Assembly: GCA_022841475.1 (NCBI GenBank)
Contig: JALHRJ010000012.1
Coordinates: 1-64,000, forward strand
Direction of reading: 5' to 3'
Origin: Cyclobacteriaceae bacterium
GTDB taxonomy: Bacteria > Bacteroidota > Bacteroidia > Cytophagales > Cyclobacteriaceae
DNA: 64,000 nucleotides
Position 1 is the stretch's first letter, and every line of letters begins with the position of its first letter. This document shows positions 1-64,000 of this stretch, one piece after another. The position numbers were made by a program, and so were the translations under genes. The notes beneath the pieces are model-generated. The model saw only the letters and a program-made list of their open reading frames with translations, did not search any database and was not told the origin of the DNA.

Positions 1-21
1 AAAATTCCGGATTGATAGAAA

Positions 22-516
22 ATGAAGTTTAATTCCGTTAAAGAATATTTTTACAAGTTGAATAACACGGGCTATCAACTGATGATGGTGCCCCTGATCT
101 TGTTCATTTACTTTTACAGTCAGTCTTACTTTTATGATAGCCAACCATTGATCGAACCACGGTTCAATAGCTATTTGTTGTATGCGTTGATTGGGATAAG
201 TGTAATTACCCTAACAACCGTTCACAGACGAACGAGGAACAAGGCAACGCGTATTGCATCCGAAGTGGGATTAGGAATCAAACTGGAGAAGTTGGGTTCG
301 GTGTTAATAGGTAGGATGATTTGGAAAGCAATGATCACTTTGTTAATGACGTTGGGTTTATTGGCAACCGGCAATCAGGTATTCAGCATTTTGTTTTGCG
401 CTACACTGGCCTGGTTTTTTCTGCAGTGGCCCACCCCAGGCCGGGTTGCTGATTTATTGAAACTTCGGGGGGATGAACGCGAAATGGTGTTGAGTAAGGG
501 TGAGGCTTTCAAATGA
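22..516 (+). CDS. Small integral membrane protein, unknown function
   Basis: A 164-residue protein that I cannot assign to a function. Hydrophobic segments near residues 19-34, 50-67, 99-115 and 118-136 suggest four membrane helices, with a basic loop (HRRTRNKATR) at about 68-77. The C-terminal tail after the last helix carries a short polar stretch with PTPGR and LRGDERE that looks like a conserved cytoplasmic end. The ATG start lies 21 bases into the window, so an upstream operon partner may be cut off; the first bases could be the end of such a gene. A strong hairpin follows the stop. Being a real gene is likely from codon use and membrane pattern; the role is unknown. Confidence 0.75.
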   Translation: MKFNSVKEYFYKLNNTGYQLMMVPLILFIYFYSQSYFYDSQPLIEPRFNSYLLYALIGISVITLTTVHRRTRNKATRIASEVGLGIKLEKLGSVLIGRMIWKAMITLLMTLGLLATGNQVFSILFCATLAWFFLQWPTPGRVADLLKLRGDEREMVLSKGEAFK

Positions 517-519
517 AGA

Positions 520-558
520 AGCCACAGATTCAAAGAATTAATCAGTGAATCTGTGGCT
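520..558. terminator. Bidirectional intrinsic terminator
   Basis: A 13-bp perfect stem (AGCCACAGATTCA at 520-532, complement at 546-558) with a 13-base loop, followed on the plus strand by AAAGTTTTT. It sits between the convergent genes ending at 516 and 566, and the minus-strand side is also T-rich, so it probably ends both transcripts. Confidence 0.8.
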
Positions 559-565
559 AAAGTTT

Positions 566-1564
566 TTAGAAGGTTATTCCAAAACTGAAGGCGTTTAACT
601 TGGGGCCTTTATTTTCAATGAAGAGTTCGTTCAGATCATAGTTGAAGAAGAAATCCACATCATCAAAACCCATTTGCATGCGGATACCATAGCGCAGGTT
701 GTTCAGGTAAAAGTTGTCATGATCGCGGGGCTTTTGCTCATCACCATTTACTTCAAACTTTTGTTTACTATAACTATCAATGCGGTAGCCTACATACGGC
801 CCGGCACCAATCCTGAACGAGTCTGCATTGTCGCCATCAAAGAAACTCGGCTTTCTGCGATTGCCGCCAAAGTCAATCATGGGTACCAACGAAGCATTCA
901 GGTAGGTTGCCGTTAATTTACTTTTCTTGAAGTCTGCCTCGCGTTGATCCAGCGTAAACAACACCGAATTATCATCTTTGGTGATTAAGGTTTGTTCATT
1001 TTGAAACTTGAAATTATACCAGCTTACACCCAAAGCCCATTCCAGAAAAAAATTATTGGATACACGGGTTCGCTGCGTGGAGTTGATTCCAACATACCAC
1101 GAGCCCCACGGTTTTACGGTATACAAACTGTTGTCCTGATCTGGAAATGTACCGTCCGACAAGTAGTTGTTCGTACCTAAGTCAAAATTTATCGAGTGAT
1201 ATGTTCTTCTGCGATGCCGATTCTCCTTTTTATGCGAAGTCCAATTTTCTTCTTCAAAATCCTCTTCATTATTTTCTTCCAATAGTGGTACCTCTTTCTC
1301 TACAGGTTCTTCTTTCAGGTATTCGCCCGCAGGTTTGTGCTGATTGGTAGTATCTTTTTCTTCCAACTTTGCAATAAGATCGTTCATTAGTTTCTGAAAA
1401 TCATATTGCTTCATCGTTTCCAAATCTTTTTTATCCTGTATGGCTACAATGATTTTACTCCTTTCACCTACTTTGATAATTACCGTATCAGCTGGTTTGG
1501 TTTGTGCGTGGCTGATCATGCTTATCAGTATCAGTGCACTTGCATAGAAAGTTTTCATGTTCAT
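566..1564 (-). CDS. Outer-membrane beta-barrel protein of sigma/anti-sigma operon
   Basis: A 332-residue exported protein. The N-terminus is a signal peptide ending near SHAQ (residue 21). A charged, low-complexity stretch rich in Glu follows at about 85-120 and then a basic KENRHRRR segment. The C-terminal two thirds has alternating aromatic/polar strands and ends in FSFGITF, the kind of aromatic terminal strand seen in outer-membrane barrels. It is the last gene of a three-gene operon with an ECF sigma factor and a membrane anti-sigma-like protein, 5 bases downstream of the latter. It could be a target or sensor of that system. The start may be the ATG at 1564 or the one two codons later. 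The substrate is unknown. Confidence 0.75.
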   Translation of the reverse strand: MNMKTFYASALILISMISHAQTKPADTVIIKVGERSKIIVAIQDKKDLETMKQYDFQKLMNDLIAKLEEKDTTNQHKPAGEYLKEEPVEKEVPLLEENNEEDFEEENWTSHKKENRHRRRTYHSINFDLGTNNYLSDGTFPDQDNSLYTVKPWGSWYVGINSTQRTRVSNNFFLEWALGVSWYNFKFQNEQTLITKDDNSVLFTLDQREADFKKSKLTATYLNASLVPMIDFGGNRRKPSFFDGDNADSFRIGAGPYVGYRIDSYSKQKFEVNGDEQKPRDHDNFYLNNLRYGIRMQMGFDDVDFFFNYDLNELFIENKGPKLNAFSFGITF

Positions 1565-1569
1565 AAAAA

Positions 1570-2262
1570 TTAATTTCTTTTTGTTTTATCTTTTCTAAAG
1601 TCCAAGGCGAAGAGTTCGTTTTTTACATCTCTCAAGCTGCCCAGTTCGCTATCGCCATTTTTTATATCCCGGGCTTTATCTAATATTTTCTCAAAGCCAT
1701 TATTTTTTTCATCTGCAAAATCAGCTTGAGCAACAAGGGTTCGTGCAGGAACCGGTTCCAATGTGAATTCAATTACAATCGGCTTCTCTAATTTTTCGAG
1801 TGTCTCAGTGGGTATCTTTTTAGAATCGGCAACTAATTCAGTTTCCTCGGTAAGTAGATTTTCAGTCGGTATCGGTTCAACTATTCTTTGCAGGGTTTCT
1901 TTCGTGATTTTGCTTTTTACTTTTTTGATGTCTTTGGTTTTTTCGACTCCTGCCACCTGAGTTTTATTTTCTTCTTTCTCCTGTTGAGCAATCAATGGCT
2001 CATCAATCCCACTATTAACTGTTCCTGATGGCTTTATTACTATTTGTTGTGGTTGACCTTGTTGTCCGGATTGCCAATAGAGCCAGACTCCGGTTAGTAA
2101 ACCGAACAAAACAAATACAGCTGCCGCCCTCCATAGGATTACTATGTTATTTTTTTTTGATAGCCCGGCTTCTACTTTCGACCACGCTTCCGCAGAGGGT
2201 GGTAGCCGGTGGTCTCCGAGTTTATCCTTAAATAGTTGATCCGTTCGGTTGTTCATAATCAT
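1570..2262 (-). CDS. Anti-sigma-factor-like single-pass membrane protein
   Basis: A 230-residue protein with a short cytoplasmic N-terminus (residues 1-38) containing the motif LPPSAEAWSKVEAGL, common in Bacteroidota proteins encoded behind ECF sigma factors. One membrane helix follows at about 40-63, then a long Lys/Glu-rich periplasmic region of low complexity. The start overlaps the end of the sigma-factor gene by 35 bases (29 if the second ATG is used), indicating translational coupling. There is no zinc anti-sigma (HxxxCxxC) motif, so the inhibitory role is inferred from topology and position. The partner downstream is a predicted outer-membrane barrel. Confidence 0.7.
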   Translation of the reverse strand: MIMNNRTDQLFKDKLGDHRLPPSAEAWSKVEAGLSKKNNIVILWRAAAVFVLFGLLTGVWLYWQSGQQGQPQQIVIKPSGTVNSGIDEPLIAQQEKEENKTQVAGVEKTKDIKKVKSKITKETLQRIVEPIPTENLLTEETELVADSKKIPTETLEKLEKPIVIEFTLEPVPARTLVAQADFADEKNNGFEKILDKARDIKNGDSELGSLRDVKNELFALDFRKDKTKRN

Positions 2263-2827
2263 TTATCGTTTGAACCAATTTCTGTTCTGATTCCATTAAA
2301 CATTTTTGCAAGGCTGCCCGCGCCCGGCTTAGTTGCGACTTGGAAGTGTTTTCGCTGATCCCCAACTGCTCGCCAATTTCCTTATGCGAATAGCCCTCAA
2401 TCGCATAGAGATTAAATACAATCCGATACCCGGTAGGGAGCGATTCAATCATCTTCAGCAAGTCTTCCGCTTCAAGCTGATTTTCAAGTTTATCATAATC
2501 CGGTTCGTAGTCGGCTGCGCTAATGTCTGTTTCCAGATACATGTTTTTGTGTTTTCGCAGATAACTCAGCGCATCATTAACAACTACTTTCCGCATCCAA
2601 CCTTCAAAGTTTCCTTCGCCTGTATATTGATCGATCCGATTCAGAATTTTAGTGAAAGCCGTGATCAACACATCTTCCGCTTCCATCTTGTCTTTGATGT
2701 AGCGGCAGCATAGAGCGTAAAATTTCGAAGCATACTGATCATACAGGAGTTTTTGTGCCTGACGATCCTGTTGCTTACAGCCTTCAATCAATTCAACGTC
2801 TTTAGCGCGGTAAATCTGAAATTCCAT
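2228..2827 (-). CDS. ECF-type RNA polymerase sigma factor
   Basis: A 199-residue sigma-70 family protein of the extracytoplasmic-function group. Region 2 spans about residues 22-95 (YDQYASKFYALCCRYI, then EDVLITAFTKI and the -10-binding helix). Region 4 spans about 125-185, with a helix-turn-helix around YSHKEIGEQLGISENTSKSQ. Regions 1 and 3 are absent, as is usual for ECF factors. It directs RNA polymerase to a small regulon. It heads an operon with an overlapping anti-sigma-like membrane protein and an outer-membrane protein, so it probably answers an envelope signal and controls its own operon. The target regulon cannot be read from the sequence. Confidence 0.93.
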   Translation of the reverse strand: MEFQIYRAKDVELIEGCKQQDRQAQKLLYDQYASKFYALCCRYIKDKMEAEDVLITAFTKILNRIDQYTGEGNFEGWMRKVVVNDALSYLRKHKNMYLETDISAADYEPDYDKLENQLEAEDLLKMIESLPTGYRIVFNLYAIEGYSHKEIGEQLGISENTSKSQLSRARAALQKCLMESEQKLVQTINDYEQPNGSTI

Positions 2828-2937
2828 TTAAGTTCTGAATCAATACCAAGATGCATGTTGGGTGGGAGAGGTTGCACGGGGTACTAAATATTTATAAGTA
2901 TCAGCGTAATGCCCCTAAGGCACTAAATTACAAGGAC

Positions 2938-3372
2938 TTAATAAGCGGCCTCGTAGTTGATTATAATATTGACCCGGGAAAATCCCTTATCTTTTACGAT
3001 AACAGGCTGAATATTGTTGTTCTGATCGAATTGATTGGCAAAAAGTCCATTGGCCTCTTTTATAAGTATAGAGTATGAGCCTGGCGGCAGACTGACTTTG
3101 AAATTTCCGTTTGAATCTGAAACCACAGTTTTAATCAATGGTTTATTTACTTTCTTAATAAACACACCATCACTTTCTACATCATTTCCACTTAGTAGTT
3201 CGTAGATATGCACTTCCCGCACTACACCCTGTCTGGCAACTGGTTTTTTATCGGGCCCGGGCATTTGGTTGCCTGTTACCCAAACAAGCTGACCTACAAT
3301 ACCTTGTTTATTCAGTGAACCACAGGTAGTGAAAGTGAAAAAGAGGATCAGGGAGAATAAAGATCTTATCAT
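2938..3372 (-). CDS. Small exported lipoprotein with carboxypeptidase-regulatory-like fold
   Basis: A 144-residue protein starting from the ATG at 3372, 4 bases after the stop of the metallo-hydrolase gene; a longer start at 3399 would overlap it. The N-terminus is a lipoprotein-like signal (hydrophobic run, then FTTCGS with Cys at about 17). The rest resembles a prealbumin-like beta-sandwich: SDSNGNFKVSLPPGSYSILI is the typical strand-turn-strand of carboxypeptidase-regulatory-like domains. Such domains are usually structural or binding modules; no catalytic residues are visible. It is probably co-transcribed with the upstream gene, but a functional link is not obvious. Confidence 0.7.
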   Translation of the reverse strand: MIRSLFSLILFFTFTTCGSLNKQGIVGQLVWVTGNQMPGPDKKPVARQGVVREVHIYELLSGNDVESDGVFIKKVNKPLIKTVVSDSNGNFKVSLPPGSYSILIKEANGLFANQFDQNNNIQPVIVKDKGFSRVNIIINYEAAY

Positions 3373-3376
3373 GTGC

Positions 3377-4777
3377 CTAAATACCATCAAATAATTCAAA
3401 AGACTCCAGATAATCAGGGATGATTGTGTCCCAACCCATAGCTTTTATTTTTTCCGCCAAGGTTGTCGCACTGCCAATTTCACCATGGGTAATAAACACT
3501 CGTTTCGGGCTTTGCTTAAAATTACTTAGCCAAAGAAGTAACTCTCGTTGATCCGCATGGGCAGAAAGTCCGTGAATAGTATTAATATGACAGCGAACAG
3601 GAACTTCTTCTCCGAATATTTTCACAAACGGTTCTCCATCCTGCAGTCGTCTGCCGCGAGAACCTTCTGCCTGATAGCCAGCTAACAAAACTGTATCATT
3701 TTCGCGCCTGAGGCGATGAAACAAATGATGAAGAATACGACCCCCGGTGGCCATACCACTGGCAGAGATAATGATGGCCGGTTTTTTAATTTCATTAAGT
3801 GCCTTCGAGCTTTCGCGGGTATTGCAAAAGTGAATGTTAGAGGTATCAAAAATGCTTATCAGTTCGCCATTTTCCCGTGCTACTTTTATTTTATGATTAT
3901 CGCTGTGCTGCTCATACAAGTCCGTAACATTAATTGCCATGGGACTATCAATGTAAATAGGCAGTGCAGGTATTGCCTTTCGTTGCATCAATAAATGTAA
4001 ATAGTAAATGAGAATCTGCGTGCGCCCAACTGCGAAAGCGGGTATCAGGATGGTGCCCTCATGCGCAATTGCATCATTAACAATTTGAGTTAAGTCAGCT
4101 TCTACCTGCTCCATGGGATTGAGCCGGTCGCCATAGGTAGACTCTACTAACAAAATATCGGCTTCGGAAAGAGCTTTGGGCGGATACATGAGTGGATCAT
4201 CATACCGACCCAGATCTCCGGAAAAGACTATTTTTTTTGATTGGCTCTCAGTTTTGATTTTTACTTCGGCAATAGCTGATCCAAGAATGTGCCCGGCATT
4301 GTAAAAAGTAAGTGCGACATTTGGCAACACTTTTATCTCCTTTTCCAATCGGGTACTATCCACTAAAGGAAAGACCCGCTCGGCATCTTCAATAGTAAAA
4401 AGTGGTTCTGGCTTTTCATGCTTCGAATAACCTTTTTTGAAAGCAAACTGAGCTTCTTCTTCCTGCAGTTTGCCAGCATCCCTCAACATGATCTTCATCA
4501 GACCTTTGGTTGCGTGTGTGCATAAAATGCGTCCATGAAAACCATCTTTTACCAGCCGGGGCAAGTAACCAATATGATCGATGTGGGCGTGTGTAATAAT
4601 TACCGTATGAATGCTGGCCGGGTCCACGGGTAAGCTTTCCCAGTTACGCAAGCGAAGTTCTTTTTTCCCCTGGAACAATCCACAATCTATAAGAATTTTC
4701 TTTTTATCAAGTTCAAGTAGGTATTTTGATCCGGTAACGCTTTGGGCGGCACCTAAAAACTTCAGTCTTACATTCAT
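3377..4777 (-). CDS. Beta-CASP metallo-beta-lactamase-fold RNase-like hydrolase
   Basis: A 466-residue protein of the YSH1/CPSF-like branch of the metallo-beta-lactamase superfamily. The metal-binding motif HAHIDH is at residues 63-68. Further hallmarks are SGDLGR (Asp ligand), the beta-CASP insert in the middle with SASGMATGGR, and the C-terminal RNA-metabolising segment with HGLSAHADQ near residue 405 and a late His in FITHGE. Family members cleave RNA, and some hydrolyse other phosphoesters. All metal ligands appear present, so it should be active. A small lipoprotein gene follows immediately. No RNase J-like C-terminal domain is present, so RNase J is excluded. Confidence 0.9.
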   Translation of the reverse strand: MNVRLKFLGAAQSVTGSKYLLELDKKKILIDCGLFQGKKELRLRNWESLPVDPASIHTVIITHAHIDHIGYLPRLVKDGFHGRILCTHATKGLMKIMLRDAGKLQEEEAQFAFKKGYSKHEKPEPLFTIEDAERVFPLVDSTRLEKEIKVLPNVALTFYNAGHILGSAIAEVKIKTESQSKKIVFSGDLGRYDDPLMYPPKALSEADILLVESTYGDRLNPMEQVEADLTQIVNDAIAHEGTILIPAFAVGRTQILIYYLHLLMQRKAIPALPIYIDSPMAINVTDLYEQHSDNHKIKVARENGELISIFDTSNIHFCNTRESSKALNEIKKPAIIISASGMATGGRILHHLFHRLRRENDTVLLAGYQAEGSRGRRLQDGEPFVKIFGEEVPVRCHINTIHGLSAHADQRELLLWLSNFKQSPKRVFITHGEIGSATTLAEKIKAMGWDTIIPDYLESFELFDGI

Positions 4778-4850
4778 AAGTATTCAACAATTTCGAAAAT
4801 GTACTTAAAGTTATTAGAACCATCGCACAAATCATCACGAATGTCAGGCT

Positions 4851-4878
4851 AAGGCACTTGAAGCCTTATGCATTTTTT
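4851..4878 (+). other. Small hairpin followed by T-run with no gene on its strand
   Basis: Within the 216-base gap between the metallo-hydrolase start and the PspC gene stop, TAAGGC and GCCTTA pair around a 7-base loop and are followed by ATGCATTTTTT. It looks like a weak plus-strand terminator, yet no plus-strand gene precedes it. It could be chance or the end of a short untranslated transcript. Confidence 0.25.
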
Positions 4879-4941
4879 AAAAACACCATGCTAACCTCTG
4901 GCCTGCATCGAGGTTTATTTTTCAGATAGGGTCTAAAAAAG

Positions 4942-4975
4942 AAAGGCAAGGCTTCTGTCTTTGAGCCTTGCCTTT
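4942..4975 (-). terminator. Intrinsic terminator of the PadR-PspC operon
   Basis: A 12-bp perfect stem (AAAGGCAAGGCT / AGCCTTGCCTTT) around a 10-base loop, followed on the minus strand by a TTTCTTTTTT tract. It lies 19 bases past the stop of the PspC/GIN gene. Confidence 0.88.
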
Positions 4976-4993
4976 GTCAATATGTAGTAAATC

Positions 4994-7384
4994 TTAGTTC
5001 CTTTCAATCACTTGCGGATCGCCCCTATGCGATACCGAACTGGCCATCCCTTTTGTAATTTCTAATTTATCTGTAACAAATACTCGCGCGGAGGAAGCGC
5101 CATGCGCTCCTATAATCGCATCATTAACTTCATAATTATATGCTCTTAGTCCCGAGGCACCTGTTGCATTTGCTTCCATAAATGTTCCGCGACCTTTTAA
5201 TTCCAACGTGGAGGCCCCGGTGAGATCAATGGTAAGATTTTGCACATTAAATTCTCCTTCCGCTTCAACCGCACCCAGGATATCTATTTCCAGATCATCT
5301 TCTTCGAAACCGCGTATATACAATTGACCGGCTCCTTTTATTTTCAGGTCTTCCAACTCCGGCATCGTAATTTTGATTTTTACTTTATCATCCTTAAAAA
5401 GGTCCTTCTTCCAGAAAAAGTTTTTGTCATCATCAAAATCAATGACCAGCGTTTCGCCACTAAGGTAAATATCATAGCGTTTTTTCTGTTTATCGGTTCC
5501 ATCCAGTTCCACAGCAAAGTCTTCACCTCTTTCTATTTGCACATCGAACAGACCTGTGAGATCAATCCGATTAAAATCACGCAGACCATATTGATCGCGC
5601 AAGCTTAACGCTTTGGATTCTGTGGGTTGTTCACAATTAACACATTCAAACCCTTTATCAGTCATTTTCCAGGTGCGATTGAAGTTTGAGTCGGTATAGC
5701 CGTAATACTCCAAATAGTTATTGTCTATCAACCGCCACATAGCTTCCTCTACCACAAAAAGAGTATTGATGGGAATATAAAGTTCCATATCCAGCCGTTG
5801 GGCTCTAAACCGGGCATCTTTTTTAAAACTTATGTTTGAATCAAACAGGAGAATGCTGTCTTTCTGATTTACCTTATACTCTACCATCTGCGCATTTTCC
5901 ATGGCGGCCTTGCGTGTGTTGCCCTGCGCTTCAAACCGTTGTACCAATTTGTAATCTGTTCCTTCATACCCTTTAATCGTAAGGGAAGTAACATCATAAT
6001 CATCAAGACCGATCTCATTCATCCGCAATACAGCTATCTTTCCATTAAGGGCAAACGTTTTTTCTACTTTGTATTCTCCTTCTTCTTTAAATGCATACAC
6101 CATTTGTGGGATACTGAAACTGAGCACAGCAATACTTACAAAGAAAAGAACAAACAATGACCAGCCCACCAGCGGATTGAACACCACACGTTTGGCGATA
6201 ATCGAATTGCCAATAAGATTTATAAACAAAGCAGGCACGAGTAGCGCAGTAAATGCAAAGAAGGTTGTCCACGTGGGGAAACTATTGCGGATCGCTTCCA
6301 CGGGTATACCCGTTTCGCTAACCGGGAATTGAAACCAGGGCAATTCTGAGAAATTAAAAAATCCAAAAATTACACCGGCCACCATGATCAAAGCGATGAT
6401 CATTAATAATCCGGTTAAACTGATGACAACACCAATGGCTACGCGTAAAACGTCAATGGCTACTTTGAAAAGTGGTCCTAATATTTTGGTAAGCCCTTCA
6501 ATCACCATCGCGATAAGCCGGAAGGGGAACAAAACAATTTTGGTTATAATGTTTTCTTCTTCACCTTCTTTTTCATTCAAATTCTTTTTTACCGTTGACT
6601 CAATGTTCGAGAGCGTTACAGGCTCGCCTTGCATTTGTATTCTCTCCGTTATGGTTTTTGCCTGGGGTAAGGCAATCCATAGAATGATATAAACGATCAG
6701 GCCGAGGCCACCAAAGATGGCAGCAATTACAAATAGAACGCGGATCAACGCAATGTCGGCACCAAAAAAGGCGGCAACACCACTCGCCACGCCACCGATC
6801 ACTTTCTTTTCTGTGTCGCGAAACATTTTCTTTACAGAAGGTTCATCTTCCAGATCTGCGGAAGCAGGCAACACAATCCATAAAATGATGTAAACTAAAA
6901 TCAGACTACCGTAGCTGCCTAATACCAGTAAAGCAAAGAGTAAACGTGGCCACACCGGGTCGATGTTGAAGTAGTGCCCGAAGCCGGCACATACACCGCC
7001 CAGAATTTTTCTTTTTTCGTCACGTTGTAGTTTTTTAGTAGCCGCACTCGGCCCCGACTGATTTTGTTTTTGCGAAGAGTCCTGTGCCTGTGCAAATTCT
7101 CCTGCAAACTCCTGCTCTTCGGCTGCCTTGAAATCATTTACACTACCCATGGTAGCAATAAGGCTGCTTACATCCTCAGCGGTTATTACCTGCTTGCCTT
7201 CGTTGAGCTTGGCTAAAAATATTTCGGCAATGCGGCTCTCTATGTCTGAAAGAATTTCGCTGCTGTCTTCAAACGAAGCGAAGTAGCGCTTGATTGAATC
7301 CAGGTATTTGCGAAGAGTTTCGTACCCGTCTTCTTCAATGTGGAAAATGATGCCGCTTATGTTTATACTGATGTTCTTTTTCAT
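4994..7384 (-). CDS. Double PspC-domain membrane protein with C-terminal GIN (DUF2807) domain
   Basis: A 796-residue membrane protein. The N-terminal 90 residues are cytoplasmic and contain a segment resembling the start of Bacteroidota PspC proteins. Two PspC domains follow at about 121-175 (RKILGGVCAGFGHYFNIDP) and 188-242 (KKVIGGVASGVAAFFGADI), each with a membrane hairpin. Four or so further helices lie at about 275-430. The periplasmic C-terminus (about 590-790) is a DUF2807 adhesin-like beta-helix, recognisable from GLFDVQIERGEDF and repeated short beta turns. PspC proteins are linked to envelope stress. The gene is 34 bases behind a PadR regulator and probably repressed by it. The exact role is unknown. 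Confidence 0.85.
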   Translation of the reverse strand: MKKNISINISGIIFHIEEDGYETLRKYLDSIKRYFASFEDSSEILSDIESRIAEIFLAKLNEGKQVITAEDVSSLIATMGSVNDFKAAEEQEFAGEFAQAQDSSQKQNQSGPSAATKKLQRDEKRKILGGVCAGFGHYFNIDPVWPRLLFALLVLGSYGSLILVYIILWIVLPASADLEDEPSVKKMFRDTEKKVIGGVASGVAAFFGADIALIRVLFVIAAIFGGLGLIVYIILWIALPQAKTITERIQMQGEPVTLSNIESTVKKNLNEKEGEEENIITKIVLFPFRLIAMVIEGLTKILGPLFKVAIDVLRVAIGVVISLTGLLMIIALIMVAGVIFGFFNFSELPWFQFPVSETGIPVEAIRNSFPTWTTFFAFTALLVPALFINLIGNSIIAKRVVFNPLVGWSLFVLFFVSIAVLSFSIPQMVYAFKEEGEYKVEKTFALNGKIAVLRMNEIGLDDYDVTSLTIKGYEGTDYKLVQRFEAQGNTRKAAMENAQMVEYKVNQKDSILLFDSNISFKKDARFRAQRLDMELYIPINTLFVVEEAMWRLIDNNYLEYYGYTDSNFNRTWKMTDKGFECVNCEQPTESKALSLRDQYGLRDFNRIDLTGLFDVQIERGEDFAVELDGTDKQKKRYDIYLSGETLVIDFDDDKNFFWKKDLFKDDKVKIKITMPELEDLKIKGAGQLYIRGFEEDDLEIDILGAVEAEGEFNVQNLTIDLTGASTLELKGRGTFMEANATGASGLRAYNYEVNDAIIGAHGASSARVFVTDKLEITKGMASSVSHRGDPQVIERN

Positions 7385-7418
7385 AGCTGAAAGATCGTTA
7401 TGAACTGGGATTTGGAGT

Positions 7419-7754
7419 TTAGCTAGTAGATTTTGTTTTAATCATTTGAGTTGAATGAACGAGGTCTTCCCAGGTTTCTGTTAAACCGTTGAGAAATTTA
7501 GTTCCTTCTTCCGTTAAAGTATAATACTTACGGGGTGGCCCCGATTTAGATTCCACCCATTTGTATTCCAACAGGCCTGCGTTCTTCAGGCGGGTGAGCA
7601 GGGGATAAAGGGTTCCTTCTACTACAATCATTTTAGCGGCTGTCAATTCATCCAGCATGTCTGAGGCGTAAACCTCACCGCGCGCAATAATGTGCAGGAT
7701 GCAGTATTCCAATATGCCTTTTCTCATCTGTACTTGTGTGTTTTCAAGGTTCAT
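7419..7754 (-). CDS. PadR-family transcriptional regulator
   Basis: A 111-residue winged-helix regulator. Features are the N-terminal GILEYCILHIIARGEVYASDM, the recognition region with VVEGTLYPLLTRLKNAGLL, the wing ESKSGPPRKYYTLTEEG and a short C-terminal helix. The length fits the short PadR subfamily 2, which dimerises through the last helix. In Bacteroidota this type regularly precedes PspC/DUF2807 genes, as here, where it is 34 bases upstream of one. A perfect 15-base palindrome lies 15 bases before the start codon and is a plausible self-regulatory operator. The effector molecule is unknown. Confidence 0.92.
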   Translation of the reverse strand: MNLENTQVQMRKGILEYCILHIIARGEVYASDMLDELTAAKMIVVEGTLYPLLTRLKNAGLLEYKWVESKSGPPRKYYTLTEEGTKFLNGLTETWEDLVHSTQMIKTKSTS

Positions 7755-7768
7755 ACATCCATATTAGT

Positions 7769-7783
7769 TAAGATCAGATCTTA
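7769..7783. promoter_or_regulatory. Perfect palindrome, candidate PadR operator
   Basis: TAAGATC, one central base A, then GATCTTA: a perfect 7+1+7 dyad 15 bases upstream of padR. The position in the leader/promoter region and the dyad symmetry fit a dimeric winged-helix repressor. Binding itself is inferred, not shown. Confidence 0.55.
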
Positions 7784-7899
7784 GGCATTTATACGGTGAA
7801 AGTACTATGCATAGCCAAGTACTGGATGAAAATATTTCAAATATTTTTAAAATCGGCTTAATTTCGCTGAATTCGAAGGGTTAATACCACAGTTACCAG

Positions 7900-7907
7900 T
7901 AATTTTG
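7900..7907 (+). promoter_or_regulatory. Candidate -7 promoter element of porU2-like gene
   Basis: TAATTTTG matches the Bacteroidota -7 consensus TAnnTTTG, 41 bases before the GTG start. The upstream -33 element is poor (a TTCG about 24 bases away), so this is only a candidate. Confidence 0.4.
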
Positions 7908-7948
7908 TAATCGTATTCACCTTCGATACATCTTATCTTAGAAAAACT

Positions 7949-10900
7949 GTGGGGCTAGGTTTCAGGCTTTTGATCTTTTTTTTAGTTCTGCCTCTGTTGA
8001 GTTTTTCTCAATATTCGCACGATTGGATCAAGCAGGGGCAAACCTATTTCCGAATACCCGTTGCAAAAGGGGGTGTGTACAGACTCACTACTTCAGATTT
8101 ACAATCTGCGGGTGTTCCAGTCGCGGCTATTGACCCAAGGCGGATTCAGATTTTTCATCGCGGTCAGGAGCAAGCCATTTTTGTTCAGGGGCAATCCGAT
8201 GCGGTTCTTGATGCCGGTGATTACCTCGAGTTTTATGGAGTTGCCAATGATGGAACGCTAGATAGAGACCTTTACAAACCTGCCGCTGCTCAACCCCATG
8301 CATATTATAATCTCTACAGCGACACAACAGCTTATTTTTTAACCTGGCAACTCTCTGCTATACCGGGCAAACGGATCAGTAATTTTTCAGAGATCAACGT
8401 AACTAACATTCCAAAAGAAATATATCACACTGAAGAACGATTGCTCATCAATAGAGAGGAGTATGCAACTGGAAATAAACTCAGTGATGTAATTCAGTTC
8501 ACGCAATTTGATGAAGGTGAAGGCTGGACGGGCAACGCCATTCGCCAAAATCAGAGTGTTGACTACATACTTGAACAGATTACACAGACTGTTCCTGCTT
8601 CGGGCGATCCACAACTTGAAATGTTGTTAGTCGGACGCGACCAGATTCCACATACGGCTACTATTTATGTAGGGCCGAACGCGGGCTCCCTTCGTTTGTT
8701 GGATTCACATGCCTTCAGTGGATTTGCAGCTGAAAAACTTTCTTACGCACTTGCGTGGAGTGACATAGGAGCAGACGGTCGGCTTACGGTTCAGTTCTCA
8801 GCACCGCCAGAAGCGAATAACCGATTTCAATTTAGTGCCTCATATGTAAGGATTGTTTTCCCGCAAAGTTTCAATGCCACGGGTGTTATTGAAAAGACAT
8901 TTACGCTCGCGCCTAATCCTGCCAACAAATCTTACCTGGAATTAGATAATGCGGCAAATAATCTTCGGATTTGGGATGTCACCGATTTACAGTCTATCAC
9001 TTCTATTGGCACCACTACTACCGGTGCAACCATGAAGGCAATCGTGCCTAATACACAGTCAGCCCGGACGTTGTTTGTTTTTAACTCCACTACAACACCC
9101 GCTATTAAACCGGTTACATTTCGTACCATCAATCCAGACCAGGCTGGCTTTGTAATTATATCAAATAAGCTATTGATGCAATCAGCTTTAGGTTATGCAA
9201 ATCCTGTGAAAGCCTATGCAGGATATCGGGCATCTGAAGCCGGTGGCTCGTATGATACGTTGGTGGTGAACATCGATCAACTCTACAATCAATTCAATTA
9301 TGGAGAAACTTCACCCCGGGCGGTGTTTGAATTCATGCGCTATCTGGTGAATGAAGGTTCGCCCCGCTATCTTTTTTTAATTGGAAAAGGACGCGATGTA
9401 AGTTCCGGATTTCATCGATTGATCAATCCGGCATCGACCATTTTGAAAGACCTTGTGCCTTCGGCAGGCTTACCAAGTGCAGATATGGCATTTACTGCGG
9501 GGTTAAATGGAACAACCTATGAACCTGCAGTGCCTACTGGCCGATTATCGGCAAGCACATCCCTTCAGGTAGCTGCGTATCTCAATAAAATTAAGGAAAT
9601 AGAAGTCGGCTCTGTACCCCAATCCTGGCAAAAGGAAGGCTTGCATTTAAGTGGAGGTATACAACCAGCAGAGTTAGTTACGTTTCGATCATACATGGAT
9701 GGCTTTAAATCAATTGGTGAGAATGAATTTTGGGGCGGAAAAATTACAACCATAGCGAAACGTGATCCCAATCCGGTTGAGTTGATTAATATTTCAGATA
9801 AAGTCAATGCGGGTGTAAACCTGATTACTTTTTTTGGGCACTCTTCGCCCAGCACCATTGATATCGACATTGGATTTGTATCGGACCCCACCATGGGTTA
9901 TAACAATCCGGGTAAGTATCCGACTTTTTTAATCAACGGATGTAATGCGGGTAATTTCTTTTCGAATACGATGGCTTTTGGTGAGGATTGGATCTTAACC
10001 TCGAACAAAGGCGCCCGCAATTTTATTGCGCACAGCTCCTTTGGTTATGTATCTACACTGAGATATTACTCTGATTTATTTTATAAGATTGGATTAGCTG
10101 ATTCCGTATTTATTAAGATGGGAGTAGGGGACGTGCAAAAGGAGGTTGCACGACAATATATGCTCGCAGCTCCGGCTACGATGGCTAACATTACACAAGT
10201 ACAACAGATGATGTTGTTGGGTGATCCAGCCGTTAGACTTTTCAATTACGACAAACCCGATTATGAGATTACAAACTCTTCGCTTTCCCTGGAGTCGTTT
10301 GATAATAAACCGGTAACAGCCAGCAGCGATTCGTTTGCGGTGAAGATCATCGTTAAAAATCTTGGGCTGGCAAAGACAGATCCTATTACTATCCGTTTGA
10401 TCCGCACACGCGAGAATGGGGAAGAAGTGAGTTATGACTCATTGTTTTCACCCGTGCTCAATGTAGACACACTAAGATTTATTCAATATCGCGCTGGAAG
10501 TTCGGATGGCGGCAACAATCAATTCACTGTTATCCTTGATCCGGAAAATAAAATTGAAGAGATGAAGGAAGATAATAATGAAGCGACCTTCAATACATTC
10601 ATTCCTTCCAACGCCACTCTCAATTTGTTTCCAGCCGCCTACGGAATTGTAAATCAATCAACGGCAAAGTTGATCTGGCAATCCACTAATTTAATTTCTG
10701 ATGCGCGTGAGTTTCTTGTTGAGATCGATACAACTGATCAATTCGATAGTCCGTTCTTTAAGAATTTAACTATAACAGGTAAAGTTATTGCCAGCACTGA
10801 GGTAAATCTTGTACAGTCTGATTCTGTAGTCTATTTCTGGCGCACACGATTTAAAACTCCGCAACCTGGCGAAAGCAGCGAGTGGACAACATTCACATTT

Positions 10901-12886
10901 TCTTTTATAGAAGGAAGTTCCGAAGGGTGGGCGCAAATCAGTTCGCAACAGATCAAAGAGAATTTTTTTAGTAACCTCGTTCCAACCGAAGAGGGCACAC
11001 GATTCAACTTTGAAGAATCTGTAACAGCACTTTCTATTACAACTTTTGGCAGTGACAGCCCATTGCCATTTACCGAGGTCTCCGTGAAGATTAATGGTGC
11101 CGAATATAATCTTGCCACTCAGTTGCAACCTTGCCGCAACAATACCCTTAATCTCATTGCCTTTAATAAGACTACCGCAATTCCGTATGCAGCATTACCT
11201 TTTAATTTTCAAGATCCGCGCACGTGTGGCCGCGAACCTCAATTGATCAACAGCTTTTTGCTTACTGAACTGGAGACGGGGTTGAATAATGACCTTGCTG
11301 CTTTTGTGGATGCTGTAGGTGTCAGCGATTCGGTAGTTCTTTTTTCTATTGGCAATCCTGGCTTCACTTCATGGTCTGCCAACGTAAAATCACAACTGGG
11401 TGAACTCGGAGTTTCACTAACTGATTTAGATGCTTTACAGGCCGGTGAGCCGGTAATTATTTTTGGAAGAAAAGGTGCCGCACCCGGCACAGCATCTATT
11501 ACGCGTTCTCTTTTAGCACCTCTATCCGAACAACTGATTACTGTTAATGGAAGTATCACCGGTAGAAAGTCTGAAGGCTTTATGAAATCGGTGACAATAG
11601 GTCCGGCTTCGGAATGGAAACAATTTATTTCGAAAGCCACACAACCAGATACTGAAGATCAGATTACTTTTTCTATTTATGGAATCCGGTTGGATGGTGT
11701 TGAGGATTTTTTGATGGATGTTGTTGGTAATAATCTTGATCTTTCGGGAATTCCTGTGGAGGATTATCCTTATTTAAAAGTCAATTTCTATACGCGCGAT
11801 GAAATTAATCTGACACCTGCGCAGTGGAATAATTGGGCGGTGTTGTATGAGCCAGTAGCCGAAGGAGTTTTGATTTGGAAGGGAACGGAGAATTCAATTA
11901 CGGTGCAAGAAGGTCAGGCCTGGAGCACCCGGTTTGGCTTTACCAATATCTCGGAAAAGAATTTTAGTGGACCACTACAAACTGACGTGGAGATTTTTAC
12001 CAAAGAAAGTCAGCTTCGTGAACAACAGATTTTTACAATTGATCCACCGGCACCGGGTGACACAACCTTTTTTGAAATCACTTCTACCACCCTAACAAAG
12101 ATTGGAAAGAACGATGTGAATGTATTTGTTAACAAAAGAATTTTAGCCGAGCCTTATTATGATAACAATTTTATTAGTCTGCCTCACTACCTAAATGTGC
12201 AAGCTGACAAAACACCACCGATGCTGGATGTTAGGTTTGATAACCGGACCTTACGCCAGGGCGATTTTATTTCATCAACTCCCTTGATTACACTTTTAAT
12301 GATTGATGAAAACTCTTTTCGATTTAAGTCCGATACAGTGGGAATCACCTTGCTTCTAAGGTACCCCTGCGGAAACGCATCCTGTCCGTTTACCAGAATT
12401 TCGATGAGTGGCAATGATGTAAAATGGTATGCGGCAACAGAGAGTTCTGATTTTCGAATTGAATTTACACCACAACTTCCGGATGGAGCCTATGTGCTGT
12501 CGGCACAGGTAGCCGATGCCAGTGGTAATCTGAGTGGATCAGTTCCCTACGAAATTTCGTTTAATGTAAAGTCCGAACCGACTTTAGAGTTTTCGAGTGT
12601 ATATCCTAACCCCTCTAACGATGCATTCTTTTTTAATTTTGTGCTAACGGGCAATCAATTACCGAACGAGTTCAATCTGGAAATATTTACATCCCAGGGC
12701 CAACGCCTGCGCACCTTTACCATCGATGATGTTGAGCAATTCACCATCGGAACTAATGAGCTGATGTGGGATGGACGCGATGCCCAGGGTGGTTTTCTTC
12801 CACGCGGATTTTATGTATATCGGTTGCAGATTAGCGCAGGTGATATAAATAAGTCTGTAACGGGAAAGCTTGTACTGATGCGATAA
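7949..12886 (+). CDS. porU2: T9SS C25-family (gingipain-like) sortase, PorU2-type
   Basis: A 1645-residue exported protease-like protein. The GTG start at 7949 gives a signal peptide (MGLGFRLLIFFLVLPLLSFSQ). The C25 domain covers about residues 400-760, with the catalytic His in FFGHSSPST (His631) and Cys in LINGCNAGNF (Cys665), both present. A beta-rich CARDB/Ig-like middle follows. The end (about 1560-1645) has VYPNPSND and a FlgD-like segment finishing GKLVLMR, a type A T9SS sorting domain. PorU removes C-terminal signals from secreted cargo and anchors them; this longer form fits the PorU2 class rather than classical PorU (about 1150 residues). It stands alone, with no T9SS core genes beside it. 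The precise substrate is unknown. Confidence 0.82.
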   Translation: MGLGFRLLIFFLVLPLLSFSQYSHDWIKQGQTYFRIPVAKGGVYRLTTSDLQSAGVPVAAIDPRRIQIFHRGQEQAIFVQGQSDAVLDAGDYLEFYGVANDGTLDRDLYKPAAAQPHAYYNLYSDTTAYFLTWQLSAIPGKRISNFSEINVTNIPKEIYHTEERLLINREEYATGNKLSDVIQFTQFDEGEGWTGNAIRQNQSVDYILEQITQTVPASGDPQLEMLLVGRDQIPHTATIYVGPNAGSLRLLDSHAFSGFAAEKLSYALAWSDIGADGRLTVQFSAPPEANNRFQFSASYVRIVFPQSFNATGVIEKTFTLAPNPANKSYLELDNAANNLRIWDVTDLQSITSIGTTTTGATMKAIVPNTQSARTLFVFNSTTTPAIKPVTFRTINPDQAGFVIISNKLLMQSALGYANPVKAYAGYRASEAGGSYDTLVVNIDQLYNQFNYGETSPRAVFEFMRYLVNEGSPRYLFLIGKGRDVSSGFHRLINPASTILKDLVPSAGLPSADMAFTAGLNGTTYEPAVPTGRLSASTSLQVAAYLNKIKEIEVGSVPQSWQKEGLHLSGGIQPAELVTFRSYMDGFKSIGENEFWGGKITTIAKRDPNPVELINISDKVNAGVNLITFFGHSSPSTIDIDIGFVSDPTMGYNNPGKYPTFLINGCNAGNFFSNTMAFGEDWILTSNKGARNFIAHSSFGYVSTLRYYSDLFYKIGLADSVFIKMGVGDVQKEVARQYMLAAPATMANITQVQQMMLLGDPAVRLFNYDKPDYEITNSSLSLESFDNKPVTASSDSFAVKIIVKNLGLAKTDPITIRLIRTRENGEEVSYDSLFSPVLNVDTLRFIQYRAGSSDGGNNQFTVILDPENKIEEMKEDNNEATFNTFIPSNATLNLFPAAYGIVNQSTAKLIWQSTNLISDAREFLVEIDTTDQFDSPFFKNLTITGKVIASTEVNLVQSDSVVYFWRTRFKTPQPGESSEWTTFTFSFIEGSSEGWAQISSQQIKENFFSNLVPTEEGTRFNFEESVTALSITTFGSDSPLPFTEVSVKINGAEYNLATQLQPCRNNTLNLIAFNKTTAIPYAALPFNFQDPRTCGREPQLINSFLLTELETGLNNDLAAFVDAVGVSDSVVLFSIGNPGFTSWSANVKSQLGELGVSLTDLDALQAGEPVIIFGRKGAAPGTASITRSLLAPLSEQLITVNGSITGRKSEGFMKSVTIGPASEWKQFISKATQPDTEDQITFSIYGIRLDGVEDFLMDVVGNNLDLSGIPVEDYPYLKVNFYTRDEINLTPAQWNNWAVLYEPVAEGVLIWKGTENSITVQEGQAWSTRFGFTNISEKNFSGPLQTDVEIFTKESQLREQQIFTIDPPAPGDTTFFEITSTTLTKIGKNDVNVFVNKRILAEPYYDNNFISLPHYLNVQADKTPPMLDVRFDNRTLRQGDFISSTPLITLLMIDENSFRFKSDTVGITLLLRYPCGNASCPFTRISMSGNDVKWYAATESSDFRIEFTPQLPDGAYVLSAQVADASGNLSGSVPYEISFNVKSEPTLEFSSVYPNPSNDAFFFNFVLTGNQLPNEFNLEIFTSQGQRLRTFTIDDVEQFTIGTNELMWDGRDAQGGFLPRGFYVYRLQISAGDINKSVTGKLVLMR

Positions 12887-13038
12887 AATATTTATTTCTT
12901 AATCCCGTTTGAAAATTACAACCCGGTCCAAAAAGCAACCTGAAACTGATGCGAATTAGCTAAGTAATTTTTTCAGGATGCACCTTTTGTGAATTTTTAC
13001 TTACTTTGCGCAACTTTGTATTACACGTATTAACCGCG

Positions 13039-13398
13039 ATGCTCAAAAGATTTTTCAGCCTGCTCTTGGCACTGTATATCCTTAATTTCAGCATTGATAG
13101 CCCTGATGCTTCTCCGGATCATATTGCTGAGGATCTTACCTTTAACGACATCGAAAGTTTTTATGAGTTGTTTTTAGAAGATATTGTAGGTATCGAGAAC
13201 GCAGTCGAGGAACGCGATGAACGCGATCAGGATGATGGCGGCTCATTTCAGTTCAAGAAACTTTACTTCACCTCATTAGTATCCAGCGTTCAAAGTAAAG
13301 CAGCCGATTATATCTTCGAGCTGCACGTCCCGAAGCTCAATTGCCCTGTTTTGGCAATTCGATATCGTGAAATCGATTCGCCACCACCGCGAGCCTAA
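13039..13398 (+). CDS. Small exported protein preceding RND efflux operon
   Basis: A 119-residue protein read from the ATG at 13039; an in-frame TTG 33 bases upstream gives a poorer start. Residues 1-20 look like a signal peptide or membrane anchor (MLKRFFSLLLALYILNFSID). A very acidic middle (ERDERDQDDGG at about 58-68) and a C-terminus ending in PPPRA follow. I do not recognise a domain. Small proteins of similar layout often precede RND adaptor genes in Bacteroidota, and the adaptor starts 85 bases later, so it is probably part of the efflux operon. It may be an accessory or regulatory subunit, but this is inference from position. Confidence 0.6.
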   Translation: MLKRFFSLLLALYILNFSIDSPDASPDHIAEDLTFNDIESFYELFLEDIVGIENAVEERDERDQDDGGSFQFKKLYFTSLVSSVQSKAADYIFELHVPKLNCPVLAIRYREIDSPPPRA

Positions 13399-13483
13399 AT
13401 CTTTCCTTTTCTGTTAGCGCTTGCCCGCCACCCGGTGCAAGGTTGTTATTTATTTAGTTCAACTAAGTTTTACTCTTATTATT

Positions 13484-14629
13484 ATGACGCTTTCAATATT
13501 AAGCTTCAGTCGCATGGATTTTTATGCGCGCCTGATGTCACTCTCTTCATTAATTGCATTTCTCGCCAGTTGTTCTTCACCTACGAAAGAAGAAAGCTCG
13601 CTGGAAAAATTTCCAGTGTCCAGTCCGTTAGTAGCCGATACAACCTACATCAAGGATTATGTGGCCGACATTCACTCGATCCAAAATGTTGAAATAAGAG
13701 CAAAAGTCGAAGGCATGCTGGAGGCTATTCATGTGGATGAAGGTCAGGCTGTAAAAGAAGGGCAACTCTTGTTCACGATAAGTGGTCAGCAATACCGACA
13801 AGAATTGTTAAAAGCCCAAGCCGCACTGACCAGTGCGTTAGCTGAGGCAAAGGCTTCCGAAGTAGAATTAAACAATGTAAAAACGTTGTTTGAAAAGAAT
13901 ATTGTTTCACAGAGTGAGTTGGATCTGGCGCTTGCAAAACGGGAAGCGGTTAACGCCAATGTGGAGGAAGCAAAAGCCCACGAAGCAAGTGCCAGTCTGC
14001 AACTGGCTTTCGCACAGGTAAGAGCCCCTTTTAGCGGCCTCATCAACCGGATTCCCAATAAAGCGGGAAGTCTTTTGGAAGCGGGTGCCTTACTAACCAC
14101 CCTCTCCAATAACAAAGAGGTCTTTGCCTATTTCAATTTATCAGAGAAAGATTATCTGGACTATATCACCTCATCAACGGAGGTGAAGCCAACCGAGGCA
14201 ACCCTGCAACTAGCCAACAACACTTTGTATCCACATGCTGGAAAAATTGAGATGATCGAAAGCGAGTTCGACAGAAGTACTGGTAACATCGCCTTTCGGG
14301 CCAGATTCCCTAATCCAAACCAACTATTAAAGCATGGCGGCAGCGGTAAAATCATGTTAACAACCCTGCTAAGGAATGCGATGCTCGTTCCACAAAAATC
14401 AACTTTTGAGGTGCAGGAAAATATTTATGTTTTTGTCCTTGCCGAAGGAAACAAAGTGCAGCAAAGAAAAATTGTTCCTTCGTTTCGATTGCCGCAAGTA
14501 TATGTCATCAATTCGGGACTTAGTGCAAACGACCAATTTGTTTACGAAGGCATACAAAAACTGAAAGAGGGTGATGCCATTGTTCCGGAAGTTATTTCAT
14601 TTTCTACACGCATGAACTCCAAAAAGTAA
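13484..14629 (+). CDS. RND efflux periplasmic adaptor (membrane fusion lipoprotein)
   Basis: A 381-residue adaptor of the AcrA/MexA type, linking the inner-membrane pump to the outer channel. ATG starts are available at 13484 and 13514; either leaves a lipoprotein signal with FLASC before SSPTKE. The biotinyl-lipoyl half domains flank a coiled-coil hairpin: VEGMLEAIHVDEGQAVKEGQ, then helices at about 95-165 rich in Ala/Glu/Lys, then VRAPFSGLINRIPNKAGSL. A beta-barrel and membrane-proximal domain follow, ending near residue 381. It lies 6 bases before the pump gene, so the set is an operon. No transport substrate can be deduced. Confidence 0.93.
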   Translation: MTLSILSFSRMDFYARLMSLSSLIAFLASCSSPTKEESSLEKFPVSSPLVADTTYIKDYVADIHSIQNVEIRAKVEGMLEAIHVDEGQAVKEGQLLFTISGQQYRQELLKAQAALTSALAEAKASEVELNNVKTLFEKNIVSQSELDLALAKREAVNANVEEAKAHEASASLQLAFAQVRAPFSGLINRIPNKAGSLLEAGALLTTLSNNKEVFAYFNLSEKDYLDYITSSTEVKPTEATLQLANNTLYPHAGKIEMIESEFDRSTGNIAFRARFPNPNQLLKHGGSGKIMLTTLLRNAMLVPQKSTFEVQENIYVFVLAEGNKVQQRKIVPSFRLPQVYVINSGLSANDQFVYEGIQKLKEGDAIVPEVISFSTRMNSKK

Positions 14630-14635
14630 AAGAAA

Positions 14636-17600
14636 ATGATAACACAAATTATTCATCGCCCCATACTTGCAGTTGTTATATCACTGATTATTCTTTTTTT
14701 GGGCATACTGTCGCTTTTTCAACTGCCCATGTCGCTTTTTCCCAGCATAGCACCGCCTGAAGTCAATGTTACGGTTGAATACACCGGAGCCAATGCAGAA
14801 ACAGTAACCAAAGCCGCGATTGTTCCGCTAGAGCGTGCCATCAACGGAGTGCCTGGTATGAAATACATGAGTAGTGATGCAGGAAATGATGGTGTGGGGG
14901 TGGTTCAGATCTTATTTGAAATTGGAAGCGACCCAAATGTTGCAGGTATTAATGTGCAAAATCGGGTGAGTGCTGTAATGGGTGAATTGCCAGCAGAAGT
15001 AATTCGAAATGGGGTAAAAATTGCAAAGGAAGAAAACGCTATGCTGATGTATCTGAATATCTTTTCAAACGACTCTACTCTGGATGAGAAATTCCTCTAC
15101 AATTTTACCGATATCAACATTCTTGCAGAACTCAAGCGAATAAAAGGTGTTGGTTTTGCGGATATTGTTGGTGCAAAGGAATATGCAATGCGCATCTGGC
15201 TCAAGCCTGATAAAATGCTTGCCTACAATATTTCAACCGATGACGTATTGAATGCCTTGGAAGAACAAAACATAGAAGCAGCTCCCGGAAAAATTGGTGA
15301 AAGCAGTGATAAAAAAACACAGGCCTTGCAATACACCATAAAATACACCGGTAAGTTTAATACAAAAGAGCAATATGAAAATATTCCGATTAAATCAGAG
15401 AACGCAGGAGATATTTTGCGCATTAAAGATGTGGCAGAAGTAGAATTTGGAACTACTTATTTTGATGTAGAAGCCAAAATGAATGGCAAACCTAGTGCGG
15501 CAATTATTCTGAAACAATTGCCCGGCTCCAATGCCCGTGAAGTAATTACGGATGTGAAGAAAAAAATGGCACAACTTAAAGAAACTTTATTTTTGAAAGG
15601 AATGGATTACGAGGTAAGTTTTGATATAGCCCGGTTTATGGATGCATCGGTTCATGAAGTGGTGAAGACATTTATTGAAGCGTTGGTGCTCGTAACATTG
15701 GTAGTATTCCTTTTTTTGCAAGACTGGCGCTCTACACTCATTCCCGCACTGGCGGTACCTGTTTCGTTGGTGGGCACATTTTTCTTTATGCAGTTTTTTG
15801 GCTTCTCCTTGAATCTAATAACACTGTTTGCATTGGTTCTGGCAATAGGTATTGTCGTAGATGACTCTATTGTGGTAGTAGAGGCCGTTCATGCCAAAAT
15901 GGAAAAGTCGAAAGTCAGTGCGCTTGAAGCTACCAAGCAGGCCATGAAAGAAATAAGTGGTGCTATCATAGCTATTACATTGGTAATGTCAGCTGTATTT
16001 ATTCCTGTCGCTTTCATGAGTGGCCCAACCGGAATATTTTATCGTCAGTTTTCACTCACACTTGCGATAGCAATTGTACTTTCTGGACTTGTGGCACTTA
16101 CTCTTGCTCCTGCATTGTGTGCATTACTTTTAAAAAGTCATTATGGCAAGGAGAAGAAAGGAACAAGCCTTTCAAAATTCTTTGACGGTTTCAACAAATG
16201 GTATGAAGTGTTAGAAGACAAATACAAAAATCTACTTTCCAAAATTATAAGCCGTAGGGTAGTTACTTTCGGTGTTCTTATAGCATTTTGTGTAGCCACT
16301 GGTATTTTAGGGAAAATATTGCCCACCGGTTTTATTCCCAACGAAGACCAGGGAACGTTTTATGCCAGTGTTACTACGCCCTCGGGGGCTACGCTGGAGC
16401 GTACCAAGGAAGTAGTGAATGCCATACAGCGGGAAGCACAAAATCTGGAAGGTGTTGAAAGTGTTTCTACCCTTGCCGGAACAAATATTCTTTCTGACGG
16501 AACCGGTGCAACGTATGGCACTGCACTCATCAATCTAAAGCCCTGGGAAGACCGCAACGTTTCTGTGGAAGATGTGATTGCTGCTCTAAAAGAAAAGACC
16601 ACCTATCTCAAGGATGCACAAATTGAGTTTTTTCCGCCACCGGCTGTGCCGGGCTATGGAAATGCCAGCGGTTTTGAATTGCGTTTGTTAGACAAAACCG
16701 GAACTGGTGATTTCAAAAAAATGGAAGAGGTAGTACGGCAGTTTATTTCTGACTTAAAAGCGCAACCTGAAATTGCAAGTGCTTTCACTATTTTTGATGC
16801 AAGCTTTCCGCAATACACATTACATATCGATATTGATAAAGCAGCGCAAAAGGGAGTTACGGTTAACAACGCCATGGGGACACTGCAAACCCTTTTAGGA
16901 AGTGAGTATGCAACTAACTTCATCCGGTTTGGGCAGATGTATAAGGTCATGGTGCAGGCCTTGCCCGAATACCGGGCAAAACCCGAGGATCTTCTGAAAC
17001 TTTATGTAAAGAATGACCAGGAAGAAATGGTTTCCCTTTCAGCTTTTGTAACCATGGAAAAAACATACGGAGTCGATCAGGTAACACGCTACAACATGTT
17101 TCCGTCAGCGGAGTTGAACGGTGAAGGTAAACCGGGGGTGAGCAGCGGAACGGTATTAAAAATTGTGCAGGAAATAGCACGTGAAAAATTACCTAAGGGT
17201 TTTGATATTGACTGGGCTGGGATTTCACGTGATGAAGCCACTGTAGGCAACGAAGGCATCATCATTTTTATGATTTGTCTTTTGTTTATCTATCTCGTAT
17301 TGGCCGGCCAGTATGAAAGTTTTCTGTTGCCCTTGCCCGTAATTCTTTCCTTGCCCACCGGTATTTTCGGTGCTTTCTTCTTATTGGGTGTGTTGGGTTT
17401 GGAAAACAATATCTATGCACAAATCGCCATGCTGATGCTCATTGGTTTGTTGGGTAAAAACGCTATTCTGATAGTAGAGTTTGCCGCTCAAAAACACAGT
17501 CAGGGAATGAGTGTAATTGAGGCCGCACTGGAAGGAGCCAAAATTCGTTTGCGCCCCATCCTGATGACCTCTTTCGCATTTATTGGTGGGCTTTTGCCGC

Positions 17601-17788
17601 TCATGATTGCCACCGGTGCCGGGGCCATCGGCAATAGAACCATTGGTACGGCTGCCGCTGGTGGAATGTTGTTCGGAACTGTGTTCGGAGTAATTATTAT
17701 TCCGGGCTTGTATGTAGCCTTTGCCAGTATCTCTGAAAAAATCAGCAGCAATAGAAAAAATGAAAATCCGGTAACCGAAATAATCTGA
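14636..17788 (+). CDS. RND multidrug efflux pump, HAE1 family (AcrB-like)
   Basis: A 1050-residue inner-membrane proton antiporter. The pattern is one N-terminal helix, a large periplasmic porter loop, six helices, a second large loop (about 560-860) and six more helices. The proton-relay pair of TM4 is visible as GIVVDDSIVVVEA (about residue 407) and the TM10 lysine as GLLGKNAILIVEFA (about 940). GFIPNEDQGTFYASV marks the second loop start, as in HAE1 pumps rather than heavy-metal CusA pumps. It works as a trimer with the adaptor before it and the channel after it. The ATG is 6 bases after the adaptor stop and the next gene follows at 3 bases. Confidence 0.95.
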   Translation: MITQIIHRPILAVVISLIILFLGILSLFQLPMSLFPSIAPPEVNVTVEYTGANAETVTKAAIVPLERAINGVPGMKYMSSDAGNDGVGVVQILFEIGSDPNVAGINVQNRVSAVMGELPAEVIRNGVKIAKEENAMLMYLNIFSNDSTLDEKFLYNFTDINILAELKRIKGVGFADIVGAKEYAMRIWLKPDKMLAYNISTDDVLNALEEQNIEAAPGKIGESSDKKTQALQYTIKYTGKFNTKEQYENIPIKSENAGDILRIKDVAEVEFGTTYFDVEAKMNGKPSAAIILKQLPGSNAREVITDVKKKMAQLKETLFLKGMDYEVSFDIARFMDASVHEVVKTFIEALVLVTLVVFLFLQDWRSTLIPALAVPVSLVGTFFFMQFFGFSLNLITLFALVLAIGIVVDDSIVVVEAVHAKMEKSKVSALEATKQAMKEISGAIIAITLVMSAVFIPVAFMSGPTGIFYRQFSLTLAIAIVLSGLVALTLAPALCALLLKSHYGKEKKGTSLSKFFDGFNKWYEVLEDKYKNLLSKIISRRVVTFGVLIAFCVATGILGKILPTGFIPNEDQGTFYASVTTPSGATLERTKEVVNAIQREAQNLEGVESVSTLAGTNILSDGTGATYGTALINLKPWEDRNVSVEDVIAALKEKTTYLKDAQIEFFPPPAVPGYGNASGFELRLLDKTGTGDFKKMEEVVRQFISDLKAQPEIASAFTIFDASFPQYTLHIDIDKAAQKGVTVNNAMGTLQTLLGSEYATNFIRFGQMYKVMVQALPEYRAKPEDLLKLYVKNDQEEMVSLSAFVTMEKTYGVDQVTRYNMFPSAELNGEGKPGVSSGTVLKIVQEIAREKLPKGFDIDWAGISRDEATVGNEGIIIFMICLLFIYLVLAGQYESFLLPLPVILSLPTGIFGAFFLLGVLGLENNIYAQIAMLMLIGLLGKNAILIVEFAAQKHSQGMSVIEAALEGAKIRLRPILMTSFAFIGGLLPLMIATGAGAIGNRTIGTAAAGGMLFGTVFGVIIIPGLYVAFASISEKISSNRKNENPVTEII

Positions 17789-17791
17789 GTG

Positions 17792-19219
17792 ATGAAAAAC
17801 ATAAATCTCATTATACTTCTACTACTTTCTATTTTAATGGTAACAGGTTGCGTGCCATCGCAAAATGTTACGCAAACTAATAGCAGGCGAATCCCCAATC
17901 AGTACGTTCATACGGTGGATACGATCAACATGGCCACTGTCAGTTGGCGCGACTATTTTGCTGACCAGAATCTGGTTGGATTAATTGACAGTGCGCTGAC
18001 AAACAACTTTGATGCACGCATCGCTTTGCAACGAATGGAACAGGCAAAGGCCGGAGTTCAATTCAGCAAGGGTGCGCTATTGCCTACAGTAGGCGCAATC
18101 GGTATTCCTAAAATAAACCGCTATGGTTTATACACCATGGATGGGGCAGGCAACATCACCACTGATATTGAGCCTGGGAAAATTGTACCTGTAAATCTTC
18201 CCGACTTTTTGGTTGGATTACAAACCTCATGGGAAGCTGACATTACCGGCAAACTCCGGAATAGAAAGAAAGCTGCTGTGGCGCGATACCTTGCTTCAAC
18301 CGAAGGAAAAAATTGGGTATTGACCAATTTGATTGCCGAAGTAGCCATGACCTACTACGAATTACTTTCCCTTGATCAGGAATTGGAAATCATTCGTGAA
18401 ACCATCGCACTACAGGAAAATGCTTTGGCTGTTGTTACGATCCAAAAACAGGTTGGCGCGGCTAACGAGTTAGCGGTAAAACAGTTTCAGGCGCAGGTGT
18501 TAAATACGAAAGCGCTGGAGCTGGAAATTCAACAAGCAATTTTTCAAACCGAAAGTAAAATCAATTGGCTCCTCGGCCGGTATCCACAACCTATTGCACG
18601 AACCAAAGAGACCTTTAATCAGGTTATTCCGCAGCAGATACAATCAGGCATTCCATCCGACTTACTTCGGTTTCGCCCGGATGTAAAGCAGGCGGAGTTA
18701 GAATTAATGGCAAGCAAAGCTGATGTTCGCGCTGCAAGAGCAGCCTTTTATCCATCATTATTTATTACCGGTGGCATCGGCTATCAGGCTTATAAGACAA
18801 ACTTGTTGTTCACTACTCCCGAGTCATTTGTATTTAACCTGATCGGCAGTTTATCTGCACCTTTAATAAACAGAAATGCCATCAAGGCGGAATTCAATGC
18901 GGCAAATGCCCAGCAGATTGAGGCAATTTATAATTACCAGAAAGCCATATTGACAGCCTATGTAGAGGTGTACAACGAAGTTAACAATCTTGATAACCTT
19001 CAAAATATTTACATCCTCAGAAATAATGAAGTAAACACACTCGCACAAGCTATTGAAACATCTTCCGATTTATTCAGAACAGGTCGGGCGACCTATCTGG
19101 AAGTTCTACTTGCACAACAGAATTTACTGAGTGCCCGACTGGATTTTATTGACGTAAAAAAGCAACAATTGTTGGGCACTGTAAATGTTTACAAAGCATT
19201 GGGGGGTGGATGGAATTAA
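17792..19219 (+). CDS. TolC-like outer-membrane efflux lipoprotein (NodT/OprM family)
   Basis: A 475-residue outer-membrane factor. The ATG at 17792 is preferred over the GTG directly before it. The lipoprotein signal ends MVTGC (Cys about 20). Two duplicated outer-membrane efflux repeats (about 50-260 and 270-470) hold long amphipathic helices; landmarks are SWRDYFADQNLVGLIDSALTNNFD early and IPSDLLRFRPDVKQAELEL at about 289-307, the family's typical mid motif. It forms the exit duct of the tripartite pump encoded directly upstream (3-base gap). No terminator is obvious before the next gene. Confidence 0.94.
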   Translation: MKNINLIILLLLSILMVTGCVPSQNVTQTNSRRIPNQYVHTVDTINMATVSWRDYFADQNLVGLIDSALTNNFDARIALQRMEQAKAGVQFSKGALLPTVGAIGIPKINRYGLYTMDGAGNITTDIEPGKIVPVNLPDFLVGLQTSWEADITGKLRNRKKAAVARYLASTEGKNWVLTNLIAEVAMTYYELLSLDQELEIIRETIALQENALAVVTIQKQVGAANELAVKQFQAQVLNTKALELEIQQAIFQTESKINWLLGRYPQPIARTKETFNQVIPQQIQSGIPSDLLRFRPDVKQAELELMASKADVRAARAAFYPSLFITGGIGYQAYKTNLLFTTPESFVFNLIGSLSAPLINRNAIKAEFNAANAQQIEAIYNYQKAILTAYVEVYNEVNNLDNLQNIYILRNNEVNTLAQAIETSSDLFRTGRATYLEVLLAQQNLLSARLDFIDVKKQQLLGTVNVYKALGGGWN

Positions 19220-19265
19220 TCTGAATGAACTTTCTTAACTTGGAGAGATAACCACAAACTTTATG

Positions 19266-20546
19266 AGTAGCGATGCTATTGAAATTCTAGTTATACTTGG
19301 CTTAATCCTGATAAATGGAGTTTTTTCAATGTCTGAAATGGCGCTTGTCTCCTCTAAAAAAGTTAGACTGGAAGCGGCTGCGAAATCTGGTGTGAAAGGG
19401 GCTAAAGCTGCACTGAATTTGTATCTCTCCCCAACGTATTTTCTTTCAACTGTTCAGATTGGGATAACGCTGATAGGATTGCTTACGGGTATTTTTAGTG
19501 GTGAAAACCTGACGAATGATTTAGAGCGCTATCTCGAGCAATTTCCTGCTGTGGCAAAAATTGCAGATGAGCTCGCCATTGCCATTGTGCTCTTGTCGGT
19601 TACCTTTTGCTCTCTTGTGTTGGGTGAATTAATACCCAAGCGTATTGGCTTATCAAATCCAGAAGGTATCTCGAGGGTGATGGCCCCCTTTATGAAAATC
19701 CTTTCTAAAATAACTTTTCCGTTTGTCTGGATTTTGACAAAGACTTCCGATATTATTCTAACGATTCTAAACCTAAAGAAGACCAAAGAGAATAATATTA
19801 CCGAAGAAGAAATTAAAGCGATTATTCAGGAAGGAACACAAGGTGGAGAAGTACAAAAGATTGAGCAGGCTATTGTAGAACGTGTGTTTGCTTTGGGTGA
19901 TAGGAAGGTCACATCCTTGATGACAAACCGAAGTGATCTTATATTTATAAACGCGAATGACAGTATGGCCACCATTCGGGAAACAGTAAAAGATGACCTG
20001 CATCGCATCTATCCCGTATATGAAAAGGATAAGGATAAGGTACTTGGAATTATTACATTGAAGGACCTTTATATTGGCGAGCAGATGGCGGAGTTTGATA
20101 TGCGAAAGCATCTCAAGTCTGCCAACTACCTCGACCAGTTTACCTCTGCATACAAAGCATTAGAAAACTTCAAGAGTTCTGGTATTCATTATTCGTTGGT
20201 GACTAACGAGTATGGGCTCGTATTAGGTATCATTACCATGGATGATATATTGAAAGCCCTGGTAGGTGATGTGTCAGAATTTTATCGTGAAGATTTTCCG
20301 TTAACACAGCGTGAGGATGGGTCATGGCTAATGGATGGTCAGTATCCGATTGCTGAATTCTTACTTCACTTTGAAATCAATAAAAGTGCGGACTTAGATG
20401 AAATTAATACGGTAGCAGGACTTATCCTGAATCAACTGAAACGCATTCCTAAAACCGGTGAAAAAGTTAATTGGCAGGGGTTTATATTAGAGGTTGTTGA
20501 TATGGATGGTGTAAAAATTGACAAAGTGTTGGTGAAACGAAGTTAG
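19266..20546 (+). CDS. CNNM/DUF21-CBS transporter (HlyC/CorC family)
   Basis: About 427 residues (the ATG at 19264 or in its immediate neighbourhood is the start; coordinates may be off by a codon). The N-terminal CNNM/DUF21 domain (about 1-190) has four membrane segments and SEMALVSSKKVRLEAAAK; a paired CBS module at about 205-335 contains MTNRSDLIFI and ITMDDILKALVGD; a CorC_HlyC domain closes the protein (about 345-427). Family members are associated with Mg2+ or Co2+ efflux; the old haemolysin label is misleading. It is separated by 46 bases from the efflux operon and may be independently transcribed. Confidence 0.9.
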   Translation, partial: SSDAIEILVILGLILINGVFSMSEMALVSSKKVRLEAAAKSGVKGAKAALNLYLSPTYFLSTVQIGITLIGLLTGIFSGENLTNDLERYLEQFPAVAKIADELAIAIVLLSVTFCSLVLGELIPKRIGLSNPEGISRVMAPFMKILSKITFPFVWILTKTSDIILTILNLKKTKENNITEEEIKAIIQEGTQGGEVQKIEQAIVERVFALGDRKVTSLMTNRSDLIFINANDSMATIRETVKDDLHRIYPVYEKDKDKVLGIITLKDLYIGEQMAEFDMRKHLKSANYLDQFTSAYKALENFKSSGIHYSLVTNEYGLVLGIITMDDILKALVGDVSEFYREDFPLTQREDGSWLMDGQYPIAEFLLHFEINKSADLDEINTVAGLILNQLKRIPKTGEKVNWQGFILEVVDMDGVKIDKVLVKRS

Positions 20547-20641
20547 AATCATTAAAGCATTCTGTTGTTTTCAATTGATACAATCGATGTGATGAGATGT
20601 ATGCAATTAGATTAATTTGTTTAATATATATATCAACTAGT

Positions 20642-21598
20642 ATGAAACACTTAGGGATTGTAACGTTATTATTAATGGGTCTCTCAGTCAATGGTCAAAA
20701 CCAGATTTCATTTGATGCACCCCCAAGCAGTGTAAGTTTACTGGCACCAAGGTTTTTATCTACGGCAATGAATGAGCGGGACTTTGCCCTTTCTCCCGAT
20801 GGAACGGAAATTTATTTTACAATCTCTACACCTAAGTCAACTTTTCAAACTATTGTCTTTTGTAGAAAGTTAAAAGATGGTTGGTCCAAACCTGAAGTGG
20901 CTCCTTTTGCCGGACAGTTCACCGATCTTGAACCTGCCTTTAGTGCCGATGGGAATACATTATACTTTGCATCTAATCGTCCGCTGCAAGGAACTGTTGT
21001 AAAGGACTTTGACATCTGGAAGGTTAGCCGTGTAGGCAATGCCTGGGGTCATCCTGAAAATCTGGGAACGACTATAAACTCTGAGACTGATGAATTTTAT
21101 CCCTCCATCGCAAATAATGGTAATCTGTATTTTACGGCTACGTATGCGGGAGGACCGGGTAGGGAAGATATTTATGTGTCCCGGTTTCAACAAAGTCAAT
21201 ATCAAAAGCCAGTGGCACTAGATACTGCGGTGAATACAAAGTTCTATGAGTTTAATGCATTTGTGTCACCTCATGAAGATTATATTCTTTTTACATCTTA
21301 TGGCAGGAAAGATGATAGTGGTGGTGGAGATTTATACATCAGCATAAAGGATCAGAACGGAAACTGGAAGCCATCGCAAAACCTGAAGCAATTAAATTCG
21401 AAGCAGTTAGATTATTGCCCCTTTGTTTCTCCCGATGGCAAAAGCCTATTCTTTACCAGTGATCGCCATCAGTTGCCTATATCGTTCACCACACGCATAG
21501 ACTATCAAACCATAAGTCACTATATGGACCAACCTTTAAATGGCACGGGAAATCTTTACTGGGTAAGTTTTCAATCGATATTGAATTCACTGAAGTAG
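20642..21598 (+). CDS. Exported PD40/TolB-like beta-propeller protein
   Basis: A 318-residue protein with the ATG at 20642 starting a clean signal peptide (MKHLGIVTLLLMGLSVNGQ); an ATG further upstream gives no sensible signal. At least four WD40-like PD40 blades are visible: FALSPDGTEIYFT, PAFSADGNTLYFASNR, YPSIANNGNLYFTA and PFVSPDGKSLFFTSDR. The fold is a propeller used for binding. There is no peptidase domain and no OmpA domain, which often accompany such repeats in this phylum. It is monocistronic, bounded by a weak hairpin downstream. Function unknown beyond periplasmic or surface binding. Confidence 0.82.
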   Translation: MKHLGIVTLLLMGLSVNGQNQISFDAPPSSVSLLAPRFLSTAMNERDFALSPDGTEIYFTISTPKSTFQTIVFCRKLKDGWSKPEVAPFAGQFTDLEPAFSADGNTLYFASNRPLQGTVVKDFDIWKVSRVGNAWGHPENLGTTINSETDEFYPSIANNGNLYFTATYAGGPGREDIYVSRFQQSQYQKPVALDTAVNTKFYEFNAFVSPHEDYILFTSYGRKDDSGGGDLYISIKDQNGNWKPSQNLKQLNSKQLDYCPFVSPDGKSLFFTSDRHQLPISFTTRIDYQTISHYMDQPLNGTGNLYWVSFQSILNSLK

Positions 21599-21716
21599 CG
21601 GTGTGGCCAGCACAAGTTAATTGACACACCTCCTTTGAGTGATTACTCTAACTTAAATCTGCAAAAGTAAACTTCACTGATGTGGATTAGGTTTAGGATA
21701 GATGTTTCTTAATATG

Positions 21717-21742
21717 AAAGGGTTGGCGCAAGCCAACCCTTT
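21717..21742. terminator. Hairpin between convergent genes
   Basis: AAAGGGTTGGC and its perfect complement around a GCAA tetraloop, in the 183-base gap between the propeller gene and the FKBP gene. T-tracts are weak on both sides (TTTGTTGTTTG on plus), so it is probably a bidirectional terminator of moderate strength. Confidence 0.65.
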
Positions 21743-21781
21743 GTTGTTTGAGTAAGTTATTTTTTTGGTGAATGAAATCTA

Positions 21782-22252
21782 TTAATGATGATGACCGCCT
21801 GGGCCATGAACATGACCATGAGCAAGTTCTTCTTCCGTAGCTTCGCGAATTTCCAATACTTCTACCGCGAAGTTCAATTCAACTCCAGCCAATGGATGGT
21901 TGGCATCTACAGTAATAGAATCAAGGCCAACTTTGGTGACTGTTACCACCTGACCCTGATTGGTTTGAAATTGCATGCCCACATCAATTTTCTGATCGCC
22001 AAAAGCTGAACGAGGAACTTGTTGCATTAACGCATCGCTTTTTACACCATAGCCTTTCTCTGGACTTACCTTCAGGTTTAGTTTGTCGCCTTTTGTTTTT
22101 CCTTCCAGGCCTTCTTCCATACCGGGAATGAGGTTGCCAATGCCGTGTATGTAGTGTAGCGGTTCACGTCCAGAACTGGAATCAAGAATATTCCCTTCAT
22201 TGTCAGTAAGTGTATAATGGATAGCGGCTACTTTGTGTTTGGTGATTTGCAT
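21782..22252 (-). CDS. FKBP-type peptidyl-prolyl isomerase, SlyD-like
   Basis: A 156-residue prolyl isomerase/chaperone from the ATG at 22252; an upstream in-frame start adds 21 residues without homology. The FKBP core has YTLTDNEGNILDSS near the start, then IPGMEEGLEGKTKGDKLNLKVSPEKGYG, an insert-in-flap domain (about 75-125) and the returning strand HPLAGVELNFAVEVLEI. The tail GHVHGPGGHHH is histidine-rich and likely binds Ni2+ or other metals as in SlyD. The enzyme speeds cis-trans prolyl isomerisation in the cytoplasm; no signal peptide is present. Confidence 0.92.
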   Translation of the reverse strand: MQITKHKVAAIHYTLTDNEGNILDSSSGREPLHYIHGIGNLIPGMEEGLEGKTKGDKLNLKVSPEKGYGVKSDALMQQVPRSAFGDQKIDVGMQFQTNQGQVVTVTKVGLDSITVDANHPLAGVELNFAVEVLEIREATEEELAHGHVHGPGGHHH

Positions 22253-22354
22253 GCGTTTTTGATTTGTGAAATACCGAAGAGTATCCAGGCATTTCTGGTT
22301 TAAAATTAGTTTCAAAATGGTTTTCTGTGAGAGGAATGTTTGGGCTTAATTAAA

Positions 22355-22380
22355 TGGGTCTTTCAATACTGAAAGACCCA
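22355..22380 (-). terminator. Terminator behind tRNA-Leu
   Basis: TGGGTCTTTCA pairs perfectly with TGAAAGACCCA over a 4-base loop, 6 bases past the tRNA 3' end on the minus strand; TTTAATT follows. Confidence 0.72.
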
Positions 22381-22386
22381 TTATTG

Positions 22387-22468
22387 TACCTAAGGCCGGA
22401 ATCGAACCGGCACGCCCGAAGGCACACGATTTTGAGTCGTGCGCGTCTACCAGTTCCGCCACTCAGGC
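22387..22468 (-). tRNA. tRNA-Leu (anticodon CAA)
   Basis: Reading the minus strand, the acceptor stem GCCTGAG pairs with CTTAGGT (two G-T pairs), with discriminator A. The anticodon stem CACGA/TCGTG encloses the loop CTCAAAA, giving anticodon CAA for UUG codons. A class II variable arm (TGCCTTCGGGCG region) and the T-loop GGTTCGATTCC are present. The 82-base length fits leucine. CCA is not encoded. Confidence 0.95.
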
Positions 22469-22500
22469 TCGTTTACCTGATCCGTATTACGAACGGGTTG

Positions 22501-22531
22501 CAAAGATGTATAAAACTTACTTTTTGCCAAA
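22501..22531 (-). promoter_or_regulatory. Bacteroidota-type promoter of tRNA-Leu
   Basis: On the minus strand, TTTG (22528-22531) is followed after 19 bases by CATCTTTG (22501-22508), a 7/8 match to the -7 consensus TAnnTTTG. The tRNA 5' end lies 32 bases downstream. Confidence 0.68.
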
Positions 22532-22533
22532 AT

Positions 22534-22827
22534 TCACAGCTCAATAAATTTCTCTAGGGAAAAAGCCTGTGTTCGCTCTGAGAACAGTGTTTTCACCCGG
22601 CCCCACACCTTGCCAAATAATTCAGACTTGCGATAATTCTCCAGACTTTGTGGCCCATCCCAATGACTCAAGGTTGTATAACAGTAACCGTCTTCAGAAT
22701 CTTTCAGCAATTGCAGGTGCAAGCATCCGGGAAAATTCCTGATTGCATCTTTATTTCGATCAAAGATTTCCAAAAACTCTTCTACCCCGGCTTCCGTAAA
22801 ATGCATGCGTACGATTCGGATAATCAT
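22534..22827 (-). CDS. Antibiotic-biosynthesis-monooxygenase-fold (ABM) protein
   Basis: A 97-residue single-domain protein with the dimeric alpha/beta ferredoxin-like fold of the ABM family. Diagnostic features are the N-terminal strand IIRIVRMHF, FLEIFDRNKDAIRNFPGCLHLQLLKD and the strand YTTLSHWDGPQSLENYRKSELF. Such proteins include quinol monooxygenases, haem-degrading enzymes and many of unknown activity. No cofactor-binding residues decide among these. A tRNA gene lies downstream; a SAM hydrolase gene lies upstream on the same strand, separated by an inverted-repeat region. Confidence 0.8.
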   Translation of the reverse strand: MIIRIVRMHFTEAGVEEFLEIFDRNKDAIRNFPGCLHLQLLKDSEDGYCYTTLSHWDGPQSLENYRKSELFGKVWGRVKTLFSERTQAFSLEKFIEL

Positions 22828-22830
22828 AAA

Positions 22831-22917
22831 AATAGTATTGAGATGAGAATATAGAGATCTAAGAGTCAGATGTGAAATATTGGATTCTCAATACTCACGT
22901 CTCAAATCTCTCCACTA
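22831..22917. repeat. Gene-less degenerate inverted repeat (purine-rich / pyrimidine-rich arms)
   Basis: The gap between the ABM and SAM-hydrolase genes is filled by a purine-rich arm (about 22838-22875, units like GAGATGAGAATATAGAGAT) followed by a pyrimidine-rich arm (about 22882-22912, units like CTCAATACTCACGTCTC). The reverse complement of the second arm resembles the first, for example AGAGATCTAAGA against AGAGATTTGAGA. The design resembles the arms flanking the four-helix-bundle genes at 45.3 and 46.7 kb, but with no gene between the arms. It may be an empty relative or remnant. Confidence 0.45.
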
Positions 22918-22918
22918 A

Positions 22919-23692
22919 TTATTCGTCAAAAGTAACATTCACAGGACTATCATATTGCAACCCTAAAAGCTCGCTTGCGTTGCCTTTATAGATTCCTATT
23001 TCCAATAATCCCAAACTATTAAAAATCAGAAAACATTCACCTTGCTCGGTTTGAAAATAGTTGGTGTGTATGCGTCTGAATTTTTCTCCGCCAAACTGAA
23101 TAGTATAAGATCTCCCTTTTGTCAGAATGTCAAAATCCTGCTTCACGATATTGGTAATCAGGTTTCCAAAATTATCCACACGCAGCACATGACCCGCAAT
23201 AATGCGCTTGGTAGCCTTCACTTGCCGGTTCATCATTTTACGAAAATCAGGAAGTGCCTTTCCCAATGTAGTGATAGCCACTCCGCTGGCAAGGCGGGCT
23301 GCAGCCGGGGCCAGAATGTCTTTTTCAGCAAACGTGGTTTGAATTGGATTGATAGAATTAATATCTATCACATTTTGATGATGCTGATCACTGATCAGTC
23401 CGAACAAACCATTATCAACTCCCAGAAAAAAATGATCTTCCAGTTGTAGCGCGAGATAGGCATCATCTCGATTCCCGGAAGAATCAACCCCCACCAGGTG
23501 CACGGTGCCTTTCGGAAAATCCCGAAATACAGATTTAAGAACATAGGCACCGTGGGCGATATCGCTGGCCGCAATTTTATGACTGATATCGATCAGATTG
23601 AGTTCGGGATTGACGCTGAGAATTCTGGCCTTTATTGCGGCCACATAATGATCGCTTTCTCCACTGTCGGTAAGAAGGGTAATGATGGCCAT
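22919..23692 (-). CDS. SAM hydroxide adenosyltransferase (DUF62, SAM hydrolase)
   Basis: A 257-residue member of the family that includes SAM-dependent chlorinase and fluorinase. The N-terminal domain begins IITLLTDSGESDHYVAAIKA, with the substrate-contacting Asp, and continues with DISHKIAASDIAHGAYVL and VGVDNGLFGLI. The C-terminal barrel domain has LRVDNFGNLITNI and IFNSLGLLEIGIYKGNAS. Most bacterial members use water rather than halide and split S-adenosylmethionine into adenosine and methionine; this is the likely activity. It is divergent from phoH, with 95 bases between the starts. Confidence 0.88.
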   Translation of the reverse strand: MAIITLLTDSGESDHYVAAIKARILSVNPELNLIDISHKIAASDIAHGAYVLKSVFRDFPKGTVHLVGVDSSGNRDDAYLALQLEDHFFLGVDNGLFGLISDQHHQNVIDINSINPIQTTFAEKDILAPAAARLASGVAITTLGKALPDFRKMMNRQVKATKRIIAGHVLRVDNFGNLITNIVKQDFDILTKGRSYTIQFGGEKFRRIHTNYFQTEQGECFLIFNSLGLLEIGIYKGNASELLGLQYDSPVNVTFDE

Positions 23693-23721
23693 TCGCGAAC
23701 GTTATACCTCGTCCCGGTGTT

Positions 23722-23750
23722 TTTGCTTGGACGGGATTTGTTTACTTTTA
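23722..23750 (+). promoter_or_regulatory. Promoter candidate of phoH
   Basis: TTTG (23722-23725), 17 bases, then TACTTTTA (23743-23750), 7/8 match to TAnnTTTG, 38 bases before the phoH start codon. Confidence 0.55.
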
Positions 23751-23787
23751 TGCATCAAAATTAATTGATTTCAACCACAATACTTCA

Positions 23788-24750
23788 TTGATAGAAAAAA
23801 CCATCACACTCGAGAATATTCCACTCACCGACTTTCTGGGCGTGGAGAATAAAAACATCCTTGAACTAGCATCTGCTTTTCCGAAGAGTAAAATCATTTC
23901 GCGCGGTAATGAAATTCTGATGAAGGGCGAAGCTCCGGATATTCTGCAGATAACGGATATCCTGAATTCACTCATGGACCACTTCCATCAGTTTGGGCGG
24001 GTGACGGAAGAAAATGTGCGGGGGTACATTACGCAAGAGCGGCAGGAATTTGTTCCGGAAGATTCCCCGGATGGTATCATCCTGTATGGAACAAAAGGCG
24101 CAGCCATCAAAGCCAAGACGGTCAATCAGCAAAAGCTGGTGAAAGCAGTTAAAGACTATGATCTTGTTTTTGCTCTTGGCCCTGCCGGAACAGGTAAAAC
24201 GTTTGTTTCTGTGGCAATGGCAATCAAAGCCTTGAAGAATAAGCAGGTTAAAAAACTCATCATTACCCGCCCGGCTGTAGAGGCAGGGGAGAATTTGGGT
24301 TTCTTACCAGGCGACCTTAAAGAAAAGATTGATCCGTACTTGAGACCCATCTACGATGCGCTCAACGATATGGTGCCCTTTGAAAAGCTGAAATATTATA
24401 TGGAGCGTGAGATCATTGAAATTGCGCCTCTTGCCTATATGCGTGGTCGCACACTAAACAATGCATTTATTTTGCTGGACGAAGCGCAGAACACGACCCC
24501 CATGCAAATGAAAATGTTTCTTACCCGGATGGGTCCTGACTCCAAAATGATTGTGACCGGTGATACATCGCAGATAGATTTGCCCCACAATCAACGCTCT
24601 GGACTAAAAGAGGCAGTGCGTATTTTAAACGAAGTGAAGGGGATTGGTTTTGTGGAATTGAACGAACGCGATGTGGTGCGCCATCGATTGGTGCGAGATA
24701 TTATTGAAGCGTATGGAAAAGTAGATCCTTCCGGTCAAACCAAACTATAA
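23788..24750 (+). CDS. PhoH family P-loop ATPase
   Basis: A 320-residue protein starting at TTG 23788 (MIEKTITLENIPLTDFLG, which matches the usual family N-terminus; no ATG is available in this position). An N-terminal nucleic-acid-binding-like region (about 1-110) precedes the ATPase, with Walker A GPAGTGKT at about 131-138, Walker B FILLDEAQN at about 227-235 and sensor-like VTGDTSQIDLP. The family is related to helicase superfamily 1 and is linked to RNA metabolism and ribosome-associated processes. It is followed at 6 bases by a DUF1330 gene, probably in one transcript. Confidence 0.92.
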   Translation: MIEKTITLENIPLTDFLGVENKNILELASAFPKSKIISRGNEILMKGEAPDILQITDILNSLMDHFHQFGRVTEENVRGYITQERQEFVPEDSPDGIILYGTKGAAIKAKTVNQQKLVKAVKDYDLVFALGPAGTGKTFVSVAMAIKALKNKQVKKLIITRPAVEAGENLGFLPGDLKEKIDPYLRPIYDALNDMVPFEKLKYYMEREIIEIAPLAYMRGRTLNNAFILLDEAQNTTPMQMKMFLTRMGPDSKMIVTGDTSQIDLPHNQRSGLKEAVRILNEVKGIGFVELNERDVVRHRLVRDIIEAYGKVDPSGQTKL

Positions 24751-24756
24751 AACATC

Positions 24757-25050
24757 ATGCCTGCTTACGTCATCGTAGAAGTTACTGTCCACAAGCCTAC
24801 AGAATATGAAGATTACAAAAAACTCACCCCGGGTTCGTTAAAAAACTATCAAGGTAAGTTTATTGTACGCGGTGGCAAGACGGAAACACTCGAAGGGGAA
24901 TGGAATCCCCAGCGCATAGTGGTGCTTGAGTTCCCTACTACAGAGTTAGCGAAAGCGTGGTGGACTTCCGAAGAATATGCGCCCGCCAAAGCGCTGCGTC
25001 AACGCACAGCCCACACCAGAATGATTTTGGTTGCGGGGTTGGAAGGCTAA
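24757..25050 (+). CDS. DUF1330 domain protein
   Basis: A 97-residue cytoplasmic protein that is a single DUF1330 domain of dimeric ferredoxin-like fold. Typical features are AYVIVEVTVHKPTEYEDYKKL at the start, the conserved FIVRGGKTETLEGEW in the middle and VVLEFPTTELAKAWWTSEEY before the end. No enzymatic role is established for the family. It starts 6 bases after phoH, suggesting co-transcription, although a functional link is not evident. Confidence 0.88.
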   Translation: MPAYVIVEVTVHKPTEYEDYKKLTPGSLKNYQGKFIVRGGKTETLEGEWNPQRIVVLEFPTTELAKAWWTSEEYAPAKALRQRTAHTRMILVAGLEG

Positions 25051-25134
25051 AAATCCAATATCATTCTAATGATGCGAAGAGAGGTAAGTTGAAAAAAAAT
25101 CATCAATTTAAAGGAATTTCAATTAACGACTTTG

Positions 25135-27699
25135 ATGAACTGGTTTCAGATCTCGGCAGAAGAAACACTAGAAAAGGCAGGCACTTCCCTTCAAGGACTT
25201 GATGATACCGAGGTAAATCAACGCATACTCAAGCACGGAAAAAACGAACTTAAAACACAAGGGCGAAGATCTCCCTGGCTGATTCTCTTTGGTCAGTTCA
25301 AAGAGGTCATGATTTTCATTTTATTAGCGGCTGCTATTCTTTCTTTTTTTATTGGAGATGCTAAGGATGCAATTATCATTTTGATCATTGTTGTACTCAA
25401 TGCAGTGGTGGGATTTGTGCAAGAGTACAATGCCGAGAAGGCTATGGACGAACTAAAGAAGCTGGCCGCAACATTGGCACATGTAGTCCGGAACGGGGAG
25501 GTAAAAAATATTCCTTCGGCAGAACTCGTACCGGGGGATATTATTCGCCTGGAGGCAGGAGATAGTGTGCCGGCCGATGTTCGATTGGTGGAAACGCATG
25601 CACTGAAAATTGAAGAAGCTTCCTTAACGGGAGAGTCCTATCCGGTTGAAAAAAATACAGAAATTATAACCGATGAAAAGGCTTCTGTTGGAGATCGCCT
25701 CAACATGGCATTTAAATCTACTCTTGTTAGTCATGGTAGGGCAGTAGCAGTGGTGGTTGCCACCGGCATGGAAACTGAGATTGGAAAAATTGCTTCCATG
25801 TTACAGGAAGACGAGACCAAAACTCCACTTCAGATCAGAATGACTGATTTCAGCAAGAAGCTTTCGATCATTATCGTGTTGATTTGTTTGGTGATTTATG
25901 GTGTGGGATTGCTGCGAGGCGAAGAACACATGCTTATGTTAATGACAGCAATTTCGGTAGCGGTGGCCGCAATTCCTGAAGCATTACCCGCGGTGATTAC
26001 AGTCGCCCTTGCCTTGGGAGCGCGCAGGATGGTTAAAAAAAATGCGTTGATCCGAAAGTTACCCGCTGTCGAAACTTTGGGTTCGGTAAATTATATCTGC
26101 ACAGATAAGACCGGAACACTCACCGAAAATAAAATGTCGGTGCGTCAAATCTGGTCCGAACAAGATGATGCACCTATGATTGGGATGAAAGCAAAAGATG
26201 CTTTACTGCTGGCCATGAGTCTCAATCAGGACACCCAACAAAGCGGAGCAGAATTAGTTGGCGATTCTACCGAAATAGCAGCGGTTCATTTTGCTATTGA
26301 AAATAATCAGGAACTCAGTCAGGCTGCGACATCCTTTCCACGGGTAGAAGAAATTCCATTTGATAGTGAACGAAGAATGATGACAACCGTTCATCAATTC
26401 AATGATCAATATCTTGTGATCACCAAAGGAGCTGTTGAATCGGTGCTTGTTATTTGCAAAGAAACTGATAGAGATGGAATTCTACGCAAAGCTGACTCGA
26501 TTGCTGAAAATGGAATGCGTACGTTGGCGTATGCAACTAAAGTAATTGATCAAAATGAATTAGATTCTTCTAAACTTCAGTTGCTGGAGCAAGATTTGCA
26601 GTTTATAGGAATAATAGGGATGATCGACCCACCGCGGCCAGAAGTAATTGAAGCAGTAAAAGAATGCAGGGAAGCTGGCATTACACCGGTTATGATTACG
26701 GGTGATCATCCGAAGACAGCCGTGACGATCGCCCGGGAAGTTGGGATTATGCAAGATCAGGATGAGGTATTGTCAGGATCGGAAATAGCAGAATTGAGTT
26801 TTGAGCAATTGCGGGCCAGAGTAGAACGGGTACGGGTTTATGCTCGTGTTAGTGCCGGTCAAAAATTAAGTATTGTAAAAGCGTTACAGGCACAAGGACA
26901 TTATGTTGCCATGACGGGCGATGGGGTAAACGATGCACCTTCGCTCAAGATGGCAAACATTGGTGTAGCTATGGGCATCACGGGTACCGATGTTTCCAAA
27001 CAGGCTGCACACATGGTGCTGTTGGATGATAACTTTTCAACCATCGTTAAAGCAGTAAGGGAAGGCCGGAGAATTTTTGATAATATCCGTAAGTTCATCC
27101 GCTATATAATGACTGGCAATGCGGGTGAGATCTGGACTATTTTCCTCGCACCCTTGGTTGGCTTACCTATTCCATTACTTCCGATTCATATTTTATGGAT
27201 CAATTTGGTTACGGACGGATTGCCAAGTCTCGCGTTGGCTAATGAACCGGCAGAATCAACAATCATGAAACGCCCACCCCGTAGCGCAGGCACCAATGTA
27301 TTTTCAGATGGTGTTGGCATTCATATCTTATGGGTGGGCTTGTTGATCGGGGCTTTGTGTTTAGCAATTCAGGCAGTCGCCATCAAGCAAGGTATTGACC
27401 ATTGGCAAACACTCGTATTCACCACATTATCTCTTTGTCAATTAGCGCATGTAATCGCCATCCGCAGTTCCGACACGTTTATCTATAAACATGGACTCTT
27501 TAGAAACAAAATCTTACTGATAACTGTGCTAGTTACAGTGGGCTTGCAATTGGCTATTGTATATATTCCATTCTTGCAGAGTATTTTCAATACTTCAGCT
27601 CTCACCATAAAGGAACTATTGGTTTGTTTTGGGGCAGCGACCATTGTGTTTCACATGGTTGAGCTTGAAAAGTGGCTGCGTCATTTCAAGAAGCAATAA
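25135..27699 (+). CDS. P-type Ca2+-transporting ATPase (P2A/P2B-like)
   Basis: An 854-residue cation pump; the ATG at 25135 is preferred over the TTG one codon earlier. Domains in order: N-terminal cation-ATPase domain (1-70), actuator with LTGESYPVE, membrane helix 4 with AIPEALPAV, phosphorylation site CTDKTGTLT (Asp324), nucleotide-binding domain, hinge TGDGVNDAPS (about residue 600) and six C-terminal helices. TM5 has NAGE and TM6 NLVTDGLP, the residues that form the calcium sites in SERCA/PMR1 enzymes, so Ca2+ export is the best guess; Mn2+ is possible. There is no calmodulin tail. Monocistronic, with 84 bases before it. Confidence 0.9.
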   Translation: MNWFQISAEETLEKAGTSLQGLDDTEVNQRILKHGKNELKTQGRRSPWLILFGQFKEVMIFILLAAAILSFFIGDAKDAIIILIIVVLNAVVGFVQEYNAEKAMDELKKLAATLAHVVRNGEVKNIPSAELVPGDIIRLEAGDSVPADVRLVETHALKIEEASLTGESYPVEKNTEIITDEKASVGDRLNMAFKSTLVSHGRAVAVVVATGMETEIGKIASMLQEDETKTPLQIRMTDFSKKLSIIIVLICLVIYGVGLLRGEEHMLMLMTAISVAVAAIPEALPAVITVALALGARRMVKKNALIRKLPAVETLGSVNYICTDKTGTLTENKMSVRQIWSEQDDAPMIGMKAKDALLLAMSLNQDTQQSGAELVGDSTEIAAVHFAIENNQELSQAATSFPRVEEIPFDSERRMMTTVHQFNDQYLVITKGAVESVLVICKETDRDGILRKADSIAENGMRTLAYATKVIDQNELDSSKLQLLEQDLQFIGIIGMIDPPRPEVIEAVKECREAGITPVMITGDHPKTAVTIAREVGIMQDQDEVLSGSEIAELSFEQLRARVERVRVYARVSAGQKLSIVKALQAQGHYVAMTGDGVNDAPSLKMANIGVAMGITGTDVSKQAAHMVLLDDNFSTIVKAVREGRRIFDNIRKFIRYIMTGNAGEIWTIFLAPLVGLPIPLLPIHILWINLVTDGLPSLALANEPAESTIMKRPPRSAGTNVFSDGVGIHILWVGLLIGALCLAIQAVAIKQGIDHWQTLVFTTLSLCQLAHVIAIRSSDTFIYKHGLFRNKILLITVLVTVGLQLAIVYIPFLQSIFNTSALTIKELLVCFGAATIVFHMVELEKWLRHFKKQ

Positions 27700-27744
27700 A
27701 GCCCATCATGTTGTTTTACTAACAATCACTGGGTAAATTCACTC

Positions 27745-29817
27745 ATGATTAGTTGGGTGCCTTTTGCTATGGTACGTATCACCTTATTCCTTACGGGAGG
27801 AATACTGCTAGCTATCTATAAGCCCGGTCTGATTTCCGAACAAATTACTTTTTACATTGTATTTGCTCTGGTCTGTATTTACTTGATTTCTGCTTTCACC
27901 CTACGTTTATGGCGGTGGGCAAAAATTTTCAATGGCTTCATTGGATTATCGGCTATTTTCTTTATTGGGTATCTTCATTTATTAATCAATACCAGCAGTC
28001 GGCAAGGTGATCATCTTCTTAATGAAAGGAATGAAGTGGTTGCTTATGAAGCAATTGTGCGAAGTGCTCCTGAGTCCAAGGCAAAGTCTTGGAAACTTCA
28101 GGTAGAAGTGCTTCGGGTAAAAACAGGCGACTGGAGAGAAAGCAGTGGCCATGTGATGCTCTATGTTTCAAAAAAGACGATGGAGCAAATTCCATGGGTG
28201 TATGGAGACAGACTTTTGATAAAGGGAACTCCGAATCAGTTACAGCCACCCGCTAACCCAAATGAGTTCGACTTCAAGCGGTTTCTGAGTTTCCGCAATA
28301 TCTATCACCAGCAGTTTGTAATGAGTGATCAGATTCGATTTATCGAACATGCTGAAAGAAAAGGCTTCATTTATTATTCGCATCAGGTGCGAGCCGGGGC
28401 CACTGATGTAATAAGAAAAAACATACCGGGTCAGCAAGAGCAAGCGATTGCCATGGCATTGGTCTTAGGTGTTACCGAGGGCATTGATACCGATTTGCAA
28501 AGTGCGTATGCGGCAAGTGGTGCTATGCATGTGCTGGCAGTATCAGGTCTGCATGTAGGAATCATTTATGGAATTATTTTGGTGTTGCTTCGTCCGTTGA
28601 ATAGGTATGCATGGAGCCGCTGGGTAGTTGCCGGTATCAGCATACTTTTACTTTGGTCGTTTGCTTTTGTAACGGGTTTATCACCTTCCGTTTTACGCGC
28701 AGTCACCATGTTTTCTTTCATCGCGCTGGCAAGACCGTTAGGATGGCACTCTAATATTTACAATACATTGGCTGCATCAGCATTTGTGCTACTTATTTAT
28801 AACCCTTATTTAATTATGTCAGTAGGATTTCAGTTGTCTTATCTGGCAGTAATAGGCATAGTCTATTTACAACGACCTATTTACAATTTGTGGGAAATTG
28901 ACAATCGTGTTGGCGATTGGGTGTGGCAGATTACGTGCGTTTCTATTGCCGCACAAATTGCAACGTTTGCTCTTGGCATGTTATACTTTCATCAGTTTCC
29001 GGTTTACTTTTTAGTCTCTAATCTATTTGTTATTCCACTATCAACATTGGTTTTGATAAGTGGCATTATTCTTTTAGTGGTTAGTGGATGGTCTGCCCTG
29101 GCCGGTATAGTAGGTGCAGGACTTCAGCAATTAATTAAATTGCTTAACTGGCTTGTTTTCAAAACTGAAGAGATGCCATTCAGTCTGATCAGTGATATTT
29201 ACCTTTCAACTTTTCAATGTTGGTTGCTGATTGGCGGATTATGTGCATTGACTTTTATGATTCAGTATCGCTCCGTAAAATGGATGTACACAGCAGTTCT
29301 ATTAGCTATTGTTTTTGTTGGAACTCAATATCTACACCTTCACCAATGGGTCAATCGCGAACAATTTGTAGTGTATAGTGTGTCTGGCTATTCAGCACTG
29401 GAGTGGATTGACCATGGCGTTAGTTATTTTAAAGCAGACTCTGCGTTGCAGGCTGATCAGGAACGGATGCGATTTCATATCCGACCCAATCGGTTAAAAC
29501 GAGGTGTTTCATTGGTCAATACTAAGATTCCTTTTTCAAAAATTCTGCCTCAGGGGATTGAAGCAGTTTATTGGAAAGACAATAAAATTCTTTTAGCACA
29601 GAATAAGGAAGTGCAATTACCTCAATTAGCAGAAATCGATTACCTTGTTGTCGCTCGTAATTCAATGGCACCGGAGGCGTTGAATGGCCTTACTGTAAAG
29701 AAGATTATTTTAGATGGTAGTAATTCGCGTAGTTATGTCAACAGACTGAAAAATCTAATTGATAAAGACCGCTTACATGTAGTTTTAGAAGATGGAGCTT
29801 TTGTATTAACCCAATGA
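27745..29817 (+). CDS. comEC: ComEC/Rec2-family DNA-uptake channel protein without MBL domain
   Basis: A 690-residue polytopic protein. N-terminal helices and a DUF4131-like OB region (about 25-200) precede the Competence domain (about 225-500) with its hallmark HVLAVSGLHVGIIYGI near 250-265 and further helices. In the full-length family the C-terminus is a metallo-beta-lactamase domain with HxHxDH; here the last 150 residues contain no such motif, so the nuclease-like domain is missing or replaced. ComEC moves single-stranded DNA across the inner membrane in transformation. The next gene starts 1 base after the stop. Confidence 0.88.
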   Translation: MISWVPFAMVRITLFLTGGILLAIYKPGLISEQITFYIVFALVCIYLISAFTLRLWRWAKIFNGFIGLSAIFFIGYLHLLINTSSRQGDHLLNERNEVVAYEAIVRSAPESKAKSWKLQVEVLRVKTGDWRESSGHVMLYVSKKTMEQIPWVYGDRLLIKGTPNQLQPPANPNEFDFKRFLSFRNIYHQQFVMSDQIRFIEHAERKGFIYYSHQVRAGATDVIRKNIPGQQEQAIAMALVLGVTEGIDTDLQSAYAASGAMHVLAVSGLHVGIIYGIILVLLRPLNRYAWSRWVVAGISILLLWSFAFVTGLSPSVLRAVTMFSFIALARPLGWHSNIYNTLAASAFVLLIYNPYLIMSVGFQLSYLAVIGIVYLQRPIYNLWEIDNRVGDWVWQITCVSIAAQIATFALGMLYFHQFPVYFLVSNLFVIPLSTLVLISGIILLVVSGWSALAGIVGAGLQQLIKLLNWLVFKTEEMPFSLISDIYLSTFQCWLLIGGLCALTFMIQYRSVKWMYTAVLLAIVFVGTQYLHLHQWVNREQFVVYSVSGYSALEWIDHGVSYFKADSALQADQERMRFHIRPNRLKRGVSLVNTKIPFSKILPQGIEAVYWKDNKILLAQNKEVQLPQLAEIDYLVVARNSMAPEALNGLTVKKIILDGSNSRSYVNRLKNLIDKDRLHVVLEDGAFVLTQ

Positions 29818-29818
29818 T

Positions 29819-30592
29819 ATGAGTGTAGTAATTTATTCAGTGAAAGACAGGATTGGGTATATTACCTTAAACCGACCCGATAAACGAAATGCGTTAAGCC
29901 ATGAGTTGGTGAGTGAGTTGGTCGAGACATTTTCAAAGGCTGAGGTTGATCCGAATGTAAAAGTAGTTGTCCTCAATGCAAATGGTGAAGCATTTTGTGC
30001 AGGGGCAGATCTTGCTTATCTCCAACAACTACAAAAATTTTCTTTTGAGGAAAATCTGGCTGACTCAAATCATTTGAAAGATCTTTTTCTGAAAATTTAT
30101 TCGCTTAAGAAAGTTGTTATTGCGCAGTTGCAAGGTCATGCGCTTGCGGGTGGCTGCGGATTGGCTACCGTCTGTGATTTTGCATTTGCTGTTCCGGAAG
30201 CAAAGTTTGGTTACACGGAAGTTAAGATTGGATTTATTCCGGCTTTGGTGGCTGTGTTTCTCGTTCGAAAGATTGGCGAGCAAAAGGCAAGACACTTATT
30301 ACTAACAGGTGAAATAATCAAAGCGCAGGAAGCATTCAATAGGGGACTACTTACTGAAGTTGTTGAACGCAATGATTTAGAGTCTACTGTATACCAGTTT
30401 GCTCAAACCCTCATTAATTCAAATTCTGAGCAGTCCATGCAATTGACCAAGCAGTTGATCCAGGATGTACACACGTTGCCATTAAAGGAAGCTCTTGACC
30501 TCGCAGCCACTATCAATGCTCATGCCCGTGCTACGGAAGATTGTAAAAAAGGAATCTCCGCTTTTCTGAATAAGCAAGAGCTTCGCTGGTAA
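29819..30592 (+). CDS. Enoyl-CoA hydratase/isomerase family protein
   Basis: A 257-residue crotonase-fold enzyme. The CoA-binding and oxyanion-hole segments are LNRPDKRNALSHELV, AFCAGADLAYLQQL and LQGHALAGGCGLATVCDFAFA; the loop GYTEVKIGFIPALV carries the glutamate-containing region used in hydration. The length matches 2-enoyl-CoA hydratases, with methylglutaconyl-CoA hydratase as a possible alternative. It probably serves fatty-acid or branched-chain amino-acid breakdown in the cytoplasm. It starts 1 base after comEC stops, suggesting co-transcription without an obvious functional connection. Confidence 0.9.
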   Translation: MSVVIYSVKDRIGYITLNRPDKRNALSHELVSELVETFSKAEVDPNVKVVVLNANGEAFCAGADLAYLQQLQKFSFEENLADSNHLKDLFLKIYSLKKVVIAQLQGHALAGGCGLATVCDFAFAVPEAKFGYTEVKIGFIPALVAVFLVRKIGEQKARHLLLTGEIIKAQEAFNRGLLTEVVERNDLESTVYQFAQTLINSNSEQSMQLTKQLIQDVHTLPLKEALDLAATINAHARATEDCKKGISAFLNKQELRW

Positions 30593-30715
30593 GCAAACGT
30601 CATATTGCTTATGATTAACCTCAGGCGTCTGACCGCTCTTTAGAACAATGATTAGCGGTCTTACGTCTTTTGATAGCTCAGTTTTTAGACCCACACTTAA
30701 TTCCTATTTTTGGTA

Positions 30716-32626
30716 GTGAGTTCTATTGAAATACTCCAGCAATATTGGGGATACACACACTTTCGGCCACCTCAGGATGAAATCATCCAGGCGGTGATTG
30801 AAAAGCGTGATGTCTTAGCTATTCTACCTACGGGAGGGGGGAAGTCCATTTGTTTTCAGGTACCAGCCTTGATGCAGGAAGGAGTCTGTCTTGTGATTAC
30901 GCCCCTTATTGCCCTTATGCAAGATCAGGTAAAGCAACTCAAGCAACGTGGCATCGCAGCGGTAGCAGTTCATGCCGGTATGCATCCACGTGAGATTGAC
31001 ATCACACTCGATAATTGTGTATATGGGAAACAAAAATTTTTATACGTTTCGCCCGAGCGATTACAAACCGATTTGTTCAAAGAAAGAGTAAAGCGGATGA
31101 ATGTGTGCCTCGTAGCGATTGACGAAGCGCATTGTATCTCGCAATGGGGCTATGATTTCAGGCCTCCTTATTTGCAAATAGCAGAACTCAGGGAGGTAAA
31201 ACCGGATGTACCGTTTATTGCACTAACGGCAACCGCTACTACCCTTGTTAAGGACGATATCATAGCTAAGTTGAATCTTTATAAGCCAGCACTTTTTCAA
31301 AAGAGCTTTGCGCGTGAGAATCTTTCTTTTGTAGTTCGCAAAACAGAGACAAAGGAAAAAAAATTATTAGAGGTTCTTCGCAAGGTTCCGGGCTCAGCGA
31401 TTGTGTATGTACGTTCCAGAAAATCTACAGCCGCACTGGCTGAGTTTTTAAATAAGAATAAAATTTCCGCAACATTTTACCATGCCGGACTAACACACCT
31501 GGAACGGATGTCACGACAAGAAGAGTGGATCACTAACCAACGCAGGGTGATGGTGGCTACGAATGCCTTTGGCATGGGAATCGATAAGCCCGATGTGCGG
31601 GTGGTAGTGCACATGGATTTACCCGAAAACCTTGAATCTTATTATCAGGAAGCAGGAAGGGCTGGACGCGATGGAAGTAGATCCTATGCTGCTATTATTT
31701 TTCATGAGGTGGATGTGCAGGCTCTTGAGAAGAAGGTTCAACAGTCGCAACCGGAGCTTGACTCTCTGAAAAAAATCTACCAGGCAATTGCCAATCATTT
31801 TCAAGTAGCAGAAGGGAGTAGCCAGGGGGAGAGTTATGATTTTGATTTGGATGGATTTTGTAAAAAATTTTCATTTAAAGCCACGGATGTTTATCCGGCC
31901 TTAAAAAAATTGGAAGAATTTGGCCTGCTGGAATTCAACGAAAGTTTTTACCGACCCTCTTTACTTCATTTCACTTTTGATAAAAAGAAGCTGTATGAAT
32001 TTCAGATTGCTCATGAACGTTTTGATTTACTGATTAAAGCCCTGCTCAGACTCTATGGCGGTGAGTTGTATTCTGATTTCACCCCCATATCTGAAAATCA
32101 AATTGGGTTAATGATGAAACAGTCTGTATCTACCATTAAATTGGAGTTGGGGCAATTGCACAATCTTCAGGTATTGGTTTATGAGCCAGTAAATGAAAAT
32201 CCAAAAATTACGTTTGTATTAGCCCGCCAGGATGCCAACAGATTACCCATCGATCGTAAAGAATTTGATCGCAGGCGTGAACTTCATTTGACCAAAATGG
32301 AGGCCATGAAAAATTATGTTGAGCAGGATCATCGGTGCCGGATGCAAGTGATTCAGGAATACTTTGATGAAGAAACGTATACAGCTTGTGGCATGTGTGA
32401 TGTCTGTATCAGTAAGCGCAAAACTGAGAATCTGGCTATGCTCAAAGATTATGAAGATCAGATCCTTTATTTACTGAAACAAAAACCAATGACTGTCGAG
32501 GATCTCGAGACAGCAGTTGACCCGAAAGAAAAGGAATTATTTATTGACGTAGTGCGCGAGATGGTGGACTCGGCACAAATTGCGTATGATGAGTTTTGGG
32601 TGTTAAGGCTAGGTCGACCCAACTAA
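30716..32626 (+). CDS. recQ: RecQ-family ATP-dependent DNA helicase
   Basis: About 636 residues from the GTG at 30716, which gives MSSIEILQQYWGYTHFRPPQ; a TTG two codons upstream is the alternative. Walker A is LPTGGGKS near residue 40, the DEAH box IDEAHCISQWGYDFRP at about 137-152, and motif VI QEAGRAGRDG at about 312-321. The zinc-binding region of the RQC domain is present with Cys residues in HRCRMQ and ACGMCDVC (about 541-565). The HRDC domain of E. coli RecQ is not recognisable at the end. It unwinds DNA 3'-5' in recombination and repair. Confidence 0.94.
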   Translation: MSSIEILQQYWGYTHFRPPQDEIIQAVIEKRDVLAILPTGGGKSICFQVPALMQEGVCLVITPLIALMQDQVKQLKQRGIAAVAVHAGMHPREIDITLDNCVYGKQKFLYVSPERLQTDLFKERVKRMNVCLVAIDEAHCISQWGYDFRPPYLQIAELREVKPDVPFIALTATATTLVKDDIIAKLNLYKPALFQKSFARENLSFVVRKTETKEKKLLEVLRKVPGSAIVYVRSRKSTAALAEFLNKNKISATFYHAGLTHLERMSRQEEWITNQRRVMVATNAFGMGIDKPDVRVVVHMDLPENLESYYQEAGRAGRDGSRSYAAIIFHEVDVQALEKKVQQSQPELDSLKKIYQAIANHFQVAEGSSQGESYDFDLDGFCKKFSFKATDVYPALKKLEEFGLLEFNESFYRPSLLHFTFDKKKLYEFQIAHERFDLLIKALLRLYGGELYSDFTPISENQIGLMMKQSVSTIKLELGQLHNLQVLVYEPVNENPKITFVLARQDANRLPIDRKEFDRRRELHLTKMEAMKNYVEQDHRCRMQVIQEYFDEETYTACGMCDVCISKRKTENLAMLKDYEDQILYLLKQKPMTVEDLETAVDPKEKELFIDVVREMVDSAQIAYDEFWVLRLGRPN

Positions 32627-32656
32627 TAAGGATCATGTAGAGTCGGAGAACTAATT

Positions 32657-33469
32657 TTACTTTTGTAGTCTGCGCTTTCGTCTACGCACCCACCAAAATA
32701 CCACCGCTGCAATACCGATAACAAACGGCCATAGATTTACCAGAAAGATCAGGAACGATAGTAGATTATCCCATCCGCCCTTTAACGATTCAACAAACTT
32801 TGACGCAAACCCAAAGTCCGTCCCAATAACTTCGTAATAAGAAACATGGAGAGTACTAAACGAAACCTGATTTTGAAGATACTTCAGTCTGCCTTCCATG
32901 GATTCAATTTCAGCACGCACATTGGCAATCTGACTTTCAATGGACACAATCTCTTCTACCGTTTTTGCTTGCTTTAGGATTTCGCGAAAGCGGGCTTCCA
33001 GTTCTTTCTTGGTTGCGAGACGGGCTTCCACATCGATAAACTCTTCAGTGACATCCTGTGTGTTTATGCTCTTGTTTTCAATCTTTTCAGCAAGCGGCTC
33101 AATTCTTTTAATAAGGTTGTCAAACTGATCAGCCGGCACCCGAATAGTTTGGGTGTACTTTAACCGGTCGCCATAATTATTTTCATTTTCACCAGCGATG
33201 TAAGCATTTAAATCTTGGCTGATTTTTTCAATTTCCGATTTGGTTGTTTTTACGTTTTTGGTTTTAAAATCAAGTTGGCCGTTGCGGATTAGTTTGCGCT
33301 CGGTTAAAATACTTTCCTGTTTGTCTGAATCTTCATTGCGTGGGTTCCAGGATGCAACCTTTGCAAGTCCCTCATTCTGCGATCCTGAAAGCTTTAGTGA
33401 GTTCCTATTCTCATTGCATGAAAGTAAGAAGATTAGAAGGGATAGATATGAAACTATTTTTAAGTTCAT
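32657..33469 (-). CDS. DUF4349 lipoprotein
   Basis: A 270-residue protein with the ATG at 33469 giving a lipoprotein signal (LLIFLLSC, Cys about 17). The DUF4349 domain covers most of the mature part. It includes ERKLIRNGQLDFKTKNV, a strand segment with RVPADQFDNLI, and a long coiled coil (about 140-210) with alternating Glu/Lys and IANVRAEIESMEGRLKYLQ. A membrane helix lies at about 240-262 and a basic tail (RRRKRRLQK) ends the protein. The family is of unknown function and found in many bacterial envelopes. It is convergent with recQ and followed upstream by the pgk gene. Confidence 0.85.
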   Translation of the reverse strand: MNLKIVSYLSLLIFLLSCNENRNSLKLSGSQNEGLAKVASWNPRNEDSDKQESILTERKLIRNGQLDFKTKNVKTTKSEIEKISQDLNAYIAGENENNYGDRLKYTQTIRVPADQFDNLIKRIEPLAEKIENKSINTQDVTEEFIDVEARLATKKELEARFREILKQAKTVEEIVSIESQIANVRAEIESMEGRLKYLQNQVSFSTLHVSYYEVIGTDFGFASKFVESLKGGWDNLLSFLIFLVNLWPFVIGIAAVVFWWVRRRKRRLQK

Positions 33470-33512
33470 TCTTATAAGAGTTGAAATATTGAAATGTTTA
33501 TAAGGTAACAAA

Positions 33513-33539
33513 AAAGTCAGGCCTTACGGACCCGACTTT
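33513..33539 (-). terminator. Intrinsic terminator of pgk
   Basis: On the minus strand, AAAGTCGGGTC pairs with GGCCTGACTTT (11 bp with G-T pairs) around a short loop, followed by TTTT. It lies 22 bases past the pgk stop. Confidence 0.78.
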
Positions 33540-33560
33540 AACGAACAATGCAATTAAATA

Positions 33561-34745
33561 TTATTCAAGCGCGGATACTCCCGGCAACACTTTTCCTTCA
33601 AAGTATTCCAACAGGGCTCCACCGCCTGTCGATACATAGCTTACTTTTTCTTCAAACCCGAATTTCGCAACAGCTGCTGCTGAATCACCACCACCGATTA
33701 ACGAAAAGGCACCATTTTCGGTTGCGCGCACTACGGCCTCTGCAACAGCTTTAGTTCCCTTTTCAAACTTCTCCATTTCAAAAACGCCCATGGGTCCGTT
33801 CCACAAAATGGTTTTTGATTCTTCAATTACTTTCGCGAAAACCTGTGTTGCCTGTGGTCCAATATCCAATCCCATCCAACCATCAGGAACTGAATTGTTA
33901 TTAACGGTTTGCGTATTTGCATTAGCGTCAAATTTATCACCTGCTATGGAGTCGATCGGTAGATGGAGTTCTACACCTTTTGCCTTTGCTTTTTGTATCA
34001 GCTTTTTGGCGAGATCTAGTTTATCTAGTTCAACCAATGAATTGCCAACAGTGCCACCCAGCGCTTTAAAGAATGTATACGACATGCCACCGCCAATAAT
34101 CAGATGGTTAACTTTATCAAGGAGTTTTTCAATAAGTAAAATTTTATCAGAAATTTTTGCACCACCCATGATCGCGGTAAAAGGTTTTACGGAGTTCTCC
34201 AACACTTTTTTAGCATTCTCCAACTCGGCAGCCATTACATCTCCGGCACATTTTTCTTTGAAGAATTGAGCCACAATAGTAGTAGAAGCGTGCGCGCGGT
34301 GTGCGGTACCAAATGCATCGTTCACATAAATATCGCCATGCTTGGCTAGTTTTTCAGCAAAAGCAACATCTCCTTTTTCTTCTTGCTTGTAGAAGCGTAG
34401 GTTTTCAAGTAGGAGTACTTCACCTGATTTTAAAGCACCCGATAGCTTAAATCCTTCTTCACCAATACAATCCGGAGCGAACTTAACTGGTACGCCCAAA
34501 AGTGCTTCTGTTGTTTTAGTGGTGTGCTTCAGTGAATACTTATCTTCTGGTCCATCTTTAGGACGGCCCAGGTGTGACATCAAAATGCAACTTCCGCCAT
34601 CCTTTAGGATTTTTTTTATCGTTGGAATGGTGGCGCGGATACGATTATCATCTGTTACTTCAAAACTTTTATTAAGCGGCACATTAAAATCTACCCGAAT
34701 GAGGGCGCGTTTACCGTTGAAATTAATATCATGAATGGTTTTCAT
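33561..34745 (-). CDS. pgk: Phosphoglycerate kinase
   Basis: A 394-residue glycolytic enzyme that transfers phosphate between 1,3-bisphosphoglycerate and ADP. The N-terminal substrate domain has [11 protein letters not shown] and the conserved SHLGRPKDG; the C-terminal nucleotide domain has the hinge [24 protein letters not shown] and the signature [13 protein letters not shown]. Length and motifs are normal. Single-gene transcript, ended by a terminator. PfkA lies 0.6 kb upstream on the same strand with an SRPBCC gene between them, so two glycolytic enzymes cluster here. Confidence 0.96.
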
Positions 34746-34815
34746 ACTTCACCTTTTTTGGTGGACGAAGGTACAAAATCCAATGGTGGGTAGGGTGATT
34801 AATTACTTCTATTTT

Positions 34816-35319
34816 TCAGCAAACGATTGAAGGTTCTACTACAGAAATTGGAAGAATTTCTTTCCATTTATCTGTTTCTGCATACTGTTTTATGGTTTCG
34901 TTTCGCTGTTCGAGCAGTTTGGTCAGGTACCTTTTTACAAAGATAAAATCTGCAGCTTCGCCAATAAGACCCATGGGTGATTCAAAATAAAAATTATCAA
35001 TCATCACGGTGTCTTCATTCATCGAATAGAAGAAATGATCGTGAATCATGGTTTTAAAAATTCCACTTACCATCTCATCCGTAAAGAAGAAAGGTCGAGT
35101 GAATTTTACGATTTGAGTTTCCAGCGTTTGCCGAAATCCCAGGTGAGTGGCTTGCCACAAAACTTTTTGATTGGGACCAATAAGTCCACTCGTAACTCCC
35201 CCCACCGCTTCTTCTTGCGTGTGCTGCACCGAGATTTTGTGTAAGTCGATGCTGCGTGCCAAATCAAAGCACACCTCAATGGGAGCCAGAATAAGCGTGG
35301 TGAGTTCGATTTTGTTCAT
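34816..35319 (-). CDS. SRPBCC-fold protein
   Basis: A 167-residue cytoplasmic protein of the START/Bet v 1-like SRPBCC superfamily. It begins MNKIELTTLILAPIEVCFDLARS, the usual first strand and helix, followed by WQATHLGFRQTLETQI and a long C-terminal helix (FVKRYLTKLLEQRNETIKQY). The family binds hydrophobic ligands; some members are labelled cell-division inhibitors because of fused relatives, but that is not supported here. It follows pfkA by 11 bases, so may be co-transcribed. Ligand unknown. Confidence 0.8.
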   Translation of the reverse strand: MNKIELTTLILAPIEVCFDLARSIDLHKISVQHTQEEAVGGVTSGLIGPNQKVLWQATHLGFRQTLETQIVKFTRPFFFTDEMVSGIFKTMIHDHFFYSMNEDTVMIDNFYFESPMGLIGEAADFIFVKRYLTKLLEQRNETIKQYAETDKWKEILPISVVEPSIVC

Positions 35320-35330
35320 TCGTGTTCTAT

Positions 35331-36443
35331 TTAATCTCCAAAGGTGATTCCCAATCCTTTTGCTGCTTGCACCAGGTAGGAATCTTGTTGAAGTGTGTTA
35401 TATTCTTTTGTTGCATCTTCCAGTGAAACGGAAGTGATTGCATTATTTTTTAACGCCACCATCCGTCCAAAATTCTTTTCGAGGGCGAGCTCAAAAGCTT
35501 TTACCCCAAAGAGTGAAGCCAGCACACGATCAAACGCAATGGGGGTTCCGCCACGCTGCACATGGCCTAATACCGTTTCTCGGATTTCGGCTTGACAACC
35601 TGCCTCTTTGAGTTGGCGCGATAGCTGATAAGCCACTCCACCCAACCGAACATGTTCAGAGCCTTTTTCTCCAGCCGATGCCGTGATTGTACCCTGTTTC
35701 GGTTTCGCGCCTTCGGCCACCACAATGTTAACAAACCCACGACCTTTTTTATATCGATTGTCAATTTTGCGAACAAGCTTATTGATGTCGTACGGGATTT
35801 CTGGGATCAGACAAATTTCTGCTCCACCTGCAATAGCGGTATGTAAGGCAATCCAGCCTGCATCCCTTCCCATCACTTCCATAATCATCGTGCGATGATG
35901 ACTTTCTGCTGTCGTTACAAGTTTGTCAAAACTATCTGTAGCAATTTGAACCGCTGTTTGAAAACCAAAGGTGAGGTCTGTGGCTGACAGATCATTATCA
36001 ATAGTTTTAGGAACACCAATCATGGGCATACCTTTATCGAAAAGCGTCTTGGAAATTTTCTGTGAACCGTCACCCCCAATATTGATAATGGCATCGAAGT
36101 TTAATTCCTTCAATTTCTTAACCAGTTCATCTGACCGATCTGTAAACCGAACAGTGCCATCGGGTTGTGGAACCGGAAACTGGATGGGGTTCCCTTTGTT
36201 TGTTGTTTTAAGGATGGTTCCACCTTTTACATGAATACCTGCGGTTCGTTTGCTGGTTAGCTTTACAATCTCTTGCGGATTGCTCAAAACTCCATTAAAA
36301 GCCTCAATACTACCATACACTTCCCATTCTTCTTTGGTGCCTGATACACCTTCTCTGCGGGCACGTTTGCACACCCCACGAATTACTGCATTAAGCCCAG
36401 GGGCATCCCCACCACCGGTGAGTATGAGAATCTTCTTTGTCAT
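35331..36443 (-). CDS. pfkA: 6-phosphofructokinase, ATP-type with G104/K124 combination
   Basis: A 370-residue group A phosphofructokinase. It has TGGGDAPGLNAVIRG at the N-terminus, INIGGDGSQKIS (Gly at the position of E. coli G104, which favours ATP over pyrophosphate), PKTIDND (Lys at the E. coli G124 position, catalytic Asp kept) and MEVMGRDAGWIALHTAIAG. The G/K mixture is known from non-classical ATP-dependent enzymes and differs from both E. coli PfkA (G/G) and PPi enzymes (D/K). It is about 50 residues longer than E. coli PfkA. A hairpin lies 23 bases before the start. Confidence 0.93.
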   Translation of the reverse strand: MTKKILILTGGGDAPGLNAVIRGVCKRARREGVSGTKEEWEVYGSIEAFNGVLSNPQEIVKLTSKRTAGIHVKGGTILKTTNKGNPIQFPVPQPDGTVRFTDRSDELVKKLKELNFDAIINIGGDGSQKISKTLFDKGMPMIGVPKTIDNDLSATDLTFGFQTAVQIATDSFDKLVTTAESHHRTMIMEVMGRDAGWIALHTAIAGGAEICLIPEIPYDINKLVRKIDNRYKKGRGFVNIVVAEGAKPKQGTITASAGEKGSEHVRLGGVAYQLSRQLKEAGCQAEIRETVLGHVQRGGTPIAFDRVLASLFGVKAFELALEKNFGRMVALKNNAITSVSLEDATKEYNTLQQDSYLVQAAKGLGITFGD

Positions 36444-36465
36444 TTTCTAATCGGGTTCTAATAAG

Positions 36466-36490
36466 TATAGATCTTGCCTTAAGGTCTATA
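36466..36490. other. Hairpin in the leader between sua5 and pfkA
   Basis: TATAGATCTT and AAGGTCTATA can pair over 10 bp (one G-T pair) with a 5-base loop. It lies between the sua5 stop and the pfkA start with no T-tract, so it could be a weak terminator of sua5, an mRNA leader structure or an operator. Confidence 0.4.
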
Positions 36491-36547
36491 AGAAATATGA
36501 ATATCTTAATAAGGAATTAAAACGAAAGGGATTAGATAGGATTTTTT

Positions 36548-37504
36548 TTATTCCGCTGCCGCCCTACGCAAGCGGTCGTTAATTGCTTTGCCCAAGCCTA
36601 TGTCGGGTACTTCTTCTGCGAGGATTATGTCAATATTCTTTTTATCCAATACCCTTAGATTTCCAAACAGATGTTTGGCTGCTTCTTCCAAACTACCGGT
36701 TGGGGATAATACCAATTGGTTTTCCAGTTCAACCCCGTCAACCTGAGCCTTGAAAGCAAGCACGCCAATCTTTAGGGCTGAGTAGCGCTCCACTAATTCT
36801 GCCAGTACACCCCAGACAACTTTCTTGCGTGGCGAATAATGACTCTTCAATTGACCGGGTGATTTTGGATCAGACGATGTATTAAGTTGTAAGTCGACAG
36901 GACCAATTGTTTTCTCAATGTCTTCAACGCTTAGGCCGCCAAGACGAAAGATGGTGGGGATTTCATTTTCGAATCCGATAATGGTCGATTCAATACCCAC
37001 ACGACATGCTCCGCCATCCAGAATATATTTGATTCTATCACCAAGCTGGGCATTGACGTGATCGGGATGAGTAGGGCTTACATAGCCAAACGGATTTGCA
37101 CTTGGCGCTGCCAAAGGAAAGGAAAGTGATTGGAGCAGGGCTTGGGTTAATGCATGATCCGGACACCGTATCCCTACTGTGTCCATCCCCGAGGTAACCA
37201 GATCCGGAATAACTCCTTTCTTTTTTAACAGAAATGTTATAGGGCCGGGCCAAAATTGAGTGGCAAGTTTTTCAGCTTTGTCAGGGAAAGATTCTACAAG
37301 TTGCCTTGCTTGTGCTAGGCTGGCAACATGAACTATCAAAGGGTCAAACCGCGGCCTGTCTTTAACCGTAAAGATTTTCACCACTGCATTTTCGTCTAAC
37401 GCATTGCCGGCAAGACCATATACTGTCTCGGTGGGAATACCGACAAGTTCACCTTGTTCTAGTAATTCTTTTGCTTTGCCAATATCTTTTCCAATCTCAG
37501 CCAT
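36548..37504 (-). CDS. L-threonylcarbamoyladenylate synthase (Sua5/YrdC family)
   Basis: A 318-residue enzyme that makes threonylcarbamoyl-AMP from threonine, bicarbonate and ATP for the t6A37 modification of ANN-decoding tRNAs. The ATG at 37504 is preferred over the TTG one codon earlier. The YrdC domain (about 1-200) has GIPTETVYGLAGNA, KDRPRFDPLIVHV, SANPFGYVSPT and RLGG; the additional Sua5 C-terminal domain (about 210-318) starts after SPGQLKSHYSPR. It is therefore the long Sua5 form. No operon partner on the same strand is tightly spaced. Confidence 0.94.
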   Translation of the reverse strand: MAEIGKDIGKAKELLEQGELVGIPTETVYGLAGNALDENAVVKIFTVKDRPRFDPLIVHVASLAQARQLVESFPDKAEKLATQFWPGPITFLLKKKGVIPDLVTSGMDTVGIRCPDHALTQALLQSLSFPLAAPSANPFGYVSPTHPDHVNAQLGDRIKYILDGGACRVGIESTIIGFENEIPTIFRLGGLSVEDIEKTIGPVDLQLNTSSDPKSPGQLKSHYSPRKKVVWGVLAELVERYSALKIGVLAFKAQVDGVELENQLVLSPTGSLEEAAKHLFGNLRVLDKKNIDIILAEEVPDIGLGKAINDRLRRAAAE

Positions 37505-37576
37505 CAATCCGCAAAGCTAAAATTAATTTGTGAGGATGTGATAAAGGCTGTATGTTGGTATTAAAATGAAAAAATC

Positions 37577-37738
37577 ATGAGTAACAAAACCCGCTCGATT
37601 CTAAAGGCCATTGCAGTAATTCTTGTATTGCTTGCAGTTCTGATGGAGCTGAAGATCATTATCATTCCTGCCATAGCTGTTTACAAGTTCTGGATCGTGG
37701 TGATTGGGTTTGGATTAATGCTTATCAGTTCGAAGTAG
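37577..37738 (+). CDS. 53-residue membrane protein
   Basis: A short ATG-started frame giving 53 residues: a basic N-terminus (MSNKTRSILK), one hydrophobic helix at about 10-20, a charged break (MELK) and a second helix at about 25-50 ending LMLISSK. It looks like a two-helix membrane miniprotein. It overlaps the 3' end of the convergent Nudix gene by 24 bases and lies 69 bases from the divergent sua5 start. I recognise no family; the codon use and topology support expression, but it is a prediction. Confidence 0.6.
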   Translation: MSNKTRSILKAIAVILVLLAVLMELKIIIIPAIAVYKFWIVVIGFGLMLISSK

Positions 37739-38260
37739 TTTATCACGCATTCTCAACACCGATCGCTCCCGGGTAAAATTTTCGAGTACGAGGAGTGGTA
37801 TCCAGGTAACAGCATGCGATTCTTCACTCACTAAAATGGGTTCTTCCAGAGAAGCTTCAAAAAGAAAGCGGATGTCATAATGAAAATGTTCTGGAAAGTC
37901 CGGCCGTTGTGGAATTACATGAATGTCCACATCAAAAGGAGCCCGGGTTACGATCGTTAGATTTTTTAATCCTGTTTCTTCTTCGGCTTCGCGCAGTGCC
38001 ACGCCCAAAATATTTTCATCTCCATCAGCATGGCCTCCGGGCTGTACCCATTTATTTAATTTGGCATGATGTACTAACAAAGCCTGAGTTCGCTCGGGGT
38101 TAACAATCCAGGCTGAGCCTGTAATGTGACCCGGCAAATGGGTTCGCTCAAAGCAAGGAGCCTGAGTTAGCAAGCCAAGAAATTGAGGAACAAAAACTTC
38201 TTCTTCGGGATCTATGGGTTTATAATGTTCGAAGAATTGAACTAATGAAATTCTATCCAT
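37715..38260 (-). CDS. Nudix hydrolase
   Basis: A 181-residue hydrolase. The Nudix box G-x5-E-x7-REUxEExGU is complete as GHADGDE followed by REAEEETGL (about residues 78-100), giving the Mg2+-binding helix. The N-terminal part (LVQFFEHYKPIDPEEEVF) and the strand ALLVHHAKLNKWVQPGG are like those of a group of small Nudix proteins of unknown substrate. It probably hydrolyses a nucleoside diphosphate derivative. It overlaps a convergent 53-residue gene at its 3' end and lies 4 bases after a small exported protein on the other side. Confidence 0.9.
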   Translation of the reverse strand: MDRISLVQFFEHYKPIDPEEEVFVPQFLGLLTQAPCFERTHLPGHITGSAWIVNPERTQALLVHHAKLNKWVQPGGHADGDENILGVALREAEEETGLKNLTIVTRAPFDVDIHVIPQRPDFPEHFHYDIRFLFEASLEEPILVSEESHAVTWIPLLVLENFTRERSVLRMRDKLLRTDKH

Positions 38261-38264
38261 TCAA

Positions 38265-38618
38265 CTATTGGATAACGATAGTTGCTTTATTGAATTTTCC
38301 CTCTTCGAGCTTGCCAATAATTTCGCCACCCCCTGAGTTGTCTTTGTCTGCCTTACGTACGATAACGTAATAAGAAATGCCTTCCAGCTTTTTGAGTTTC
38401 ACCAGGCCTTTTGCATCTGAAGTTGCTTCCATGACAACATTTTCTTCTTTCAGGTAATCTTGCTCATTTTTAAACAACTTTACTTCTGCGTCACTCACCG
38501 TGTTGCCCACTTCATCACGCACGGTAATGGTCAAAGAAGTATTAAAAATTTGTGTGGGTTGACTAACAAATGAAAATGAAGTTGTCGCAACAAAAAGTAT
38601 GAATAGTAATGATTTCAT
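38265..38618 (-). CDS. Small exported carboxypeptidase-regulatory-like protein
   Basis: A 117-residue secreted protein from the ATG at 38618, which starts a signal peptide (MKSLLFILFVATTSFSFVSQ); a longer frame upstream lacks a signal. The mature part resembles a single Ig-like/prealbumin-like beta-sandwich with SLTITVRDEVGNTVSDAEVKL and a late strand KLKKLEGISYYVIVRK. No catalytic residues are visible. It is 4 bases upstream of the Nudix gene, so co-transcribed. Function unknown. Confidence 0.75.
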   Translation of the reverse strand: MKSLLFILFVATTSFSFVSQPTQIFNTSLTITVRDEVGNTVSDAEVKLFKNEQDYLKEENVVMEATSDAKGLVKLKKLEGISYYVIVRKADKDNSGGGEIIGKLEEGKFNKATIVIQ

Positions 38619-38682
38619 AGTTGAATTGGTTTGATTATAAAATAGTGATACATAGTTACGCAAACTCATGAAAAAAAAGAAG

Positions 38683-38813
38683 AGGCTGTCTCTAAAGTCA
38701 TCCAGACATCGTCAAGCCTCAGGCCTGACGATCCCAGATTTGAGAATGTAGAATGAGATTCCGGCTCAAGGCCGGAATGACATTTCAATTTTAATTGACT
38801 TTTGAGACAGACT
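38683..38813. repeat. MITE-like 130-bp palindromic repeat, copy 1
   Basis: Outer inverted repeats AGGCTGTCTCTAAAGTCA (38683-38700) and TGACTTTTGAGACAGACT (38796-38813) enclose two internal hairpins: ATCGTCA...TGACGAT (38708-38732, with nested GCCTCAGGC) and ATTCCGGC...GCCGGAAT (38758-38778). The reverse complement of the 53.5-kb copy aligns along its whole length. No coding capacity. It lies 25 bases behind the stop of the giant adhesin gene, and the minus-strand reading ends in a T-rich run, so it may act as terminator. Confidence 0.85.
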
Positions 38814-38838
38814 CTTAGATTTCTATCAATGCCTTTAA

Positions 38839-41800
38839 TTACCGGATCAGGGCAACGCCACCACGTTTTTCCTGAATGCCTTTATCGGGTCGGAAGGAGC
38901 TAACATACTTTACAATATAGGCATACGTACCTACGGGTAAAGGTTGACCGGGATTGTTATTGTATCCACCATTCCATTTAAAGTTTCTGTCAGCAGATTG
39001 ATATACCAACTCACCCCACCGGTTATAGATCAATACCTGGAAGTTATCGGTGATAAAATAACTGTATACAAAAAAGTCTTTGTTTGTGGGTACCGAACTG
39101 CTGGGTCTGAAAGCAGTAGGGGCTACGATTTTTGGTACACAATCATTTAATACTTCTGTTTGATCATGGGCAATACAGCCAAAGGAATTGGTGATATCTA
39201 CCTCGTAAAGCCCTTCGCTATCCGCTGTTAGAACTTGTGTTGTGTAATTGAGCGTAAGTTGATTTTTAAACCAGTTGTACGTAACGAATGCTCCGGGATC
39301 CAGCTCTACACTTGCCGTGCTGGGGTCGTTATTGTCAGGATCATTACAGATGATTACGCGATCAGGAAGTTCACCTTGAGGCACGGGAGCTTTAATCACT
39401 TGTATTTGTGTAGATGAAGTGCAACTTCCTTTACTTACCTCTACACGATAAATGCCAGCTGCAGTCTGGTTGGTGGTTGCTGTTGTCACTCCACTAATCA
39501 GAATATTATCTCTGAACCAGGCAAAGGTTGCACCGGTTGCGTTGGTTGTGGCTGTAAGAGTGAAAGGTTGATTATCATCACACGCGGGTGTTCCGGTAAG
39601 GGCAGCCGTAACATCACCAATTACTTCAACAGTTTGTGGTGTTGATCGGATTACACATCCATTTACAGTGTTAACTATTTCAACTTCATAGGTCACACCG
39701 TTCTCTAAAATTGTTACAGCTATCTGTTGTCCCAATCCTAGTAGCACCCCATTTCTAAACCATCGGTAGGTAAAATTACCGGAAGGTTGTGCGTTTAAGA
39801 TAACAACATCGGCACACGCATCACTTTGAGTAAAGGTTGGGGTAACCGTTCCGGGTACATCAATCGTTGTACTTACAGTAGATGGACAACCTGCACCCGT
39901 AGCGGTAACTGTATACGTTACGGTTCCGGCACCCGGTAATAATTGTATTGTCGCACCATTGGTGGCTCCAACAATACTTCCCGGTACGTTCGTTGTCCAT
40001 GAATAGGCTGTTCCTCCGGATGCTGTGAGCGTAGGTGTTGCCGCACACAGGTTGGGTGTAAATGAAACATTAACAGGTGCAGCTGGCGTAACCGCAAAAT
40101 TGTTGATGTTAAAAATACAACCTGTGTTATCTCGTACTTCAATGGTATAAGTGCCCGCAGGTAAGCCCGGAGCAATGTCAAACACGGCCGTTGCCGAACT
40201 TGTGGGTCCTGTTATTTGCCCGGTACCATTATTCGTAACAGTATATTGCAGCGGCAAGGTAAAGCCACCTACTGTAGTTACCCGAACCGTAACCGGATCA
40301 CAATTAGGTGCTTGCGCCAAGGCAGTTGCCGTGAATGTAGCATCCGTTAAACCAAATGAACTTGAAATAGTACAGCCAGAAATCTGATCTGTTACAATCG
40401 CAGAGAATGTTCCGGCAGTTTGACCCCCAATCGGACCAATGGTTGAAGGAGCGAGTTGATCAATACCTTGTTGATTAAAACTATTGGGCCCGGTAAGAAA
40501 ATAAGAATATGGACCTGCTGGTGGAACTGAAGTGTTTAATTGTACAGTAATAGACCCCGTAGCAGTCCCGCAGCCTACCGGATTTGTGCCCGATAAAACA
40601 AACGAAGGCGAAACATTGATAGTAAATACTTTATCGTCTGTGATGGTACACGTTGTAACCGGATCGGTTACTGTAACTTCATAAGTGAACACACCGGGTA
40701 AAGAAGTATCCACTGCCTGAGTTTGAATGGTGCTTGCATTCACTCCATCAATAGTCCATTGAATCACAGCTCCCGGGTTTTGAGCATCCAGGGTTGGGGT
40801 TGCATTATCTTCGCAAATAGTTAGGTCGGGACCCAGGTCAACTTGCGGTCGGTTATCCGCTACTATACTTTGTGCAAAGGAGGTACAGCCGTTAACATCT
40901 GTATTGGTCACTGAAACGAAAGCTGGTTGATCGAGTGTTATAGTTTGCGTAGTTTCTCCGCTCGACCACAAATGAGTAAGCCCGGGTGTATTTGTTGTAT
41001 TTGCATCAAGGGTTACAGGACCCGTACACAATACGGCAGCACCGGGGATAGTGGGTAGTGCCGGTGGACTAAAAATTCTTACTTGCTGAACAATGGTTGT
41101 ATCGAGACTGCATCGGTTAGTGAGTCGCATGGATACTGTATACAAACCCGGTGCATTATAAAAATGGACGGGTGATGGTTCTGTGCTTGAAGCTCCATCT
41201 CCAAACGACCACTGAAATTCATCAATCGCATCCGTGGCTGTGCCTGCAAAGCGTGTCGAATCACCAAAACAAATTCCAGTAACAGCAAACCCTGGTCCAC
41301 CAAAAGCATTATTTTGGATCTGAACAAAATTCGGTAAGCCCAACCGGCTGTTAGTTCCACCCAATAAATTGAACCCCGTTGGATTGTAAACTGATAATTG
41401 CGTGGTGTCATCAGAAGCCTGAATAGTTCCTAATACGCCACTGCCATTGATGGCAACATAGATTTGGCCATCAGGGCCAAGTTGAATAGCTCCCAGTTCA
41501 GTAGCTTGCTGAATGCGTTGTTTAAAGAAAGGCCGCTCCAGCGAATCGAGGAAATATTCAAAAATCTGAGAAGGTGATGGCGTTCCTTTTACCGTGGCAA
41601 ATATTTTATTTCCGCCTGGTGAAAATTCAATGCCATAAACCTGCCCATTGGGTTCATTCAAATTGATCTGCCGGAAATTATCGAGGCGACCGGTACTGTC
41701 ATTTAAAGTGAATAATTCAACGAGGTTGCTGATGCCGGGTGTAGAAAGTGCTACGGCCACATTGTTTCGAGGACCAATCTTCATATAGCCTTCACCGTTC

Positions 41801-44058
41801 TGCTGAGTTTTGAATGCGTGTTCAGAGCCTGTCTCAGAATATACGGGTTGACCTATTCCATCTTGAGTGATCGGGTAGGAGCGAAAGATGTTATTACCAT
41901 ACTCATGCACAATTACCCAGCGGCCGTTGGATGTTACGCGTTCCGTACTTTTTGAAAATAATAAAACATTCTTCTCAACCAGTGCCCCATTTCCGGAATT
42001 CAACTTTAAATCAAACAACGAATAACGAACTTCATACGGAGCTGTTCCATTGATCGCTTGTGTTGTGAAAATATAATACAGCGTTTCATCCCCGGGAACG
42101 GGAACGATAATAGAAGATTGTGAAGCAGCCGGATCACCTCCAATGCCGCTATCAATTTCTGTATCGGTTTTATCATACACTTTATCGCCATCCGTATAGA
42201 AGATAACGTCTCCGTTTCGATCGCAAATAATGGCACAACCTTCGGGTGCATCCATAGCACTGTTATCCAGAGCGACAATAGGTCCGGGTGGGTCGCTAAA
42301 TAACGGGTTGAAATCGATGCCGGCCCGATTTCCAAAATACCAAATATTAGCCCTCCCATCTTGCGCATCATACTCTTTCACATTTACGCCCGCATAGGCT
42401 GAACATCCTGATGCATCGGTTACCACTACATAATAATATCCGGCTGAATCAGGTGTGAGGGTGGCCCCTAAATCACCATTCGACCAAACGATGGATGTCG
42501 GTGTTCCACCTTGGATATTTACCGTTACCGAAAACTGAGTAGGTGATGAAGTTCCCCGGGGTGGGGGGAATTCATCTTTACAAGCCGTAGTGTCTTGTAC
42601 TAATTGCAGTTCCAGGGCAAACGGATTAATAGATACTGGTAATGTAGTCGATTGTGTTTGGCCGCGATAAAAAGCATTTAGTGTAACATTATAGGATCCT
42701 GCTGCAGCATAGGTATAAATCGGGCTCCAGTTTGCGGAACCATTTCCATCTCCAAAATCCCAACGTAAACTATCTGCATTGGGTGTAACAACAGGAAAGA
42801 AACTAGTTGGGGAATTCTGACAAATGCCATCGAAAGTAAAATCAACATCCAGCAATACACTGTCTTTCGGTTTGAATGCAGGAAACTGAGAACTATTAAA
42901 GTCGGCCGCTGTAAAAAGTGCTTGCGTATTAATCACTTCACTTGAGACAGTATCAGTATTAGTAAACCTGCCAAGTAAAAATGGACCGCCTGATGCTGCC
43001 TGATACAAATGATAGATAGCGCTGTCGGGAGCAATCTGTAATCCATAACTTCTGAAAACCGGAGCGGATAAAACAGGCGCAAGTGTGATAGAAGGATTGA
43101 GATAATCATATTGAAGTACATTGGCCGTGATACCTGCATCACCATGACGGGAAAGGTATAAGTACCGACCTTGGGTGTCCCACTCAATATCATAGATGGC
43201 TTGATTCTCCGCTGCCGTGCTTGTTGCAGAATTAAAAATAAATCGATCGAATGTGATTAATCCGGTTGCATTGTCGAAGTTTAAAATCAATGCATCCGTG
43301 TTGGCATCTTGTGGTGATACGGCAATCTTGCCGGTTTGTTCATGATACGAAAAGTTCGCTACCGATGTGGGAAATCCGATACCAGAGGAAACTATTGTTG
43401 AGAATGTAGCCGTAGCATCAATTAAGGAAGCTGAATAATTCTGAGAACCATTCTGATGTGAGATCAACCAAAAGTCAATCTGGTTTGCATGCGATACCAC
43501 AATCATCCCTTCCGATCGATTTGATAATCCGGGTACAGCAACGTTTTTTGCTGCATCAACAACACCCAGTGCGGGTGCCGGAAACACAGCATTTCCAAAT
43601 TGACTCAGATCTACAATACTGTGGGTGATGGAACCCCCCGTTGTGAAGTTGGCAGAGTTAGTAAAAATATAATAGCGATTGGTTTGCCCGGGCATCGGTG
43701 CTATTGCTACCGGTTGATTTGCATCGGGTTGTCCATTAAGGCCTGTTCCGTTAGGCATGGGCAGATGACAAGCATCATACACACGAACTCCATCGGTATA
43801 AAAAAGCAAGTTGGCCGTGGCTGGATCGGTGGCTACGGCCGAGCCGCCCCTTGAAAAGGGGAGAGCCTGATTGGTAACAGGTTGTGCAACATTGGTTGCC
43901 CGGTTAAATCGAATGCCATTGGTTGAGTTACCAAAATACCAATTGTGTTGTGATAGGTCTTGTGCGAAAAGAGGATTTAAAGAGGCTATAAAAATCAAAA
44001 CCCCGAGTATTTTTATCCCCACTATGTTTCGTGCTTGCTGCTTACCTAACACCCTCAT
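38839..44058 (-). CDS. Giant T9SS type B adhesin with duplicated propeller-PKD units
   Basis: A 1739-residue exported surface protein. A signal peptide ends near NPLFAQ (residue 33). Two homologous halves follow: WYFGNSTNGIRFNRATN... and IWYFGNRAGIDFNPLFSD..., each a propeller-like region with FYTDG and VYD motifs, each followed by a PKD domain (LRWDFGDGNGSANWSPIYTY and FQWSFGDGASSTEPSPVHFY). A run of Ig-like/SprB-like repeats rich in Thr, Pro and Asn fills about 1020-1640. The end (about 1645-1739) is a CHU_C/type B sorting domain: PTAFRPSSS, FQVLIYNRWGELVYQS and WNGGYNNNPG. It is divergent from PorP/SprF, its probable secretion partner. Confidence 0.88.
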   Translation of the reverse strand: MRVLGKQQARNIVGIKILGVLIFIASLNPLFAQDLSQHNWYFGNSTNGIRFNRATNVAQPVTNQALPFSRGGSAVATDPATANLLFYTDGVRVYDACHLPMPNGTGLNGQPDANQPVAIAPMPGQTNRYYIFTNSANFTTGGSITHSIVDLSQFGNAVFPAPALGVVDAAKNVAVPGLSNRSEGMIVVSHANQIDFWLISHQNGSQNYSASLIDATATFSTIVSSGIGFPTSVANFSYHEQTGKIAVSPQDANTDALILNFDNATGLITFDRFIFNSATSTAAENQAIYDIEWDTQGRYLYLSRHGDAGITANVLQYDYLNPSITLAPVLSAPVFRSYGLQIAPDSAIYHLYQAASGGPFLLGRFTNTDTVSSEVINTQALFTAADFNSSQFPAFKPKDSVLLDVDFTFDGICQNSPTSFFPVVTPNADSLRWDFGDGNGSANWSPIYTYAAAGSYNVTLNAFYRGQTQSTTLPVSINPFALELQLVQDTTACKDEFPPPRGTSSPTQFSVTVNIQGGTPTSIVWSNGDLGATLTPDSAGYYYVVVTDASGCSAYAGVNVKEYDAQDGRANIWYFGNRAGIDFNPLFSDPPGPIVALDNSAMDAPEGCAIICDRNGDVIFYTDGDKVYDKTDTEIDSGIGGDPAASQSSIIVPVPGDETLYYIFTTQAINGTAPYEVRYSLFDLKLNSGNGALVEKNVLLFSKSTERVTSNGRWVIVHEYGNNIFRSYPITQDGIGQPVYSETGSEHAFKTQQNGEGYMKIGPRNNVAVALSTPGISNLVELFTLNDSTGRLDNFRQINLNEPNGQVYGIEFSPGGNKIFATVKGTPSPSQIFEYFLDSLERPFFKQRIQQATELGAIQLGPDGQIYVAINGSGVLGTIQASDDTTQLSVYNPTGFNLLGGTNSRLGLPNFVQIQNNAFGGPGFAVTGICFGDSTRFAGTATDAIDEFQWSFGDGASSTEPSPVHFYNAPGLYTVSMRLTNRCSLDTTIVQQVRIFSPPALPTIPGAAVLCTGPVTLDANTTNTPGLTHLWSSGETTQTITLDQPAFVSVTNTDVNGCTSFAQSIVADNRPQVDLGPDLTICEDNATPTLDAQNPGAVIQWTIDGVNASTIQTQAVDTSLPGVFTYEVTVTDPVTTCTITDDKVFTINVSPSFVLSGTNPVGCGTATGSITVQLNTSVPPAGPYSYFLTGPNSFNQQGIDQLAPSTIGPIGGQTAGTFSAIVTDQISGCTISSSFGLTDATFTATALAQAPNCDPVTVRVTTVGGFTLPLQYTVTNNGTGQITGPTSSATAVFDIAPGLPAGTYTIEVRDNTGCIFNINNFAVTPAAPVNVSFTPNLCAATPTLTASGGTAYSWTTNVPGSIVGATNGATIQLLPGAGTVTYTVTATGAGCPSTVSTTIDVPGTVTPTFTQSDACADVVILNAQPSGNFTYRWFRNGVLLGLGQQIAVTILENGVTYEVEIVNTVNGCVIRSTPQTVEVIGDVTAALTGTPACDDNQPFTLTATTNATGATFAWFRDNILISGVTTATTNQTAAGIYRVEVSKGSCTSSTQIQVIKAPVPQGELPDRVIICNDPDNNDPSTASVELDPGAFVTYNWFKNQLTLNYTTQVLTADSEGLYEVDITNSFGCIAHDQTEVLNDCVPKIVAPTAFRPSSSVPTNKDFFVYSYFITDNFQVLIYNRWGELVYQSADRNFKWNGGYNNNPGQPLPVGTYAYIVKYVSSFRPDKGIQEKRGGVALIR

Positions 44059-44244
44059 ATTCGCTTGCCTTTGTTGATTCTGTTTTCAAGACTAAATTAA
44101 AACGTCAAATAACACTAAAGTAATACAATTTGATCGAAAATATCGTTAAGCAGACGAAAGCCCTCTATTTGTCGGCAAATGTTTTTTTTAATGTTCTGAA
44201 AGAATTTAATTTGCTTTGATAGAGCCAGGTCTAAACGTGAATTA

Positions 44245-45288
44245 ATGCATCGGATTGTCGTTTTTGTTTGTGCATGTATGCTGTTGGTTGTGGGGTCGGT
44301 AACTGCACAAGACCCGCAGTACTCACAATTTTATGCAGCCCCGCTTTATTTAAATCCGGCCTTTGCAGGTTCTACCAATCAAAGCCGGGTGGGTATCAAC
44401 TACCGCAATCAATGGCCGGCTATTGATGCAAACTTTAACACGATCTCAGCTTTCTATGACACCTACATTGAAGATAAAAATAGTGGCATCGGGGTTTTAA
44501 TGACCCGTGATCGGGAAGGGATTCTGGGATTACAATCGATCAGCCTCGCGGTTCAGTATTCTTACGACCTTAAAATCGTGGAGGGTCTTTCCTTCCGGCC
44601 CGGATTTCAAGCTGCCATTTATAATCGCTCCATCAATTTTGATAGACTTACCTTTGGCGATCAGTTCGATCCCCTTACGGGACAAGTTATTAATCCACAA
44701 TCAGCAGAAGGGTTAAATACGGGTCAATCCAAATTTTTTCCAGACATCTCTTTTGGTGGATTGTTTTACAGCAAGCGTGCCTGGTTAGGGTTTGCCGCCC
44801 ATCATTTAACGCAACCTAATCAATCATTAATAGGCGAAGAGAGCCGGCTTCCAAGAAAACTTTCTGGCCATGCCGGATTGAAATTTTATTTTAAACCGGG
44901 TGAGATGGGCGATGGATTTTATGCAAAACCACGCGAGCGAAGTGTGGCGCCTGCCATTCAATACCGTCATCAGGGTGAGTTTGACCAGATGGATGTTGGA
45001 TTTTATTTCACGTTTGAGCCGCTGATCATTGGTACATGGTATCGTGGCGTACCCTTTAAACCGGTGAATGGATTTTCCAATAATGAATCGATTGTTTTGC
45101 TGGTTGGGTTTACAAAAAAGGGGCAGAAGGATATTATGAACATTGGCTATAGTTATGATTACACCATTTCACAACTTGGGCCGGGCAGTGGTGGTGCGCA
45201 CGAATTTAGTTTAGTGTATTCCTGGTCCACGCGCAATCCGCGCAAGCCACCGAAGGATAAGTTAATGATTCCGTGCCCGGATTTTTAG
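44245..45288 (+). CDS. PorP/SprF-type T9SS outer-membrane protein
   Basis: A 347-residue outer-membrane protein of the PorP/SprF family. The signal peptide ends TAQ (residue 22), followed by the family signature DPQYSQFYAAPLYLNPAFAGS. Later conserved parts are RVGINYRNQWPAI, SFGGLFYSKRAWLGFAAHHL and the C-terminal EFSLVYSW. SprF-type proteins help deliver or attach type B CTD adhesins such as SprB. The giant type B adhesin is encoded divergently 186 bases away, a classical pairing. Chain length is normal. Confidence 0.92.
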   Translation: MHRIVVFVCACMLLVVGSVTAQDPQYSQFYAAPLYLNPAFAGSTNQSRVGINYRNQWPAIDANFNTISAFYDTYIEDKNSGIGVLMTRDREGILGLQSISLAVQYSYDLKIVEGLSFRPGFQAAIYNRSINFDRLTFGDQFDPLTGQVINPQSAEGLNTGQSKFFPDISFGGLFYSKRAWLGFAAHHLTQPNQSLIGEESRLPRKLSGHAGLKFYFKPGEMGDGFYAKPRERSVAPAIQYRHQGEFDQMDVGFYFTFEPLIIGTWYRGVPFKPVNGFSNNESIVLLVGFTKKGQKDIMNIGYSYDYTISQLGPGSGGAHEFSLVYSWSTRNPRKPPKDKLMIPCPDF

Positions 45289-45290
45289 AA

Positions 45291-45323
45291 CTGGTTGCTG
45301 GTTACTTGTTTCTTGTTACTGGC
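45291..45323. repeat. Cassette 1 left inverted-repeat arm
   Basis: A degenerate tandem of GGTTnCTnGTT-like units. TGGTTGCTGGTT at its start is repeated exactly, inverted, at 45712-45723. The stop codon of the cassette gene (TAA on minus at 45316-45318) lies inside the arm. Confidence 0.75.
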
Positions 45324-45669
45324 TTTTCTCGACTGCTTTAATAAAATTGTTCAACTTTCTGCCAAGTCGTTGTAAGCGTTCGGTAATTTCGGTGTAAACA
45401 GTTTGGTCAGTGATTGATTTTGTTTCGAATAAAGTTTCTAAGTGATCAATGGTCTCGTCATTAGAGGCTTGTGCGATAATCAAGAACCGGATATACTCAG
45501 CCACATACCTTCGTCTTCCATAGCCTTCCACAATATTAGATCGAACTGACTTTACAGATCTTCTGATTTGTTGACCTTCTTCAAACTTCGGCAGTTTCAA
45601 AGTCATTTCATGGACTAGTAGGGATACCTCTTTTGCTTCCTGCCAAACCTCAAGATTTTTGTAACTCAT
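45316..45669 (-). CDS. Four-helix-bundle protein (23S rRNA IVS/S23 family), type A
   Basis: A 117-residue all-helical protein of the family found in 23S rRNA intervening sequences, related in fold to Avd of diversity-generating retroelements. Typical are the start [19 protein letters not shown], the central [20 protein letters not shown], and the end helix [17 protein letters not shown]. The fold binds nucleic acid in some relatives; the role of stand-alone copies is unknown. It has its own flanking inverted repeats, and its stop codon lies in one of them. It is about one third identical to type B at 46761, so the two are not recent duplicates. Confidence 0.88.
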
Positions 45670-45691
45670 ATCTAATCATTTAGTCTAATCA

Positions 45692-45724
45692 AACCAGAGA
45701 CCAGCAACGAGAAACCAGCAACCA
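45692..45724. repeat. Cassette 1 right inverted-repeat arm
   Basis: Contains AACCAGCAACCA-type units that are the imperfect reverse complement of 45291-45323. It lies 23 bases upstream of the start codon of the cassette gene and abuts the M14 hydrolase stop codon. Confidence 0.75.
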
Positions 45725-45725
45725 A

Positions 45726-46700
45726 TTACTCATCCCCACCTCCATCAATTTTGCAATGGTTGTCCATGCCAATGTGCAGCAATGCATCTCCGGCATTAAC
45801 TACAGGATGATTGTTGAGTCCCACTACATAACCGGTGGAGGGTGATTTTATTTCTTCTTTGAATTCGCCAAAGGGATCGGTGATAGTTCCTATGATTTGA
45901 TTCTTTTGTACGAGGTCGCCACATCGGATGATGGATTGAAATAAGCCTGCATGATGTGCTCGTGCCCAGGATGAATTCCAGATAATTTTATTTTCTTCTT
46001 TAGGTTCCGGAGCCCAATCAATCATGTTAAGATGTTTCATCAGCCGCAGGGTTCCGTTAACACCTTCTTCAATGGCTTGCTGATCGAAGCGCAACGATTC
46101 GCCACCTTCATACACAATAATATTCTTTCCGTGCTTGGCAGCAGTTTGCCGGATTGAATGTGGCCGGAAAGGAGCGTCTATGGTAAAAGGTGCATGGAAG
46201 GCATTTGCCAACTCAACATTCTTTTCATCTGACATTACACAGCGGATTTGCGGATAGTTTGTGCGCATGGCCCCACCGGTGTGAAAGTCTATGCCATAAT
46301 CAATAAATGGTATAACATCGTGAGTCAGATGATAAGCAACGCGTGACGCCAGCGAACCATTTTTACTTCCGGGAAAAGAACGATTGACATCTTTGCCATC
46401 GGGTACTTCGCGCGAATAATTCAAAAAGCCATAGATATTAATAATGGGCATACAGATAACGGTGCCCCGCTTCACACGATTATGACCAACATCCAGAATT
46501 CTCCGCACGATCTCCATGCCATTGATTTCATCACCGTGCATACCTGCTGTAAGTGCCAACACAGGGCCATCTTCCAATCCGCGATAGGCATAAATCGGAG
46601 TATCAATTTGCGTGCGCGAGGGGAGGCGAGCGATATTGATAACGATCTCTTTAAATTCTCCGGGGCGGAGATGATGCTCACCAATTTTTACTTCTTTCAC
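45726..46700 (-). CDS. Succinylglutamate desuccinylase/aspartoacylase-like M14 hydrolase
   Basis: A 324-residue zinc hydrolase. The metal motif is TAGMHGDEINGMEIV (HxxE), and the third ligand is in IDFHTGGAMRTNYP. A C-terminal beta-barrel (about 225-324) with SPSTGYVVGLNNHPVVNAGD resembles the capping domain of the family. It is encoded after rimB-like and rimK genes on the same strand, so it probably acts on glutamate-tailed products or a related amide. The start is GTG at 46700, with no ATG between it and the stop at 46725; a repeat cassette begins about 11 bases upstream and may have replaced the original start region. Confidence 0.85.
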   Translation of the reverse strand: MKEVKIGEHHLRPGEFKEIVINIARLPSRTQIDTPIYAYRGLEDGPVLALTAGMHGDEINGMEIVRRILDVGHNRVKRGTVICMPIINIYGFLNYSREVPDGKDVNRSFPGSKNGSLASRVAYHLTHDVIPFIDYGIDFHTGGAMRTNYPQIRCVMSDEKNVELANAFHAPFTIDAPFRPHSIRQTAAKHGKNIIVYEGGESLRFDQQAIEEGVNGTLRLMKHLNMIDWAPEPKEENKIIWNSSWARAHHAGLFQSIIRCGDLVQKNQIIGTITDPFGEFKEEIKSPSTGYVVGLNNHPVVNAGDALLHIGMDNHCKIDGGGDE

Positions 46701-46711
46701 TTCGTAGGCAT

Positions 46712-46774
46712 TAGGGGTTGGGAATTAGGCATTGGGGAGTTGGGTATTAGGTATTGGGAATTAGGAATCGGGGT
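46712..46774. repeat. Cassette 2 left arm, degenerate ATTAGG/ATTGGG array
   Basis: About 60 bases of tandem, slightly varying GGCATTAGG, GGGTTGGGAATTAGG and GGTATTGGG units. It includes one perfect 19-mer copy of the inverted right arm (46747-46765). The stop codon of the type B gene (TAA on minus at 46761-46763) is inside. Confidence 0.82.
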
Positions 46775-47132
46775 TATTCGGACCGAGAGTATTAATATAG
46801 GCATTAAGTCTTTTGCCCAGAAGTTCAAGTTCAGTCATGAGGTCTTGATACTGTTGCTGACTAATCAAATCTCGTTGAAATGCTTTCGTTAACCACGTTT
46901 TGGTTTCGAAAAGAGAACCCCTTGCGTAGTAAGAGAAATTCTTGGTTTCCTTGAAGTGATATCGTCCTAATCCTTCTGATAGGTTTGCACCGATGGAATC
47001 AACTGACCTGACAAGCTGCTTACCAATTGTGTCTCTTTCAAAATATTTCCATGTATTCACTAAACCCCAAATCTGATCGGCCAATACCATTGCCTGCTGG
47101 TAGATACTAAAGTCCTCAAGTGTGGTTATCAT
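46761..47132 (-). CDS. Four-helix-bundle protein (23S rRNA IVS/S23 family), type B
   Basis: A 123-residue helical protein of the same family as the gene at 45316, with LEDFSIYQQAMVLADQIW near the start, the core QLVRSVDSIGANLSEGLGRY and the last helix ELELLGKRLNAYINTL. The final residues (PNNPDS) are encoded by the repeat arm that supplies the stop codon. Only the core pattern is shared with the type A protein, so each appears paired with its own repeat family. Stand-alone members have no established role; nucleic-acid binding is plausible. Confidence 0.88.
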   Translation of the reverse strand: MITTLEDFSIYQQAMVLADQIWGLVNTWKYFERDTIGKQLVRSVDSIGANLSEGLGRYHFKETKNFSYYARGSLFETKTWLTKAFQRDLISQQQYQDLMTELELLGKRLNAYINTLGPNNPDS

Positions 47133-47164
47133 GGTTGAAAAATTTGTATTGTAAATGAGTCTCC

Positions 47165-47193
47165 ATTCCTAATACCTAATTCCCAATACCTAA
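47165..47193. repeat. Cassette 2 right inverted-repeat arm
   Basis: CCTAATTCCCAATACCTAA (47175-47193) is the exact inverse of 46747-46765; 47165-47174 extends it with a further degenerate unit. It starts 32 bases upstream of the cassette gene and touches the rimK stop codon at 47196-47198. Confidence 0.85.
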
Positions 47194-47195
47194 AA

Positions 47196-48107
47196 TCATG
47201 CATTAATTTTATCCTTCTGTATTTTCTTGGTCCCGGCATTCTTTTCAATGTATTGAAAAATTTTACCGGCAATATCTACTTTGGTTGCACCTTCAATTCC
47301 TTCCAGACCGGGAGAAGAGTTTACTTCTATAATAAGTGGTCCACGTTTAGAGTTGAGCATATCCACACCGGCCACACCAAGCCCCATTTTTTTGGCGGCT
47401 TCAATGGCTGCATGTTTTTCGTGACGATCGAGTTTGACCACCGTTGCAATACCACCTCGGTGGAGGTTTGATCTGAATTCTCCTTCACGGGTTGCTTGTC
47501 TCCGCATGGAGCCCACCACCTCACCATTAACAACAAACGCCCGGATGTCGGAACCTTTGGCTTCTTTGATAAACTCTTGCACAATGATTCTTGTCTTTAC
47601 ACCGTGAAAAGCTTCGATTACCGATTGTGCAGCTTTTTTGTTTTCAGCAAGCACAACGCCCAGTCCCTGGGTTCCTTCCAACAACTTAATAACAACCGGG
47701 GCGCCACCTACCGCCTCGATGATTCCTTCGGTATCGCGCGAGTAATCCATGAAAATGGTTTTGGGTAAACCGAGTCCGGCACGTGAAAGTATTTGAAGGC
47801 TACGCAACTTATCACGTGAGCGAATGAGTGCCTGTGATTCAACTGCTGAAAATACTTTCATCATCTCAAACTGACGAACAACCGCTGCGCCATAAAAAGT
47901 TACGGAAGCACCAATGCGCGGAATGATAGCATCGAAGTAATCCAGCCTGCGCCCGTTATACCACACCATGGGATTTTTCTTTTCAATCAGCAACACGCAC
48001 TTCATGTGGTCGATGATTTCCACACGGTGGCCTCGCTTTTCGCCCGCTTCTTTCAGGCGCTTGGTGGAGTATAATTTTGGATCTCTTGAAAGTATGGCGA
48101 TGTTCAT
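47196..48107 (-). CDS. rimK: RimK-type ATP-grasp glutamate ligase
   Basis: A 303-residue ATP-grasp enzyme that adds glutamate residues to the C-terminus of ribosomal protein S6 in the best-studied member. The N-terminus [18 protein letters not shown], the central [38 protein letters not shown] and the metal-binding end [21 protein letters not shown] are all typical. It overlaps the RimB-like protease gene by 4 bases (ATGA), so the two are translationally coupled. The downstream M14 hydrolase gene probably belonged to the same operon before a repeat cassette entered between them. Substrate in this organism is inferred. Confidence 0.93.
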
Positions 48108-48529
48108 GCGCCTGTTTGTTTGTGTTCGAAAGATAAATCTTTTTTAGTCACGTCTATCAGAAATCGGTCGCGTAAGATTTTGCGACCTAACAATACCGGG
48201 AACTTAAGATTTCCGCGATTACTCAAAGAGAATTCGGCCCGTATTAAATAATCATAAATTTTGATGGTAGTTTTAATAACATAGCGCAGTTCCGCTTCAC
48301 CAAAGGAATTTCTTATTTCTCTGCGATCAAATTTTTTGAAGACGAATTTCATACCGGTAAATTCAGGATGCTCTTCATCCAATAGCACAAATTCTAATTT
48401 ACCGTCAACAATTTCAGCTCGCGAGCAATGAAGACTACAATTGTACGCGCCCGTATCTATTTTGGCATGAATGTCGGATAAGCCCAGACCGGGTAAATCG
48501 ACACGATCGGATCGTCCAAGAGTTTGCAT
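48104..48529 (-). CDS. RimB-like retropepsin-fold protease (RimK-associated)
   Basis: A 141-residue protein of the COG4067 group (older name ATP-dependent zinc protease), now seen as a retropepsin-like aspartic protease. The active-site motif [13 protein letters not shown] includes the DTG triad at residues 26-28; a later strand [18 protein letters not shown] matches the family end. In Pseudomonas, RimB acts with RimK on S6 glutamate tails. It overlaps rimK by 4 bases, supporting that role here. No signal peptide. Confidence 0.88.
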
Positions 48530-48575
48530 AACATTGAGAGTTTGTCAAGCTACCTCAATTTTTTAAAAATAAAAA

Positions 48576-48602
48576 AGAGGCTGTCACAAAAGTACAGCCT
48601 CT
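48576..48602 (-). terminator. Terminator of the DUF2911 gene, resembling the MITE arm
   Basis: AGAGGCTGT and ACAGCCTCT pair perfectly over a 9-base loop, followed on minus by a TTTTTT tract, 22 bases after the stop. The stem sequence is the same AGGCTGT as the outer arm of the 130-bp repeats, so it may be a minimal derivative of that repeat. Confidence 0.8.
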
Positions 48603-48624
48603 ACGTAAGATTATGATTGAATAA

Positions 48625-49128
48625 TTACTTCGCTACTTTAAAAGCAACAGCAGTATTTTCCCACTTTAATACAACATTATTTTTCTCAACAGCAATAGTA
48701 AATGTTTCAACAAAAGCATCGGCTTTGCCCGGCTTAACATTTACTCTTAATGCATCTTTTTTATCGGAATAATCAAAAGGACTTCCGGAATTCTGCTTAC
48801 TGAAAATGATAACCCATTCTTTTTCGCCAGGGATTGTAAATAACCCGTATTTTCCTTTCGGTAACGCTTTGCCCTCTACTTTTACATCTGAACCAAATTC
48901 GATAGCACTAACAGCATTAGCACCAGTGCGCCACACTTCTCCAAAGGGAACAAGTTCGCCCATGATTTTACGTCCTTTGGCGGATGGCTGTGCATAATCT
49001 ACAGTAACTTTTACTCCATCAATTGAACCTTCTGCTTTGGCAGGAGGGCTAGCTGGTTTTTGTGCCCATGCACTTATCGAAAATACTAGTGCTACAAGGG
49101 TGATCAACATGCTTACTTGTTTTTTCAT
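48625..49128 (-). CDS. Exported DUF2911 protein (copy 1)
   Basis: A 167-residue secreted protein with a signal peptide ending SAWAQ (residue 22). The DUF2911 domain follows: VTVDYAQPSAKGRKIMGELVPFGEVWR, then WRTGANAVSAIEFGSDV and LPKGKYGLFTIPGEKEWVIIFSK. The family consists of small periplasmic beta-rich proteins of unknown function, frequent in Bacteroidota. A paralogue lies immediately upstream on the same strand, with a 71-base gap, so each may have its own promoter. Confidence 0.87.
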   Translation of the reverse strand: MKKQVSMLITLVALVFSISAWAQKPASPPAKAEGSIDGVKVTVDYAQPSAKGRKIMGELVPFGEVWRTGANAVSAIEFGSDVKVEGKALPKGKYGLFTIPGEKEWVIIFSKQNSGSPFDYSDKKDALRVNVKPGKADAFVETFTIAVEKNNVVLKWENTAVAFKVAK

Positions 49129-49199
49129 ATAGTTTTTTGTTTAGTTAAAAATCGATTATGGTCGTCACTTATCGTGCCAAAAGAAAATTAAAAGTATTC

Positions 49200-49745
49200 T
49201 TAGTACTTTAATGGAACTTTAACCATCGTGTTTTCCCAGGCAATTACCATAGCGGCTGTCGCATCTTTGCCATCAAACATGATCGTAAACGCTTCAACTT
49301 CTGATTCAGATTTCCCTGCCGGAACTTTTACTCTAGCAACATCTTTTGATTCATCATATTCATAAGCACCCCAGGTATCCAACTTGGAATTGAAAACAAT
49401 AGTCCATTCGGTTTTGTCGGGAATCGCATAAACTGAATAGGTGCCGGCCTTTACTAGTTTGTCACCAAAAGTTACATCCTGATATAGTTTAATCTCAGTA
49501 GTTTCATTTGCGCCAAGTCGCCAGATTTTTCCATACGCTTCTGAACCTCCCAACATGGTGCGACCTTTTTTCATAGGACGTCCATATACAATTTTGGCTA
49601 CAGGTGTTGTACCACGGCCGTTGGGTCTGAAATATGCAATGTCAGCAGGACTTGGATCAACGGCTGGTAATTTTTGAGCAGTTGAAAATTGGCTTGTGGC
49701 TGCCAGCAATAGAATAACTAACGTGATAAATTTTAATTTTTTCAT
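49200..49745 (-). CDS. Exported DUF2911 protein (copy 2)
   Basis: A 181-residue secreted paralogue of the preceding protein. The signal peptide ends FSTAQ (about 23). The same domain order is present: VYGRPMKKGRTMLGG, YGKIWRLGANETTEIKLYQ and VKAGTYSVYAIPDKTEWTIVF. The two share motifs but differ enough in sequence to be an old duplication. Function unknown. A hairpin terminator of the upstream thioredoxin gene separates them from the redox cluster. Confidence 0.87.
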   Translation of the reverse strand: MKKLKFITLVILLLAATSQFSTAQKLPAVDPSPADIAYFRPNGRGTTPVAKIVYGRPMKKGRTMLGGSEAYGKIWRLGANETTEIKLYQDVTFGDKLVKAGTYSVYAIPDKTEWTIVFNSKLDTWGAYEYDESKDVARVKVPAGKSESEVEAFTIMFDGKDATAAMVIAWENTMVKVPLKY

Positions 49746-49816
49746 AGTCTGAAGTTTTGTGATGAGTTTGGTAATCAGAGATTAAATATAGAAATCATCT
49801 GACATCCGGAAAAACG

Positions 49817-49853
49817 AAATCCGGCCCTGAAATGTTCATCAGGAACCGGATTT
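49817..49853 (-). terminator. Terminator behind thioredoxin operon
   Basis: AAATCCGG and CCGGATTT form an outer stem, with an inner CCTGA/TCAGG stem and 8-base loop. CGTTTTT follows on the minus strand, 30 bases past the thioredoxin stop. Confidence 0.72.
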
Positions 49854-49882
49854 GCCTAGTTTATTTGATAAATGGTAGTTTG

Positions 49883-50185
49883 TTAAAGCAGTTGCTCGAT
49901 CTGCCGCTTTAAAAATTCTGATTGAACTACGCCCGATTGACGCCATTTGGGTTCTCCGTTCTGGAAGATTATTAACGTAGGAACACCCTGAACCCGAAAG
50001 GTTTGGGCGAGTGAAGGATTCTTATCAACATCAATCTTAACCACTTTTGCCTTGTCGCCTACTTTTAATTTAAGGTCTTCCAAAATTGGCTTCATCATTT
50101 TGCACGGACCACACCACTCGGCCGAGAAATCGACCAGTGTAGGCACATCACTTTTTATTAATTCAAAAAAGTCTCCTTTGGGCAT
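49883..50185 (-). CDS. Thioredoxin
   Basis: A 100-residue cytoplasmic thioredoxin with active site WCGPC at residues 24-28 and the conserved [11 protein letters not shown] (cis-Pro). Length is that of a single-domain thioredoxin. It reduces disulfides or persulfides. It is the last gene of an apparent operon with an OsmC-family protein 1 base upstream, two rhodaneses and a Crp-type regulator, which points to a role in thiol or sulfane-sulfur handling rather than general housekeeping. It is probably not the main cellular thioredoxin. Confidence 0.93.
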
Positions 50186-50186
50186 C

Positions 50187-50660
50187 TTAATTAGGAGTTG
50201 TTTCCAATTCAGCCACTACAATTTTAGGGATCATCGTCACTTTTGATTTTATTGAGTTAGAAATAAGGCACGCGGCTTCGGCCTTTGTTAATACACGCTC
50301 TGCCCGCTCACGATCTTTTTCATTGGGGATGGTAACGGTGGGTTCTAAGATAACTTCCGTCATTATAAATTTTCCTTCTACCTGATCCAGCTTTCCTTTT
50401 GAGTCGCAATGAAATTTTGTGAATTCTAACTTTGAGTTTTCGGCAATGGCCAAAAAGGTTGTCATCAAACAACTACTTACCGCTGCAGTAAACAAATGCT
50501 CAGGCGACCAGATGCCGGGAATTCCTTTTGGGAATTCAGGCGGAGTGGCCACTTCAATACAGCCTCCGCCCATGGTTGGCGTGTTAAGTTCCGGAGAACA
50601 CATAACACCTTTCCGGTCTTTGTTCCACTCGATTTGAACATTATAAAAATGTGCGTCCAT
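50187..50660 (-). CDS. OsmC/Ohr-family peroxidase-like protein
   Basis: A 157-residue OsmC family protein. The two redox cysteines are visible in [16 protein letters not shown] and [16 protein letters not shown], with the intervening [10 protein letters not shown] strand. Members reduce organic hydroperoxides with thiols and some act on persulfides. It is 1 base from the thioredoxin and 5 bases from a rhodanese gene, an arrangement that suggests joint action on oxidised or sulfur-carrying thiols. No signal peptide. Confidence 0.88.
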
Positions 50661-50665
50661 GATGG

Positions 50666-50980
50666 TTACAATTTATTTTTTAAGCTCATCCAACCGCCAC
50701 CGTTATACACTTGTGTGTAACCCTTGGCTGTCAAAATTCTCTTTGCCATGCCACTCCGATTACCGGAAACACAACAAGTGATAATCACTTTATTTTTATC
50801 CGATAGGCGATTTGTATTATTATTAAGTTGATCGACTGGTATATTGACTGATCCACGGATATGGCCTGCTGCATATTCGCTCTTTGAGCGTACATCCAAA
50901 ACAACCGCTCCTTTCTTTACCAATTCGGAGTAATCCACCTTAGGACCGAATCCCAACAGACTTTTCAAGGCCTCTATCAT
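50666..50980 (-). CDS. Single-domain rhodanese (copy 1)
   Basis: A 104-residue sulfurtransferase. N-terminal LKSLLGFGPKVDYSEL, then VVLDVRSKSEYAAGHIRGSVNIP, and the active loop TCCVSGNRSGMAKRIL, with the catalytic Cys being the second of CC. It overlaps the neighbouring rhodanese gene by 4 bases. It moves sulfane sulfur from persulfides to acceptors such as cyanide, thioredoxin or glutathione-like thiols. Confidence 0.92.
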   Translation of the reverse strand: MIEALKSLLGFGPKVDYSELVKKGAVVLDVRSKSEYAAGHIRGSVNIPVDQLNNNTNRLSDKNKVIITCCVSGNRSGMAKRILTAKGYTQVYNGGGWMSLKNKL

Positions 50981-51270
50981 AATACGCTAACAGATTGGTT
51001 CTTCAAATAATTCACGGAAAGCCACGAACCTCCATCATAACAAGCAATACCTTGTTGTTTCAGTAAATGAGCCGCCATGGCACTACGGCCGCCTGATGCG
51101 CAACACAATACCAAGGGAGATTTTAAATTTTTTAATTCTTCTATTCTTTGAGATAGTTCATTGACAGGAATATTAATTGATCCGGCAACATGGCCACCCT
51201 GAAATTCAGCGTGAGTCCTTACATCTACAATGGTGCCTTCCTGATTTTGGATAATTTGATTTACGCTCAT
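50977..51270 (-). CDS. Single-domain rhodanese (copy 2)
   Basis: A 97-residue sulfurtransferase, first of the tandem pair. IVDVRTHAEFQGGHVAGSINIP and the catalytic loop LCCASGGRSAMAAHLL are intact. It overlaps the next rhodanese gene by 4 bases (translational coupling) and is preceded at 19 bases by a DUF6132 membrane protein. The two rhodaneses are related but not near-identical. Confidence 0.92.
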   Translation of the reverse strand: MSVNQIIQNQEGTIVDVRTHAEFQGGHVAGSINIPVNELSQRIEELKNLKSPLVLCCASGGRSAMAAHLLKQQGIACYDGGSWLSVNYLKNQSVSVL

Positions 51271-51289
51271 AGCTAATTATTGATTTGAT

Positions 51290-51484
51290 TTATTTTTTTT
51301 CTTTTTGAAACATTGAAAAGAGTAGTCCACCCATAAGTGCTCCACAAAGGGATGAATTAACAGGATTGGATGTAATCGGGCAGGTACCCGATAAACAACC
51401 TATTTGCTGCCAGTATAAATAACCTGCCCCCAGGCCCACTATGATGCCTATTAAAGGGAGCCAGTACTTTCTAAGAATTGTCAT
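51290..51484 (-). CDS. DUF6132 small membrane protein
   Basis: A 64-residue protein from the ATG at 51484; another ATG four codons upstream (51496) is possible, and a TTG beyond that is unlikely. Two hydrophobic segments flank a loop with CLSGTCPITSNP, two cysteines at about 30-35, characteristic of DUF6132 (the CSSGTCPITSNP-type signature). The family is found next to rhodanese and sulfur genes in Bacteroidota, as here. The paired cysteines hint at a thiol or metal role; function not established. Confidence 0.75.
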   Translation of the reverse strand: MTILRKYWLPLIGIIVGLGAGYLYWQQIGCLSGTCPITSNPVNSSLCGALMGGLLFSMFQKEKK

Positions 51485-51545
51485 AGTCGTTTGCATTTGT
51501 GGATGCAAAATTACCAGACACGTTAAAGATGTTTTGTGATAAGGG

Positions 51546-52157
51546 TTACAGAAGTGTTATTTTATTTCTCGAAAGCTGCACCAGACCTTCGTTCTCCATT
51601 TGTTTCATCACACGCGAAACTGCCTCCCGGGCTGTACCCAATTCATCAGCCAGTTGTTGGTGGGTGACCTTAATTTCTTTCGATTGATACAACTCTGACT
51701 TTTGTTTTAATAGCTGGAGAAGTCGGGTATCCAATTTTTGAAAAGCGATGGCGTTGACTGCTGTAAGTAATTCCTCAAAACGTTTGTGATAAAGCCTGAA
51801 AATAAAATCAGACCATTCCGGAAATTTCTTCACCCATTCGCTGGCTTTTTCTACTGGGATGAACAGAATCTCGGCATCTTCTTCCACAATTGCTTTCACC
51901 TTACTGGTCTCGTTGTGGATGCCACCGAGAAAAGACATGATACAACTTTCTCCGGGAGTGATGTAATACAGAAGGATTTCATGTCCATCCACATCGGTGC
52001 GCATGACTTTCAGACTTCCATTTAATACCAACGGGATAGCCTTGATGTAGCTGTCTTCCTGCTGAATTACGGAACCTGCAGTAAATTTTTTCAGCTGCCC
52101 GTATGTGGAGACTTCATCTTTTAATAAAGATTGAAAAAGAGAATCGGTAGCCGACAT
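51546..52157 (-). CDS. Crp/Fnr-family transcriptional regulator
   Basis: A 203-residue regulator with an N-terminal cyclic-nucleotide-binding-like beta barrel (about 25-120) and a C-terminal winged helix (about 150-200; VTHQQLADELGTAREAVSRVM is the recognition region). It lacks the N-terminal Cys cluster of Fnr; a single Cys sits in GESCIMSF at about 73. The effector is not deducible. It heads the operon of DUF6132, two rhodaneses, OsmC and thioredoxin and is likely its regulator. Confidence 0.9.
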   Translation of the reverse strand: MSATDSLFQSLLKDEVSTYGQLKKFTAGSVIQQEDSYIKAIPLVLNGSLKVMRTDVDGHEILLYYITPGESCIMSFLGGIHNETSKVKAIVEEDAEILFIPVEKASEWVKKFPEWSDFIFRLYHKRFEELLTAVNAIAFQKLDTRLLQLLKQKSELYQSKEIKVTHQQLADELGTAREAVSRVMKQMENEGLVQLSRNKITLL

Positions 52158-52166
52158 AATGGTTTG

Positions 52167-52712
52167 TTAGGAAAGTAAAAACAGAAAGATTAATGGAAAG
52201 ATAAGGCCTATCAATGCTAACTTCCAGCCGCGGGCCCAAAAACTATTTTCACCCTTTTGAATGAACATACCGGTAAATGCAATCACCAGCATGGCAACGC
52301 CAAAAACATCAGAATAGTAGATCCACCATTTGCTTGTATCTACGTGCAGGATAGTCATTTGCCCCAGCACCGGAGTGATTTTATACGATTCTATTTTTCC
52401 TTTTCCTGTGGCAAGGTCTACCTGAACATCATTGTTTGCATAAGAGATTCGCAGGTTGTTTCCATCTACCGAGAACCGCCTTAAATTGTCTTTGATTTTA
52501 AATTCGTCTGTAAAAGCTGCAATAAACCGATCGTTCACAGAGTCTTTCACTATTTGTGTTTTGAGTTGTATCTCCTGCGAATTGTAGGTGTATCTTCTGG
52601 GGTGCCAGTCTTGACGGTGGTTTAGAAAAATCCCTGAAAAGGAAAAAGCGATAATAAGACCGAGGTAGAAATAAGCAATATCCCGGTGGGTGTTGCGGGC
52701 CGTGAGTTTCAT
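52167..52712 (-). CDS. PepSY-associated transmembrane protein
   Basis: A 181-residue protein with a membrane helix at about 12-30 (DIAYFYLGLIIAFSFSGIFLNHR), a periplasmic domain of about 100 residues, and two C-terminal helices (DVFGVAMLVIAFTGMFI and LALIGLIFPLIFLFLLS). This is a short member of the PepSY-TM family; relatives are linked to iron or copper uptake or periplasmic reduction. It lies 9 bases upstream of the Crp-type gene on the same strand, so may be part of the same transcript. The PepSY domain itself is short and divergent. Confidence 0.75.
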   Translation of the reverse strand: MKLTARNTHRDIAYFYLGLIIAFSFSGIFLNHRQDWHPRRYTYNSQEIQLKTQIVKDSVNDRFIAAFTDEFKIKDNLRRFSVDGNNLRISYANNDVQVDLATGKGKIESYKITPVLGQMTILHVDTSKWWIYYSDVFGVAMLVIAFTGMFIQKGENSFWARGWKLALIGLIFPLIFLFLLS

Positions 52713-52769
52713 AATGAGGGTTTAAGGTTGTAAAGATAATCCGTAATAATTTTTACCGGATGACGAGAA

Positions 52770-53399
52770 TCATTTCTTTTTGTAGCTAATCATAATACCA
52801 GCCCGGCTGGTTCGATCAATGCTGGTGGTAAACTGAGTGTGATTTTTTACATAGTTCATAAAGTCAGCATCGGCCTGGCCATCAGCAACATTATGGGTGG
52901 CGAAGCAACCTCCAGCCTTAAGTTTTGATTCGAGGTTGATAAAGTACTGCGTATACCAGTCTTTGTCGGCATCGGAGAAAACAAAATCGAATGGACCGGG
53001 CAATTGTTTTACCAGGTCGTGCGCATTTCCCAATCGAGCATCCACAAATTCAGAAAGCCCGGCCTCGGCAATGTTCTTTAAAGCTTCTTTATATCTGCGT
53101 TCATTCAGTTCGAGTGTAATTACTTTGCCACCGGTTTTACTCATCGCCCAGGCAAGCCAAATTGTGGAGTGCCCCGTTGAGGTGCCAATTTCCAGGGCTG
53201 ATGTATAGCCATTTTTTACAATCAGGTCGTAGAGAATTTTTCCATCCTCGTAAGGAACATTCATGTCGCGCCACTCACGTTTATGAGTATTCAAAAATTG
53301 CTCGACTTTTTTATCTAAGTCAGATTTTATTTGCGCCAGACTGAATGGGCTGATGGCAAGTATGGAAACCAACAAGCAAAGTTTTACGATTGATTTCAT
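52770..53399 (-). CDS. Predicted exported O-methyltransferase (SAM-dependent)
   Basis: A 209-residue class I SAM methyltransferase. The ATG at 53399 starts a hydrophobic leader ending FSLAQ (about residue 22); an upstream start would mask it. The Rossmann core has SALEIGTSTGHSTIWLAWAM (motif I), KVITLELNERRYKEAL and FDFVFSDADKDWYTQYF, with the catechol O-methyltransferase-like metal Asp (DADKD). The signal peptide is odd for an enzyme that needs cytoplasmic SAM; it may be lipid-anchored, periplasmic or mis-predicted. Confidence 0.85.
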   Translation of the reverse strand: MKSIVKLCLLVSILAISPFSLAQIKSDLDKKVEQFLNTHKREWRDMNVPYEDGKILYDLIVKNGYTSALEIGTSTGHSTIWLAWAMSKTGGKVITLELNERRYKEALKNIAEAGLSEFVDARLGNAHDLVKQLPGPFDFVFSDADKDWYTQYFINLESKLKAGGCFATHNVADGQADADFMNYVKNHTQFTTSIDRTSRAGIMISYKKK

Positions 53400-53505
53400 G
53401 ACATGAAAGGTAATGTTTCGAAATTGACCAACAAGATTCGGTTTGTGGATCTTAGACAACCTGATTCAATCCTTTATTCCCTTAACGGAAATAAGCTTAT
53501 AAACA

Positions 53506-53633
53506 GGCTATCTCAAAAGTCATTTAAAATTTAAAAGTCATTCCGGCCTTGAGCCGGAATCCCATCTTACCTTGACGAAACTGGATCGTCATGCCTAAGG
53601 CTTGACGATGACCGAAAGACTTTTGAGACAGCC
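53506..53633. repeat. MITE-like 130-bp palindromic repeat, copy 2 (inverted relative to copy 1)
   Basis: Outer inverted repeats AGGCTATCTCAAAAGTC (53506-53522) and GACTTTTGAGACAGCC (53618-53633), with inner hairpins ATTCCGGC...GCCGGAAT (53540-53560) and ATCGTCA...TGACGAT (53585-53609). The internal order is opposite to copy 1, so the element is inverted. It begins 6 bases behind the ffh stop. Internal sequence is conserved in spite of a few substitutions. Confidence 0.85.
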
Positions 53634-53638
53634 CCAAA

Positions 53639-54970
53639 TTACCTTCCGAAAGGATTCAACGCATTGAGGGCTCGTTTGCCACCACCCATTTTATTCATGG
53701 TCTTCATCAGTTTGCGCATATCTTCAAACTGCTTCAGCAACTGATTTACCTGTTGCACATTGGTGCCGCTCCCTTTGGCAATTCTGTTTTTGCGGCTTGG
53801 ATTTATTTTATCCGGATTTTCTCGTTCTTCAATCGTCATAGACCGAATAATCGCCTCAATGGGTTTAAACGAATTGTCATCGATGTCTACACCTTTCATG
53901 GCCTTACCCATGCCGGGGATCATGCCTAAAAGATCTTTCATGTTACCCATCTTCTTGATCTGTTCAAGCTGAGAAAGAAAGTCGTTGAAGTCGAACTGGT
54001 TCTTACGCATTTTAGCATTGAGCCTCTTCGCTTCATCTTCATCAAAAGTCTGCTGCGCTTTTTCAACCAAACTCACCACATCACCCATGCCCAGAATCCG
54101 GCTTGCCATCCGATCGGGATAAAAACGATCAATGGCTTCCATCTTTTCGCCCGAGCTAATAAACTTAATTGGTTTGTCAACTATTCTGCGAATGGAAAGA
54201 GCCGCACCACCACGCGTATCGCCATCCAGTTTGGTAAGCACCACCCCATTAAAATTCAATCGATCATTGAATGCCTTCGCAGTATTCACTGCATCCTGAC
54301 CCGTCATCGCATCTACCACAAACAAAGTTTCGGAAGGCTTGAGAGCTTCTTTCAACCGTGCAATCTCATCCATCATCGCTTCGTCAACAGCCAAACGACC
54401 GGCTGTATCCACAATCACTATTCGGAAATTATTTTTCTTCGCATGTTCAATAGCCGCCTTGGCGATCTTTACAGCATCTTTGTTGTCGGGCTCGGCATAA
54501 ACTTCCACGCCTACCTGCTCGCCCAATACCTTCAACTGATTAATAGCCGCAGGCCGATAAATATCGCAGGCAGTTAACAGTACTTGTCTGCCCTGACGTT
54601 TCAAGTAGTTGGCTAGTTTGCCCGAGAAGGTGGTTTTACCAGATCCCTGCAATCCGGCAATTAGAATAATGGCAGGATTGCCTTCAATCGAAATATCTTC
54701 ACTTTCGCCACCCATTAATTGGGTGAGTTCATCATTTGTGATTTTTGTGAGTAATTGGCCTGGAGAAACAGCTGTGAGCACATTCTGGCCCATTGCTTTT
54801 TCTTTGATTTCGTCCGTTACTTCTTTTGCTACCTTATAGTTTACGTCCGCATCGATCAGCGCCTTGCGAATTTCTTTTACGGTGGTGGCAACGTTAATTT
54901 CTGTAATCCTTCCCTGGCCTTTCAGGGTTTGAAAGGCCTTTTCCAACTTGAGACTTAAACTATCGAACAT
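53639..54970 (-). CDS. ffh: Signal recognition particle protein Ffh
   Basis: A 443-residue SRP54 homologue. N-domain helices (about 1-90), then the GTPase G-domain: GLQGSGKTTFSGKLA (about 105-119), VDTAGRLAVDEAMM and TKLDGDTRGGAAL, then the methionine-rich M-domain (about 300-440) with LGMIPGMGKAMKG, SMTIEERENP and MNKMGGGKRALNALNPFG. It binds signal sequences and 4.5S RNA for co-translational targeting. All key motifs are intact. A consensus Bacteroidota promoter lies upstream, and a MITE-like repeat directly follows the stop. Confidence 0.97.
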   Translation of the reverse strand: MFDSLSLKLEKAFQTLKGQGRITEINVATTVKEIRKALIDADVNYKVAKEVTDEIKEKAMGQNVLTAVSPGQLLTKITNDELTQLMGGESEDISIEGNPAIILIAGLQGSGKTTFSGKLANYLKRQGRQVLLTACDIYRPAAINQLKVLGEQVGVEVYAEPDNKDAVKIAKAAIEHAKKNNFRIVIVDTAGRLAVDEAMMDEIARLKEALKPSETLFVVDAMTGQDAVNTAKAFNDRLNFNGVVLTKLDGDTRGGAALSIRRIVDKPIKFISSGEKMEAIDRFYPDRMASRILGMGDVVSLVEKAQQTFDEDEAKRLNAKMRKNQFDFNDFLSQLEQIKKMGNMKDLLGMIPGMGKAMKGVDIDDNSFKPIEAIIRSMTIEERENPDKINPSRKNRIAKGSGTNVQQVNQLLKQFEDMRKLMKTMNKMGGGKRALNALNPFGR

Positions 54971-54996
54971 CTGAGATTAATTTAATTACGGGGCTA

Positions 54997-55028
54997 CAAA
55001 TTTAGCCTTGTGGCCATCCCTGTGCAAA
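54997..55028 (-). promoter_or_regulatory. Consensus Bacteroidota promoter of ffh
   Basis: On the minus strand TTTG (55025-55028), 20 bases, then TAAATTTG (54997-55004): an exact match to the -33/-7 consensus, 26 bases before the start codon. Confidence 0.72.
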
Positions 55029-55089
55029 TAGGGGCGAGGTTTTCTTATTGGGCGGCTTAATTGATCGAATTGGAACAATCAGGAGAAAA

Positions 55090-55326
55090 TCACTTGTCAT
55101 ATTTCCAGGCCTGGTACCCCAGTAAGGTTAACTCCACCACCACCAGGTTCTTATTGAAGTTCGAATAGAGTAATTTCACCAGGTCTTTGTTTTGAAGGTT
55201 ATTGGCAAACTCGAATGCCTTTTCGAAATCGGACGAACTGTAGTTTAGGAATTCCATCACATTTCCGGTGCCGCCCTGGCTGGCCAGATTTTCAAGAACC
55301 ACAGCTTCTGATTTATCTAAGTTCAT
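55090..55326 (-). CDS. Small cytoplasmic protein, unknown function
   Basis: A 78-residue protein without signal peptide or membrane helix. The pattern of helix (LDKSEAVVLENLASQ), helix (SSSDFEKAFEFANNLQNKDLVKLL) and strands (NLVVVELTLLGYQAWKY) resembles a small winged-helix-like or helical domain. No family is recognised. A possible -7 element TACCTTAG lies about 30 bases upstream on minus, without a clear -33. Confidence 0.6.
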   Translation of the reverse strand: MNLDKSEAVVLENLASQGGTGNVMEFLNYSSSDFEKAFEFANNLQNKDLVKLLYSNFNKNLVVVELTLLGYQAWKYDK

Positions 55327-55425
55327 TTCATCTACATCTATTCACGCTAAGGTAAGAAGCCTTGCCATATCGGTGATTGGATTCGGCAAGTTTATTAAAT
55401 TTAATTTTCCGGAAATAAAACTGCT

Positions 55426-56232
55426 ATGAATTACGCTCGTGTTTCACCTGAAAAAGGTCTCGAAAAAATTATCGAGTGTTATTGGTTTGCAGACAGTGAT
55501 GAAACAGTACCAAGAACAGAGAAGATTATTCCGGATGGATATCCAGAGATAATATTTCATTTTGGAGATGCCTACAAGATTAACCTGCAGGGTACATGGC
55601 AACTACAATCAAAAAATCTATTAGCCGGACAAATCAAAAAATTCTTCTACCTGCAAAACACCGGAGCCGCAGGGATGGTTGGTGTGAAGCTCAAACCGAT
55701 TGCAGTTGCCCAACTTTATAAGGTTGACATGTCGGCACTGACCGATCAGGTAGTTGATCTGAATCAAATATTAGGAACTGAGTTTCGTGAAATTGAAGCG
55801 GCTGTAAACGCGAAATTGCCACAGCAGGAAATCGTTGAAATACTAAACGCTTACTTTCGTGAAATTCTAAATCGCGGTTTGGAGAATAAAATTGAACTGG
55901 CACTTAACAGAATTTTTGATACCCAGGGAAATGTGCAGGTACGTGAAATTGCCGATGCGCTAAGTATTACTGAAAGACAACTTGAGCGATTATTTAAGAA
56001 GTTTGTTGGCGTGTCACCGAAATTCTACGCGCGTATTATCCGGTTCAGTCATATTTTTAATTTAATGCAGCAGGGTGACAAATCGTGGGTGGATGTTGCA
56101 TTGGGTTCAGGCTTTTATGATCAATCACACTTTATTCGCAATTTCAAAGCGTTTTCTGGCGAAGACCCTTCTGCCTATTTATTTGATGAAGCTAGTTTTG
56201 CTAATTTCTTTATGAAAAAATCTGTGCATTGA
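55426..56232 (+). CDS. AraC-family transcriptional regulator
   Basis: A 268-residue regulator. The N-terminal domain (about 1-135) is of the DUF6597 type (ERIIPDGYPEIIFHFGDAY-like segment EKIIPDGYPEIIFHFGD), and the C-terminal AraC/XylS DNA-binding domain (about 160-250) has two helix-turn-helices: VREIADALSITERQLERLFKK and WVDVALGSGFYDQSHFIRNFK. Such regulators usually act as activators. It is followed after 64 bases by a DUF6265 protein on the same strand, probably a target. Confidence 0.9.
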   Translation: MNYARVSPEKGLEKIIECYWFADSDETVPRTEKIIPDGYPEIIFHFGDAYKINLQGTWQLQSKNLLAGQIKKFFYLQNTGAAGMVGVKLKPIAVAQLYKVDMSALTDQVVDLNQILGTEFREIEAAVNAKLPQQEIVEILNAYFREILNRGLENKIELALNRIFDTQGNVQVREIADALSITERQLERLFKKFVGVSPKFYARIIRFSHIFNLMQQGDKSWVDVALGSGFYDQSHFIRNFKAFSGEDPSAYLFDEASFANFFMKKSVH

Positions 56233-56296
56233 AACTGATGTCGGATTTGTACAAGATCAATTGAACTGAGGATTATATGTTTGATAAAAAAAATTT

Positions 56297-56764
56297 ATGA
56301 AGGTAATTACACTCTTAAGCGTATTGTTAATTCCGATCACCGGATTTGCACAATCCACTCAGCCAAAAGGCAAGGATGGATTAAAAAAACTCTCCTGGCT
56401 GGAAGGCACCTGGAATCGCACCAACGCAAAGCCGGGACGCACCGCTCATGAACGATGGGTAAGGACCGAAAAGAATGACTTGCAGGGTTGGGGAGTTTCT
56501 ATGAATGGATCGGATACTTCATTTGTTGAAAAGATCAGAATCGTGTTAAAGGACAATGAACTTAATTATGTTGCCGATGTGCCTGAGAACAAAGAACCGA
56601 TCTATTTTAAATTTACTGAGCTAACGGCCACCGGTTTTGTTTGCGAAAACACAATGCATGATTTTCCCAATAAGATTTCTTACCAACTGGATGGTAAAAA
56701 TTTAAAAGCAACTATTTCAGGTGACGGAAAGTCTATGGATTATTTCTTTGTAAAGAAGGAGTGA
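56297..56764 (+). CDS. Exported DUF6265-like protein
   Basis: A 155-residue secreted protein with signal peptide MKVITLLSVLLIPITGFAQ. The mature domain is a small beta-barrel with LSWLEGTWNRTNAKPGRT near the start, then HERWVRTEKNDLQGWGVS and FVCENTMHDFPNKISYQLDG; the conserved W and EGTW motif fit DUF6265. Function unknown. Its 3' end overlaps the convergent glycerate kinase gene by 25 bases. Confidence 0.78.
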   Translation: MKVITLLSVLLIPITGFAQSTQPKGKDGLKKLSWLEGTWNRTNAKPGRTAHERWVRTEKNDLQGWGVSMNGSDTSFVEKIRIVLKDNELNYVADVPENKEPIYFKFTELTATGFVCENTMHDFPNKISYQLDGKNLKATISGDGKSMDYFFVKKE

Positions 56765-57879
56765 TCGTCTTTCAGATTCTCGTAAACGCGGTTCGAAATT
56801 AACTCAGAGGCGTTTGCCATTGCTTCAGTCGTGGTGGTATGCTCGTTCACGAGTGTTAACACCTTTTGTAATCCAAGGCTTTCAATTTCTTTATCTGATA
56901 GTTTATTTATTCCCGAAATCGCTAGTACCGGTTTTTTATGTTTGATTGCGAGTTGAGTTACACCCATCACCACCTTGCCGGATAAAGTTTGTGCGTCCAT
57001 CTTTCCTTCTCCGGTGATTACAAGGTCAGCCCGCATAATTTCATCTTCTAACCGTAATACACTCAGCAGGTACTCAATACCACGAAAAAAAGTAGCATTT
57101 AAAAATACTTTTGCCCCGGCTCCAAGTCCTCCGGCTGCACCGGCTCCTGGAAAGTCAGGGTTTAATTTCAGTTGTGCTTTGACAACACCGGCAAAGTTTC
57201 TAAGACCCGAATCAAGAATCTGAATAGCGTTGTCATCGGCTCCCTTCTGTGGACCATAAATACAAGCTGAACCCTGTGGACCAAACAGTTCGTTGTCTAC
57301 ATCACACAGCACAATTACTTCAATAGGCTTTTGTTTTAATAAGAAGTTGTCATCAATTATGGAATGAAGATGAATCAGATTTTCGCCAATGGGGTTAAGC
57401 ATTTTTCCTGCTTCATCAAGGAACTTCATACCCAACGCAGCGGCCATGCCGATACCAGCGTCATTCGTAGCACTGCCACCAATAGCAAGTACTATTTTTT
57501 TTACACCTTGTTTAATGGCATCTGCGATTAGTTCTCCGGTACCATAGGTTGTGGTTTTGAGTGGATTTCGTTCTTCTTGTGTTAGCAACTGTAAACCCGA
57601 AGCGCTCGCCATTTCTATAAAAGCTGTGGAACCATCGCCAGAAATGCCACACGAGGCATTGATTTTTCTGAACAGCGGATCGGAAACGCGACACGTAACA
57701 ATCGAACCTTGTGAATGCGTAGTCAGCAACTCGTAGGTGCCTTCACCGCCATCGGCCATGGGCACTGAAACAATTTTGATCGAAGGGTTAATTCGTTTTA
57801 AACCTCGCTCAATGGCATTACACACTTCCGCTGCCGAAAGCGACCCTTTAAATTTATCCGGTGCCACTAGTATTGTCAC
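56740..57879 (-). CDS. Glycerate kinase (GarK/GckA type)
   Basis: A 379-residue enzyme that phosphorylates D-glycerate. Start is GTG at 57879 (MTILVAPDKFKGSLSAAEV). Family motifs: MADGGEGTYELL, IVLAIGGSATNDAGIGMAAALG (about 127-148), and the C-terminal ITGEGKMDAQTLSGKVV. It overlaps the GntP-type permease gene by 4 bases (GTGA), so transport and phosphorylation are coupled. The product is 2- or 3-phosphoglycerate feeding glycolysis. Confidence 0.93.
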   Translation of the reverse strand: MTILVAPDKFKGSLSAAEVCNAIERGLKRINPSIKIVSVPMADGGEGTYELLTTHSQGSIVTCRVSDPLFRKINASCGISGDGSTAFIEMASASGLQLLTQEERNPLKTTTYGTGELIADAIKQGVKKIVLAIGGSATNDAGIGMAAALGMKFLDEAGKMLNPIGENLIHLHSIIDDNFLLKQKPIEVIVLCDVDNELFGPQGSACIYGPQKGADDNAIQILDSGLRNFAGVVKAQLKLNPDFPGAGAAGGLGAGAKVFLNATFFRGIEYLLSVLRLEDEIMRADLVITGEGKMDAQTLSGKVVMGVTQLAIKHKKPVLAISGINKLSDKEIESLGLQKVLTLVNEHTTTTEAMANASELISNRVYENLKDDHSFFTKK

Positions 57880-59195
57880 AATACAATGAATAATAAAATG
57901 GAAACAACCAAGGCTGTTAACCCTTGAGCGAGTGTAACAAGCGTATAACTTCGATAGGCATCGCGTTCACTAATGCCACTGAATTGTGATACAACCCAGA
58001 AGTAAGAATCATTGGCATGCGATACTGTCATGGCACCACCCCCAATTGCCAGAATTAAGATTGACATAGCAACAGGAGAGACAAATCCTGCAGTGGCCGT
58101 GAGCGGAACGAGTAATGAACTGGTAATGATAATGGCCGATGTGGAAGAGCCCTGTGCAGTTTTTAAAATCGCGGCAAGCACAAATCCGATTAATAAAAAA
58201 ATAATTCCACCAGCTTCTGAGTTTGCCATGTACTCTTTCAGAATAACATCTACTCCACTGGATTTTATTACTCCACCAAAGGCTCCCCCAGCACCGGTGA
58301 TCAGCAGAATAATTCCCGCATCTTTCAGCGCTTCAGAAATCCAGCCCGGCCATTCTGTTTTTTGACTTTTCGAAATGAGTAGCGTAGAACAAAGCAAGCC
58401 AATCAATAGTGCAATAGAAGGATTGCCGATGATTTGAAGAACGCTAACACCTGATGTTAGTGTTGGAATAAGATGAGCCAGCGAACCAGAGGCTATCAAT
58501 ATGATGGGTATAATCAAAGGTAAAATTGCTAACAGGAATGAATGTTTACCTTGTGGTATTTCAGGCTGCGTTGATTGTGTAGTAGTTATGTTTGCGCCAA
58601 GTTTTTTTGAAAAGAAATACGAAACCAGTCCTACTGGGACTGACCCAATCAATCCAATTAAAATTACGATGCCCAGATTTGATGCGACACCTAAATTTGC
58701 CGCAGCTGCTAAAGGACCTGGTGTAGGGGCGACCAGTGTATGGGATGTATATAGACCAGAGGAAAGTGCAAGTGAAAGTTGAGCTGGATTAGCACCCGAT
58801 GCAGACAAGGCTGGTATCAAACGCGAGAGAATTATAAATCCGGAATCACAAAAAACCGGAATACCAACCAACACGCCAATCATTGACATGGCTAATACCG
58901 TTTTCTTTGGTCCGAACGCAACTATGATTCTGTTGCCGATAGTTGTCATGGCGCCTGTTCGTTCCAGTACAATCCCCAGGCAGGAACCAATGGCCACCAG
59001 AAAACCAATTTGCTGCAGCAACGATCCAAATCCAGCTTGCATAGAAATGAAAATTTCGATTATCGATTTGCCCATTAAGGTGCCGAACAGGAGGGACGCT
59101 AGAATGAGCGAGAAAAACGGGTGAAGTTTTAAATACCGCGAAACAACAATGAGGGCAGTTATTGAAACTATCAGTGCAATAATGATTTGAAGCAT
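57876..59195 (-). CDS. GntP-family permease
   Basis: A 439-residue transporter from the ATG at 59195, the first start after the moeA stop (7 bases downstream). About twelve hydrophobic segments are visible; the GntP signature region GIPVFCDSGFIILSRLIPAL and GSSTSAIIITSSLL are recognisable. Members carry gluconate or related hydroxy acids in symport with protons. Because it overlaps a glycerate kinase gene, glycerate is the most likely substrate here. Placement behind moeA is probably accidental read-through. Confidence 0.88.
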   Translation of the reverse strand: MLQIIIALIVSITALIVVSRYLKLHPFFSLILASLLFGTLMGKSIIEIFISMQAGFGSLLQQIGFLVAIGSCLGIVLERTGAMTTIGNRIIVAFGPKKTVLAMSMIGVLVGIPVFCDSGFIILSRLIPALSASGANPAQLSLALSSGLYTSHTLVAPTPGPLAAAANLGVASNLGIVILIGLIGSVPVGLVSYFFSKKLGANITTTQSTQPEIPQGKHSFLLAILPLIIPIILIASGSLAHLIPTLTSGVSVLQIIGNPSIALLIGLLCSTLLISKSQKTEWPGWISEALKDAGIILLITGAGGAFGGVIKSSGVDVILKEYMANSEAGGIIFLLIGFVLAAILKTAQGSSTSAIIITSSLLVPLTATAGFVSPVAMSILILAIGGGAMTVSHANDSYFWVVSQFSGISERDAYRSYTLVTLAQGLTALVVSILLFIVL

Positions 59196-59202
59196 GCTCG
59201 TA

Positions 59203-60393
59203 CTAGGTTCGGAAAGAATAATAGTCGAATACCTGACCCGCTTTAAACTCCGTTGCTTCTGCAGGCAGTTCAACAAAACCAGTAACCTCTTTCAGATTGG
59301 CAAAATCTCCCGAGCCACCTCCCGCTTTTGGATAGGCCTTCAATTGCCCGTGTTCATTCTCAACCTGTACTTGTAGAAAGTACGTGAGCGGGGGCTTGAA
59401 AGAAAAATTTGCTGCCAGCACAACTTGTTTTTGCTCAAGTGTCCCATTCAAACTCTTCATAAGCCAGGGTTTTATGTATCGGTAAAAACACATGTAGGTG
59501 GAAACAGGATTCCCCGGAAGGGCAAAGACAACGTGTTTACTGGAGGTGCCAAACCAAAGTGGCTTTCCGGGTTTTTGACTCACCTGGTGAAAGCGTTTCT
59601 GAATTCCGTTTCGCTCGAGGGTTTGAGGAACAAAATCAAACTTTCCTTTCGATACTCCCCCTGAAAAAATGATCAGTTGATAGTGCTCCAGAATTTTCCG
59701 CACTTCGGTTTCAAGAATTTCTTGCTGATCGGGAATATGAAACTGATCAGCCGGGCAGCCAATTTCAAGCAAAGCCGCCTGCAACGCATAACTGTTTGAT
59801 CTTCGGATTTGATAGGGCAGGGGAATGAGATCCACCGGAATCAGTTCATCGCCCGTGGAGATGATTGCCGTTTTTGGAAATGATGAGACCGAGACTTTTT
59901 TCATTCCTACAGAAGCCATCAAAGCAACTTCGGCTGGCGAAATTTTTATTGCGGGCGCAAGCAGAACGTCATTGTGTTTCGCATCCTGACTTTGTTTGTG
60001 AATGTTATCGCCTTTTTGAGTTTCTTGAATTAACACGGTAGCAAGCTGAGCTTTTATCTCAAGATCTTCGTATCGGATAACGGTGTCCGTACCGAGTGGA
60101 AGCATCGCGCCTGTCATCACTTCGACACAAGATGTTGCTTTGCTTAATCGCAATTGTTGTTTTCCGGCTGCCTGAATGTTTTCGATGGGAAATTTTCGGA
60201 TTCCATTTTTCCAGGCTTCCGAATCGATCGCGATGCCATCCATGGCTACGCGGTTGAAAGGTGGAAAGTCACGATCGGCCCGGACTTCTTCGCGCAAAAT
60301 GCGACCGCAAGATTCCTGAATGGAAATTTCTTCGACTCCGGTATCAATTGAGTGCGAGAGAATAATTGCTGAAGCCTCTGAAACGCTTATCAT
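59203..60393 (-). CDS. moeA: Molybdopterin molybdotransferase MoeA
   Basis: A 396-residue enzyme that inserts molybdate into adenylated molybdopterin. Domains: N-terminal MoeA (RADRDFPPFNRVAMDGIA near 35-52), gephyrin-like MogA fold with AIISTGDELIPVD and SGGVSKGKFDFVPQ, and a C-terminal barrel after ALPGNPVSTY. It is encoded divergently from moaC with only 37 bases between the start codons, so promoters of the two overlap. Part of a cluster with MoaC, MoaE, MoaD and MoaA. Confidence 0.95.
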   Translation of the reverse strand: MISVSEASAIILSHSIDTGVEEISIQESCGRILREEVRADRDFPPFNRVAMDGIAIDSEAWKNGIRKFPIENIQAAGKQQLRLSKATSCVEVMTGAMLPLGTDTVIRYEDLEIKAQLATVLIQETQKGDNIHKQSQDAKHNDVLLAPAIKISPAEVALMASVGMKKVSVSSFPKTAIISTGDELIPVDLIPLPYQIRRSNSYALQAALLEIGCPADQFHIPDQQEILETEVRKILEHYQLIIFSGGVSKGKFDFVPQTLERNGIQKRFHQVSQKPGKPLWFGTSSKHVVFALPGNPVSTYMCFYRYIKPWLMKSLNGTLEQKQVVLAANFSFKPPLTYFLQVQVENEHGQLKAYPKAGGGSGDFANLKEVTGFVELPAEATEFKAGQVFDYYSFRT

Positions 60394-60430
60394 GAATTGT
60401 TACCTTTGATTTTAAATGCGTATTCGACTA

Positions 60431-60913
60431 ATGAAGAAACAATTTACACATATTGACGCCTCCGGCAACCCCCAAATGGTGGATGTATCCGTGAAAAAGC
60501 CTACCAGACGGATCGCGAAGGCCCAGGCTACCGTCTTTTTGGGTAAAGAAATTCTTTCGAAAATGAAAGGAGATGAGTTAATAACCAAAAAAGGTCCGGT
60601 GTTTCAAACAGCCATCATTGCCGGTGTGATGGCAGCCAAAAAAACTCATGAGCTTATACCATTTTGTCATCCTTTAAGTCTTGAGGATTGCCAGATTCAT
60701 ATTTCGGTTAAGAAGCAAAGAGCGATCATTCATACTGAAACAATCATAACATCGAAAACCGGAGTTGAAATGGAAGCCTTAACAGCCGCATCGGTAGCTG
60801 CTCTAACAATATATGATATGTGTAAAGCGCTTTCACATGATATAATTATCGAAGAGATTAAACTGATGGAAAAGCGAGGGGGGAAGAAGGATTTTTTAAG
60901 AAATACTAAATAA
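60431..60913 (+). CDS. moaC: Cyclic pyranopterin monophosphate synthase MoaC
   Basis: A 160-residue enzyme of the first cofactor step, converting the MoaA product to cPMP. The ATG at 60431 gives MKKQFTHIDASGNPQMVDVS, matching the usual start; an in-frame ATG 5 codons upstream is possible. Conserved HELIPFCHPLSLEDCQI and GVEMEALTAASVAALTIYDM are complete. It is divergent from moeA. Length is normal. Confidence 0.96.
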   Translation: MKKQFTHIDASGNPQMVDVSVKKPTRRIAKAQATVFLGKEILSKMKGDELITKKGPVFQTAIIAGVMAAKKTHELIPFCHPLSLEDCQIHISVKKQRAIIHTETIITSKTGVEMEALTAASVAALTIYDMCKALSHDIIIEEIKLMEKRGGKKDFLRNTK

Positions 60914-61130
60914 CGACACCTAAACGCTTATAAATCTTTCCAAAACGTAATTTTTTTTAATATTTCCGTAAGTGACAATTTATTAATCCTTTACGGGGCT
61001 ATCTATTAACTGATTCTCAAAGTAAATTTTCATGCAAACGAATGAAATGACGAATAGAATTTTGATTTGTGTATTCCTGAACTTTTTACAAGTCGAAATG
61101 TTTAAATTTGCATGTCTAAAAATGTTGGCT

Positions 61131-61271
61131 ATGAAATCAATTGGAAGAAATCTATTAAATGGCTTTCAGCTGAATCCGATTAATCGCGATTTGCTGATTG
61201 TAATCTCATCCGGGTTGTTGATTGCGGTTGCAATCATTACGCTTTTGGTGATGATAGTAAGTCAAATTTAA
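61131..61271 (+). CDS. 46-residue single-pass membrane protein
   Basis: A short protein (MKSIGRNLLNGFQLNPINRD..., then a hydrophobic helix of about 24 residues ending MIVSQI). Start at ATG 61131 or ATG 61122. It lies in the 433-base space between moaC and moaE and is followed within 21 bases by a strong terminator on the same strand, evidence that it is transcribed. No family recognised. The longer frame reading from 61032 does not look like a natural protein start. Confidence 0.5.
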   Translation: MKSIGRNLLNGFQLNPINRDLLIVISSGLLIAVAIITLLVMIVSQI

Positions 61272-61291
61272 ATTTGAGTAAAGCTCAAAGT

Positions 61292-61318
61292 AAAAGCGCC
61301 AGACTTTCTGGCGCTTTT
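61292..61318. terminator. Strong bidirectional intrinsic terminator
   Basis: AAAAGCGCCAGA and its perfect 12-bp complement TCTGGCGCTTTT around a CTT loop, followed by TTATTTT on plus and preceded by A-rich sequence for the minus side. It ends the small ORF transcript at 61271 and perhaps moaE from the other side. Confidence 0.9.
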
Positions 61319-61346
61319 TTATTTTCCGCTTATTCTTAGAATGATA

Positions 61347-61757
61347 TTATGGATGCGCTGAAACCCATTGGTCCCCATCTTCAAAGAATTCCTTTTTCCA
61401 GATGGGAACAGTCTGTTTTAGGCTGTCGATGATAAACTGACAGGCGGCAAAGGATTCTTTTCTATGCGGAGTGGAAACCGCGACAACTACCGCAATCTCC
61501 CCAGGCAGCAAAGTTCCAGTGCGATGGCTTATCGCCCAGCCGGTAAGGCTCCATTGTTGAGCAGCCCGATCAATTATTTTTTGAATTTCTGCTATAGCCA
61601 TCGGTTCGTAAGCTTCATATTCCAGTTTTACTACATTTTTACCAGAAGTCTGATTGCGCACAGTGCCAATAAACGTATTTATAGCCCCAGCTTCTTTTAA
61701 TGAAGCAGCCTCAATTACTTTTTGAACCTCAATGGGCTGTTCGGTAATCTCAATCAT
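61347..61757 (-). CDS. moaE: Molybdopterin synthase large subunit MoaE
   Basis: A 136-residue catalytic subunit that adds sulfur to cPMP. Features are GAINTFIGTVRNQTSGKNVVKLEYEAY, the basic segment RTGTLLPGEIAVVVAVSTPHRKESFAAC and the C-terminal PIWKKEFFEDGDQWV, including the conserved active-site lysines. It follows moaD by 16 bases on the same strand, and the two proteins form the heterotetrameric synthase. Confidence 0.96.
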   Translation of the reverse strand: MIEITEQPIEVQKVIEAASLKEAGAINTFIGTVRNQTSGKNVVKLEYEAYEPMAIAEIQKIIDRAAQQWSLTGWAISHRTGTLLPGEIAVVVAVSTPHRKESFAACQFIIDSLKQTVPIWKKEFFEDGDQWVSAHP

Positions 61758-61773
61758 CTCAATTTTGAATTGA

Positions 61774-62013
61774 CTAGCCTCCGCTAACCGGTGGTATTAA
61801 TGCAATCTCATCTTTATCGCTAAGTACTTTTTCGTCTGGAGCATATTCGTGATTAACGGCAATAAAGAGTGAATTCAATTTGTCCAATGTCGGATATCGG
61901 GTCGATAATGTTTTACGTAAATCACCCACCGAAGTGCCGTTCATATCCAGTTCTACCTCCCGGCCACCCAAAATATCGCGTGAGATTCCAAACGTTTTGA
62001 TTTTTAACTTCAT
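61774..62013 (-). CDS. moaD: Molybdopterin synthase sulfur-carrier subunit MoaD
   Basis: A 79-residue ubiquitin-fold protein ending in the Gly-Gly needed for thiocarboxylation (IPPVSGG). Early strands KLKIKTFGISRDILGGREVEL, then helix SVGDLRKTLSTRYPTL, and EVALIPP-like EIALIPPVSGG. It is the first gene of the moaD-moaE pair and divergent from moaA, with 65 bases between the starts. Confidence 0.95.
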   Translation of the reverse strand: MKLKIKTFGISRDILGGREVELDMNGTSVGDLRKTLSTRYPTLDKLNSLFIAVNHEYAPDEKVLSDKDEIALIPPVSGG

Positions 62014-62078
62014 TTAACAAATATACATACTCCCATCATTCGTATTATTCGATCGATCATATCTATCTTTCGCGTACA

Positions 62079-63077
62079 ATGTCTGCATCGCAACTATATG
62101 ACAATCATGGCCGCCCGCTTAATTACCTGCGACTGGCGGTAACAGACCGATGTAACTTGCGCTGCTTTTATTGCATGCCCGAGGAGGGAATCAAGTACTT
62201 ACCCAAAAAGCAGTTGCTCACCTTTGAAGAAATTGAACGGCTAATCACCTTGCTTGCTGAGATGGGTATTTCAAAAGTTAGATTAACCGGAGGCGAGCCT
62301 TTTGTGCGAACTGATCTGATGAGTTTGATTCGGAGAATCGTAAGCATTGAAGGTATTAACGATGTTCATCTCACCACGAATGGCATTCTTACAGGTCCGT
62401 ACATCCCTGAACTTAAGTCATTAGGAATTGCCTCCGTGAATTTAAGTCTGGATACATTGGATCGGGAGCGGTTCAAAACGATTACCCGCAGGGATGAGTT
62501 TGAGAAAACGTGGACCACACTGCAACAACTTCTGCGAGTTCAGATTCCAGTAAAGATTAATGCCGTTGTGATGGACGGGAAAAATATAGATGATATTCTT
62601 CCTTTGGTTGAGTTAACCCGGCAGCATCCGGTTTCGGTTCGTTTTATTGAAGAGATGCCATTTAATGGCGAAGGAAATCATTACGCTTCATTGCCATGGA
62701 CGTACAAGAAAATTCTTGAGTTGATTCGAAGTCATTATCCTATGTTGGAACGATTACCCGACCCGCCACATTCGACTTCGACCAATTATAAAATTCCGGG
62801 TCACGCAGGTGATATTGGAATTATCGCAGCGTTTAGTCGTACGTTTTGTGGAACCTGTAACCGGATTCGTATAACCGCACAAGGAGTTTTGAAAACGTGT
62901 TTATATGATGAAGGTGTATTGAACATCAAAAACCTGATGCGGGAGGGTAGAAGTGATGATGAAATAAAAGCAGAATTACTTAAGTCATTCAGCAACCGAC
63001 CCAAAGATGGTTTTGAAGCGGAAGAACGAAGAAGTGGCACCCCGGCCATTGAGTCAATGTCAACGATAGGAGGGTAG
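62079..63077 (+). CDS. moaA: GTP 3',8-cyclase MoaA
   Basis: A 332-residue radical SAM enzyme that starts molybdenum cofactor synthesis. The radical SAM cysteines are in CNLRCFYCMP (about 26-33), with KVRLTGGEPFVR following; the C-terminal [4Fe-4S] cluster motif is FCGTCNRIRITAQGVLKTC (about 259-277), and the protein ends in Gly-Gly, which is needed for activity. It is divergent from moaD and followed after 5 bases by a tiny ORF and a TauE/SafE gene. Confidence 0.97.
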   Translation: MSASQLYDNHGRPLNYLRLAVTDRCNLRCFYCMPEEGIKYLPKKQLLTFEEIERLITLLAEMGISKVRLTGGEPFVRTDLMSLIRRIVSIEGINDVHLTTNGILTGPYIPELKSLGIASVNLSLDTLDRERFKTITRRDEFEKTWTTLQQLLRVQIPVKINAVVMDGKNIDDILPLVELTRQHPVSVRFIEEMPFNGEGNHYASLPWTYKKILELIRSHYPMLERLPDPPHSTSTNYKIPGHAGDIGIIAAFSRTFCGTCNRIRITAQGVLKTCLYDEGVLNIKNLMREGRSDDEIKAELLKSFSNRPKDGFEAEERRSGTPAIESMSTIGG

Positions 63078-63082
63078 TGTTT

Positions 63083-63184
63083 ATGAAATTATTTCATTCA
63101 CTGGCTTTTTTATTAATCCATATTTCGGGTTTATGTCAAGATCCAAAAGCCACAACGTCAAATGAAGTGAAAAGAAGTCGCTAG
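63083..63184 (+). CDS. 33-residue exported ORF between moaA and TauE/SafE
   Basis: A short frame, MKLFHSLAFLLIHISGLCQ followed by 14 polar residues and a stop at 63182. It has a signal-peptide-like N-terminus but almost no mature part. Gaps are 5 bases after moaA and 1 base before the next gene's ATG, the tight spacing of operon genes. It may be a leader peptide, the remnant of a truncated exported gene, or chance. The last possibility cannot be excluded. Confidence 0.4.
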   Translation: MKLFHSLAFLLIHISGLCQDPKATTSNEVKRSR

Positions 63185-63185
63185 C

Positions 63186-63926
63186 ATGGAGTTTTATCTT
63201 CTCTTAATTTCTTTTTTCTTGGTTGCTTTGATTTATTCATCCGTGGGTTTTGGTGGCGGTTCGAGTTATCTCGCGCTCATGGCTCAACCTTTCTTTGGAT
63301 TACTTCCGGAAACTATTCGACCTGCTGCATTGCTATGTAACATTGTTGTGGTGACAGGTGGAGTGATTATTTTTTATCGGGATGGCAAATTATCCTGGAA
63401 AGAAATCTGGCCGTTTCTGGTGGCGAGTGTTCCCATGGCAATGGTAGGAGGCTTTTGGAAATTAAGTGATAGTACATTTTTTGTCTTGTTAGGATTCACG
63501 CTTTTGCTGGCTGCAATTTTTCTTTGGATTAAACCGGTTGCTGGAAATGGAAAGTCGATGAATATAACGAGTCAGGTTACCGTAGGTGGTGGCATTGGTT
63601 TGCTTTCGGGATTGGTGAGCATTGGTGGAGGTATTTTTTTATCACCGGTTTTGCATCTGATCAATTGGGCTGAAGCAAAAAAAATCTCTGCCCTGGCAAG
63701 TGCTTTCATTCTTGTAAATTCTGTTGGTGGATTAATTGGTCAGTTTGCATCGGGTACACATCATGTTGAATGGGCGTTTATTTTTCCGTTGTTGCTGGCT
63801 GTGTTGGTGGGCGGACAAATCGGATCGCGCCTTGGATCGAAAACCATTAACTCGATTTATATCAGGAGAATTACAGCCGTTCTTATTTTCGTAGCAGCTT
63901 TGAATATTTTAAAAGATCATTTATGA
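63186..63926 (+). CDS. TauE/SafE family (TSUP) sulfite-type exporter
   Basis: A 246-residue membrane protein with about eight helices and the two characteristic duplicated halves: GFGGGSSYLALMAQPFF in the first and VSIGGGIFLSPVL with GGQIGSRLGSKTI in the second. TSUP proteins export sulfite or sulfonates, or act in uptake of other anions. Its location after moaA in a cofactor operon suggests a role with a molybdoenzyme, sulfite oxidase being one possibility. The next gene's ATG overlaps its stop. Confidence 0.88.
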   Translation: MEFYLLLISFFLVALIYSSVGFGGGSSYLALMAQPFFGLLPETIRPAALLCNIVVVTGGVIIFYRDGKLSWKEIWPFLVASVPMAMVGGFWKLSDSTFFVLLGFTLLLAAIFLWIKPVAGNGKSMNITSQVTVGGGIGLLSGLVSIGGGIFLSPVLHLINWAEAKKISALASAFILVNSVGGLIGQFASGTHHVEWAFIFPLLLAVLVGGQIGSRLGSKTINSIYIRRITAVLIFVAALNILKDHL

Positions 63927-64000
63927 AATCCGTTCTTTCAATTTTCCTTTTATGCTTGTCATTAAGCGCAGCGTCACAGAATCGGGTAAATCCGGTTGTT
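63923..64000 (+). CDS. Start of exported protein, cut by the window end
   Basis: The first 26 codons of a gene overlapping the TSUP stop by 4 bases (ATGA). The reading MKSVLSIFLLCLSLSAASQ is a signal peptide with an AASQ cleavage site, then NRVNPVV. Translational coupling to the TauE/SafE gene suggests a functional relation, perhaps with a periplasmic molybdoenzyme, but there is too little sequence to identify it. Confidence 0.55.
   Translation, partial: MKSVLSIFLLCLSLSAASQNRVNPVV

Follow-up and report, generated by a model that had tools for sequence, protein, structure and literature searches.

What kind of genetic element is a small gene that is enclosed by two complementary repeat arrays and wedged between ordinary protein genes? 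The window, that is, the whole stretch of 64,000 nucleotides analysed here, carries two such cassettes (A and B). Each encodes a protein of the S23/four-helix-bundle family, whose genes our survey found in many bacterial phyla and whose function is described as unknown (PMC4990558). We argue that S23 and its heptamer arrays probably form one gene-repeat system, i.e. a RAYT/REP-like partnership that operates without a transposase and is related to the intervening sequences of rRNA genes.

Architecture of the two cassettes

Cassette B fills the gap between rimK and a succinylglutamate desuccinylase/aspartoacylase-type gene (hereafter aspartoacylase; Table 1). A preliminary description of this DNA had reported a perfect 19-bp inverted repeat within ATTAGG/ATTGGG flanks, and the letters agree: the left arm reads TTAGGTATTGGGAATTAGG and the right arm is its exact reverse complement at 19 of 19 positions. 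The true repeat unit is 7 nt (ATTAGGN/ATTGGGN), and the arms are degenerate arrays of this unit that form multiple overlapping inverted pairs, e.g. 22 nt at 95% and 29 nt at 83%. Two further details of that description also held, namely that the stop codon of the minus-strand S23 gene (46761-46763) falls within the repeat and that the outer ends of the repeat touch the neighbouring genes, the distances being about 2 nt to the rimK stop codon (47196) and about 5 nt to the aspartoacylase GTG (46700).

The genes at 45316 and 46761 had been assigned to one family, which the profile searches confirm (Table 1). The cassette B protein reaches 96.5 bits against PF05635 (curated cut-off 33.8) and 99.2 bits against TIGR02436, 'four helix bundle protein' (cut-off 24). 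PF05635 was the sole family above threshold in the cassettes, which yielded no tyrosine (IS200-like) transposase; the cassette A protein gave an additional sub-threshold match to Nab2. No meaningful match came from Rfam, none from PADLOC, and none from a phage search carried out with the cassette A protein only. Cassette B does not lie in a 23S rRNA gene, its neighbours being rimK and the aspartoacylase gene, and no 23S rRNA gene was found in the window's own genome assembly.

The same layout with unlike arms, likewise part of the preliminary description, was recovered ab initio for both cassettes at inverted-repeat scores of 39 and 34, the null being mismatched pairs of S23 flanks (median 17, 99th percentile 31). 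The arms of cassette A form an inverted pair of 46 nt at 74%. A paralogue of cassette A elsewhere in the same genome (L005) shares 85% identity at a dN/dS of 0.066; the similarity is confined to the element and the insertion sites differ. In total, the window's genome (G000) has eight PF05635 places, seven of them above the cut-off, and all seven show inverted arrays of several types when judged by eye.

Table 1. Positions of cassettes A and B, their repeats and neighbouring genes in the window.
Feature	Position	Strand	Evidence
S23/four-helix-bundle protein gene, cassette B, 123 aa	46761..47132	-	PF05635 1.4e-27; TIGR02436 1.4e-28
Cassette B 5' heptamer array, sense-strand units TTAGGTA/TTGGGAA	47158..47198	-	ab initio lag-7 array, inverted-repeat score 39
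Cassette B 3' heptamer array, about 9-10 units, includes S23 stop codon	46705..46775	-	ab initio lag-7 array and repeat search
Left arm of perfect 19-bp inverted repeat, cassette B	46747..46765	+	sequence read-out
Right arm of perfect 19-bp inverted repeat, cassette B	47175..47193	+	sequence read-out
rimK (ATP-grasp), upstream neighbour of cassette B	47196..48107	-	PF08443 1.8e-64; junction compared in relatives
Succinylglutamate desuccinylase/aspartoacylase-type gene, between cassettes A and B	45726..46700	-	PF24827 1.1e-32
S23 gene, cassette A, 117 aa, lineage different from cassette B	45316..45669	-	PF05635 7.7e-24
Cassette A 5' array, units GTTGCTG/GTTTCTC	45690..45733	-	ab initio lag-7 array
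Cassette A 3' array	45287..45328	-	ab initio lag-7 array

Seven-nucleotide arrays around S23 genes

Two samples of S23 loci were analysed. The first (105 loci) came from the window's own genome and its relatives, 33 of 39 genomes having a PF05635 match, and the second (85 loci) from plasmid records and genome contigs whose titles name many phyla. Frames were used only where both flanks reached 150 nt, the L003 and L006 rows were swapped for the window versions, and L126, L130, L136, L154, and L173 gave no usable locus. When the 5' flank was compared with the reverse complement of the 3' flank, the median score was 32 in the first sample (17 for mismatched pairs) and 34 in the second (16 for mismatched pairs), with 54 of 105 and 43 of 85 loci above the 99th percentile of the mismatched pairs. 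Autocorrelation of the 120-nt flanks of the 105 loci shows peaks at lags 7 (0.375 and 0.348) and 14, and the 85 loci gave lag-7 values of 0.391 and 0.374 versus 0.26-0.27. Stretches 280-400 nt from the S23 genes are flat in both samples, without a lag-7 peak, and the ordinary spacers of six genomes lack it as well (0.26-0.30).

At a score of at least 28, inverted arms flank 127 of the 190 S23 loci, across many phyla, with a median arm length of 30 nt; at this score they went undetected in the other 63. The preliminary description had named the lack of arms around most relatives as the outcome that would speak against it, and the count came out the other way. Controls were 443 genes of 330-700 nt, taken from six genomes without removal of their S23 genes; 14 of them attained this score. 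We regard the anatomy of the cassettes as well supported. Some heptamer arrays do occur without a nearby gene, as would be expected if arrays arose by chance or were a general spacer property of these genomes. The mismatched-flank, distant-stretch, spacer, small-gene, lag-scan, and reversed-pattern controls exclude this explanation, to which we assign next to no probability.

A joint fit to 104 clean arms returned one degenerate heptamer, roughly A-G-[T/G]-n-A-n-[T/A], at 2.22 bits; 100 column-permuted nulls, fitted with equal restarts, did not exceed 1.85. On the sense strand of the 5' arm, G exceeds C in 93 of the 104 arms and falls below C in five. A strand bias based on the pattern itself was discarded: the value of 87.5% of arms on one strand had used a single-strand background, a strand-symmetric background gave 84 of 104, and because column-permuted controls that keep the composition give 0.72-0.92, the heptamer pattern adds nothing to orientation beyond composition.

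Pairing of protein lineage and repeat type

The core idea of the preliminary description was one repeat family per protein lineage. We compared proteins and arms at 145 of the 190 loci (protein of at least 95 aa, arm score of at least 25), counting arms as similar at a score of at least 24. Similar arms were found in 10 of 12 protein pairs above 80% identity, in 42% of 76 pairs at 60-80%, in 6.5% of 431 pairs at 50-60%, and in 0-1.2% of pairs per bin below 50%. Over all 145 loci the Mantel correlation of proteins and arms is r 0.13 (p 0.001), and congruence is absent among pairs below 50% identity (r -0.02, p 0.80). Given that arms are alike mainly in proteins more than about 50-60% identical, each S23 lineage appears to have its own repeat; the proposal thus stands above this range, with no signal below 50%. 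The effect persists, though more weakly, for pairs of at least 60% identity at different insertion sites (similar arms in 6 of 31, against a background of 0.5% of 7592 pairs).

Comparison of the same site across species adds a further aspect. The two arms of one cassette matched each other better than they matched the arms of the other species in 109 of 142 pairs, with six ties, and among 68 pairs with strong arms on both sides, 26 had arms that no longer match across species. At one site, both arms change together. We consider the pairing of protein and repeat well supported.

Selection and reverse transcriptases

dN/dS could be computed for 11 of 16 close S23 pairs and was at most 0.167 in eight of them; the remaining values are 0.249, 0.279, and 0.524, of which the last two involve L108. 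The S23 protein is under purifying selection.

Avd, a component of diversity-generating retroelements, is a distant S23 homologue (PMC10053308), and a PHROG Avd match at 0.0024 was obtained for cassette B only. This relationship would suit a reverse transcriptase that moves the cassettes in trans, with S23 acting like Avd. Many S23-rich genomes are without RVT_1, which disfavours this explanation and makes it very improbable in our judgement: ten genomes with five to nine PF05635 matches (G001, G005, G007, G010, G011, G013, G018, G020, G023, and G033) gave none at E 0.001. Unlike diversity-generating retroelements, the cassettes have no RVT_1 gene on their contig, since none of the RVT_1 places listed for the window's genome is on C12. 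The eighth PF05635 place of this genome, L008 on C143, is a weak match that shares its contig with an RVT_1 gene, and its flanks have no inverted arms (score 16); L008 is probably the Avd gene of a diversity-generating retroelement. Among the relatives, G024:C1 has 13 RVT_1 matches, several with identical scores; a reverse-transcriptase element has expanded there, and it may be a group II intron.

Arrays without an S23 gene

Parts of six genomes were scanned for strict lag-7 arrays using one filter for all lags. Three S23-rich genomes contained 13, 10, and 2 arrays (25 in 1.05 Mb), of which 18 are not beside an S23 gene, and three genomes with one weak or no S23 contained 0, 0, and 0 in 591 kb. 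In G033, the S23-rich genome with only two, lag-7 arrays are no commoner than those at lags 6, 9, or 12 (two each).

Four heptamer patterns were then counted in panels of 12 or 14 genomes. GGGANTN has 23-392 overlapping matches in nine genomes and none in the other three, which carry other S23 arms. Of these nine, eight form a related set (xanthomonads and allies) that includes one with mixed GGGATTG/GTGATTT arms (L116); the ninth (L118) reaches an inverted arm score of only 22 and has a GGGAGTN array 36 nt from its S23 gene. In its cognate genome, G055, AGTAGNC gave 85 matches that make up 45 separate arrays; G054 has one match and 12 others have none. For GTGAATN there are 26 matches in the cognate G047, forming 18 arrays, three of which adjoin its only S23 gene; elsewhere G056 has 10, all in its own cassette arm, and 12 others have 0-3. 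TAGTGGN has 13 matches in the cognate G051, forming five arrays, two of them its cassette arms, with one match in G054 and none in 12 others. Reversed patterns gave 0 in nearly every genome and at most 10 in one. The nine GGGANTN genomes have one or two S23 genes each, G047 has one, G055 six, G051 three, and G056 one. In this panel, dispersed heptamer types thus occur almost only in genomes whose S23 gene carries that type, and the counts make cognate dispersal strong for two types (GGGANTN and AGTAGNC), moderate for one, and slight for one.

Of 20 G055 stretches chosen from the listed matches, 15 have a single array and five a gene-less pair; one of the latter also contains the only S23 cassette among the 20. 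Several G055 arrays, judged by eye, lie directly past a stop codon or ahead of a start codon. The gene-less arrays of G018 prefer the arms of their own S23 genes (13 of 29 versus 3.9 expected, p 0.0005), six of these 13 sitting in one cluster. In the window's own genome, gene-less arrays match the own arms no better than expected (1 of 11 versus 1.3, p 0.96). The simplest reading of the dispersed arrays is that S23 acts in trans on its cognate repeats.

S23 might instead be a passenger, with hairpins and arrays spreading by replication slippage and template switching alone. Such a process would fit the variation in unit number among arrays of Xanthomonas (PMC4692102) and Coxiella (PMC4990558), as well as the RNase III excision of rRNA intervening sequences and the presumed decay of the S23 frame in Coxiella (PMC4990558). 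We nevertheless hold it to be improbable: array type tracks S23 type in the panel, strict arrays number 25 in the S23-rich and 0 in the S23-poor DNA, albeit with only two in G033, and purifying selection acts on S23.

Several smaller arrays were recorded along the way. Three weak lag-7 arrays without strong inverted partners lie in the window (22883-22911, 28993-29024, and 34979-35007) and may be due to chance. On the same contig but outside the window, a gene-less heptamer palindrome is found at G000:C12:66700-66760 and a gene-less array at G000:C12:72987-73031; the latter scores 29 against the cassette B arm and matches one G012 arm equally well. Six clustered gene-less arrays of one type are located at G018:C37:149514-150318.

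Cassette junctions and orientation

The preliminary description had suggested looking for empty sites, and empty junctions were indeed found in relatives at both cassette sites, with spacers that are not conserved. rimK and the aspartoacylase gene are adjacent in 17 of 27 loci examined. Their junction holds a cassette of the same type in G000 and G011, hairpins that lack a gene and are significant for both the inverted and the lag-7 signal in G006, G008, G009, and G018, a lag-7 signal only in G020 and G023, an inverted repeat only in G007, and neither signal in G012, G017, and G019; in G005, G013, and G022 it is empty, with a gap of 0-16 nt. G024, in which the rimK frame is broken, and G036 were left unclassed. 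Past the aspartoacylase stop codon lies a gene that we take to be PorP-like; where it was not found, 160 nt past aspartoacylase were read. This second junction carries S23 in G000, a gene-less hairpin of the GTTACCAG type in G018, array signals in G006 and G020, and short spacers in G005, G007, G016, G017, G019, and G022, the spacer of G022 giving neither an array nor an inverted-repeat signal. Another junction, 5' of a presumably thiolase-like gene, is occupied in different species of the genus by two unrelated S23 lineages (29% identity), L001, L051, L094, L069, and L080 versus L010, L012, L015, and L021, and their detectable arms differ.

At the cassette A junction, four relatives (G008, G009, G013, and G024; loci L215, L217, L218, and L219) have a different stretch past the aspartoacylase stop codon, with GTTGCTGG-like repeats, seen by eye, close to its ends. 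In G008 and G013 this stretch appears, again by eye, to encode a small membrane-like protein, the inverted-repeat scores being 26 and 19; a word search did not find this frame in G009 and G024. The alternative stretch may hint at cargo exchange or capture.

The S23 gene points in the same direction as both neighbours in 97 of the 122 loci in which both could be called, out of 146 with an arm score of at least 25. S23 could, much like TRAP or CsrA, be a host regulator that binds intergenic heptamer RNA and controls mRNA stability or translation, its own arrays serving autoregulation. This sense bias would be in line with such a role, as would the short distances from the S23 frame to the neighbouring stop and start codons (medians of 59 and 46 nt) and the purifying selection on S23. 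In addition, Xanthomonas arrays are mostly stable between two species, with 83% in the same gene context (PMC4692102), and for Geobacter metallireducens, the authors of the genome paper guessed that its paired motifs, which include tandem heptanucleotides, are targets of global regulators yet to be identified (PMC2700814). A host regulator is harder to reconcile with junction occupancy that differs within one genus and with the two unrelated lineages at one junction, and we consider it rather unlikely.

Relation to known systems

The gene-repeat system that we favour extends the family of rRNA intervening sequences and would work like RAYT-REP, yet it lacks a feature that defines each of them. 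The intervening sequences in the 23S rRNA of Leptospira and Coxiella belong to the same S23 family and are elements of about 430 nt with complementary ends that form a stem; cassette B likewise has an S23 frame between complementary ends, and the Coxiella sequence has tandem GACAGAT heptamers upstream of its S23 frame (PMC4990558). However, intervening sequences lie in rRNA, whereas the cassettes described here lie between protein genes, and a lineage-specific heptamer code and gene-less arrays are not among the features that the pertinent sections of PMC4990558 ascribe to intervening sequences. RAYT-REP/REPIN systems similarly consist of a single gene with inverted repeats, with matching repeats dispersed between genes and the repeat type tracking the protein lineage (PMC3116915). 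G039, G047, and G055 are among the panel genomes in which S23 genes are flanked by inverted repeats of a dispersed family; in the window's own genome, the gene-less arrays gave no such picture (1 of 11 matching own arms). In contrast to RAYT, which is a tyrosine transposase with a REP palindrome, S23 is a four-helix bundle and its repeat is an array of degenerate 7-mers.

How might such a system operate? The cassette, in which two complementary arrays of the cognate heptamer enclose the S23 gene, would sit mostly in sense orientation directly past the stop codon of one gene and ahead of the next, and would most likely be transcribed together with the host operon. A long hairpin could form in the transcript, its loop containing the S23 frame. 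A Xanthomonas relative of S23 forms a homopentameric ring (PMC4990558), and the solved relatives 2gsc and 2rld have five chains each. The S23 product may recognise the repeated heptamer, as RNA or single-stranded DNA, both within the cassette that encodes it and, in trans, at single arrays and at hairpins that lack the gene, and this recognition could spread or maintain the array family, as is thought for RAYT with REP/REPIN. The enzyme copying the arrays would probably be the host's. Several results count against this system: no movement was seen, 63 S23 loci showed no arms at the cut-off, most of the GGGANTN genomes are related, gene-less arrays of the window's genome do not prefer its own arms, lag 7 does not stand out in G033, and the Xanthomonas arrays mostly keep their positions between two species. 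Heptamer binding, the RNA stage, S23-driven dispersal, movement, and function are what we infer here.

A bolder proposal, which we put forward only tentatively, is that ring-forming, RNA- or single-stranded DNA-binding S23 proteins read a 7-nt code with one heptamer per subunit and co-diversify with it, and that their hairpins spread to operon junctions through a transcribed stage and host enzymes. S23 cassettes would then constitute a widespread, unrecognised class of selfish or domesticated elements without transposase, recombinase, or reverse transcriptase, and such a heptamer-reading class would explain many bacterial heptamer repeat families. The cassettes also offer a candidate function for the S23 proteins, and they provide a model for how protein and repeat co-evolve, with a constant unit length and a changing sequence.

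No protein partner is given for the genome-wide heptamer repeats described in at least three papers. These orphan repeats include GGGAATC in Xanthomonas and GGGGA(C/T)T in Nostoc (PMC4692102) and TAACTGA in Beggiatoaceae (PMC4679880), and like S23 arms they form arrays that are mostly intergenic and partly arranged as convergent pairs. The term S23 does not occur in the main text of PMC4692102, PMC4679880, or PMC2700814, and we found no paper stating an S23-heptamer link in the open-access collection searched, a scope outside which most subscription papers and all preprints fall. S23 would provide the published repeats with a candidate protein partner, testable for each repeat family. The Geobacter and Beggiatoaceae heptamers look similar, and we predict that both, as well as the Nostoc GGGGA(C/T)T repeats, are linked to S23. 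In Xanthomonas, where 70 and 75 convergent GGGAATC pairs have been reported in two species (PMC4692102), the S23 genes L106-L108 of Xanthomonas carry arms of this same unit.
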